From the IMG/VR virus record IMGVR_UViG_3300046516_000521, positions 1 through 34,322 of that record: DNA of 34,322 bases, one strand, 5' to 3'. Origin of the DNA: a virus. The notes below the pieces were generated by a model. The model ran no database searches and was not told the DNA's origin. It saw nothing but the letters and a program-made list of their open reading frames with translations. The position numbers and the translations under genes are program-made. Below, piece by piece: positions 1 to 34,322 of this stretch; position 1 is the stretch's first letter; every line of letters begins with the position of its first letter.

Positions 1-1
1 T

Positions 2-97
2 GGCTGTCTCGGAATGAACTTCCTGAGCCATTTCCGCTTCGTCAAGATCGATTTCGTCGGGCGCACGGTCGGGTTCGGAAAGGAGAACCTACCATGA
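2..97 (+). CDS. 3' end of an unidentified upstream gene (partial)
   Basis: An open frame enters from the left edge and ends at TGA 95-97, overlapping the ATG of the next gene in the ATGA arrangement used at most junctions here. About 31 residues are visible, ending in a basic and aromatic stretch followed by GKENLP. Too little remains to assign a family. The call rests on the junction geometry and the strand it shares with its neighbours. Confidence 0.5.
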   Translation, partial: GCLGMNFLSHFRFVKIDFVGRTVGFGKENLP

Positions 98-711
98 GCG
101 CACTAGCGCTAACCCCCGAAACGCTCTTGCAGCGCAAGTCCGCGGACTTCCGCATCGCGTTCCAATCGCACCTTGACGCGCATGAGGCAGATGTGCGGAC
201 GCGGTTTCGCCAGCGTCTGCTCGAAATTCGCGAGCTCCACCGGATTGCTAACCCGAGCACGCGGATTACCTGGACGAAGTTTTGCCCTAAGTACCTTGGG
301 ATCAAGAAAAATCGCGCCGATCAAATCCTCGCTGGCACAGATGGTAACGAAAGCCGGCGAGCCAAAAAAGCGGCGAATGTAACAGAAAACGCACAGTCAG
401 ACTGTGCGAAACTTGTTACAAAGCCGAAGCTAACCCTAGTTCCTGACCCCATCCCAGAAATCTCAGAGACAGAGGAAGACGACAATGACGTTACTTCAGG
501 ATCAGTTGAGCTCCCCGCAGTATCTGAAGCTCCTAGCGCTGAAGCGCCAGCGGCAAGCTGCGCCGACGACGCCGCAACCTGCAAGCTCGCCAAAGCGCCC
601 AAGCGCAAACCCAGCCCCGAGTGCTACCGCGCAATCCTCGCACTCCAAGCCATCACCAATGCCGACGATCGCAGCATCGTCCACTTCTGGATCGGCGAAA
701 ATTGGCCGTAA
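94..711 (+). CDS. hypothetical phage protein, possible helix-turn-helix
   Basis: A 205-residue protein starting at ATG 94, with AAGGAG at 79-84 as ribosome binding site. Residues 1-70 are charged and predicted helical. Around residues 58-80 the pattern TWTKFCPKYLGIKKNRADQI resembles a small helix-turn-helix, but no family was recognised. Residues 120-165 are acidic and Ala/Ser/Pro-rich, probably disordered. The last 76 residues are encoded in DNA that is also read in another frame by the gene starting at 485. The N-terminal two thirds look like normal coding sequence. The C-terminal tail could be real or a fortuitous extension. Function unknown; a DNA-binding role is only a suggestion. Confidence 0.6.
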   Translation: MSALALTPETLLQRKSADFRIAFQSHLDAHEADVRTRFRQRLLEIRELHRIANPSTRITWTKFCPKYLGIKKNRADQILAGTDGNESRRAKKAANVTENAQSDCAKLVTKPKLTLVPDPIPEISETEEDDNDVTSGSVELPAVSEAPSAEAPAASCADDAATCKLAKAPKRKPSPECYRAILALQAITNADDRSIVHFWIGENWP

Positions 712-1282
712 CCGCACGCTGTTCTCCGGCGCGTATGTCGAGAACTTTCAAATCCTAACCAACGTCGTGGATAACAAGGAGAGTATCACCCTTCGGGTCA
801 CAGCCGAGCATGTCTACGCGGGGCTGACCGCGGAAAAACAAGGCAGCTCACAGGCATGCGGGATCGCGCAACTCGGCTTGGACATGCTCGGGAGTACATC
901 CCGGCCTTGGGTGTCCGAGAAGGTCGGTTTCAGCGTGACCGATCGTAAGACGCCCGGCATGGTTCACCCAAAGCGCTTCGAATTCGACATCGAGCTTATC
1001 GATGGTGAGTTTGATCCTGTCGCATTCGACAAGGTAGCTAGGGGTCAGTCGGAAGAAAAGCTTCGGGCGATCGCGGCCGGGCTTGCCGGTTTGATCACGC
1101 TGAAGCATGGCAAGTACCACAATGCGGAAGTGCGAAGCGAGCCGCGCGAAGCCCAAATCGCTCGGAACGTCGAATACCGGGATAGTGGGCGCAAAGCGAA
1201 AGCCCCATCCTCGAAGCGTTCGCATAAGCTTGCCAAGGGTGAAGCGCGGCAGGTCATACGTAGCTGGGGAGCGGGAGCATGA
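485..1282 (+). CDS. hypothetical phage protein with disordered N-terminal linker
   Basis: A 265-residue protein. The ATG at 485 is preceded by AGAGGAAG, a good ribosome binding site inside the preceding gene, so the two genes overlap by 227 bases in different frames. Residues 1-25 look helical (LSSPQYLKLLALKRQRQ). Residues 26-75 are a Ser/Pro/Ala linker. The part that looks folded starts near residue 79 (LFSGAYVENFQIL), just beyond the stop of the overlapping gene. The C-terminus is rich in Lys and Arg. A later start at ATG 659 would shorten the overlap but has no clear ribosome binding site. No family recognised. Confidence 0.7.
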   Translation: MTLLQDQLSSPQYLKLLALKRQRQAAPTTPQPASSPKRPSANPAPSATAQSSHSKPSPMPTIAASSTSGSAKIGRNRTLFSGAYVENFQILTNVVDNKESITLRVTAEHVYAGLTAEKQGSSQACGIAQLGLDMLGSTSRPWVSEKVGFSVTDRKTPGMVHPKRFEFDIELIDGEFDPVAFDKVARGQSEEKLRAIAAGLAGLITLKHGKYHNAEVRSEPREAQIARNVEYRDSGRKAKAPSSKRSHKLAKGEARQVIRSWGAGA

Positions 1283-1398
1283 GCGTAAGCGCGGTAGCGA
1301 AATCGCGGCGTAAGGCCGCGATACGAAAGCGGCTCGGCCCGAAGACGGGCGTTGGCTCGCGCTCAGCGCGCGGGAGAAAGGTGATGGTGACGAAGTGA
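1279..1398 (+). CDS. small basic protein, 39 residues
   Basis: ATG 1279 overlaps the previous TGA, and its own TGA overlaps the GTG of the next gene, so it is inserted in the coupled chain at both ends. The 39-residue product is extremely basic, with about 14 Lys or Arg and no acidic residues seen. This suggests nucleic-acid binding or a purely spacer role. Without the fit at both junctions it would not be called. No homologue recognised. Confidence 0.55.
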   Translation: MSVSAVAKSRRKAAIRKRLGPKTGVGSRSARGRKVMVTK

Positions 1399-1589
1399 GT
1401 ATCCTAGTTACCTACAGCCCGGCAACTGGCATGTACGCGCTTCAGGAATGGGAACCCAAGTTCAATCGCTACGTCACGCAGCTTGTGCTCAGCCCCGAGG
1501 AAGCCGCGAACGTAGAGCGGCAATTGCGGATGCTAAGCGCCGAGAGGCAATTGCGAACGCTACTTGCACACGAAGGAGAGAGATCATGA
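1395..1589 (+). CDS. hypothetical protein, 64 residues
   Basis: GTG start at 1395 in a GTGA overlap with the preceding stop, ending at TGA 1587-1589, which overlaps the next ATG. The N-terminal half looks like a small beta unit (ILVTYSPATGMYALQEW). The C-terminal half is a charged helix (SPEEAANVERQLRMLSAERQ) that contains the duplicated string AERQLR/VERQLR. Such short alpha/beta proteins are common in phage early regions. No function can be assigned. Confidence 0.65.
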   Translation: MSILVTYSPATGMYALQEWEPKFNRYVTQLVLSPEEAANVERQLRMLSAERQLRTLLAHEGERS

Positions 1590-1855
1590 GCCTGTATTAC
1601 AGAATTTGCCCCGCTAACGCACACACGTGCTCGCGGCGAGAGTGCCTGGCTGGCGTGCAGGACGGGGCCGTGTGCCCCAATCCTAAGTTCGCGGAGAAGC
1701 CGGCTACGCGAGCCGCGCCGAAAGCGAAAGCCTCGAAAGCCCCGGTCAGCAACCCGTTCAATCAGTGGCTGGTCGAGGACGAAGACGACAAGCTCGGCGA
1801 TCAGTTCGGCGCGGATACTGGCGACTACGACGGCGAATTTGCCGATTGGGAGTAA
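1586..1855 (+). CDS. hypothetical protein with N-terminal cysteines and acidic tail
   Basis: An 89-residue protein. The frame is open further upstream, but ATG 1586 is chosen because it follows GAAGGAGAG at ribosome-binding distance and overlaps the previous stop (ATGA). The N-terminus has four cysteines within about 25 residues (CPANAHTCSRRECLAGV and C), compatible with a small metal-binding or disulphide fold. An Ala/Lys linker follows, then a strongly acidic C-terminus (VEDEDDKLGDQFGADTGDYD). Not recognised. Confidence 0.7.
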   Translation: MSLYYRICPANAHTCSRRECLAGVQDGAVCPNPKFAEKPATRAAPKAKASKAPVSNPFNQWLVEDEDDKLGDQFGADTGDYDGEFADWE

Positions 1856-1887
1856 CCCCCTAACTCACTAACCCTCGGAGACAAGCT

Positions 1888-2079
1888 ATGAACGGATATC
1901 GCAGTTACCTAGAGCCTGAAGGCCTCGGGGATCTAGAAACGCTACTCAGCCGGCTGGTCACACGGCAAGCTGTGAGTAGGGAATGGCGCACCCGTGAAGT
2001 CCTCGGCCTTCGGGCCGAGTATGGCGACTGCGATCTCCTTGAACTCAGCGACGGATTTGCCGTGGAGGACGTGGGATGA
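1888..2079 (+). CDS. hypothetical protein, 63 residues
   Basis: Starts at ATG 1888 with CTCGGAGA upstream, after a 32-base gap holding nothing recognisable. It ends in an ATGA overlap with the next gene. The 63-residue product is acidic at the C-terminus and rich in Leu, Glu and Arg. No motif was identified. Confidence 0.6.
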   Translation: MNGYRSYLEPEGLGDLETLLSRLVTRQAVSREWRTREVLGLRAEYGDCDLLELSDGFAVEDVG

Positions 2080-2321
2080 GCTACGAATTTTCGAAACTGC
2101 CCAAGGCGAGCTTGCGGGTTAACCGGAGGCTCACGTGCCATGCGGAGAATAGTGAGGTACGTTTTACAATTCACGAGAGCTCGGGGGTTACCTCGCTCAC
2201 CGCGGAAGAGGCTCAGATGCTTGCACGTTGGCTGAGTGCGTACTTCCCGCCGGCCGGGCTCGGACCCGATGAGCCCATGCCGCCCTACGCCCAGCCGCTT
2301 AAAGATCGGTGGCGGGAATGA
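2076..2321 (+). CDS. hypothetical protein, 81 residues
   Basis: ATGA overlap at both ends. The product begins with a probable beta sheet (LTCHAENSEVRFTIHESSG), followed by a helix (SLTAEEAQMLARWLSAYF) and a proline-rich tail. This layout of beta strands, an LTAEEA-type helix and a tail is common in short phage proteins of unknown role. No family named. Confidence 0.65.
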   Translation: MSYEFSKLPKASLRVNRRLTCHAENSEVRFTIHESSGVTSLTAEEAQMLARWLSAYFPPAGLGPDEPMPPYAQPLKDRWRE

Positions 2322-2593
2322 GCGCACGAGAGCTCAGCGCACGCGAGCTCGCGCGGCAAGCCGGGGAGAAGACATTCCGCGGCAAGCCATGCCTTCGCGG
2401 GCATGCCGGCTTGCGGAAGGTGGCGAATGGGAATTGCGTCGCATGCTCTCTCGGGCGGGAGCAGGTCCCGACGCGGCAGAAACATGCCTTACAGCGGAAT
2501 ACGATCTACGCCTTGCTCTACGCGCAAGAATTCGACGCGTTGGGCTGGCGTTGGCGAGCCGCGAGCCCGAACTCTGAGGAGAAAGCGATATGA
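2318..2593 (+). CDS. small zinc-knuckle protein (endonuclease VII-like finger)
   Basis: A 91-residue protein. The in-frame GTG at 2309 is possible, but ATG 2318 gives the standard ATGA overlap. Residues 20-43 contain FRGKPC, GH and NGNCVAC, a C-x3-H-x10-C-x2-C metal site with C25, H29, C40 and C43. This pattern (pC..GH....v.ng.C..C) is familiar from phage proteins related to recombination endonuclease VII and from stand-alone phage zinc fingers. The nuclease core itself is not seen here, so this is a finger without an obvious catalytic domain. It resembles the knuckles repeated in the gene at 5796. Its position just before the replication ATPase suggests a nucleic-acid-binding accessory role, which is inference. 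Confidence 0.65.
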   Translation: MSARELSARELARQAGEKTFRGKPCLRGHAGLRKVANGNCVACSLGREQVPTRQKHALQRNTIYALLYAQEFDALGWRWRAASPNSEEKAI

Positions 2594-3549
2594 CAACCCC
2601 AACACCCGGTGAACTCGCCATGCCAGAATTCATGAGCTACCCGTGGCAGGAACCTGTCCCGATCCTAAGCCCCTGGCTGATGAGCGGCGGGATTTGCCAA
2701 CTCTACGGCATGCGCGGCGGCGGGAAGACGAATGTCTCGATTGCGCTTTCGATCGCTGTGAGCACGGGCAGCGCACTCTTCTCCGACATGTTCGCGCCGC
2801 GCCCCTACCGTGTGCTCTATGTCGATGGTGAGATGGTCCCGAGCCAAGTGGTCACCCGGTATCGTAAGTTCTACGCTGGGCTCGGCCAACGGTGCTCGGC
2901 TAACCTGTGTTACATGTCCCATGCGGCCTTCCCGGACGGTATCCCAACGCTCTACGACCCGAGCTCGGGCGGTCGGCAAATGATCGAGCGAGCCGCGGCG
3001 CGGCATCGCGCGGACCTTATCATCCTGGATAACATTAGCTCGCTGGTGCGCGGCGGCGAAGAAAACTCGAATGACGCCTGGGAACCGGTCAACGACTGGC
3101 TGCTCGGGCTGCGCCGGCTCAACTACACGACCCTGCTAATCCACCATGCGGGTAAGCGAGCGTTGGACGGGTCGATCCGCCAGCGTGGCGGCTCGAAGAA
3201 GGAAGACGCTATGGACTGTGTAGTCCAGATCGATGAGACGGCGAAGCCGAAGGACGGCAAGATCCCGTTGCGTTGGACATACGAGAAATGCCGCACGTTT
3301 ACCCCGGCGAGCTCGCACTTCGATTTCTCGCTCGTCTTCGATGACGCCGCGGGCAAGGCGTGGATCGAGGAAGGGCATTACGCGAAGATCGAGAACCAGC
3401 CGCCGCCATATTGGCTCGAAGAAGCGATCAAGCTTAAAGCGCAGGGGATGAGCCTACGCTTTATCGCGAAAACCTACGACGTGAGCCATACGACGGTGCA
3501 GAATTACCTGTCAATGGCGAAAAAAACCACACTTTCCAGCATGAGCTAA
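2590..3549 (+). CDS. RepA-like AAA ATPase / replicative helicase with C-terminal HTH
   Basis: A 319-residue protein of the RecA-fold AAA_25 (RepA helicase-like) group. Walker A is GMRGGGKTN at residues 40-48 with K46. A strand with acidic end VLYVDGEM follows. Walker B is LIILDN near residue 145. A sensor-like LLIHHAGK comes next, then RQRGGSKKEDAMD, typical of RepA and RadA-like ATPases. Residues 275-310 (EEAIKLKAQGMSLRFIAKTY and DVSHTTVQNYL) form a resolvase-like helix-turn-helix that could bind origin DNA. The start at 2590 overlaps the previous stop; a later ATG at 2620 is possible. The AT-rich inverted repeat directly downstream fits a role in initiation. Family membership is clear; helicase action at that site is inferred. 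Confidence 0.85.
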   Translation: MTTPTPGELAMPEFMSYPWQEPVPILSPWLMSGGICQLYGMRGGGKTNVSIALSIAVSTGSALFSDMFAPRPYRVLYVDGEMVPSQVVTRYRKFYAGLGQRCSANLCYMSHAAFPDGIPTLYDPSSGGRQMIERAAARHRADLIILDNISSLVRGGEENSNDAWEPVNDWLLGLRRLNYTTLLIHHAGKRALDGSIRQRGGSKKEDAMDCVVQIDETAKPKDGKIPLRWTYEKCRTFTPASSHFDFSLVFDDAAGKAWIEEGHYAKIENQPPPYWLEEAIKLKAQGMSLRFIAKTYDVSHTTVQNYLSMAKKTTLSSMS

Positions 3550-3567
3550 GTCGCTGAAATTCCTCGT

Positions 3568-3629
3568 GCATTCGGCTGGATTTTGGAAACCACCTATATA
3601 TAAATATATAAAGGTTTCCAGCCGAATGC
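3568..3629. repeat. AT-rich inverted-repeat block, candidate replication origin
   Basis: In the 198-base gap after the RepA-like gene, GCATTCGGCTGG (3568-3579) is exactly repeated in inverted form as CCAGCCGAATGC (3618-3629). An inner pair, GGAAACC (3585-3591) and GGTTTCC (3613-3619), flanks a core of about 20 bases of A and T (3595-3612, TATATATAAATATATAAA). Such an A/T run is out of place in this GC-rich genome. Known origins often combine inverted repeats with an AT-rich unwinding element beside the initiator gene. It could also be a promoter (TATATA/TATAAA boxes) or a transcription-terminating hairpin, although no T-run follows. Confidence 0.5.
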
Positions 3630-3640
3630 CAGCCTGCGAA

Positions 3641-3659
3641 GCCGCCTTTATAGGGCGGC
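3641..3659. repeat. small GC hairpin
   Basis: GCCGCC (3641-3646) and GGCGGC (3654-3659) can pair around a 7-base loop. There is no downstream T-tract, so a terminator call is weak. It may be part of the candidate origin region. Confidence 0.3.
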
Positions 3660-3712
3660 GTTCGCTAGTAGGCTAAGCAGGACATTCTAGGCGCGCCCTT
3701 GCCAACCACCTC

Positions 3713-3736
3713 TCACACTTCCATACATACTGAGAG
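3713..3736 (+). promoter_or_regulatory. 24-nt repeated element, copy 1 (candidate promoter/operator)
   Basis: TCACACTTCCATACATACTGAGAG lies 11 bases before ATG 3748 and matches the sequence at 10740-10763 in 22 of 24 positions. Both copies stand in intergenic gaps at the head of a gene block on the same strand. CCTCTCA/TGAGAGG (3709-3715 and 3731-3737) also form inverted arms around it. The GAGAGGA end could double as the ribosome binding site for 3748, but in the second copy the element is 40 bases from the start, so Shine-Dalgarno function alone does not explain the conservation. A phage-specific promoter or regulator site is inferred. Confidence 0.5.
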
Positions 3737-3747
3737 GACCCCCGCAC

Positions 3748-4155
3748 ATGCAACGTCAAACCGCTAACCATCTGAGCGCTCTAGGTCCGCCCCTGCCGGC
3801 CGAGCTCCTTGCCCGCTCGCGAACCAGCCAAGTCCTTTGGGCGCACCGCGGACAGCATGCCGGGCTGAGCCTAACCGAGCTCTGCGCCCTCGCCAACCGG
3901 ACCCAGCAAGCGGCCTTCGCCCAGATCACCGCGGCTGTGAGGTACCTCGCTCGCGTCGGCTCGCCCTGGCAGATCGAGATCGTCGTCGACGTGGACGAGG
4001 GCGGCAGCCTAGAGACTTACCTATGGCTCACGGCGCCGCACTGCCCGCGACCGCCGCGCCGCGAAATCCCAACGCTCGCCGAACCCGAGATCCTTAGCTG
4101 GTCAGAGGTGGAGGAGCAATTCCCTGACCTACCCGACCCGAAGGAATTCAAATGA
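3748..4155 (+). CDS. hypothetical protein, possible winged-helix DNA-binding protein
   Basis: A 135-residue protein and first gene after the origin-like gap, with GAGAGGA as ribosome binding site. Residues 27-70 read as three helices (SQVLWAHRGQHAGLSLTELC, then TQQAAFAQITAAVRYLARVG). Two strands separated by a turn follow (WQIEIVVDVDEGGSLETYLW). That order is typical of a winged helix. The C-terminus is Pro- and acid-rich. The fold is inferred from pattern only. The position at the start of a block, directly behind a repeated regulatory element, would suit a transcription regulator. No specific family recognised. Confidence 0.6.
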   Translation: MQRQTANHLSALGPPLPAELLARSRTSQVLWAHRGQHAGLSLTELCALANRTQQAAFAQITAAVRYLARVGSPWQIEIVVDVDEGGSLETYLWLTAPHCPRPPRREIPTLAEPEILSWSEVEEQFPDLPDPKEFK

Positions 4156-4226
4156 CCTGGCTCGACGCCCTCGCCGTCCTACTCATCTGTAGCGGCATAT
4201 TCCTCATACTCATAGGGATCAAATGA
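4152..4226 (+). CDS. membrane micropeptide, 24 residues
   Basis: ATG 4152 overlaps the previous TGA, and its TGA overlaps the next ATG at 4223. The 24-residue product is almost wholly hydrophobic (LDALAVLLICSGIFLILIGI, ending in K), a single membrane helix. It is coupled to a second membrane micropeptide. Function unknown. Candidates are a holin-type, antiholin or host-membrane-modulating peptide. The endolysin is 3 kb away, so a lysis role is not favoured. Confidence 0.5.
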   Translation: MTWLDALAVLLICSGIFLILIGIK

Positions 4227-4315
4227 CCTTAGGAACCTGGCTCGCTCTCGCAATCCTCGCCGCGGCGCTCTGGACGCCGATCGGCCTATACCTCGGAGGA
4301 CGTAATGCCGTTTGA
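4223..4315 (+). CDS. membrane micropeptide, 30 residues
   Basis: ATG 4223 overlaps the stop of the preceding micropeptide, and the reading frame ends at TGA 4313-4315, 11 bases into the next gene. The product has one hydrophobic helix (TWLALAILAAALWTPIGLYL) and a short GGRNAV tail. Both peptides open with MT and a TWL-like start, so they may be partners or diverged duplicates. The GGAGGA that serves the next gene lies inside this frame. Confidence 0.5.
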   Translation: MTLGTWLALAILAAALWTPIGLYLGGRNAV

Positions 4316-4607
4316 TGGAACTCTCAACCCCGCGCTGGAACGCGCATTCGCAGCCCGTGACCTGATCGCCTCGGGCTGGTGCCAAGGGGCTTCCCGGAGC
4401 GTAGATGGCCGGTATTGCCTCATCGGCGCTATGGTCGCCGGGGCGGGGCTTAGTGAGCGCTTTGGCCGCGCTGTGCGCTTGCGCACACAGGCTGCGGGCT
4501 ACGCGACAATCCAAAGCTGGAACGATGCGCCCGGCCGCACGCAAGCCGAAGTCCTCACCCTTCTCGATGACGTAATCTTGGAGCTATCCCATGATCCGCG
4601 AAGCTGA
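4305..4607 (+). CDS. DUF6197-like protein
   Basis: A 100-residue protein preceded by CGGAGGA at ideal distance. The features ARDLIASGWCQGA, a central YCLIGAM, the conserved SWND and then GRTQAEVLTLLDDVI follow the layout of the DUF6197 family, small proteins common in phages and actinobacteria. No biochemical function is established for the family. Both ends overlap neighbouring genes. The invariant Trp, Cys and Asn-Asp residues suggest an active or binding site, but the substrate is unknown. Confidence 0.7.
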   Translation: MPFDGTLNPALERAFAARDLIASGWCQGASRSVDGRYCLIGAMVAGAGLSERFGRAVRLRTQAAGYATIQSWNDAPGRTQAEVLTLLDDVILELSHDPRS

Positions 4608-4827
4608 CGATTTCCCAGCCTGGCTGGCCGCGGCCGAGCCCGGCGAGTTAACTACCTACCACATTGGCTTCCTCATGCTCGACCGTGAGGGAAATCTCCG
4701 CGTCACAGCTAAGGCTCGCGCGGCCATGCGCGCCTCGGACGAAGGCTTCGTCATGCTCACGCAGTACCGCGTTCAAGAGGGGCTGTACGTGTATAAGGCA
4801 ACGAGGACGGGAGAGATCTATGAGTGA
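4591..4827 (+). CDS. hypothetical protein, 78 residues
   Basis: ATG 4591 with GGAG upstream, overlapping the preceding gene by 17 bases. The protein looks like one compact alpha/beta domain (TYHIGFLMLDREGNLRVTAK, then AMRASDEGFVMLTQYRVQEG, then LYVYKATR). Similar short proteins with IGFLM and a C-terminal Y.A.R pattern are frequent in phage early regions. Function unknown. Confidence 0.7.
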   Translation: MIREADDFPAWLAAAEPGELTTYHIGFLMLDREGNLRVTAKARAAMRASDEGFVMLTQYRVQEGLYVYKATRTGEIYE

Positions 4828-5041
4828 CGCCTTCCCGAAGGACATCCCGGACGTAGCTACGGGGCTGGCGACGCTCAGCCAGGCGCAGTACCTAGTGAGC
4901 TTGGACGAAGCCATGTCTCGGCGTCCGCACAACAAGACCGAGCTGCGCTGGCAGATTGCCCTGTGGCGTCGTGAGCGCGTGGCCTGGCGGGATGCGCGCG
5001 ATCGGCGCGCCGATGCGAAGGAGGACGCCGCGAATGCATGA
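4820..5041 (+). CDS. hypothetical charged helical protein, 73 residues
   Basis: The frame is open upstream, but ATG 4820 is chosen because it follows GACGGGAGAG and overlaps the previous stop by a few bases. The product has an N-terminal segment with SLDEAMSRRPHNKTELRWQI, then a long helix dense in Arg, Asp and Ala (RRERVAWRDARDRRADAKED). It may be a helical binding protein. No family recognised. Confidence 0.65.
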   Translation: MSDAFPKDIPDVATGLATLSQAQYLVSLDEAMSRRPHNKTELRWQIALWRRERVAWRDARDRRADAKEDAANA

Positions 5042-5177
5042 CCGCATTCTACCCCAAGTCGCCGAGCGCTCCGCACAGGACGCGCGGCGCCTCCGCTTCC
5101 TACTCGAAGCCATGGAACGGGAGAAGCTCAGCTACCGCGACGCGCAAGCCCTGTGGGAAGCCCGCCATGCCGGCTGA
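5034..5177 (+). CDS. hypothetical helical protein, 47 residues
   Basis: ATG 5034 follows AAGGAGG and overlaps the previous gene by 8 bases. The 47-residue product is predicted helical throughout (ERSAQDARRLRFLLEAMERE, then LSYRDAQALWEARHAG). Other frames across this stretch are shadows. Function unknown. Confidence 0.6.
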   Translation: MHDRILPQVAERSAQDARRLRFLLEAMEREKLSYRDAQALWEARHAG

Positions 5178-5334
5178 AACCATCTACCTCCTCCGCAACC
5201 CCGAGGGCGAGCCGCTTTGGGCGTTCTCGCTCCGCGAAGCCGCGCTTGACGCGCAAGAGTACATGGCCGCACACGGGCAGCCGCCCGCGCGCATGACCAA
5301 GCTAACTCTCAACCCGAAGGACCTAGATCTATGA
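5167..5334 (+). CDS. hypothetical protein, 55 residues
   Basis: The frame is open from further upstream, but those upstream residues look like a shadow of the 5034 gene. ATG 5167 gives a compact 55-residue protein with a strand (TIYLLRNPEGEPLWAFSLRE) and a helix (AALDAQEYMAAHG). This matches the pattern of small phage proteins that begin with a display-like beta hairpin. It ends in an ATGA overlap. Confidence 0.6.
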   Translation: MPAETIYLLRNPEGEPLWAFSLREAALDAQEYMAAHGQPPARMTKLTLNPKDLDL

Positions 5335-5678
5335 GTGTAGTTCTCCGCAGCTATTTCGTCCCGGACGGCTCTCGCCAAGGGCTCATGACCGGGAACGTGT
5401 CGCAGTTCATGGGGCTGGCATCCGCTCCCGGTGGCTTTGTGATCCTCACAGCTTGCCAAGGTGTCCCGCGGCGCGCGGCGGGCGTCCTGCTCGCCCCGTC
5501 CGGTCAGCCCCTGACCAAAGCCGCGCCGCAGGGAGAGGCAGAATGGCGCATCGAGATCCGGCTTGACGAAGAAGCCCCGCCCGTGCCCTCCCGGCCGGGC
5601 TCGCAGATCCGCGCCCTCGGCGGCGTGCATACAGGGTCCGCGATCGCCTTCGTCTTCGTAGAGCAGATCACCGGATGA
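5331..5678 (+). CDS. hypothetical protein, 115 residues
   Basis: ATGA overlaps at both ends. The protein is rich in short strands (VVLRSYFVPDGSRQGLM; GGFVILTACQGVP; EWRIEIRLDEE; GSAIAFVFVEQI), so a small beta-barrel is plausible. No catalytic motif is seen and no family was recognised. Confidence 0.65.
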   Translation: MSVVLRSYFVPDGSRQGLMTGNVSQFMGLASAPGGFVILTACQGVPRRAAGVLLAPSGQPLTKAAPQGEAEWRIEIRLDEEAPPVPSRPGSQIRALGGVHTGSAIAFVFVEQITG

Positions 5679-6028
5679 TGCACGGGTACCCGTTCGGCGG
5701 GTCCGGCGGGAATACCTCGGGCCGCTCAACCAACTGGCTGCCCCAGCCCGAACTCTGGGAGGGGGAAGCCTACGTCAGTGCGATGGAGGAGATCCATGAA
5801 GAAGCCTGGGGCGGTCGGGAACGCTCGGGCCGCGGCCCAAGCAGCACACGAGCCATCCTACATAGGGTGTCCATGCTGGACGTGCGGCGGAAGGCGGAAG
5901 AGGACGCTAGACCGGAGGTGCGCCGAGTGCCCGCCTCCCGCTCGCGACCCTATAACAGCGCGGCGGCAGGACGCTACGCGGCTAGGAAAGCGCACTTACG
6001 AAGGCTCGCCCTGCTCGCGGTGCCATAA
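5675..6028 (+). CDS. hypothetical protein; C-terminal part overlaps next gene
   Basis: ATG 5675 overlaps the preceding stop. Residues 1-40 (Gly/Ser-rich, then LPQPELWEGEAYVSAMEEIH) look like genuine coding sequence. From about residue 41 onward the frame runs across the well-supported zinc-knuckle gene starting at 5796. There it becomes Arg/Ala-rich in the way a shadow frame would. The gene may therefore be a short protein whose stop happens to lie 230 bases into its neighbour. Function unknown. Confidence 0.4.
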   Translation: MMHGYPFGGSGGNTSGRSTNWLPQPELWEGEAYVSAMEEIHEEAWGGRERSGRGPSSTRAILHRVSMLDVRRKAEEDARPEVRRVPASRSRPYNSAAAGRYAARKAHLRRLALLAVP

Positions 6029-6401
6029 TACCACGCGGGCAACGAACAATTGCGAGTGCGTATGGTGCTATCGCAAGGGGCTCGCGAAATCCATGCGGGA
6101 CGCATCCCTAGACGCCGCGAAGGTCACTTACTCGGCATATCGGAAATGCCGGACCTGCGGCAGCCGCGAGCGGTGGACGTACAACCGCATGTGCACGCAA
6201 TGCCGGCCGGTCCCTCGCCCGACGTCCAAGCAAAACGCCCTCTTGCACGAGCATACGCATTACGAAGGCGGACCCTGCAAGAACTGCGGGAACAAGATCA
6301 GATATACCTGCAACGACACATGCATCGTTTGCGCGGCGAAGAAGGTCCGAGCTCGTGATGCGATGCGCCTGGCTACCCTAGCCCTGGAAGGATTTACCTA
6401 A
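5796..6401 (+). CDS. protein with four tandem CX2CX11CX2C zinc knuckles
   Basis: A 201-residue protein. ATG 5796 follows GGAGGAG; an in-frame GTG at 5778 is less likely. Four metal-binding units share exactly the same spacing: C27/C30/C42/C45, C73/C76/C88/C91, C118/C121/C133/C136 and C161/C164/C176/C179. They repeat every 43-46 residues. Most units are introduced by a Tyr-containing YxG or YSAY lead and carry basic residues between the Cys pairs. The knuckle resembles the finger of phage endonuclease VII-type proteins and the single finger in the gene at 2318. No nuclease core is visible. A nucleic-acid-binding, array-type role is inferred. It is translated inside the end of the preceding frame. 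Confidence 0.75.
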   Translation: MKKPGAVGNARAAAQAAHEPSYIGCPCWTCGGRRKRTLDRRCAECPPPARDPITARRQDATRLGKRTYEGSPCSRCHNTTRATNNCECVWCYRKGLAKSMRDASLDAAKVTYSAYRKCRTCGSRERWTYNRMCTQCRPVPRPTSKQNALLHEHTHYEGGPCKNCGNKIRYTCNDTCIVCAAKKVRARDAMRLATLALEGFT

Positions 6402-6402
6402 G

Positions 6403-6684
6403 ATGCGAAAGCGTGCGGATCGAAGAATGCCGGCGGAAACTCACACGCTCTCGCTTACCGGCGGCGAGCTACCGGACGGGACCCTAGCCAAGCACATGAT
6501 CGAAGTCTCTCTGAGCTACCTAGCCGGCGCCGTCCACGATATCATCTTCGTCACTCGCGGGAAGACCGGGCACGGTATGGACCTGCTCTTCCAGGATCTC
6601 GGCATTCAACTCAGCCGGCTAATCCAGGGGCGGGACGCCGCGGAACCCGCCGCGGAACCGGAGCAAGAGGAGCTTGCGATATGA
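6403..6684 (+). CDS. hypothetical protein, 93 residues
   Basis: ATG 6403 follows GGAAGG at about 12 bases; a second in-frame ATG at 6427 has a poorer site. The protein has a strand pair (THTLSLTGGELPDGTLAKHM) and helices (VSLSYLAGAVHDIIFVTRG; MDLLFQDLGIQLSRLIQG), with an acidic Glu/Ala/Pro tail. It ends in an ATGA overlap with thyX. No family recognised, and there is no evidence linking it to thymidylate synthesis beyond adjacency. Confidence 0.6.
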   Translation: MRKRADRRMPAETHTLSLTGGELPDGTLAKHMIEVSLSYLAGAVHDIIFVTRGKTGHGMDLLFQDLGIQLSRLIQGRDAAEPAAEPEQEELAI

Positions 6685-7394
6685 CCCCGCGTGAAATACA
6701 GACTACCATAGAACGGGCGGCGCATACCCCCGTACTCGACCATGGCTTCGCCCGATTGATCGACCACCAAGGTTCCGACCTTTCCGTCGCTCGGGCTGCT
6801 CGCGTCTCCTACGAAGCGGCCTGGCGGGCTGGCAAGGATGTCGGCAGTGACGCCAAGCTCATCCGGTATCTCTGGACGCACGAGCATACTAGCCCGTTCG
6901 AAGCGGTCACCTTTACCTTCGAAGTCAAGGCGCCGATCTTCGTCCTGCGACAATGGCAGAGGCATCGTACTTGGTCATACAACGAGGTGAGCGCGCGGTA
7001 CACGGAGCTGCCGGAGGAGTTCTACGTGCCCAGCGCGGAGAACGTCGGCGAGCAAGCGACGAAGAACAAGCAGGGGCGGCAGCCCAGCGCGCTCGACCGG
7101 ACGGGGGAGCTATTCTCCTACCGGATCGCGTGTGAGGCGGCTTTCGATACGTACCGCGAACTGCTCGACGCGGGCTGGCCGCGGGAACTCGCGCGGAACG
7201 TCCTGCCCCTCGCTACGTACTCGCACATGTTCGCCACAGTGAACCTGCGGAACCTCGCGCACTTCCTCAGCCTACGTCTCGACCCCCACGCTCAGTGGGA
7301 GATCCAGCAGTACGCCAAAGCGCTCACCTTCCTCATCGGTCCAATCGTCCCGGTCTGCCTGGACGCATTTAGGATCAACGGAGAACTCCCATGA
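6681..7394 (+). CDS. thyX: flavin-dependent thymidylate synthase ThyX
   Basis: A 237-residue protein of normal length for the family. The ThyX signature RHRxxSxNExSxRY is intact at residues 94-107 (R94, H95, R96, S99, N101, E102, S104, R106, Y107). Other family features are VSYEAA, a HTSPFE segment near residue 70 that contributes to dUMP/FAD binding, and the C-terminal RNLAHFLSLRLDPHAQWEIQ helix with arginines for dUMP. It methylates dUMP to dTMP using methylene-tetrahydrofolate and reduced FAD in the host cytoplasm, raising dTTP supply for phage replication. Coupled by ATGA to both neighbours. Identification is firm. Confidence 0.96.
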   Translation: MTPREIQTTIERAAHTPVLDHGFARLIDHQGSDLSVARAARVSYEAAWRAGKDVGSDAKLIRYLWTHEHTSPFEAVTFTFEVKAPIFVLRQWQRHRTWSYNEVSARYTELPEEFYVPSAENVGEQATKNKQGRQPSALDRTGELFSYRIACEAAFDTYRELLDAGWPRELARNVLPLATYSHMFATVNLRNLAHFLSLRLDPHAQWEIQQYAKALTFLIGPIVPVCLDAFRINGELP

Positions 7395-7963
7395 TCGGCA
7401 ACTTCGCTCCGTGCCTCTCGTTCACCCTCCGCGAGGAAGGCGGCTTCTCCGCCAACCCCCGTGACCCCGGCGGCGCGACCATGCAGGGGATTACCCTAGA
7501 GACCTTGCGACACTTCACGGGGCAGAAGTCCCTTGGGGTCTCGGATCTTAAAGCGATGTCCACAAACCTCCGCGATCAGATCTACCTCGAAGGCTACTGG
7601 AACCCGATCTGCGGCGAGGATCTCCCGCTCGGGTTCGATCTCATGGTCTTCGACATGGCCGTGAACGCTGGACCTGCTACCTCGGCCAAGCTCCTTCAAC
7701 GCGTGCTCCACGTCGAAGCGGATGGGAGGATCGGCCCGGCAACCCGCGCTGCGATCGACCGCTACCTCTGGACCGACGCGGAGTTCTACCGGAACGCGCC
7801 GCTGGTTTGGCCAGCCCCGAGCCGGGTCCAGCAGCTCCTTCACATTCTCTGCCTTCAGCAGAACGCGTACTACACGCAGCTCGGATTAGCTACCTTCCGC
7901 AAGGGCTGGGTCTCCCGGACCAATCGGCGGTACGATGCCGCGCTCGCGATGACAGGGATCTGA
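7391..7963 (+). CDS. GH108-type endolysin (N-acetylmuramidase)
   Basis: A 190-residue protein. The N-terminal glycoside hydrolase family 108 signature is complete: REEGGF with the likely catalytic Glu at residue 15 or 16, then DPGGATMQGIT. It is followed by YWNPICGEDLPLGFDLMVFD and MAVNAGPATSAKLLQRVL, matching the GH108 plus C-terminal peptidoglycan-binding (PG_binding_3) layout, with ADGRIGPATRAA as the binding repeat. It cleaves the glycan backbone of peptidoglycan at the end of infection. No signal peptide is obvious, so release would need a holin. The membrane peptide directly downstream is the best candidate. Confidence 0.92.
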   Translation: MIGNFAPCLSFTLREEGGFSANPRDPGGATMQGITLETLRHFTGQKSLGVSDLKAMSTNLRDQIYLEGYWNPICGEDLPLGFDLMVFDMAVNAGPATSAKLLQRVLHVEADGRIGPATRAAIDRYLWTDAEFYRNAPLVWPAPSRVQQLLHILCLQQNAYYTQLGLATFRKGWVSRTNRRYDAALAMTGI

Positions 7964-7967
7964 GCCC

Positions 7968-8114
7968 ATGATCTCCGACCTTCCCGCGGACAACATCATC
8001 AGCTTCACGATCGAAGCTGTGAGCTATGCAACCTCGGTCGGCTGCGTCCTCTGCGCCGTGGCCATCATCGGGGTCCTCCTCCTCATCAACTACCTAGAGA
8101 AGTCAGCGCCGTGA
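7968..8114 (+). CDS. holin-like membrane peptide, 48 residues
   Basis: ATG 7968 lies 4 bases after the endolysin stop. Residues 1-18 are polar and acidic (ISDLPADNIISFTIEAVSYA), then one hydrophobic helix runs to about residue 41 (SVGCVLCAVAIIGVLLLINY), ending in a short basic tail. A single-membrane-span protein next to the endolysin is typical of a class III-like or small holin. It could instead be an inner-membrane spanin component or antiholin. Its TGA overlaps the GTG of the glycosyltransferase gene. The role is inferred from location and hydropathy. Confidence 0.55.
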   Translation: MISDLPADNIISFTIEAVSYATSVGCVLCAVAIIGVLLLINYLEKSAP

Positions 8115-8785
8115 AAAAAGAGAAATCCATCCTCATGGGCATGCCGAGCGGGGATACGATCGTCGCTCAGACTGCCATGTGTTTTACCAACGCAGCCTTC
8201 GCCCTTCGCAACGCCGGCTACCACGTCGCGTGGCTGAATACCACGGGAACGCTCGTCGACTGGAACCAGTATGAACTCGCTATGGAATGCCTGGAAGGCG
8301 GTCACGACTACCTCTGGCTCATTGATAGTGACATGTTCTTTGCTGGCGATGTCGGGATTGATCTCATCCGTCGCGATAAGGATATCGTGGGATGCGACTA
8401 CCGCAGCCGCAAGGCGCCTCGCGAGTTCACTACGAAGTTTCACGAGGGCAAGGGCCGCGGACCCGAACTGACCCATACGAGTTCCGAGGATACCGGCTGC
8501 CGGGAGGTGAATTTCTGCGCTACCGGGATGCTCATGATCCGCAGACGCGTATTTGAGAAAATGCCGCCGCCGTGGTTCCGCTGCACGGTCGAGCTAACCG
8601 ATGGGAAGATCATGCGGACGGGGAACGATGCGAACTTCTGCATAGACGCCCAGAAGCATGGCTTTCACGTATGGTGCGACTTCTACGCCTCGCGCAAAGT
8701 CGCGCACATTGGCCAGTTCCCGCTCTTCCGGGACATGGCTCACCCGCCTGCTCCCGCCCACGATGACAACCTACCGAAAGGCTGA
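8111..8785 (+). CDS. DxD glycosyltransferase (GT-A type), copy 1
   Basis: A 224-residue protein with GTG start at 8111 overlapping the previous TGA. The N-terminal strand SILMGMPSGDT, the segment NTTGTLVDWNQYELAMECLE and the metal-binding LIDSDMFF (D72 and D74) are the hallmarks of a small GT-A glycosyltransferase. Later features are VGCDYRSRK, ATGMLMIRR and the acidic GNDANFC segment. The protein transfers a sugar from a nucleotide donor; the acceptor cannot be read. Phage enzymes of this kind may modify DNA bases, virion proteins or host surface glycans. It is paralogous to the next gene. There is an inserted stretch (GKGRGPELTHTSSEDTGC) absent from the paralogue. Confidence 0.8.
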   Translation: MKKEKSILMGMPSGDTIVAQTAMCFTNAAFALRNAGYHVAWLNTTGTLVDWNQYELAMECLEGGHDYLWLIDSDMFFAGDVGIDLIRRDKDIVGCDYRSRKAPREFTTKFHEGKGRGPELTHTSSEDTGCREVNFCATGMLMIRRRVFEKMPPPWFRCTVELTDGKIMRTGNDANFCIDAQKHGFHVWCDFYASRKVAHIGQFPLFRDMAHPPAPAHDDNLPKG

Positions 8786-8791
8786 CCACGC

Positions 8792-9385
8792 ATGAAAATC
8801 CTCATCGGAATGCCCTGCGGCGAGACGATCAAGACGGATACGGTCTTCGATCTCGTCCGCGGGATGGCCGCTCTCCGGGCGGACGGGCACACGCTCGGGT
8901 TCGCGACGGAAGAGGGAACCCTAGTCGACGAGAACCAAAACCGCCTCGCACAGGCGGCTCTCGACGCCGGGGTCGACGCCCTTTGGCTCATCGACAGCGA
9001 CATGACCTTCGATCCGCGCGTAGGCGTCGCACTCGCCAGACACCTCACCTACGGCGGTCATGATGTAGTCGGGTGCACGTACCCTAAGCGCAAGTTCCCG
9101 CACAACCTCGTCGGCAAGCATCTGGACGGGCGGAAGTTCGAACGCTACGAAGTCGGCGAGCAGCAGGTCGACTACCTCGGAACCGGCATGCTCATGATCC
9201 GCACGGCCCTCTTCCGCACCTTCCCGCGGCCATGGTTCAAATGCATCGCTGGGGCGGAGAGCTCGGACTACGTGGGAAATGACATGTTCTTCTGCCGCGC
9301 TGTCGGCGCGCCGATCATCTGCGATTTCGATTACTCGCGGGACGTCGGCCATACCGGCCAGATAACTCACAGGATGGACGCATGA
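8792..9385 (+). CDS. DxD glycosyltransferase (GT-A type), copy 2
   Basis: A 197-residue paralogue of the preceding gene. It shares ILIGMPCGETIKTD, EEGTLVDENQNRLAQAAL, LWLIDSDMTF (D68 and D70), VVGCTYPKRKFP, GTGMLMIR and VGNDMFFC, ending in DVGHTGQ. The overall order is identical, so the pair arose by tandem duplication or joint acquisition. Catalytic residues look intact in both. Separated from the first by only 6 bases, it should be produced from the same message. The acceptor is unknown. Confidence 0.8.
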   Translation: MKILIGMPCGETIKTDTVFDLVRGMAALRADGHTLGFATEEGTLVDENQNRLAQAALDAGVDALWLIDSDMTFDPRVGVALARHLTYGGHDVVGCTYPKRKFPHNLVGKHLDGRKFERYEVGEQQVDYLGTGMLMIRTALFRTFPRPWFKCIAGAESSDYVGNDMFFCRAVGAPIICDFDYSRDVGHTGQITHRMDA

Positions 9386-9552
9386 GCGACGAAGCCCTAG
9401 ACGCAGCCCGCTACCGCTGGATCACCTCGGACGATCGCACCTATCGGGAGATCAAGGTCATCGCAGACCTATTCGATAATGTCGAAGACGGGGTTCTGAC
9501 CAAGGAGGAGATTGACGAGAAGATCGATGCGTTGATGCGGAGGAAGCAGTGA
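9382..9552 (+). CDS. hypothetical acidic protein, 56 residues
   Basis: ATG 9382 overlaps the stop of the glycosyltransferase, and the TGA at 9550-9552 overlaps the GTG of the nuclease gene. The product begins ALDAARYRWITSDDRTYREI and ends in an acidic helix (LTKEEIDEKIDALMRR). The opening ARYRWI pattern recurs in small phage proteins of unknown role. Confidence 0.65.
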   Translation: MSDEALDAARYRWITSDDRTYREIKVIADLFDNVEDGVLTKEEIDEKIDALMRRKQ

Positions 9553-10739
9553 CCCGGCAAACTCTCGATCCCAACCCGTTCTGCGAGCGCTCACCCTACC
9601 AGCCGAAGTTCTGGAGCAACACGTGGTGGCAGACCGCGGCCCATTGTCCGCGACACTTCTACTATGCGGTCATCCGCGGGCTCTCCCGCTCGGGAGCTAG
9701 CAGTTCCGTCCACCTGACCTTCGGCTCCCTCATCCACGAAGGCGCCGATGTGTTCTCCAAGGCTCGGGCTGCGGGCGCCGACACGGAACTCGCGACCGAG
9801 TTTGCCCTCGATCACGTGCTGAAGGCGAGCTGGCCGGAGGGCGCGAAGGAAGACATCTTCGGAGGAACCTATGGCCCGGTCTTTCAGTGCAACGACCGCA
9901 CGCGAACGAATTCGAAGAAAGGCATCACTCGGTGTCCTTGGAGTAAGGCCGAGCACCTTAACGCGTCTCACGAGGTCTGCCCTGGCTGCGGAGGACCGAT
10001 TACCGCTCGCATCGCCTACCTCTGCGCCGAGAAGGTCAAGAACCGGCGGACCCTAGCTCGTGCCGTAGTCGCGCTCTGCGACTATTTCACCGCGGGCAGT
10101 GTGCGCCCTCGGGTCCTCCCGGACGGGCGGATCGGGTCGGAGTATCGCTGGTTCCAGCCCCTGCCGATCCAAACCCCGGACGGCGACACGTACATGATGA
10201 CCGGGAGCATGGACGGCGTGGCTAGTGCGCCGGGCGTGGCAACGCTCATCCCCGAGTACAAGAGCACGCAGCGCGAGCCAGATGCAAAATTCTGGACTAG
10301 CTACGAGATGAGCCCGCAGGTTCATACCTACTCGTGGGCGGGCAATCGCGAGTTCGGGAAAGGGACCCGCGTGATGGTCTACGCGATCCACGTCGGGGTC
10401 GGCTTCGTAGAAGTCTACCCGAAATCCGTCTACCTAAGCCCGAACGCCCTGGCCGAGTGGGAAGCCGAGCTCGCGCACAAGGTGCAAGAGTTCGAACTTC
10501 GCGCTGCGCTCGCGCTCAAAGCGGAGGAGGAAGGGCGGGACCCTGCGACCGCGTACCCGCGGAACCTGGCCGCGTGCAACTCGCTGCCCGGCGCGAGTAC
10601 GACGCCGTGCCCGTTCCGAGATTTCTGCCGGCTCGACCCGGCAGACCGCGAGACCTTCCTCGCCGGCAACTTCTCTCAGAGCGATTACAACCCGCTCGGA
10701 GCGAAGGGCGCTGAAGGGACGCCGCAGGAAGACGCATAA
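9549..10739 (+). CDS. PD-(D/E)XK nuclease, RecB/Cas4-like exonuclease
   Basis: A 396-residue protein starting at GTG 9549. Motifs of the PDDEXK_1 (RecB/Cas4) superfamily appear in order: FGSLIHEG with H63, TGSMDGV with D222, PEYKST with E236 and K238, and QVHTY as motif QxxxY. An insertion around residues 115-155 holds a possible zinc site (C118, C131, C145 and C148 region, including CPGCGG). The C-terminus has three clustered Cys (AACN..., TTPCPFRDFC) as in Cas4-like proteins that bind an Fe-S cluster, although the set looks incomplete. It probably resects double-stranded ends for the recombinase encoded downstream. The gene block ends here before a regulatory gap. Confidence 0.82.
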   Translation: MTRQTLDPNPFCERSPYQPKFWSNTWWQTAAHCPRHFYYAVIRGLSRSGASSSVHLTFGSLIHEGADVFSKARAAGADTELATEFALDHVLKASWPEGAKEDIFGGTYGPVFQCNDRTRTNSKKGITRCPWSKAEHLNASHEVCPGCGGPITARIAYLCAEKVKNRRTLARAVVALCDYFTAGSVRPRVLPDGRIGSEYRWFQPLPIQTPDGDTYMMTGSMDGVASAPGVATLIPEYKSTQREPDAKFWTSYEMSPQVHTYSWAGNREFGKGTRVMVYAIHVGVGFVEVYPKSVYLSPNALAEWEAELAHKVQEFELRAALALKAEEEGRDPATAYPRNLAACNSLPGASTTPCPFRDFCRLDPADRETFLAGNFSQSDYNPLGAKGAEGTPQEDA

Positions 10740-10763
10740 TCACACTTCCATACACATTGAGAG
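10740..10763 (+). promoter_or_regulatory. 24-nt repeated element, copy 2 (candidate promoter/operator)
   Basis: TCACACTTCCATACACATTGAGAG begins at the last base of the nuclease gene's stop region and matches 3713-3736 at 22 of 24 positions. The differing bases are at element positions 16 and 18. It lies in a 64-base gap ahead of the gene at 10804. TTGACA occurs just after it (10767-10772) but lacks a matching -10 box. Confidence 0.5.
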
Positions 10764-10785
10764 CGGTTGACACGAGCCCGCTCTC
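10759..10785. repeat. 8-bp inverted repeat in leader
   Basis: GAGAGCGG (10759-10766) and CCGCTCTC (10778-10785) form a perfect 8-bp stem with an 11-base loop. The stem overlaps the end of the 24-nt element and stops just before the ribosome binding site GAAGGAG. It may be a leader hairpin, an operator, or the terminator of the upstream transcript, but no T-tract follows. Confidence 0.45.
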
Positions 10786-10803
10786 GAAGGAGCTCAGAAA
10801 TCG

Positions 10804-10977
10804 ATGGAACTCATGGTTCATAGCGGGCTTGGCCCGGAGGACAAGCAGGGTGTTGAAATCTACGTCACAAGCCAACGCCCCGACTGCCGTGTAACGGTTT
10901 ACAAATTCAAGGACTTTAACGGCAACGTGCTCAGCGTACAGCACTTCGAGCACGGCCCGCAGGATCAGCCAGAATGA
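10804..10977 (+). CDS. hypothetical protein, 57 residues
   Basis: ATG 10804 follows GAAGGAG by 11 bases; the stop TGA 10975-10977 overlaps the Sak4-like gene. The short product reads as a beta sheet (GVEIYVTSQRPDCRVTVYKF, then GNVLSVQHFEH) with a polar tail. It is the first gene after the second regulatory element and sits inside the recombination block. Function unknown. Confidence 0.65.
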   Translation: MELMVHSGLGPEDKQGVEIYVTSQRPDCRVTVYKFKDFNGNVLSVQHFEHGPQDQPE

Positions 10978-11882
10978 GCGAAATTTGGCTGCCAAACCGG
11001 CGCTTCAAAGCGATCGTCATCGCCGCGCCGAAGACGGGGAAGACAGGGAGCATCGCAGCCCTGGTCAACGCCGGGTACCGGGTGATCGTCGCAGCTTTCG
11101 ACCCCGGTTACGATATCCTGCTCAACTCGGTCGAGCCCGAGTTCGCGGACAACCTGATCATCCTCCCCTTCGAGGACGCGAGAGGTTTCCAGGGCAAGGA
11201 CAGTAAGATGACCGTAGGCCACATGGGCGCGCCCCTGGCCTTCGCGAAATTCGTCTCCTTCCTAAACGATGGCAAAGCGCGGCGCGCGGCTTGCCAAGGC
11301 GGTGAGGTTATCGATCTCGGCCCTTCAGACGGCTGGGGCACAGATACCTTCCTCATCGTCGACAACCTTACGAGCCTGAGCAAGGCGGCTTTCGCCCGTC
11401 TGCTCCACATGCAAGGGCTCAACCGGCAATCCCGTAGGCGTCGGGATTGGATGCTGGCGCAGGACGAGGTTGACGATATCCTGATCCAGCTCGCCTCATC
11501 TTTCTACACGTATCACCTAGTCGTCCTTGCCCACTGGACGATCCAGGGACCACGCGAGTTCGAAGATGAGGACAAGAAAAACCCGGACAAAACCGAGTAC
11601 AACAATGAGATTAAGGAGAGGGAGAAAGACCTTATTCCCACGAAACAGGTTCCGGCGAGTATTGGCCGGGTCCTTAGCCGAAACCTCTGCCAGCACTTTC
11701 CGTGCTGCGTGTGGGCAGAGGTTACTGAGCAGGGTAAGCGGATATTCAACTTACAACCAACGAATGTCCGAGACAGCGGAGTTCCCGTACGTCAAGGCAC
11801 TCTCCCTGCAACGCTGCCGATCGAAACAGGGCTTCATTCGATCTTCCGGGCAGTAACCGGAGCCCCTTCAACTCAGAGCTAG
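10974..11882 (+). CDS. Sak4-like RecA-fold ATPase (AAA_24), putative phage recombinase
   Basis: A 302-residue P-loop protein. Walker A is APKTGKTGS with K23 and T24, followed by a strand VIVAAFDPGYD. Walker B is TFLIVDNLTS near residues 126-135. A conserved VVLAHWT strand near residue 185 acts as sensor. This organisation fits the AAA_24 phage nucleotide-binding family that includes Sak4-type single-strand annealing recombinases, which are RecA-like and work with an SSB-like partner. The preceding PD-(D/E)XK nuclease and the following small protein support a recombination or replication-restart cassette. Family assignment is good; annealing activity is inferred. Confidence 0.75.
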   Translation: MSEIWLPNRRFKAIVIAAPKTGKTGSIAALVNAGYRVIVAAFDPGYDILLNSVEPEFADNLIILPFEDARGFQGKDSKMTVGHMGAPLAFAKFVSFLNDGKARRAACQGGEVIDLGPSDGWGTDTFLIVDNLTSLSKAAFARLLHMQGLNRQSRRRRDWMLAQDEVDDILIQLASSFYTYHLVVLAHWTIQGPREFEDEDKKNPDKTEYNNEIKEREKDLIPTKQVPASIGRVLSRNLCQHFPCCVWAEVTEQGKRIFNLQPTNVRDSGVPVRQGTLPATLPIETGLHSIFRAVTGAPSTQS

Positions 11883-11892
11883 GAAACCAGAA

Positions 11893-12402
11893 ATGTCAAA
11901 CGAGATCAAGATGACGCACCGCACTCTCGGCGATATGAGCAAGCCGCCCGCGAACCTTCCGACCGGAGTATGGGAGCTACGCGCTCTGAAAATCTCCGCC
12001 AAGGACGTTACCAAGACCAATCGGGATGGCGAGGAATACGAGACGAAAGAGTACACGCTGACGATGGAACCGATTGCTCCGTCCGCCAGCGTCAACCCGG
12101 AAGAGGTTGCGGAAGTCGACCCGCGTACCGGCAAGCCCGTGTACGATGGCAAGCGCCTGTTCCTCCGGTACACGGATGCCTTTGCATCTGACGTCAACCA
12201 GCTTGTCGCCGCGTTCAAGGCGATGGGCTTCGGCACGGAAGCGGTTTTCGAGGACATCATCGAGGAAAACCAAGTCCGCGGTAAGCGCGTGTTCGGCGAA
12301 GTGCACAACCGCACCTATCGCCGGAATGACGGAACCGATGGGGTTGAGCAGAAAGTTCGCTCGTGGGCGAGCACTGCCGCCGCTGACGGCTTCGCACTTT
12401 AA
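11893..12402 (+). CDS. putative ssDNA-binding-type protein beside Sak4
   Basis: A 169-residue protein starting at ATG 11893 after AGGAAACC. It is strand-rich: GVWELRALKISAKDVTKTN, EYETKEYTLTMEPI, RLFLRYTDAF, then a helix (VNQLVAAFKAMGF) and VRGKRVFGEVHNRTYRRNDG, ending in an acid/Ala/Phe tail. Beta-rich proteins of this size directly behind Sak4 or Erf-type recombinases are often OB-fold ssDNA-binding proteins or DUF669-like proteins. The RGKRVFGEVHNRTY segment matches the way such proteins describe a binding surface. No diagnostic motif proves it. Followed by a terminator. Confidence 0.5.
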   Translation: MSNEIKMTHRTLGDMSKPPANLPTGVWELRALKISAKDVTKTNRDGEEYETKEYTLTMEPIAPSASVNPEEVAEVDPRTGKPVYDGKRLFLRYTDAFASDVNQLVAAFKAMGFGTEAVFEDIIEENQVRGKRVFGEVHNRTYRRNDGTDGVEQKVRSWASTAAADGFAL

Positions 12403-12408
12403 GGGAAA

Positions 12409-12445
12409 GGGGGGCTTCGGCCCCCCAACTCTAAGTTGCAATTTT
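12409..12445 (+). terminator. intrinsic terminator with UUCG tetraloop
   Basis: GGGGGGC (12409-12415), loop TTCG, GCCCCCC (12420-12426): a perfect 7-bp GC stem with the very stable UUCG loop. A second short hairpin CAACT/AGTTG (12426-12438) and a T-run (12442-12446) follow. It ends the recombination block. Confidence 0.75.
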
Positions 12446-12455
12446 TACAGAAATC

Positions 12456-12476
12456 CACTTTTTTACGATTGAAAAG
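12456..12476 (+). promoter_or_regulatory. possible degenerate copy of the 24-nt element
   Basis: CACTTTTTTACGATTGAAAAG shares the CACTT start and the ATTGA-A-G end with the elements at 3713 and 10740, with one base less between them. It lies between a terminator and the first gene of the next block. The similarity is only partial and may be chance in an AT-rich leader. Confidence 0.25.
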
Positions 12477-12484
12477 GAAAGGTC

Positions 12485-12727
12485 ATGCTTTTCCTAGACG
12501 AGAACGGCCAGCCTACCCAAGTCGCTGACCGCGTACCCACGGATCGCATACGTGCGACCGTGCACTTACTCGTTAACATGATGGTCCGCGCCGGCACCGT
12601 AGCCGGTGAGTTCCTGGACATGCCGCAGCTTTGGGGCTGGCCTCGCGCAACCCGCGGCGGCGATCGCCCCGCACCTAGCCCGCCGGCTAACCCGACAGAT
12701 CGCCCAGCGGACGGCTGGAAGTCATGA
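12485..12727 (+). CDS. hypothetical protein, 80 residues
   Basis: ATG 12485 follows AAAAGGAAAGG, after the terminator and an AT-rich leader, so this is the first gene of the polymerase block. The N-terminal half is ordered (MLFLDENGQPTQVADRVPTD, then IRATVHLLVNMMVRAGTVAG); the C-terminal half is Pro/Arg/Asp-rich and probably flexible. It is coupled by ATGA to the UDG-exonuclease gene. Function unknown. Confidence 0.6.
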   Translation: MLFLDENGQPTQVADRVPTDRIRATVHLLVNMMVRAGTVAGEFLDMPQLWGWPRATRGGDRPAPSPPANPTDRPADGWKS

Positions 12728-13896
12728 CCCTACGCTCACAGCTTGCCGCCGATCCTGGCGGCATTTTCTTTCTAGGAGATTGGCCCGATGACGAAGCAAC
12801 AGTCAAAGGATGGCCGTTTCTTGGCAGTGATGGTCATCTCCTTTCCCGTGCTCTTAGGACTGTTGGCCTTGTGGACACTTCAAATCCTCTGGCAGACTAC
12901 CTCGGAGCGCCTCTCGCGGAGACGCGCCGCTTACTCTGGGAGCGTCGCGCACACTCTTTCGCGTGCGTTCTACGGGATCAGCCCGCCCGATCTGATCTTC
13001 GCTCTGTGTGCGCTTCCCTGAAGGAGGCTTCGACGTGGGATGGACCTACGCTCCCGAGTATCGCCGACGTGGGATGCCTAAGACCGGAGCACTACCCGGC
13101 TCTCCGCCAGATAGCCAAAGAGATCGCGGCGATGGCACCGAATATCGTGGTCTGTCTCGGCGCACTTCCCCTTTGGTTGCTCACTGGTCACGGCTCGACC
13201 GACGAATGGCGTGGGGCCGTGCGGAGCGTGCCGCAGGACGCTCCGATTATGCTGCTGGCGTCGGAAGCAGAACGCCGCTCACTCGCCTCCCTCAAACTCC
13301 TTCCGACCTACGGGCTCTCCCGCGTGAACCAGCAGTACAAGCTACTCGTCCCGCTGGTTGCGGACCTGACGAAGGTGAGACATGAAGCAGACTTCCCCGA
13401 GATCCGGCCACTGGAAATTGCCGTTTGGTTGGAACCTGAACTGGTCGATCTCGACAGATTTTACGAGAGGCATGTCGCCACTTCAGACCTTATCACTCTT
13501 GATATCGAGACCGCTGTCGGGCAGATCGTTTGTGTTCAAGTCGGTACGGACCCGAGCACAGCCCTCGTCCTCCCGTTCGTAGACTACAGGAAGCCGAGCC
13601 GGAGCTACTGGTCGACGGAGTGGGAGGAGCTCGCCGCGTGGGAATGGCTGGCTCGGGTCTGCGAGACGGCGACGGCCAAGCTCGGGCAGAACTTCGCAGC
13701 CTACGATCTCTTCTGGCTTCTCGACCGGGCGGGAACCTCCGTTCGGAACTACCGTCATGACCTTCGCCTGATCCACCATATCCTACAGCCCGAGCTGCCC
13801 AAGTCCCTCGCCTTCATGGGCAGCATGTATACCGGCATGCCGAAATGGAAGGCTAACGTCCACCATGGCGGGACCGATGACAAGAGGGATAGCTGA
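12724..13896 (+). CDS. UDG-like domain fused to the first part of a DnaQ-like 3'-5' exonuclease
   Basis: A 390-residue protein. Residues 15-50 (FFLGDWPDDE, then GWPFLGSDGHLLSRAL) follow the family 4/5 uracil-DNA glycosylase layout, with the strand PNIVVCLGALPLWLLTG near 140-155. The usual TxHPS motif is replaced by TYGLS with G197 at the histidine position, so glycosylase activity is doubtful. Residues 255-370 are a DnaQ-like exonuclease: motif I LDIET (D260, E262), motif II NFAAYD (N323, D328), then the PELPKSLAFMGSMYTGMPKW segment typical of phage family A polymerases. Motif III is missing here and reappears in the polymerase protein at 14081. The product probably proofreads together with that protein. 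Confidence 0.8.
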   Translation: MTLRSQLAADPGGIFFLGDWPDDEATVKGWPFLGSDGHLLSRALRTVGLVDTSNPLADYLGAPLAETRRLLWERRAHSFACVLRDQPARSDLRSVCASLKEASTWDGPTLPSIADVGCLRPEHYPALRQIAKEIAAMAPNIVVCLGALPLWLLTGHGSTDEWRGAVRSVPQDAPIMLLASEAERRSLASLKLLPTYGLSRVNQQYKLLVPLVADLTKVRHEADFPEIRPLEIAVWLEPELVDLDRFYERHVATSDLITLDIETAVGQIVCVQVGTDPSTALVLPFVDYRKPSRSYWSTEWEELAAWEWLARVCETATAKLGQNFAAYDLFWLLDRAGTSVRNYRHDLRLIHHILQPELPKSLAFMGSMYTGMPKWKANVHHGGTDDKRDS

Positions 13897-14084
13897 TGAT
13901 CCAACTCTTCCTACACCTCCCGAAGGACTTCCCGATGAAAGCGAGCAGCACGATCCAACTTGACATTCGTGATGAGGAGGATCGCGCTTACACCTTGCAC
14001 CTTACCGGGACTGCCTGGACAAAACTTCTCTGCGGGAACGGTCCTGTTGAGGCATCGCTGATCACCCCCGAAGGTGCGCGATGA
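13896..14084 (+). CDS. small protein inserted between exonuclease and polymerase genes
   Basis: A 62-residue protein. ATG 13896 overlaps the previous TGA (TGATG), and its stop overlaps the polymerase ATG (ATGA). The sequence reads as strands (STIQLDIRDEEDRAYTLHLT, then AWTKLLCGNGPVEASLITPE). It has no resemblance to an exonuclease or polymerase segment, nor to a homing endonuclease. It lies exactly where the exonuclease domain is cut between motifs II and III. Function unknown; it may bridge the two halves or simply be a passenger gene. Confidence 0.65.
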   Translation: MIQLFLHLPKDFPMKASSTIQLDIRDEEDRAYTLHLTGTAWTKLLCGNGPVEASLITPEGAR

Positions 14085-15706
14085 TCATCGTCCGAGATCC
14101 CTACGGGCCAGGGCTTGACGGGCAGCAAAGCTACTGGCTCTACGGCGCCAACGACGTGCTCGGCACGCGGCAAGCTTTCGACGTGCTCTACCCGCAGCTC
14201 ACCGGGGACGATCTCACCCTGTACCATGCGTCCTTCGCGTTCCAAGCACCTTGCCTCGCGATGACCCTGCGGGGTACCCGCGTCGACGACGGCGTGTGCT
14301 CCGCGGCCATCCGCGGCTGCGACACGGACGAAGCAGCCGCGATCACCTTCCTCAACGACCATCCAACGATCAAGGAGAAATGGGATGTCCTCGGACCTCG
14401 CCCCGCTGGTGAAAGATGCAAGCTCTATCCTGGCAAGAGCCCAGCAAGCCGGCATAATTGGGTACCTAGAGGCGGCACGCCTGATGACCAGAGTTGTAAA
14501 CATTGCGGCGGAGCTCGGCTCGTTGGACAGGCGTTCAACCCTCACTCCTCCTCCCAATGCGCCCATCTTCTCTACGATATCCTCGGAATGAAGGTCCGGT
14601 ACTCCCGGAAGAACAAGCCGGACGGTACCCGGAGCGTGACCACGGATGACGAAGCTCTCGAAGCCCTCGCGGTCAAGTACCCGGAGAGCTCCGAGCTTAT
14701 CGACCGCATCCTCTCAGCCCGCGGGCTCCGCAAGCAGTCCGGGATGCTGAAGTCCCGGCGGGATGCGGACGGCCGCTGGCGGAGCACCTTCAACGTGTGC
14801 GCTGCGGAGACGGGGCGCATGTCCTCGTCCAAGAGCCCCTACCGCACGGGCAACAACATGCAGAACATTGCGGATAAGAACCGTGGGATATTCATTCCCG
14901 ACCCCGGCCTTGTCCTCTTCTACGCGGACCTTGAACAGGCGGAGAGCAAGATCATCGCCTACGATGCCCGCTCACCTCAGGACATAGAGGATCACGAACA
15001 TGGCGATACCCATACCGGCCTCGCGAAGACGCTATTTCCCGATCTCCCCTGGGGAACCCGACCCGATCGCGAGATCGCAGACCTTCCCCTCCCTTGGGAC
15101 CCGGAGCACAGTTACCGTCACGTCGCTAAGATCGTCCGACACGGGACTAACATCGGAATGTCAGCAACAGGTGTTGCTCGACAACTTCACCAGCCTAGAG
15201 CCGTTGGTGGAACGATGCGTGACAGATACTTTACGCGATACCCTGAGAACCTGGCTCGGCAAATGGAAATCAGAAGGGAAGTCCGGGATACCGGAGTTCT
15301 CCGCAGTCCTCTTGGGAACACTCGACGCTTCCTTGGCCGGCTGTGGGAAGACGATGTTCAGCGTGAAGCTCTCGCTCAGACCCAGCAGAGTACCGTCGCA
15401 TGGATGCTGAACTTTGCCATGTGGAGGATCTGGTATGAGCTGGACGGCCGGCTTAATCTCGGCTCTCCGCCACGCGAGAGCGATCCTAACCGGGTATGGC
15501 TTCTCGGCCAAATACACGATGCCGTTCTCGGACTGGTACGGCCCGGAGATCTCGACGCTCTACGACGGGTCAAGGAGATCATGGAGTGCCCCGTGCTCAT
15601 CCATGGCGTGCCCGTCCGCATCGGAGCGGAAGTCGCAGTCGGGAAATCCTGGGCTCACAGCGATCTCAGAGCACTACGTTGGGAGCGCGCCGATGCGCCG
15701 CTATGA
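14081..15706 (+). CDS. family A DNA polymerase, lacking exonuclease motifs I and II
   Basis: A 541-residue protein. Residues 21-29 (YGANDVLGT, D25) are exonuclease motif III, followed by the YHASFAFQAPCLAMTLRGT hinge common to family A polymerases. A probable zinc ribbon (C112, H125-N-W, C137, C140) precedes the thumb. Motif A is YADLEQAES (D283, E287). Motif B is R346-x3-K350-x3-H354-x3-I358-G, where the usual Phe/Tyr at 354 and Tyr at 358 are replaced. Motif C is QIHDAV (H479, D480), with Ala in place of the usual Glu. The protein should be the replicative polymerase, paired with the separate exonuclease subunit. All three catalytic polymerase motifs are present and the reading frame is intact. 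Confidence 0.93.
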   Translation: MIIVRDPYGPGLDGQQSYWLYGANDVLGTRQAFDVLYPQLTGDDLTLYHASFAFQAPCLAMTLRGTRVDDGVCSAAIRGCDTDEAAAITFLNDHPTIKEKWDVLGPRPAGERCKLYPGKSPASRHNWVPRGGTPDDQSCKHCGGARLVGQAFNPHSSSQCAHLLYDILGMKVRYSRKNKPDGTRSVTTDDEALEALAVKYPESSELIDRILSARGLRKQSGMLKSRRDADGRWRSTFNVCAAETGRMSSSKSPYRTGNNMQNIADKNRGIFIPDPGLVLFYADLEQAESKIIAYDARSPQDIEDHEHGDTHTGLAKTLFPDLPWGTRPDREIADLPLPWDPEHSYRHVAKIVRHGTNIGMSATGVARQLHQPRAVGGTMRDRYFTRYPENLARQMEIRREVRDTGVLRSPLGNTRRFLGRLWEDDVQREALAQTQQSTVAWMLNFAMWRIWYELDGRLNLGSPPRESDPNRVWLLGQIHDAVLGLVRPGDLDALRRVKEIMECPVLIHGVPVRIGAEVAVGKSWAHSDLRALRWERADAPL

Positions 15707-15950
15707 ACCTAACCTCCGCCAGCTCGACCCGCGGCTCGGCGGGCTGCAACGGCAAGCCGGGTCCCGCGCTGGGAAGTGGCGGGTTCGGGACAACAAGGTC
15801 CTCGCTTCGGACGGGCAGATCATCGCGACTTGCCCGGACGCGGAGACCGCAGCCTACCTGCGGGACCTGCACACGCACTTCCTACCCATCCTCAACCAAC
15901 TGCACTACTTCCTGCGGAGCTCCGCAGATCTAGAGAAAGGAAAGTCATGA
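15693..15950 (+). CDS. hypothetical protein, 85 residues
   Basis: The frame is open upstream within the polymerase gene, but ATG 15693 is the reasonable start, giving a 14-base overlap. The N-terminus is basic (RRYEPNLRQLDPRLGGLQRQ). A middle with strands follows (WRVRDNKVLASDGQIIATCP), then a helix (ETAAYLRDLHTHFLPILNQL). Function unknown. It overlaps the next gene by 4 bases. Confidence 0.6.
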   Translation: MRRYEPNLRQLDPRLGGLQRQAGSRAGKWRVRDNKVLASDGQIIATCPDAETAAYLRDLHTHFLPILNQLHYFLRSSADLEKGKS

Positions 15951-16753
15951 CAAGCGCTTGGTCTAAGGCTGTCAGGCAGCTCAGCCTGCGTGATGGCCAT
16001 ATCATCGTCGGCTCGGATATGCATTACTGGCCGACGCAGGGGAGGACCACGGCACACGTCGCGATGGTCAGACTGATCAAACAGTTCCGCCCGATCGCCG
16101 TAGTCGCGAACGGTGACGTAGTGGACCTGCCGAAGATCGGCCGGCATCCGAGCATCGGTTGGGAGAAGCGGCCGGAGGTGATCGAGGAGCTGGCCACGGC
16201 CCAAGCGCGTCTCCGAGAATTCGAGCGGGCTTGCCCGATCGCCGAGCGTTTCTGGACCGCGGGGAACCACGACCTGCGCTTCGAAAGCTACATTGCGAAC
16301 AACGCTCCGCAGTTCGCGGGCGTCCAAGGCGTCCACCTTCACGACCACTTCCCGGAATGGATGCCCGCGTGGATGATCGAAGTCAACGCGCATGAAGGGC
16401 CCGGCGCGGTGATGATCAAGCACCGATGGAAGGGCGGCGTGCATGCAGCGCACGGGAACACGGTCAGCTCCGGCAGGTCTATCGTCACCGGGCACTTGCA
16501 CTCAGCCCAGGTCACATGCTGGACCGACTACAACGGCACACGGTACGGCGTGGATACCGGCACGCTCGCCGTGCCCTTCGACGAAGCTTTCATACACTAC
16601 ACGGAGGCTAACCCGGTTAACTGGCGGAGTGCGGTGACGGTCCTGACGTTCTACAATGGCCGACTGCTCCTTCCCGAGCAGCTCCATGTTCTCGACGAAA
16701 GCCAACGCCTGACCATGTTCCGTGGGAAGGTCCAACAGGAGGAAGCAGCGTGA
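15947..16753 (+). CDS. calcineurin-like metallophosphoesterase
   Basis: A 268-residue protein. The frame extends upstream, but ATG 15947 follows AGAAAGGAAAG and overlaps the previous stop. Metallophosphoesterase motifs occur in order: GSDMH (D24, H26), NGDVVD (N55, D57), GNHDLR (N107, H108, D109), HGN (169-171) and TGHLHS (H183, H185). These bind two metal ions for phosphoester hydrolysis. In phages such enzymes may act as nucleases, nucleotide phosphatases or DNA end-processing enzymes. Its place after the polymerase suggests nucleic acid or nucleotide substrates, but the substrate is not determined. Confidence 0.9.
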   Translation: MTSAWSKAVRQLSLRDGHIIVGSDMHYWPTQGRTTAHVAMVRLIKQFRPIAVVANGDVVDLPKIGRHPSIGWEKRPEVIEELATAQARLREFERACPIAERFWTAGNHDLRFESYIANNAPQFAGVQGVHLHDHFPEWMPAWMIEVNAHEGPGAVMIKHRWKGGVHAAHGNTVSSGRSIVTGHLHSAQVTCWTDYNGTRYGVDTGTLAVPFDEAFIHYTEANPVNWRSAVTVLTFYNGRLLLPEQLHVLDESQRLTMFRGKVQQEEAA

Positions 16754-16854
16754 GTTACTACCAGCTCGCCCAGGGGCTTGCAGGGATTGGGCTTCTGCTC
16801 GTCTTCCCTGTCGGAATGATCCTGCTAAACGTATTCGTGGGAGGAGGCAAGTAA
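16750..16854 (+). CDS. membrane peptide, 34 residues
   Basis: GTG 16750 overlaps the previous TGA, and the TAA at 16852-16854 overlaps the next ATG. One hydrophobic helix (GLAGIGLLLVFPVGMILLNV) spans most of the 34 residues, with a short Gly/Lys tail. The GGAGGAGG inside its last codons serves the next gene. Function unknown. It is the fourth small single-span membrane peptide of the rightward arm. Confidence 0.5.
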   Translation: MSYYQLAQGLAGIGLLLVFPVGMILLNVFVGGGK

Positions 16855-17192
16855 TGAGTTACAAGACCCCGTACTATGTCACCCTCGGCGCCTACCTAAT
16901 GCTGGTAACCCCCGAGGATCAGATCGTCGGTTTGCCTGTCGCGATTACAGAGGTTCCCGATGAGGGGATCGAAGCGCAGATCGCAGCAATCGTCGAGGAC
17001 TGCGAGGCTCGCGGCCTCCGCGTGCTCGCCAAGGATGAGTATGACGTTTGGGCGGAGCGGCTCGCCGATCGGGAGAAGCAGAAGTCCCTCAACGATGCGA
17101 TGCGGCAGTCGGCCGAGGATCATGCAATCGAGCCCGACCTTGCTATGGCATTGCTCCGCCGCCACAAGGCTCGGCCAGGGGGTGACGCATGA
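16854..17192 (+). CDS. hypothetical protein, 112 residues
   Basis: ATG 16854 (TAATG overlap) with a very strong GGAGGAGG site. The N-terminus has strands (YYVTLGAYLMLVTPEDQIVG), followed by an acidic helix (DEGIEAQIAAIVEDCEARGL) and a long charged helix (WAERLADREKQKSLNDAMRQ). The tail has an RRHKAR basic patch. No family recognised. Confidence 0.65.
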   Translation: MSYKTPYYVTLGAYLMLVTPEDQIVGLPVAITEVPDEGIEAQIAAIVEDCEARGLRVLAKDEYDVWAERLADREKQKSLNDAMRQSAEDHAIEPDLAMALLRRHKARPGGDA

Positions 17193-17614
17193 GGGCACAC
17201 GAGTTACTCGGGCGCGCTGCCCAGATCGTCCGCGGTGACCGCGAGGCTCAGCACGGGCCGAAGGAGCGGAACCACCAGAACATCGCGGCGCATTGGAATG
17301 CCTACCTGGGCAACCGGCTACGCGACATGCTGACCCCGCTCGACGTCGCGCTCATGATGATCGAGCTGAAGATCGCTCGGGCGAAGGCAGCCGGTGCGGG
17401 GAACGTAGATAACTACGTCGACATGGCTGGGTATGCGGGCGTCGCGGGGGAGATCGCGATGGCCGGGCGGGAGGACCCGGAGGAGCTCCCCATGGGCGCC
17501 GGGCCGAACCGTCAAGCTCTCGAAGAAGGGGGAAGCTTTATGGCGCGAGCCTACCCGCCACCATCGATCGAGATCCCGGAACCAACGGGGCAGCAATTGC
17601 CCTGGCGGAAGTAG
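17189..17614 (+). CDS. DUF6378-like phage protein
   Basis: A 141-residue protein and last gene of the rightward arm. The pattern LLGRAAQIVRGDREAQHGPK, then NHQNIAAHWNAYLG, LTPLDVALMMIELKIARAK and NYVDMAGYAGVAGE matches the phage family DUF6378, an all-helical domain that resembles MazG-like dNTP pyrophosphohydrolases in arrangement. A nucleotide-pool role is only suggested by that resemblance. The last 40 residues are proline-rich and probably flexible. A strong terminator follows 5 bases after the stop. Confidence 0.75.
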   Translation: MRAHELLGRAAQIVRGDREAQHGPKERNHQNIAAHWNAYLGNRLRDMLTPLDVALMMIELKIARAKAAGAGNVDNYVDMAGYAGVAGEIAMAGREDPEELPMGAGPNRQALEEGGSFMARAYPPPSIEIPEPTGQQLPWRK

Positions 17615-17618
17615 CAAA

Positions 17619-17648
17619 AAGGGGAGCCCCACGGCTCCCCTTCTTTTT
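17619..17648. terminator. bidirectional intrinsic terminator between convergent arms
   Basis: AAGGGGAGCC (17619-17628), loop CCAC, GGCTCCCCTT (17633-17642) form a strong stem. It is followed by a T-run (17644-17649) on the plus strand and, through the A-run at 17616-17620, a T-run on the minus strand. It can stop both the rightward early arm and the leftward virion arm. Confidence 0.9.
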
Positions 17649-17669
17649 TACTCAGCGGCAGTGAACACC

Positions 17670-17903
17670 TTATACGCGGTCAGTAACCTCGCGGATAGGG
17701 CTTTCATCTTCGCCCATGTCATCATCATCATCGTCACTGTCAAACTCCTCATCTTCCTCCTCCCCGAAGATCTCGTCGAGCAGGAACTCGACTACCTCGT
17801 GTGTGCTGTCGGCTTCGTCGCTAAGGACCTGGACCTTGTTTTCCAGCGCGTCGAGCAGGTCTTGGAGATCCTTGATCTGCTGCGCCATCTCGTGCTTGCT
17901 CAC
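17670..17903 (-). CDS. acidic coiled-coil protein, 77 residues
   Basis: GTG start at 17903 preceded by AGGAG at 7 bases. Residues 5-45 form a heptad-type helix (MAQQIKDLQDLLDALENKVQ, then VLSDEADSTHEVVEFLL). Residues 46-68 are almost pure Asp and Glu (GEEEDEEFDSDDDDDDMGED). This is the promoter-distal end of the virion operon. Highly acidic small proteins in phages may act as scaffolds or DNA mimics; neither can be shown here. Confidence 0.7.
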   Translation of the reverse strand: MSKHEMAQQIKDLQDLLDALENKVQVLSDEADSTHEVVEFLLDEIFGEEEDEEFDSDDDDDDMGEDESPIREVTDRV

Positions 17904-17913
17904 GGGGTAACTC

Positions 17914-18333
17914 CTACTTCACAGGAACGGGAGCGGTGACGACGGTCGGGAGGACAACGCCGGGAGCGACGATGCTCACGAGCTGCTGGACGCTCATGCC
18001 CAGCCGGTTGACCAAGGGTCCACACATTTGGCTCAGCGAGAAGCCGCGGAGCTGCGGAACCGGGGTGTCGAGAGATGCCTGGATAATCGCGCCGAGCTGT
18101 CCGCCCTGCGCTGCCAGTGCCTGGCCTACGGCTACGCCGCTGTTCGCATCCTGGGCGAGGACAAGGATCGACCCGTAGCAAGCGTGGGCTACGTCATCGT
18201 GGTTCGCGACAGCCACGGCATCCGCCGCGGCGATATTCTGGGTAACCGAGCCGACGACCTTGGTCAGGTCGGCACAGGCAACAGCTCCGAGAGCGATGGC
18301 CGCGACCGAAGCGGCTAGGGCAAACTTCCTCAT
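17914..18333 (-). CDS. phage lipoprotein
   Basis: A 139-residue protein, start ATG 18333 with TTGGAG upstream. The N-terminus has two basic residues and a hydrophobic stretch ending in ALGAVAC, a lipobox with C20, so the mature protein would be lipid-anchored, probably in the outer membrane or periplasm. The rest is helical with two further Cys (near residues 52 and 104). Candidates are an outer spanin, although it is longer than usual and not Pro-rich, or a superinfection-exclusion lipoprotein. The lipobox is visible; the role is not. It implies a Gram-negative host. Confidence 0.7.
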   Translation of the reverse strand: MRKFALAASVAAIALGAVACADLTKVVGSVTQNIAAADAVAVANHDDVAHACYGSILVLAQDANSGVAVGQALAAQGGQLGAIIQASLDTPVPQLRGFSLSQMCGPLVNRLGMSVQQLVSIVAPGVVLPTVVTAPVPVK

Positions 18334-18390
18334 ACGAGAACTCCAATCGAAAGGTTAGGGGTTAAGTGTGCCGGGCGGGCGGGGCTGGTT

Positions 18391-18588
18391 TCAACCTTTG
18401 CCGCGCTCGCGCCAGAGACGGAGCACGCCGGCTACCCCGAGGATCGCTCCGCAGACAGCGCCGGTCGCGGCGGCTATGGGGTACACGTCATAAGCCAGCA
18501 TGCCGAGGATTTGAATGAGAACGGTGCAAGCTCCCGTGCAAAGGATATCCAAGCCGGACGAGCGCATGATCTCATCGATTGGTGTCAT
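18391..18588 (-). CDS. two-span membrane protein, possible holin
   Basis: The frame is open upstream inside the large ejection gene, but ATG 18588 follows CGGAG and gives a 65-residue protein overlapping that gene by 17 bases. There are two hydrophobic helices (ILCTGACTVLIQILGMLAYD and IAAATGAVCGAILGVAGVL), then a basic tail RLWRERGKG. Two spans and a charged C-terminus are typical of class II holins. It competes with the peptide at 7968 for that assignment. A 57-base gap to the lipoprotein gene downstream shows nothing clear. Confidence 0.6.
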   Translation of the reverse strand: MTPIDEIMRSSGLDILCTGACTVLIQILGMLAYDVYPIAAATGAVCGAILGVAGVLRLWRERGKG

Positions 18589-21500
18589 TGGTCGTCTCCG
18601 GTTGGGGGTTGAGCCAGCCTTGGGGTAGTTCGACCCCGGTAGCCTGTAGCCACGGCTCAATCCCGCGCGCCCACTTCTGGCCGGATGGTCCGGTGACCGG
18701 GGCGAGTAGGGCGCGCATCTTCTCCGGGTCGAACATGGCTTCGCGGAGGGCGTTGCGGACTGCGACTTGCGGGTCGAGCTTGTTGAAGGCACCCGTGAGC
18801 TTCCCAGGTAGGTTCTGAGCCAGCTCCTTGCCGAATTGGCTGGACAGGGCTTCGCCTTGCAGCCCCGCGGCCGGTAGGTTCCGCCCGATCGTATGCGCAA
18901 AGAGGTACTGTGTCGCTTTCACCGCGGCCGATCCGCTCGCAGACCATCCCGACTTCGCCGGACCTGCGATACCGGGGAGTTCAAGCCCCGAGCTCAGCCG
19001 GCCTCGGTCTTCGAGCGCGAGCGTGTTGGTCAGCCGGTCTAGGTTCCCTGCCCAGCTCGGATCGGCCTTCCGCAGGACGTCAAAAGCTGTCTTGTTATCC
19101 TCGATGAACCGCTGGGCGAGCTTGCCCGAGTAGAAGGTCTGACCGGGCCGCGCCGGGTCCGACGTCATAGCCTCGTTCATCACCCGGTCGTAGACCATAC
19201 GCTGCAAGCCGCGGAACGCCTGCCCGCTCCCGTGCTCTAGCGTGTCGTCGACGATGCCTTGCATCGCCTGGCCAGGGTTCGGCGACTTGAACACGGTATC
19301 CAGCCGGGGTCCCGCGTCTCCGCCGAGGAACTGCTGGGCTGCCGAGTGATCGATCTCTGCCTGATCCCGCTTCGCGCCCTGAAGCACTTGTGGGAGCAAG
19401 GCATTATGAACTTGCGAATACCCCTGAAGCTCCCCGTGCAGCGTGTCGAAGTCCGGGTTGCCCTGCATCCGGCCGAAGAAGCCCGCGTGGTTCACGAGCC
19501 ATTTCTGCCCCGCGGCCGGGCCGCTGTCCGCGTGAGTGTTGAGGTAATCCTGTCGCATCCAATCCGCGAGGGAGCGAGAGAACTGTTGCTGCGGCGTCGC
19601 GCCGGCAAGGGGCTCGCCCTGAGCCAGCCCGCCGATGTTCAGCCGCGCGTCCGCCGCGCCCGTCCGCTGTTCCATAGCCGCCCGGAACATGTCCGCAGCT
19701 TGGATAGCGTTCTGCGAGTTCCCGAGATACGTCTGCAAGATCTTCGGCGCATTCGTAGCGCCGCCTTGCTCGTTGAGGACCCGAGCGATTAGCCCCGAGC
19801 CGAAGGTCTTATACGCCTGGGCGGTCGCGTCCATGGCCGAGCGGAGGGCCGTCTGGTTCCCCGCGTTAGCCGCGCCGTCATCGATCGCGCCCCAAACTGC
19901 CTGACGTACCTGGGTCATATTCCGCAGGAGGGTAGGGTTCCCGCGGTTGCCCGGTGAGGAGATCGCATCCTGCTCCATGCGGATGGCATTTCCGAGCCGG
20001 CTGTCGACCCCTTTGAGCTGTTCTAGAGTTGTCCCTTCGCCGAAGAGCTGGTCCTTCCCGATCGTACCGGGCAGCCTGTTGCCGAGCTTATCAAACATGT
20101 CTTGCGGCTTGCCGCTCTTGTAAAGGTCATTCACGACGGACCAAGGGAAGTTCGCCCCTTGCTGCAACCGGACATTCTCGCCCATCAGCGTTTCGAGTTT
20201 CTGGTACATCGGCGCTACCGGGGCTGGGGCATCTGTGAACCCCTGCTCCCGCGCGACTTTCCACTGATCGTCTGCGTGGGCGAAGCTGTCGTCGCGCGCT
20301 CCGCGGAGCTGGTTCACGTACTCGTGCGCCAGATCAAACCCGGACTGCTGACCGATCGCCCCACCAGGGACTAGCGGTGCGCCCGAGGAAGACTTCCCGG
20401 CGATCGCCCCAGCTTGGTCGGCAAGGTCCTTTGCCTGTGCGATCCGGCTATCGATCATGGACTGCCGCGCGGCTTGCGCGTTGCGGACTGCGGAAACCGC
20501 ATCGGTCGCATCGCCCTCCGGTCGCATGCCTTCCATGGCAGAGATATTCGCGTCGGCCCGTCCGCCGGGCACGGCGAAATCGTTATGCATCCGCATATCG
20601 TTCTTTTGCAGATTGAAAAACATCTGCTGAAGCGGCGCTGACCCGGTGCGCAGGGCTGCCGGCACGTCGTAGCCGGGCGCGAGCCCTTCGCCAGTGAAGT
20701 TCCCCAAGTTCGCCGCCGCCGCTTCTTTCTCAAACGGGGCATTCGTCCCGTGGGCAGCTTCGAAAGCCTGGTCGATCGCGTTGCCTGGGGCTTTCTCGAC
20801 GAATGACTTTGCCGCTGCCCCGCCCTTGGCCAGTCCGGCGATCATCGCGCCGCCGAGTGCCGCGCGGGCACCAATCCCGACAGCTTCCCCGAGCGCTTGG
20901 TTCCCCGAAGCCTTGTCGACAGCATACTCGCCCAGGTCGAGCCCGCCGGATAGCCCGGCCGGTGCGAGGACGTGATGGAAGAGGAGTCCGGCGATCGATT
21001 GTGTCTTCGAGAGCGCGCTGGCTGCTGAGCCCACCGCGCCGACGTCGTGTGCGAGCTGGCCGGGGGATGCTCCCGCGCCAACGAACTCGGCCATGTGCCC
21101 TATGACTTCCCCGCCGAGGCTGCGGTCCTGCGGGTTGATATCGTACCCGGTGACGTACTTGATCGCCTTGGCCATGTCCTGCGTGCCGAGAGGCAGCCGG
21201 ACCCCGCCAGAGTTCGGCTCATACGTGGGCAGATTGTCGAGTTCGGGAATGTTCGGGGAGACCGCGCCCTCGCCGGCCATGCCGACGATAGCCGCGTCCC
21301 GAGGATGCTGCTGGTAGTACTGGCTTACCCAATTCGCGATGTCCACAGGAAGGCCTACCTTGGACACGACGCCGCGGAGAAGTCCGCGCGGGATCTCGGC
21401 GAGCGCGCTGCCCATGCTGCCCCAATCATAACCGGGGGTCTGAGCCTGGACCTGCGACTGCGCCGGCTTCGGCTGCTGGGCTATGGCGTTGTCCAGGGCT

Positions 21501-22123
21501 GAGCTTGCGTCGGTCAGCGGGTCGGCCTGGGGCGATCTCTGCGTGGGCGGCAGGGGCTGATGGTCGAACTTGCCCGAGCCTGTCGGCCCGAGGGACTTAT
21601 CCAAGAGGGCGGCTGCGTCCGCCGCGGCCTTCTCTTGCTTCGCGTACCGCGCCTTGATCGCCGGGAGGATCTGCTGAGCCATCCCTTGAACGGCGGGGAT
21701 CTCGGTTTGCTCGGCAGCCGCGCCGGGCCGTTCGAACCCGTGTATGTACGTGCCGGCGGCTTCGGCCGGATCGGTCGCGTTCCTGATCTGATCGCCCGAG
21801 CTGCGCTCGGTCGTGTTCATCTCGTGGAGCGCATACCGCTCTTGCGTTGTCGCGTCTTCGAGCGGCTGTTGCGTGCTATCCGCGTATGCTTGCAAGCCCG
21901 ACTTCCGGCTGCCCAGGTCCTGCGAGAGACCGTAAGCGCCGCTCGTCGGGTTGACCGCGCCCGGATTGAACCCCGCGCTCTCATAATTCTGGCCGGCAAG
22001 CGTGCTCGCGATCCCCTCCGGCGAGAAGCCGCCGCGGTGGAGCACGTCCGCGGCGCTGGCCGCGGCCGGGGTGAGATCGGGACCGGCGTAAGCTGACGGG
22101 TCGTCAGTATTCTGGTCTGCCAT
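18572..22123 (-). CDS. large ejection protein with N-terminal tail-lysozyme domain
   Basis: A 1183-residue protein and largest gene in the window. Residues 20-145 match the Phage_lysozyme2 (tail lysozyme) pattern: QNYESAGFNPGAVNP with E48 as likely catalytic Glu, GAYGLSQ, TTQERYALHEM, then DPAEAAGTYIHGFERPG. The rest is long, helical and Ala/Gly/Gln-rich, with no transmembrane segment except a hydrophobic Gly/Ala stretch around residue 385-430. This combination, at the end of a short-tailed phage virion operon, is that of an internal virion protein ejected into the cell envelope to open peptidoglycan and pass DNA. It is 3 bases from the preceding ejection-type gene. Confidence 0.8.
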   Translation of the reverse strand: MADQNTDDPSAYAGPDLTPAAASAADVLHRGGFSPEGIASTLAGQNYESAGFNPGAVNPTSGAYGLSQDLGSRKSGLQAYADSTQQPLEDATTQERYALHEMNTTERSSGDQIRNATDPAEAAGTYIHGFERPGAAAEQTEIPAVQGMAQQILPAIKARYAKQEKAAADAAALLDKSLGPTGSGKFDHQPLPPTQRSPQADPLTDASSALDNAIAQQPKPAQSQVQAQTPGYDWGSMGSALAEIPRGLLRGVVSKVGLPVDIANWVSQYYQQHPRDAAIVGMAGEGAVSPNIPELDNLPTYEPNSGGVRLPLGTQDMAKAIKYVTGYDINPQDRSLGGEVIGHMAEFVGAGASPGQLAHDVGAVGSAASALSKTQSIAGLLFHHVLAPAGLSGGLDLGEYAVDKASGNQALGEAVGIGARAALGGAMIAGLAKGGAAAKSFVEKAPGNAIDQAFEAAHGTNAPFEKEAAAANLGNFTGEGLAPGYDVPAALRTGSAPLQQMFFNLQKNDMRMHNDFAVPGGRADANISAMEGMRPEGDATDAVSAVRNAQAARQSMIDSRIAQAKDLADQAGAIAGKSSSGAPLVPGGAIGQQSGFDLAHEYVNQLRGARDDSFAHADDQWKVAREQGFTDAPAPVAPMYQKLETLMGENVRLQQGANFPWSVVNDLYKSGKPQDMFDKLGNRLPGTIGKDQLFGEGTTLEQLKGVDSRLGNAIRMEQDAISSPGNRGNPTLLRNMTQVRQAVWGAIDDGAANAGNQTALRSAMDATAQAYKTFGSGLIARVLNEQGGATNAPKILQTYLGNSQNAIQAADMFRAAMEQRTGAADARLNIGGLAQGEPLAGATPQQQFSRSLADWMRQDYLNTHADSGPAAGQKWLVNHAGFFGRMQGNPDFDTLHGELQGYSQVHNALLPQVLQGAKRDQAEIDHSAAQQFLGGDAGPRLDTVFKSPNPGQAMQGIVDDTLEHGSGQAFRGLQRMVYDRVMNEAMTSDPARPGQTFYSGKLAQRFIEDNKTAFDVLRKADPSWAGNLDRLTNTLALEDRGRLSSGLELPGIAGPAKSGWSASGSAAVKATQYLFAHTIGRNLPAAGLQGEALSSQFGKELAQNLPGKLTGAFNKLDPQVAVRNALREAMFDPEKMRALLAPVTGPSGQKWARGIEPWLQATGVELPQGWLNPQPETTNDTNR

Positions 22124-22126
22124 GGC

Positions 22127-24139
22127 TTACATACCCGAGAAGGTTGGCGAGTACGGGCTCGGAACCTCAGGCTCTGAGACTTTCGGCGCCGTATCTTGCG
22201 TGGGGGCTTGCGAACCGGGTGTCGGCACACTACCTTGTGGAGTGAGCATCTGTGATGTCTTCGGCAACGGGTTAGCCGGGGGTAGCGGGGTTACCCCGTC
22301 GGTCCCTGGGACGCCCTGAGCCGGCTGGCCGGGAACTGCGGTCGGAGGCATCAGCGGTTGCTGCTGTGGAGAGAGAGGTATGTTTTGACCGCTTTGATCG
22401 CCTTGGCCTTGTTGCCCGAGTTGCTGCTGGCCTTGTGGCTGAGCTTGGGGCTGCTCAGCCCCTTGCTGTGGCTGCTGTTGCGCGGGCTGTTGGGGCTGTT
22501 CGCCGGCTTGCTCTGGCTGCTGAGCCCCAGGTTCCGTGCCTTCTGCCGGCTGGACGCCGAGACCCGATACCAGTTGTCCGGCATTCCCGGCTGATGCATT
22601 CGCCGCGGCAGTGCTCGCCGTGCCCTGCTGGGCTTTCGCTTGCTGCTGCGTCTTGAAATTCTGGTGGATCTGAAGGACGTTCTTTAGATCGTCCGAAGGG
22701 TTGTCGAGAGGGCCGAACTTGCCGTGCGCGGCGTCCGTGAACAGGCTGACCTGATCCTCATGATTGATCGCTTGGGGCGCATACCGCGATTTCCATAGCG
22801 GGGCTTCGCCGGCCGGCATCCGGTCGAACGTGGTTTGGTTCTGATACCCGTTCGGGACCACGCCCTGACCGATGAGCTGGTTGGCGAGAGAGGGCGGTAG
22901 CTTGCCCTGGTGCGAAGTCGTCTCCGCGTCGGCCATCTCTTGCGCGCGGTTCCGCATCGCGGTCTGCATCTGGTTAGCTTGAAGCCGCAGGAAGCTCGGG
23001 GCATTACTCGTGCTCCCGATCCCGGTCATGAACGCTTCGACCGCGGCCTTGTACCCCGAGCCCATCACGAGCGGGGCTTGCGTGCGGATGAGATCCATGT
23101 CCGCCTTGAACTGTGCGCCCGTACCGTTTAGCCCAAAGTACTCGCCGGAGAGGGCCGAGACGGGACCCTTGACCGGGCCCATGCCCGCGGCTGCCGTTTT
23201 CATCCGATCGAGCGCGGCCATGACTGTGGGCGTCGCTTCGAGAGCATTCATATTCTGCCGATTGAACGCGGTCTTCGGGATGTCCGCGGTAACCTGCGGC
23301 GGCAACCCGGCGATGTCCGAAGGGACGAGCCCGGCGGCGGCGCCAGCCTGCTTCCCGGTCTGCTTAATCTCACCCTCGCTGCCTTCGACCGGCTGCGCTT
23401 GAAGCAGCCCGTTCGGCCCGCGGGTATACTGCATCTGCCGCGTGCCCGGCGTGCCGTCCGGCTTGGTGTATGTCTGCGGAAAGGTCTTCCCGGTCCCGGT
23501 TCCAGCTTCCTGCCCGGTCTTGAACCCCGGCACGTCCTCGGCCGCAATCGCCTTCCCGTTCTCGTCGAAGGTGATCTGCTGACCCTGCTTGGATACGCCC
23601 GAGTAGGTTTGCATCGGCCCGGCCGGCGTGAGGACTTTGGTCAGATTGTCCAGGCTGCGGAGAGCCGTGGGGTGAGCCATGAAATCGTTGAGGGTCGACG
23701 GAGCATTCTTAACCGCGGCGCCGAAAGCTTGCTGCGGGGTGAGCCCCTTCTGCAACTGGCTAAGGTAGTCCTGCGAGAACGCTTGAATGCGCTGGCTCGC
23801 GGCCTGTTGATCCTTACCGTGCGCGCTGAGCTGCTCCTCTCCGATCGGGATGCCGTAGATGCGGAGACGGCCGGCCTTCTCGAAGTTACCGCTAAGCACG
23901 GGGTCATTCTCCCCGCCGCCCTGAAGCCCCTGAGCGAGCCCCTGCCCGCCAGCGAGTGAGCTGCCGAGGCTGCCCTTACCCGCGCCAGCGTGCCCCGCGC
24001 TGCCCTTAGGCATCGATCCGCCGCCCTGGTGGACCACCGAGGCGTTGTGAAACGCGTTCATGCCGAAGTTCTGCGTGTGCAGCTTCGGGGCTTGCCCGTT
24101 GCCCGCGCGCCGAATGATCGAAGGAATGCCGTCAGCCAT
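22127..24139 (-). CDS. ejection-type virion protein with Gln/Pro-rich C-terminus
   Basis: A 670-residue protein. It opens with a Gly-rich segment (HQGGGSMPKGSAGHAGAGKG), then helical stretches with repeated Gln (QAASQRIQAFSQDYLSQLQK). The final 170 residues are dominated by Gln, Pro and Gly (QQPEQAGEQPQQPAQQQPQQ), low-complexity and probably disordered. No enzymatic motif is seen. Position between two other large virion genes and the composition suggest an internal or ejected protein. It could instead be a structural linker. The family is not recognised. Confidence 0.65.
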   Translation of the reverse strand: MADGIPSIIRRAGNGQAPKLHTQNFGMNAFHNASVVHQGGGSMPKGSAGHAGAGKGSLGSSLAGGQGLAQGLQGGGENDPVLSGNFEKAGRLRIYGIPIGEEQLSAHGKDQQAASQRIQAFSQDYLSQLQKGLTPQQAFGAAVKNAPSTLNDFMAHPTALRSLDNLTKVLTPAGPMQTYSGVSKQGQQITFDENGKAIAAEDVPGFKTGQEAGTGTGKTFPQTYTKPDGTPGTRQMQYTRGPNGLLQAQPVEGSEGEIKQTGKQAGAAAGLVPSDIAGLPPQVTADIPKTAFNRQNMNALEATPTVMAALDRMKTAAAGMGPVKGPVSALSGEYFGLNGTGAQFKADMDLIRTQAPLVMGSGYKAAVEAFMTGIGSTSNAPSFLRLQANQMQTAMRNRAQEMADAETTSHQGKLPPSLANQLIGQGVVPNGYQNQTTFDRMPAGEAPLWKSRYAPQAINHEDQVSLFTDAAHGKFGPLDNPSDDLKNVLQIHQNFKTQQQAKAQQGTASTAAANASAGNAGQLVSGLGVQPAEGTEPGAQQPEQAGEQPQQPAQQQPQQGAEQPQAQPQGQQQLGQQGQGDQSGQNIPLSPQQQPLMPPTAVPGQPAQGVPGTDGVTPLPPANPLPKTSQMLTPQGSVPTPGSQAPTQDTAPKVSEPEVPSPYSPTFSGM

Positions 24140-24145
24140 TTTGCC

Positions 24146-25462
24146 TTACCCGAATGAGAAGGGGTTGGAAAGGGAGAACTGCGAGGAAGAGGACTGGCCC
24201 GAGCCCTGGCTCGTTCCCTGGCTGTTGCTCTCGGAACTCTGGACGCTGCCGCCCGTGCTCTCGCTGCCGTAACCGAGGACCGGCTGGCTGCCCTGGACGC
24301 CCAGACCCAACGCCTGTAGGATCGTCGAGACCTGCTGCTGATAGAGCTGCGTCCCGGCCGTAATCCCGTATTGCTGTGTGAGCTGCGGGAGCGCTTGCGC
24401 GTTCAGCCCGGAGATCAGGTTGTTCAGCTCGGTCGTGCTCAGCGCGCCAAGCTGGCTCGGGGCATTCGCGGCGATACTCGCGCCCGCTCCGTAGAGGTTG
24501 GCTTGTGCGCCTTCGAGCGCCTGTGCTGCGTTCGCGCCGATCGTCGCGCCCTGGCCGTAGAGGGCGGAGCCCTCCTGCTGTGCGGTCTGAGCCGCCTGGT
24601 TCGTAATCCCGAGCCCGGTCTGATACGCGGAATTCGCGATCTGGCCGGCGATCTGGCTTTCGTTCGCCAGCTCAGCCCCCTGAGCATTCGCGAAGGAGTT
24701 GTCGAACGCGGAGCTGCCCATACCCGAGGAGCTGCCTACGCGTTGGCCGGCCTGGGTGAAGCTACCTTCGAGCCCCGGAACGGTCTGCGTGTTGAATTGC
24801 TGGCGGATCGGCGCGAGCGCGCTGCCGATCGCGGATTGTGTCTGCGGCGAGGTGGCCAGGGAAGCGGCGTAATTCGGATCGAGGAAGGAGGCGAAGGTCG
24901 AGTTCGACGGGTTGCCCGAAGCGAGATTGCTGGCGTAGCCCGAATTGAGCAGGTTGGCGAAAGCGGGGTTAGACTGAAAGCCATTTGCCAGGGAAGTCGC
25001 GAAGCCATTATTCCCGGCGAGCTCGGGCTGAAGCGCGTTGAAGCCGGCGCCGAGGGTCTGCGGGGTCTGCCCGAGCGTCTGCCCGATCTGGCCGAGGGTC
25101 GAGTTCTGCGCCCCGGTTACCCCAGCAACGAGGGGATTATTCGGCCCGGACGTATTCTGCCCGCCTACCGTCCACGCGTTGATATCTGGGTGGGCTGCGT
25201 TCCCGGTGCTCGCGGTGCCTACGGTCCCTGGGTTCGAAAGGAGGTTCAGGACACTCGCGATCCCGCCGGCCTGACCCGTATACGCGGGGTTCTGAAAGTT
25301 CTGCGGCAGGGTCAGGGATTGGTTGACCGACTGGCCGAAGCTCGACCCGCTCGCGGTCTGCTGTGCGGACTGCTGTTGCGAGGACTGCGAGCCGCCGCCG
25401 CCAACGTAGCAGCCTAGCTCCGCCGGGTCGACGATCAAGCCGCATTCGAGATCGAACTTCAT
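24146..25462 (-). CDS. Ser/Gln/Asn/Gly-rich ejection-type virion protein
   Basis: A 438-residue protein starting at ATG 25462 with AAGGATAAGAAG upstream. It is rich in Ala, Gln, Ser, Asn and Gly, with repeated stretches such as NSAYQTGLGITNQAAQTAQQ and both ends Ser/Gln-rich (GGSQSSQQQSAQQTASGSSF near the start). No hydrophobic span or enzyme motif is evident. Low-complexity proteins of this size at this place in podovirus operons are usually internal virion or ejection proteins. That is inferred from context. Confidence 0.6.
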   Translation of the reverse strand: MKFDLECGLIVDPAELGCYVGGGGSQSSQQQSAQQTASGSSFGQSVNQSLTLPQNFQNPAYTGQAGGIASVLNLLSNPGTVGTASTGNAAHPDINAWTVGGQNTSGPNNPLVAGVTGAQNSTLGQIGQTLGQTPQTLGAGFNALQPELAGNNGFATSLANGFQSNPAFANLLNSGYASNLASGNPSNSTFASFLDPNYAASLATSPQTQSAIGSALAPIRQQFNTQTVPGLEGSFTQAGQRVGSSSGMGSSAFDNSFANAQGAELANESQIAGQIANSAYQTGLGITNQAAQTAQQEGSALYGQGATIGANAAQALEGAQANLYGAGASIAANAPSQLGALSTTELNNLISGLNAQALPQLTQQYGITAGTQLYQQQVSTILQALGLGVQGSQPVLGYGSESTGGSVQSSESNSQGTSQGSGQSSSSQFSLSNPFSFG

Positions 25463-25467
25463 TCTTC

Positions 25468-25899
25468 TTATCCTTCTAGCTCGACCGTGAGGACCGAGGC
25501 TTTATCCGTGACCCGGCCGAGCCCGCGGAGCTTGCGCTCATACACAGCGTCGGAAGAGCCACTACGGTTGATCATGTCGAAACTCGTGTACCCCTGCTCA
25601 CGCACCCAGCGGGTAGCCCAGAGAAGGAGCTCCCGCCCGAGCGCTCGCGTTCCCCTATTATACCCGAGGACTATGAACGGTCGCACGTTGAAGGGCGTGG
25701 GGAGCTCTGTGACAAGGAGGGCGCGGGGCTCATCCCCTTCCACGCCGAGCAGGACCTGGACATCCGCTCTAGCGCATACCTCCGCGATATGCGCCGGAGC
25801 GTGTACGGGCAGATGGAAGTGCTCGCACACTCCCGCGAGCCAGTATGCCAGGGCGGGGTGCCGGAGGGCTTCGGGGTTAGCTACGCGGTAGGCTGGCAT
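25468..25899 (-). CDS. GNAT-like acetyltransferase-fold protein
   Basis: A 143-residue protein. The order ALLVTELPTPFNVRPFIVLG, GTRALGRELLLWATRWVREQ and GYTSFDMINRSGSSDAVYER resembles the GNAT fold, with strand 4, the acetyl-CoA-binding region and helix 3 followed by strand 5. The classical Q/RxxGxG/A pyrophosphate loop is degenerate (NRGTRALG), so catalysis is uncertain. GNAT-fold proteins are found next to ejection proteins in podoviruses, where they may be structural. Overlaps the preceding fibre gene by 1 base and is spaced 5 bases from the next. Confidence 0.55.
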   Translation of the reverse strand: MPAYRVANPEALRHPALAYWLAGVCEHFHLPVHAPAHIAEVCARADVQVLLGVEGDEPRALLVTELPTPFNVRPFIVLGYNRGTRALGRELLLWATRWVREQGYTSFDMINRSGSSDAVYERKLRGLGRVTDKASVLTVELEG

Positions 25900-26783
25900 C
25901 AGCGCATGCGTCGAGCGCGGAGAAGGCCGCTTGCCGTCGCGCCCGTGCCGCCCGAGTAGATTACGACTGCACTCAGATATACCGAGGTTGTCGAATTAAC
26001 ATTCACCCTAAGAGGGACTATGGGGGATGCTACGATGCCCGGCTGTGAATTTGCTGCCGAGCCGGGGTTGAACTGAAAGCGTAGGCTCGCATCTGGCTGG
26101 GTCGCGGAGGTTAGACTAATCCAAGCATTTAGCCCGGCGCCCAAAGTTCCGCCATTCATCTCTATCTCGATATTCCCGGCGACGTCCCAATCTCCCGCGG
26201 TAAGGGATAGGGACGTGACATTCGTCGCGGTCGAATTCGGGACAGAGACGGCACTCGCAGCGAGAACCTGCGAGGACATGAACTCCCCAACGTCGCCGGC
26301 CGCGGCGTCACTCGCGTTTATAACCCCCTTGACCTTGTTGACTGTGAGGACGCCCGAGGATGTCGTACCGTAGCCGGAGAGGGCTGCGCCCGCGGTCGCC
26401 AACCCACGCGCATCTAGCGTGATACTCTCGAATTGACCGACATTCGAGTTGACCGTGCCGAGCCCCTGATCGATGATCCCGTACTTCGCCCCGTTCCAAG
26501 CCAGGGTTACCCACTGGTAGGCTCGGTTGAGTACGATGGTAGTCCCACCATCGATCCCCGCGGCCGAGGTGACCGTGATATTGTACGTGCCGGCATTCCC
26601 GGCGATGTCCTTGATCGTGATAAACGGGACTAGATCATCCGCGAGGGTAATCGTCATCGGGGCGGAAGTCCCGTTATTGACAAAGGTGATCCCGCCCGTG
26701 GATACGGTCCCGCCCGCGACCAAGGTTCCGGTCGGCAGGGTCAGGGCAGCATCGCCCAAGTTCGCGATAGTGAAATATGTCAT
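25899..26783 (-). CDS. tail fibre-type protein with shared C-terminal beta domain
   Basis: A 294-residue protein. Earlier in-frame starts exist, but ATG 26783 has GGAGG upstream and gives the ATGA overlap. It is beta-rich, full of Thr, Ser, Gly and Val, with no enzyme motif. Residues about 165-294 (VGEFMSSQ, SLTAGDWDVAG, GGT, ISL, YLSAVV, LRARRMR) align well with the C-terminal half of the protein at 27780-28316. The shared module is probably a jelly-roll-like receptor-binding or trimerisation head. The N-terminal part contains AYQWVTLAWNGAKYGII, a common fibre turn. Fibre assignment is inferred. Confidence 0.65.
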   Translation of the reverse strand: MTYFTIANLGDAALTLPTGTLVAGGTVSTGGITFVNNGTSAPMTITLADDLVPFITIKDIAGNAGTYNITVTSAAGIDGGTTIVLNRAYQWVTLAWNGAKYGIIDQGLGTVNSNVGQFESITLDARGLATAGAALSGYGTTSSGVLTVNKVKGVINASDAAAGDVGEFMSSQVLAASAVSVPNSTATNVTSLSLTAGDWDVAGNIEIEMNGGTLGAGLNAWISLTSATQPDASLRFQFNPGSAANSQPGIVASPIVPLRVNVNSTTSVYLSAVVIYSGGTGATASGLLRARRMR

Positions 26784-27505
26784 GACTGAGAAGGTCCTCC
26801 CCATATGCCAAGGTGCCACGGTTGCGGCACGTTATCGGACGGGGCTACGTAGGTTGAGGATACCAGAACAGGCGTGTTTGTCGCAAAGGCGGCTTCGGTC
26901 GCCGCGTAGCCGCCTCCGGTCGGGAGGGGCGAGGAGCTGGGGATACCGGGAACGGTCGGAGGCTGGGGAGTAGGCCAGCCCGTGCTCTCAGGCGTGCTCC
27001 ACAGGGTCTGTCCTGCGATCGGCGGGGCAATGAGCGGGTGAGCGGAAGAGGGCCACCGCGAGCCCTCGAAGGTCCCAGGAACGTCGACTACGAGATGCGG
27101 GGGTCCGCCGGGCGTACTCCCGCCGGGGATCACCCCGAGCCCGTCAGAGGTATCCGCGAGAAGAACATCCCCGGAAGGACCAATCTGCAACCCGGAGAAC
27201 CCGCCGCCATCTATCGTCAGCGTGGTCACCCCGAGGCGCCAACCAGTCTGTCCAATATACGGGCCGTCGTAGGGCTGGAAGACGTAGACGTTCTGTGCCG
27301 AGGCTGGGAGCACGTCGGTCAGGAGGAGATGATCCTCACCATCCCAGAAGAGATACCAGATCTGCCCGGTGCCCGCGCGGTCGACCATGCCAACACAAGG
27401 CTGTATCGGCGGTATGTGCATCGGGCCGAGATCGAAGAACCCCGACTTGTACTGAGTAAGGCCGGGTCCGGTTTCCCGTCCGTACCATCGGCGCATCTCG
27501 CTCAT
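26780..27505 (-). CDS. hypothetical virion protein, beta-rich with Pro-rich tail
   Basis: A 241-residue protein. The frame is open upstream, but ATG 27505 overlaps the stop of the preceding gene and is chosen. It contains strands and turns (GTGQIWYLFWDGEDHLLLTD, then VYVFQPYDGPYIG and GLQIGPSGDVLLADTSDGLG) and a proline-rich C-terminus (TPQPPTVPGIPSSSPLPTGG). It may be a beta-propeller or fibre-associated protein. Not recognised. Flanked by two fibre-type genes. Confidence 0.6.
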   Translation of the reverse strand: MSEMRRWYGRETGPGLTQYKSGFFDLGPMHIPPIQPCVGMVDRAGTGQIWYLFWDGEDHLLLTDVLPASAQNVYVFQPYDGPYIGQTGWRLGVTTLTIDGGGFSGLQIGPSGDVLLADTSDGLGVIPGGSTPGGPPHLVVDVPGTFEGSRWPSSAHPLIAPPIAGQTLWSTPESTGWPTPQPPTVPGIPSSSPLPTGGGYAATEAAFATNTPVLVSSTYVAPSDNVPQPWHLGIWGGPSQS

Positions 27506-27780
27506 GACGTGGGCGCGCCTAGCGCGGTGAGGGCGGCGACGAGATTTGCCTCCCGTTGCTGTAGCGCTCCCGTGAACGCCGCGGCGAAAGGCGCGGGAAC
27601 ATCTACCCCGAGGGTCAGGGTCACGGGGGTCGGGGAGGCGGGGGTCGAGAGTGCGATCGTTTCCAACCGGGCGGTCCCGGTTCCAAGCGCATCGATTGCC
27701 GCGCGCACGCGGATTAGCTCGACCGCATGCTCCGCCGCGGTTGCGAGATCCGCGAGAGCGAGTACCGGGGCTGCTGCCAT
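27502..27780 (-). CDS. hypothetical protein, 92 residues
   Basis: ATG 27780 overlaps the previous TAA (TAATG), favoured over an in-frame GTG at 27789. An Ala-rich N-terminal helix (APVLALADLATAAEHAVELI) is followed by strands (LETIALSTPASPTPVTLTLG) and a helix near the C-terminus. The gene is small and coupled at both ends. Possibly a fibre chaperone or a minor virion protein; no motif supports either. Confidence 0.55.
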   Translation of the reverse strand: MAAAPVLALADLATAAEHAVELIRVRAAIDALGTGTARLETIALSTPASPTPVTLTLGVDVPAPFAAAFTGALQQREANLVAALTALGAPTS

Positions 27781-28316
27781 TACTTCCACCTTCTAGCCGA
27801 GAGCCGGCCATTCGCGTTAGAGATTGTTCCCGAAGCCGTACCGTACCCGATGAGGTAGAAGAGCGTTCCGGCCGGGTTGGTCACGACTTGCCGGCACGTT
27901 GGCGGGGTGCAGGAGAGATGCTGCGTAGCCGGGCTGGCGATATGCTGCCAGGGCGAGCCTTCCATATCGTTCTGCCCCGTGTTCAAGGAGACCGGGCTGA
28001 TGCAGCAGAATGCCTCGATCATCGTACCGCCGGCCGAGTAGAAGGAGATCGCGCCGGAAAGATCCCAATCCCCTGGGGGCAGCAGGAGCGAAGTGTGATT
28101 GTACGTTGTCGAGTTGCTCGGGACTACGTCCACTTCGCCGGAGGTCACATAGTCGCCAACCTTATCGAGCAGCCAGTTGACAGCGTTCGCTACCTGGGCA
28201 GCCCAATTGTTCAGCGAGACAGCGAGCTGGCTGAGGTAGAGCGAGACGGAGAGAATGTCCTGCGGCGCGCCGCCGCCAACCCCGATCCCGTTCGGGATAT
28301 TGCTAGGTACGTTCAT
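27780..28316 (-). CDS. tail fibre-type protein, shares C-terminal domain with 25899-26783
   Basis: A 178-residue protein. ATG 28316 is chosen; upstream residues in this frame overlap the preceding gene. Residues 18-55 form a coiled-coil-like helix (ILSVSLYLSQLAVSLNNWAA), suited to trimerisation. From VGDYVTSG (residue 53) onward it matches the other fibre protein: TSLLLPPGDWDLSG, GGT, IS, then ending in LSARRWK. A short fibre with a helical stalk and beta head is likely. The C-terminal head contains three to four Cys not shared with the paralogue. Confidence 0.65.
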   Translation of the reverse strand: MNVPSNIPNGIGVGGGAPQDILSVSLYLSQLAVSLNNWAAQVANAVNWLLDKVGDYVTSGEVDVVPSNSTTYNHTSLLLPPGDWDLSGAISFYSAGGTMIEAFCCISPVSLNTGQNDMEGSPWQHIASPATQHLSCTPPTCRQVVTNPAGTLFYLIGYGTASGTISNANGRLSARRWK

Positions 28317-28491
28317 GTTTGCACAGGCGGTCGCATGCTCGGAAGAAGGAGCGGATCTCTGCGAGCGTCCCAACCTTCACGTACTTGCAGATTTGGCACT
28401 GCGTGCGGTAGACCCTCACGTTCTCATCATGCTCCGCGACCGCGGCTTCCTTCGCCTGCGGGGAGAGCTTCTCGAATTCCTCTGGTGTCAT
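28303..28491 (-). CDS. small Cys-containing protein, 62 residues
   Basis: ATG 28491 has CGGAGGG upstream and overlaps the stop of the nozzle gene; its TAG lies 14 bases inside the next gene. The N-terminal helix TPEEFEKLSPQAKEAAVAEH precedes a candidate zinc site CQIC near residue 31 and C52, C57. The site is irregular, C-x2-C with a long gap to C-x4-C. Function unknown. Confidence 0.6.
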   Translation of the reverse strand: MTPEEFEKLSPQAKEAAVAEHDENVRVYRTQCQICKYVKVGTLAEIRSFFRACDRLCKHERT

Positions 28492-30692
28492 CGCAACCCT
28501 CCGTTCACCCAATCGAAGTCGTACCCGTCGCAAATCCAGCCAAGCCCTTGGTTATCCGAGATGGTCACCGTAGCCACACGGCCGCGACGGTAGTGCGTCG
28601 TGAAGCGGTTGCCGGAATAGTCCGGGTTGAACGTCTGCGTATCCGTGATCGTAGTCGGCCCGCCGAGCGCATCTTGCATAGTCAGGGTCACGCTCACCCG
28701 GCTCGCCGGGTCATTGATATACTCGATCTCTGGGTAGACCCGTTTGACCAAGGCTCGTGCCCGAGCATTCCCGATCACGCGACCTCCCCAAGTGCAAGTC
28801 GCGAGGGCGGGCGTGCCTTCCTGCGTGTCCGTTTGGTAGAGATTGTAGATATCCCCATCGATACCCCCGGCTACGAGGACCGGAGTATTCCCGCGGAAGT
28901 TCCACGAGATCCAGCTCGAATTCACCAGGTTCCACGTCGGTTCCGTAGTCCCGTCGAAGCTCAGCCAGGTCGTGACCCCGCTATTCTGGAAGAGTGCCGC
29001 ACAGGTAAACGGGAAGTCCCGCTGTGTCATCGGCTTGAACAGGTAGGAGTTCGCCTGTTCCATATAATGCTCTACGTAAGCCGTGCTCGGATGCAATTGG
29101 TCAGCCGCGTCTGTCTTCAACGGGAGTGCCCAGATGAGATCGCCGAACTCGAATGAGATCGCGACGAAGGCGGAACCCGGCTTGGTCGTGTCGTAGTTCG
29201 CGAGAACCACACGCCAGACCTGATCGTTCATGATCTGGGTGAACAGGCCGTTGTAGCGATACTCCCCGTCGACGGCGAGGAACTGATGCCGGTCGGGGAA
29301 CTCTGCGACTAGGGTCCCGGAGATCGGCCCGCGCGTATGGATTACGTCCGCGAATGCCCAGATCGTTGGGAAGCCAACGAAGCTCGCACTGACCACAGCC
29401 CCGCTCATGTCATCGGGTGAGTTCATATTCCCGGAGAGAGGGCCGGTGCAGTAGAGGAGGAGCTGTTGCCCGAGCTGGGAGATCCGGGTGACATGGAAGG
29501 GACCGTCTGTCGCGATCCCCTGGAAGCTCACCCCGCCCGCGAGCTGAAGGGGGAAGCCGTTGTCCGAGCTCGCGATCGAGTTCCCGAGGCTCACCGGGGA
29601 GGTTGGGTAGGTAAGCCCGCCGTAGATCATAAGACCGCGGGAGGAACGGAAGGAGGAGGCGAGGAACGGGATTGACCGGGCATAGTTCGCTAAGGGGTAG
29701 CCCCGCGGGCAGTAGACAACTATCGGGTCCACGCCGTTCGTAAAGAACCACATATCCCCGCCGGTGCTCTGGCCGGCCGACTGATTATACCCGTCCGCGG
29801 CCGGGAAGTTCGTCGAGAAGCAGACAGGCACTCGGGGGTTCGGCCCTGTAGTCGTATTCGTGAGGAGCTGACGCCCCGTGTAGAAGACCCCCACCGCGGT
29901 AGCCCCAGCGTAGACTGCTGTCAGGGTCAGGTGCGTGTCATCTGTGACACTTTCAACTGTGTACCACGTCGCGGAGATGCTATCCTGCCCGCCCGAACCG
30001 AAGTAGATCTGATCCCCTGGGCGCAAATTCTTCCGCAGCCCCGAGTTCCCCCCGAACAAGAGCGTATCCCCGGAGGTGATCGGTGCGATGCAAGGCTGGG
30101 AGAGGACTATGTAAGAGTTCCCGGAACCGTCCTTGCCGAAGCTGAGGATGTAGGTTCCCGGATTGATCGACCCCGGAGCCGTCTGGTTCGTGATCGTGCA
30201 GCCCCAATAGGAACCGATTAGGTTGGGGGCGGCAACGGTGATCGTGGTCTCCCCGGCGGCAAACGTATTCGAGGCAGTCGTAGTATCCCCGAACTGGATA
30301 TCCGAGTTCCACCGCGTGCCCGTTCCGACTACGGCAGCCGAGCCGTTCGTTACCGCGACATTCCCGAGGTTCACCGTAGGCGTGATGTAGGTATTCACCC
30401 CGCCCGGACGAAGGATGAATATGTCCGTTGCCGTGACCCCGATCTCCGTTCCATTCCCAAAGCTGTCGATGAAATCGGAGAGGTGGAGGACCGGGCTGGG
30501 AAGGGTAGTGATCGCGCCTTGCTCCCAACCGAGCAGGTCGGAATGAACGCGGCCCTGCTCGATCCGCACATTGTTACATGCGGAGAAGCCGCGCGGGTCC
30601 ACGCGGTAAGCCGGCCGATCGAGGTACAGCCCCATGAGCGGTGGGGCTATATCCTTGTTCCCTGGCGGTGGCGGAAAGCCGACGTTTGACAT
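28488..30692 (-). CDS. tail nozzle / hub-type protein
   Basis: A 734-residue protein, beta-rich throughout, with start ATG 30692 directly after the preceding stop. It begins PPPGNKDIAPPLMGLYLDRP and continues with repeated strand-turn units (IFILRPGGVNTYITPTVNLG, GDTLLFGGNSG, FHVTRISQLGQQLLLYCTGP, HQFLAVDGEYRYNGLFTQIM). This large propeller-like beta protein follows the adaptor gene, which is the usual place of the tail nozzle (T7 gp12-like, P22 gp10-like). It would form the distal tube of a short tail through which DNA leaves. Sequence identity to a named family was not recognised; the assignment is from size, fold pattern and position. Confidence 0.65.
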   Translation of the reverse strand: MSNVGFPPPPGNKDIAPPLMGLYLDRPAYRVDPRGFSACNNVRIEQGRVHSDLLGWEQGAITTLPSPVLHLSDFIDSFGNGTEIGVTATDIFILRPGGVNTYITPTVNLGNVAVTNGSAAVVGTGTRWNSDIQFGDTTTASNTFAAGETTITVAAPNLIGSYWGCTITNQTAPGSINPGTYILSFGKDGSGNSYIVLSQPCIAPITSGDTLLFGGNSGLRKNLRPGDQIYFGSGGQDSISATWYTVESVTDDTHLTLTAVYAGATAVGVFYTGRQLLTNTTTGPNPRVPVCFSTNFPAADGYNQSAGQSTGGDMWFFTNGVDPIVVYCPRGYPLANYARSIPFLASSFRSSRGLMIYGGLTYPTSPVSLGNSIASSDNGFPLQLAGGVSFQGIATDGPFHVTRISQLGQQLLLYCTGPLSGNMNSPDDMSGAVVSASFVGFPTIWAFADVIHTRGPISGTLVAEFPDRHQFLAVDGEYRYNGLFTQIMNDQVWRVVLANYDTTKPGSAFVAISFEFGDLIWALPLKTDAADQLHPSTAYVEHYMEQANSYLFKPMTQRDFPFTCAALFQNSGVTTWLSFDGTTEPTWNLVNSSWISWNFRGNTPVLVAGGIDGDIYNLYQTDTQEGTPALATCTWGGRVIGNARARALVKRVYPEIEYINDPASRVSVTLTMQDALGGPTTITDTQTFNPDYSGNRFTTHYRRGRVATVTISDNQGLGWICDGYDFDWVNGGLR

Positions 30693-30977
30693 TTAGACTG
30701 AGGTCCAGGTCGGGGAACCTGGGGTGCCTGTATTAAGCTGTATGCCGCCCGCTGTCGTGTTGTAGATGAACAAGCCGGTCGGCGGGTTGACTAGAGCATC
30801 CCGTGTCGTAGTCGTGTAGCTCGTGATGATCGGGCCAAGCCCGGTAGTCGCGTCGACGAGAACAGCGCTCGCACTCTTGACCACATCCCGGAAGGTCTGC
30901 TCATTCGCCGGGTAAGCGGAAATGTCCGAAGTCGCTGTCGGGCTGCCCGTGTCGAAGTTAAACGGCGGTGTAGCCAT
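30693..30977 (-). CDS. hypothetical virion protein, 94 residues
   Basis: ATG 30977 with AAAGGAG upstream. The protein is rich in Thr, Ala and Gly, ending in a short beta stretch (GLFIYNTTAGGIQLNTGTPG) of the kind seen in fibre or decoration proteins that display a tag-like turn. Sits between adaptor and nozzle genes. Function unknown. Confidence 0.6.
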   Translation of the reverse strand: MATPPFNFDTGSPTATSDISAYPANEQTFRDVVKSASAVLVDATTGLGPIITSYTTTTRDALVNPPTGLFIYNTTAGGIQLNTGTPGSPTWTSV

Positions 30978-30980
30978 AGC

Positions 30981-31796
30981 TTACTGTCTCCTTTGGTTCC
31001 GGCCGGCGAGCACGTCGCGCCGAGCGTAGAGGTCCCGAGCGGGCATGCTCATGATCCCCTTGTCCATGTCGATTACGGTCCTTGCCCAGCCGCCGAGGGT
31101 CTGCGCCCGCGCGCCGTCGTAGGCTGCTCCGAGCGCGCGAACCTTGTGCTGCATCGCGCGGCTCTCGTCCTCGTTCATCATAAACCCTTGCCACACGGCG
31201 TTCGCCACGCAGAACTCGGCTTGCGCCCCGTCGAGCGTGAACCAGTTCGCGTCGGTCGAGCCGGCGAGGGCGGGGAGGTAGCGGTAGTAGGGGATGCGGA
31301 TGCGGTAGTTCCCATCGGACCAATCGGAGCTGCCGTCCGGGAAGGGGAAGACTTCGACCGTGAGCCCGGTCATCTGGTTGCTCGGAGAGCCGCCGCTGGG
31401 CGGGACGATCGCGTTCTCCGGCTCGCCGATGAGCAGGTCTACGGGCTGGCCGATCTCATTGATATTCGCGGGTGACCATTGCCGGTAGGCGTAGCTGCGC
31501 TCGGGCTGCCAGCCCATCCGGGACCGATCCCCAATGTACCAGACATAGTACGGGTCGCCGCGCTTGCACTTCCAATCCGCCGGGATGTACCCGATGACAT
31601 GGGTCTGCGAAGTCCCGAGCGCGGGAGTGCTCGCAGTGATATACTGCAACTCGGCCTGCATGACCTGGAAGTTATGCTGCGCCTGCAACCATGCGACGCT
31701 CGACGTGATCAGGGTCGGGACTTCGGAGATCACCGCTGCCGGGGTATCGATTAGCCAGCTCAGGACGCGTGCCTGAATTGCTGAGAAGGTAGCCAC
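30981..31796 (-). CDS. head-tail adaptor-like protein
   Basis: A 271-residue protein. The start is taken as GTG 31796, since GAGG lies at suitable distance; the TTG at 31811 would begin within the terminator region without a ribosome binding site. The N-terminal two helices (FSAIQARVLSWLIDTPAAVI and TLITSSVAWLQAQHNFQVMQ) are followed by strands (THVIGYIPADWKCKRGDPYY, then a C-terminal segment WFTLDGAQAEFCVANAVWQG). This matches the layout of podovirus adaptor proteins joining portal and nozzle (P22 gp4/T7 gp11 type). It directly precedes the tail proteins. Assignment is from layout and context. Confidence 0.55.
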   Translation of the reverse strand: MATFSAIQARVLSWLIDTPAAVISEVPTLITSSVAWLQAQHNFQVMQAELQYITASTPALGTSQTHVIGYIPADWKCKRGDPYYVWYIGDRSRMGWQPERSYAYRQWSPANINEIGQPVDLLIGEPENAIVPPSGGSPSNQMTGLTVEVFPFPDGSSDWSDGNYRIRIPYYRYLPALAGSTDANWFTLDGAQAEFCVANAVWQGFMMNEDESRAMQHKVRALGAAYDGARAQTLGGWARTVIDMDKGIMSMPARDLYARRDVLAGRNQRRQ

Positions 31797-31813
31797 TTTT
31801 CGACCTCGCAAAT

Positions 31814-31843
31814 AAAAAAGGGGAGGGCAACGACGCCCTCCCC
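31814..31843 (-). terminator. intrinsic terminator or attenuator within the virion operon
   Basis: On the minus strand GGGGAGGGC (31843-31835) pairs perfectly with GCCCTCCCC (31828-31820) around a 6-base loop, followed by TTTTTT (31819-31814). It is placed after the capsid-side genes and only about 18 bases before the start of the adaptor gene, leaving little room for a separate promoter, so partial readthrough is likely. Confidence 0.85.
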
Positions 31844-31866
31844 CTAAGCTTCGACGCCGCGAGCTT

Positions 31867-32403
31867 TTATCTTACCTTCTTCGACGTCACTGTTTCCACG
31901 TCAGCGGCTACCGGCTGACTTGCATCCGCTGCCGCGGAAGCCTGGGGCAAGCCGGTCAGCTCGGAGAAGCGGCGCATAGCCACTTCCTCACTCACCGGAC
32001 CCCGTGTATTCAGGATCGTGCCATCGTCGAACTCGACGTTGCAGTAACCCTTCTGGATCTCGACCACGCGATACTCACCGTGCTCGGCGAGGACCTTCCG
32101 CGAGGAAGATGCCATGTACTCTGCATCGATCGCCGCGGTAGCACCTTGGATCGCTTCCCGCTTGCGCCTCTCACGAGCCCACCGCTCGATATCGTAGCCG
32201 GCTTCGGCCGCGATCACGTCAGGCACGCGCTTGTTATGATCGTTCAAGTACACGCCGGGATTGCTGTGCATCATATACACGGCCATCCCGTCGCTCGTGA
32301 ACCGTATCTGAGCTCCACCGGGAGCATCGATATCGACCTTGTACTGTGTCTCCGAGATCGGGACAATCTGTTGCCACGAGGGCGTAGGGGAGATATCAAC
32401 CAT
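31867..32403 (-). CDS. hypothetical protein, 178 residues
   Basis: ATG 32403 follows AAGGAGG. The N-terminal half has strands (YKVDIDAPGGAQIRFTSDG), a middle basic helix (RWARERRKREAIQGATAAID), then strands (EYRVVEIQKGYCNVEFDDG) and an Ala/Val tail. Position between the head-surface genes and the operon terminator suggests a head or head-completion role. No family recognised. Confidence 0.6.
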   Translation of the reverse strand: MVDISPTPSWQQIVPISETQYKVDIDAPGGAQIRFTSDGMAVYMMHSNPGVYLNDHNKRVPDVIAAEAGYDIERWARERRKREAIQGATAAIDAEYMASSSRKVLAEHGEYRVVEIQKGYCNVEFDDGTILNTRGPVSEEVAMRRFSELTGLPQASAAADASQPVAADVETVTSKKVR

Positions 32404-32432
32404 GGGTCAGCCTCCTTGGTTGTGGGGGTGAA

Positions 32433-33065
32433 TTAGTAGCTGCCGGCGGTACCTGCGCAGTTCGCCCACGCGATCCACTCGACCCGGAGCGAATTCGACA
32501 GTGCTGCCGGCGCGCCGTTATGCGCGGCGAACGGGAAGCTCTGGAAAGTCGGGGTTGCGGAAGTGTAGGTCAGAAGCAACGTATCCCCAGGCATGAGGAC
32601 AAACTCGTTCTCAGCGAGGGAAGTGATCGTACGGGTGCCCGTGGTCTGCGAGCCGCCGGAGCGGGTCACGGCCGCGGTAGCAGTCGCGCCATTCGCGCCG
32701 ATCGAGACCATTTCGCCATTCGCGGCGGCAGGACCCGAAGTGCCCGAAGTGTACGTATATGGCGAGGTACCTACGGTCACGGCTGCGGCATTCGGCACAG
32801 CGCCGATCGTCGAGCCGCCGCTCCACGCGTAGATCGTGAAGGTGTTATTCGAGAAGTTCCCCACGGTCACATAAGCGCCGGAGGTCGGGGCACTCGCATC
32901 GTAGATCGTCGCAACTGCGTGAGTTACCTGGCGTGCCGGAAGGGGCACGGTAACGACTACTGAGGATGCCGAGGAAAAGGTAGCCGAGCCGCGGAAGAGC
33001 GTCTCGTTGTAGCGTGGGCCGCTGGCATACCGCCAGCCTTCGCGCACGCCGCCATAGATTGCCAT
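32433..33065 (-). CDS. probable head or virion-surface protein, 210 residues
   Basis: ATG 33065 with AAGGGA upstream. The protein is beta-rich with Thr, Ser and Gly repeats (TFSSASSVVVTVPLPARQVT; GAYVTVGNFSNNTFTIYAWS; GTSPYTYTSGTSGPAAANGE), as in decoration or fibre proteins. It follows the coat gene with one intervening gene, so a decoration protein is favoured. No family recognised. Confidence 0.6.
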   Translation of the reverse strand: MAIYGGVREGWRYASGPRYNETLFRGSATFSSASSVVVTVPLPARQVTHAVATIYDASAPTSGAYVTVGNFSNNTFTIYAWSGGSTIGAVPNAAAVTVGTSPYTYTSGTSGPAAANGEMVSIGANGATATAAVTRSGGSQTTGTRTITSLAENEFVLMPGDTLLLTYTSATPTFQSFPFAAHNGAPAALSNSLRVEWIAWANCAGTAGSY

Positions 33066-33083
33066 AGGAGTTCCCTTCTTGAA

Positions 33084-33110
33084 GCGTCGGGGGGCCGTAG
33101 CCCCCCACGC
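33084..33110. repeat. GC-rich intergenic hairpin
   Basis: GGGGGGC (33089-33095) and GCCCCCC (33100-33106) with loop CGTA, extended by GCGT/ACGC (33084-33087 and 33107-33110) with one unpaired C. No T-tract follows on the minus strand, and the ribosome binding site of 33065 comes next, so mRNA stabilisation or pausing is more likely than termination. Confidence 0.5.
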
Positions 33111-33125
33111 GGGGTTGAACCAGTC

Positions 33126-33812
33126 TTAGGACTGGTAGTTTATCATCGTGTTCCCGGCGACATTCGACGGGGTTGGGGTAGTTCCGTTCGCCGGGTAGCC
33201 GGTTACGGCGTACTGGTTGTTGTTGTAGTCAACCACGAACGGCTGTTCCTCGACTTCCAGCCAGATCTTGCCAGCACCGGCGGTCGAGCCGATGTCCGCG
33301 CACTGGATAGAACAGCTCTGACCGGGGTAGATGACCAAGCCCGTATTCACGCCACCGGGCGGGATCAGGGCAGTATCCGCTGCCGGGTAGTAGCCGCCTG
33401 TCTGAGAGACTTGCGGGTTCACGTTGTGCCAGAGGACCGTTCCGACCGCGAGACCTGCTGCCAGGATCGCATTGGGAACCGAGAGCGAGCCGCCCGCCGT
33501 GTCGATATAGAACACGGGGTTGTTGCTCGCGTTGTACCCTGTGCTCGCGCCGCCAAAGCTGGTCGTGCTCCCGGTGACCTGGGTCCCGGTTGCCGCAGCC
33601 GCGGTATACGTGTTACAGGTGAACTTCAGCCCATGGGACGAACCTGCGTCCGTCGCCGTGGTCATGATAACCACGCCCCAGCGGACGATGCGAACCGGCC
33701 GGGAGGGGTTGAACAGCAGCATATTCGTGGTCGAGCTGACAAAGGTGATACCGGGGGAAGTGACCAAACCTTCCGCCGGGTTCTGGATTATCCGATGCTT
33801 GTAGTCCAACAT
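33126..33812 (-). CDS. probable head or virion-surface protein, 228 residues
   Basis: ATG 33812 with AAGGAG upstream, 14 bases after the coat gene stop. The protein is rich in strands and in Thr, Asn, Gly and Ser. It contains VRIVRWGVVIMTTATDAGSS, then NPVFYIDTAGGSLSVPNAIL and GLVIYPGQSCSIQCADIGST, typical of capsid decoration proteins. A gene of this type directly after the major capsid protein is commonly a decoration or head-fibre protein. The exact family is not recognised. Confidence 0.6.
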   Translation of the reverse strand: MLDYKHRIIQNPAEGLVTSPGITFVSSTTNMLLFNPSRPVRIVRWGVVIMTTATDAGSSHGLKFTCNTYTAAAATGTQVTGSTTSFGGASTGYNASNNPVFYIDTAGGSLSVPNAILAAGLAVGTVLWHNVNPQVSQTGGYYPAADTALIPPGGVNTGLVIYPGQSCSIQCADIGSTAGAGKIWLEVEEQPFVVDYNNNQYAVTGYPANGTTPTPSNVAGNTMINYQS

Positions 33813-33826
33813 TGCCTGAGCGCTCC

Positions 33827-34322
33827 TTAGCTCGAAACCAGCTTAATCACGCGGCTCAGCGAGGGCTGGTCCCAAGTGATATCCGCATCCATGACGCCCC
33901 ACCAGCCGACTTCCCGGAAGGTGCCAAGCTCCATCGGCAGACCAGCGCGAAGCTCCGGCTCTTGAACGATCGCAGTATATCCGGGGTCCGCCCCGAAGAA
34001 GATGCCATCGCCGCAGACCGTGGAGGTTCCCAGCAGATCCTTAAAGGAGTAGGCGTTGTTCGTCTCGTAGACCTCGAAGCCCTCGATATCCGGCTGAAGC
34101 AGCCCGGCTACCATCGGCTGGTCAGTGTGCGGTGCGATCCAATCCTTGTACTCAGGGTCGTTTTTCAGACCGCGAGCAGCCCTAGTGCTCAGGATTGCGA
34201 CATATTTACCAGACCGGAAATATGGCGCTTTGTTCTTCCGTAGCTGGTCGCGGATGAGCCGCAGGTCAGCGATTGCTAGGTTGGCAGTTGCCACGCCCGC
34301 CGCCGTGCCGTCCGTCTCGAAG
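33827..34322 (-). CDS. major capsid protein, C-terminal part (N4-gp56-like)
   Basis: The reading frame enters from the right edge and ends at TAA 33827-33829. About 164 residues are visible. The segments DLRLIRDQLRKNKAPYFRSG, GKYVAILSTRA, the surface segment IEGFEVYETNN, IFFGADPGYTAIVQEPELR and GWWGVMDADITWDQ match the C-terminal half of the N4-gp56 family of HK97-fold coat proteins. It forms the procapsid shell. The GTG at 34294 is an internal Val, not a start, because the frame remains open and sensible beyond it. Terminase and portal genes should be further right. Confidence 0.8.
   Translation of the reverse strand, partial: FETDGTAAGVATANLAIADLRLIRDQLRKNKAPYFRSGKYVAILSTRAARGLKNDPEYKDWIAPHTDQPMVAGLLQPDIEGFEVYETNNAYSFKDLLGTSTVCGDGIFFGADPGYTAIVQEPELRAGLPMELGTFREVGWWGVMDADITWDQPSLSRVIKLVSS

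What the first reader, a model, noticed from the sequence alone, without database searches (positions are those of the whole stretch)
12724..15706. 3'-5' exonuclease domain divided between two genes with a 62-residue gene between them
Exonuclease motifs I (D260, E262) and II (N323, D328) are in the protein at 12724-13896, while motif III (Y21, D25) opens the family A polymerase at 14081-15706. The cut lies inside the domain rather than at the boundary between exonuclease and polymerase. The small gene between them looks unrelated to either half. Proofreading would therefore need assembly of a domain from two chains, or the two proteins would have to interact through an interface not normally needed. 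All junctions are tight overlaps without a frameshift signature that would rejoin them.
Basis: partly seen in the sequence, partly recalled or inferred. Interest (0 to 1): 0.75.

Follow-up and report, generated by a model that had tools for sequence, protein, structure and literature searches.

The report
Proofreading site built from two proteins
A large and almost wholly uncultured group of bacterial viruses makes its DNA-copying enzyme as two separate proteins, cut in the middle of the proofreading (error-removing) part, so the two pieces very probably have to join before copying errors can be cut out.

Summary
The exonuclease of a family A phage DNA polymerase is cut between motif II and motif III. 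Motifs I and II lie in the 12724-13896 protein, motif III at the head of the 14081-15706 polymerase. PHROG and Pfam models break at that point. It is neither an error nor unique to this genome. Of 338 relative loci, 307 carry the same cut, 25 are cut off by a contig or locus end, and the only 6 fused ones are outgroups. There are 236 distinct protein pairs; the one isolate found is Caulobacter phage Kuura, where the cut is unremarked. Catalytic residues are invariant on both chains (147/147 exo halves, 157/157 polymerase halves with the column). Two residue pairs linking the motif III helix to the exonuclease core co-vary more strongly than in any of 187 kin-preserving partner shuffles. The 62-residue gene is incidental: the gap is -4 to about 4,900 nt, holds many unrelated genes, and sometimes nothing. 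Best reading: an obligate two-subunit polymerase whose proofreading site forms across the chain interface, from one ancient split. Trans-assembly itself is not shown: no complex could be modelled. Split phage polymerases are known; a clade-wide cut inside the exonuclease site appears undescribed.

The parts
12724..13896 (+). First gene (390 aa): family-4 UDG-like N-terminal domain (about aa 1-225) plus the 3'-5' exonuclease core without motif III
   Evidence: PF03167 E 8e-6; phrog_17 555-792; AlphaFold model pLDDT 89.9 matching UDGs (Z 18) and, by Foldseek, phiLo polymerase 9qhs and Klenow
13501..13509 (+). Exonuclease motif I (D260, E262)
   Evidence: invariant in 147/147 distinct exo halves
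13690..13707 (+). Exonuclease motif II (N323, D328)
   Evidence: invariant in 147/147
13852..13893 (+). C-terminal tail of the exo half (aa 377-390, ...TDDKRDS)
   Evidence: tail after W375-K376 is 4-18 aa in 147 members and usually ends K-[RAK]-D-[ED]-stop; low pLDDT when the half is folded alone
13894..13898 (+). Stop/start overlap TGATG between exo half and the 62-aa gene
   Evidence: sequence
13896..14084 (+). 62-aa gene between the halves; incidental passenger, homologue only in L002 (about 29-32% identity)
14081..14084 (+). Stop/start overlap ATGA between the 62-aa gene and the polymerase
   Evidence: sequence
14081..15706 (+). Second gene (541 aa): exonuclease motif III helix followed by the family A polymerase domain
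   Evidence: PF00476 E 1.6e-31; phrog_17 805-1233
14141..14155 (+). Exonuclease motif III (Y21, D25) on the polymerase chain
   Evidence: invariant in 157/157 polymerase halves with the column
14141..14206 (+). Motif III helix (aa 21-42) that co-varies with the exo core (pairs exo272-pol26 and exo320-pol33)

Best explanation
The window encodes a two-subunit family A phage DNA polymerase. Subunit 1 carries a UDG-like domain and the exonuclease sheet with motifs I and II; subunit 2 carries the motif III helix and the polymerase domain. The subunits associate (inferred), the N-terminal helix of the polymerase chain docks on the exonuclease sheet of the other chain, and Y21/D25 complete the metal site with D260, E262 and D328 so that the complex proofreads (inferred). 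The split happened once, early in a large phage lineage, in the variable loop between motif II and motif III (shown by comparison). It has persisted whatever lies between the genes (shown). The 62-aa protein is a passenger at a hot spot for small inserted genes. Stop/start overlaps suggest translational coupling in this genome (inferred).
For: Model breaks at the same point. Same split in 307 of 338 loci and 236 distinct pairs; the fused ones are outgroups only. Split rows lie on one side of a branch in both trees (polymerase 89/96; exo 100/98*). Catalytic residues invariant on both chains against a median column identity of about 0.52-0.55. Natural control: M. smegmatis PolA has lost motif III (YCALD aligned to VILRA; its lack of proofreading is established knowledge, not tested here). 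Inter-chain covariation: exo272-pol26 (z 10.7) and exo320-pol33 (z 8.7) exceed 187 kin-preserving partner shuffles, 0/187 for both the top and the second score. Residue 272 lies in strand 267-276 and residue 320 in strand 318-321, just before motif II, the sheet that motif III packs on in DEDD exonucleases (established knowledge). Pairwise distances of the halves correlate, r = 0.93, although shared ancestry also gives this. New termini: conserved exo tail, conserved polymerase head M-x-I-I-x-T. No other PolA-type or DnaQ-type exonuclease was found in the records tested. Precedent: split T4-like gp43A/B co-purify and polymerise, and split NrdA is active (PMC2988022).
Against: No complex was modelled or tested. 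The polymerase-half fold could not be run. The covariation rests on about 143 effective sequences; pair 272-26 depends on few clades (G/C 186, S/S 12, C/G 4), and at pseudocount 0.3 the two pairs rank 5 and 6, not 1 and 2. Motif III invariance could in principle reflect another role of the helix.
Confidence: 0.83

Rival explanations
1. The split killed or freed the exonuclease: the exo half is inactive or a stand-alone protein (UDG-like/DNA-binding) and the motif III helix on the polymerase is a structural leftover.
For: The halves can be 4.9 kb apart with large unrelated genes between; the exo half folds confidently on its own.
Against: All metal-binding residues are invariant on both chains across 147 and 157 distinct proteins at about 33-35% mean column identity; exo-dead PolA loses motif III; the motif III helix co-varies with the exo core.
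Confidence: 0.1
2. The halves are rejoined into one polypeptide by an intron, trans-splicing, frameshift or readthrough.
For: Introns are common in phage polymerase genes (PMC10580990, PMC2988022); in L068 and L274 only one TAA in frame separates the halves.
Against: No Rfam hit; three different frames plus a whole gene in the window; gaps up to about 4.9 kb; conserved exo C-terminal tail and polymerase start; the two loop ends together (exo tail median 13 aa, polymerase head median 22 aa) are longer than the 9-20 aa linker of fused genes.
Confidence: 0.04
3. The 62-aa protein is a third subunit that bridges the two halves.
For: Position and overlapping junctions.
Against: Only the window and L002 have it; the other split members have unrelated genes (95 clusters in 169 loci) or none at all.
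Confidence: 0.03
4. Assembly error or pseudogene in this contig.
For: None found.
Against: Same cut in 307 loci and in the isolated phage Kuura; codon-position pattern of coding DNA against L002 (third-position change 0.50-0.53 versus 0.18-0.31 at the first two).
Confidence: 0.005

Closest known systems
Caulobacter phage Kuura (OQ067476; PMC9959647)
   Same: Same split point; exo half Kuura_029 (annotated hypothetical), polymerase Kuura_026. It is the only cultured member found.
   Different: Two unrelated small genes between the halves; no match to 'split' or 'exonuclease' in the main text of its paper.
Fused UDG-exo-pol family A phage polymerases (phrog_17; MW202489, Microcystis phage Mel-JY34; phiLo polymerase 9qhs)
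   Same: Same domain order and motifs; best fold match of the exo half.
   Different: One polypeptide with a 16-17 aa linker (MW202489, Mel-JY34) where the window's clade is cut.
LUZ24 gp25 / phiEco32 gp74 exonuclease subunits (PMC3517423)
   Same: Exonuclease and polymerase on separate genes.
   Different: phiEco32 gp74 is a complete exonuclease domain with motif III (YCEQD; PF01612 18-168/173), and LUZ24 gp25 carries the equivalent YCLQD, so that cut is at the domain boundary.
MEP401-type OM43 phages (PMC10580990) and Vibrio phage VS-ABTNL-3
   Same: Family A polymerase split in two with a small ORF between.
   Different: Cut lies in the polymerase domain, not in the exonuclease.
T4-like split gp43A/gp43B (PMC2988022)
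   Same: Phage polymerase split by an insertion; the pieces co-purify and polymerise.
   Different: Family B; reported for a few phages rather than fixed in a large clade; cut position not compared here.

Membership tests
Family A DNA polymerase (PF00476) | Polymerase domain over curated cut-off | tested here: met
   110 bits against a cut-off of 34.3
Family A DNA polymerase (PF00476) | Catalytic residues of motifs A, B and C | tested here: met
   D283, K350, H479/D480 invariant or nearly invariant in 37 relatives; assignment of letters to motifs from general knowledge
DEDDy 3'-5' exonuclease (PF01612 type) | Motifs I, II and III all present in the system | tested here: met
   D260/E262, D328 on chain 1, Y21/D25 on chain 2, invariant
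DEDDy 3'-5' exonuclease (PF01612 type) | All motifs on one polypeptide | tested here: not met
   Cut between motif II and III
DEDDy 3'-5' exonuclease (PF01612 type) | Exonuclease activity | not testable with these tools
   needs biochemistry
phrog_17 phage DNA polymerases | Profile match over exonuclease and polymerase regions | tested here: met
   555-792 plus 805-1233
Separate complete exonuclease subunit (LUZ24/phiEco32 type) | Exonuclease protein contains motif III | tested here: not met
   No motif III in 147 exo halves; present in phiEco32 gp74 and LUZ24 gp25
Intron-interrupted polymerase gene | Recognisable group I or II intron | tested here: not met
   Nothing at gathering score, nor at E<=1 in the window region
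Family-4 uracil-DNA glycosylase | UDG fold | tested here: met
   PF03167 E 8e-6; Z 18 to 1ui1
Family-4 uracil-DNA glycosylase | Glycosylase activity and iron-sulphur cysteines | not tested
   not examined

The most novel reading that the evidence does not exclude
A large, nearly uncultured phage lineage replicates with an obligate heterodimeric family A polymerase whose proofreading active site straddles the subunit interface, so that proofreading depends on subunit association and could be adjusted by the supply of the exo subunit.
Probability: 0.78. Interest if true: 0.76.

Novelty: new variant of a known kind. Interest (0 to 1): 0.68.

Why it matters
Proofreading sites are normally on one chain or on a complete separate subunit. 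Here evolution has kept the site invariant across two chains in hundreds of divergent phages, whether one stop codon or several kilobases separate the halves. That makes a natural, testable case of active-site assembly in trans, explains why annotators miss the exo half ('hypothetical protein' in Kuura), and offers a possible switchable high-fidelity/low-fidelity polymerase pair.

Tried and rejected
Single-protein scan of viral contigs with the exo half found nothing; alignments were needed. Introns or ribozymes: none. A DEDDh motif III (H-x4-D) in the window's exo tail (H380/D385): the spacing differs in L002 and the histidines are absent from most others, so rejected. The 62-aa protein as a subunit: rejected, not conserved. 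Prophage hosts: only three metagenome-assembled contigs in genome contigs, so no host assigned. The first all-column covariation run exceeded memory and was redone on fewer columns. Literature: nothing found in the held library on a cut inside the exonuclease of a family A phage polymerase; subscription papers are mostly not covered.

Full report
CHECK. The window is a 34.3-kb viral contig. The three ORFs are as described. The first protein matches phrog_17 at 555-792, the last at 805-1233. Motifs I and II are therefore on one chain and motif III (Y21, D25) on the other. The junctions are TGATG and ATGA. The Pfam exonuclease model is cut in the same way in relative L145 (4-129 | 150-173), and phrog_17 breaks at 786-801 | 796-809 in the window and four relatives, and is bridged only across stops in Kuura. 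Against solved structures the halves map to Klenow chain residues 13-127 and 171-604.

RELATIVES. A 71%-identical polymerase (L002) has the same arrangement, as does Caulobacter phage Kuura. Alignment-based scans of viral contigs brought the total to 338 loci: 307 split, 6 fused, 25 truncated by a contig or locus end (some contigs were fetched twice, 236 distinct protein pairs remain). One apparent exception, L100, has its polymerase half further down the same 44-kb contig, with two large genes of 697 and 785 aa between the halves. Scans returned only the best 80 of over 500 candidates each, so the clade is larger. Kuura is the only isolate found in 50,697 phage records. Fused homologues (MW202489, Mel-JY34, EBPR podovirus 3, Tiera and others) fall outside the split group in trees of the polymerase (89/96) and of the exo half (100/98). 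Some rows in both trees have long branches, so the exact root and order are unsure.

WHAT LIES BETWEEN. Gaps run from -4 to 1,998 nt in 169 loci (two more negative values come from alternative upstream starts), with 95 clusters of unrelated small ORFs and 12 loci with none: HNH endonuclease, DUF3310, DUF7768, DUF1937/DUF4406, MazG, methyltransferase, HTH. HNH genes at the spot fit an origin by a mobile endonuclease, as proposed for other split phage genes (PMC2988022), but this is inference. In L039, L052, L086, L095 (ATGA), L043 and L085 the halves overlap; in L068 and L274 they are in frame with a single TAA between. The split thus persists without any insert. The 62-aa gene occurs only in the window and L002.

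FUNCTION. D260, E262, N323, D328, D346, W375, K376 are invariant in 147/147 distinct exo halves and Y21, D25 in 157/157 polymerase halves that have the column, where typical columns are about 52-55% conserved. In an exo-dead PolA (M. smegmatis, 6vdc) the motif III stretch is lost. Covariation between chains was measured by mean-field direct coupling on 236 pairs: the top two inter-chain pairs are exo272-pol26 (z 10.7) and exo320-pol33 (z 8.7), linking the motif III helix with the strands beside motif I and before motif II. In 187 shuffles that exchange partners only between kin the best score never reached the real first, nor the second-best the real second. The ranks are robust at pseudocounts 0.5 and 0.7, weaker at 0.3, and pair 272-26 rests on few clades. 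The AlphaFold model of the exo half (pLDDT 89.9) shows a UDG-like domain and the exonuclease sheet, with a poorly ordered tail after W375-K376; its best Foldseek match is the fused phiLo family A polymerase 9qhs, and Klenow is matched too. The polymerase half could not be folded and the complex could not be modelled.

COMPARISON. phiEco32 gp74 and LUZ24 gp25 are separate exonuclease subunits but carry motif III (PMC3517423). MEP401-type phages and VS-ABTNL-3 are cut in the polymerase domain, and MW202554 after motif III. So phage polA genes are split repeatedly; the cut inside the exonuclease site, fixed across a clade, is the new element. The held literature yielded no description.

SHOWN: the cut, its clade-wide fixation, invariance on both chains, inter-chain covariation above shuffles. 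INFERRED: subunit association, trans-completion of the active site, proofreading, translational coupling, origin by insertion.

Noticed in passing
window 14417-14506: Polymerase of the window and L002 carries an extra segment with C113, H125, C139, C142 (zinc-ribbon-like), absent from Kuura and the other relatives aligned.
   Followed up: no
window 12724-13398: N-terminal UDG family-4-like domain on the exo half; whether it keeps glycosylase activity was not examined.
   Followed up: partly
L196 1228-3865 (MW202554): A related phage polymerase is split just after motif III, at the exonuclease/polymerase boundary, with about 150 nt between: a further split point.
   Followed up: partly
L068 4164-4169; L274 about 2185-2190: The two halves are in the same frame separated by one TAA codon followed directly by ATG, yet remain separate.
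   Followed up: yes
L100 / L364: The halves are about 4.9 kb apart with two large genes (697 and 785 aa, tail/virion-like by appearance only) between them.
   Followed up: partly
L053 5096-6143: Polymerase half appears in pieces on both strands at the contig end, likely an assembly chimera or inversion.
   Followed up: no
L115 2157-3704: Polymerase half is itself broken into two ORFs (2157-3302 and 3345-3704), a possible further split or frameshift.
   Followed up: no
window 8111-9385: Two tandem related genes matching phrog_1574 and a glycosyltransferase PHROG.
   Followed up: no
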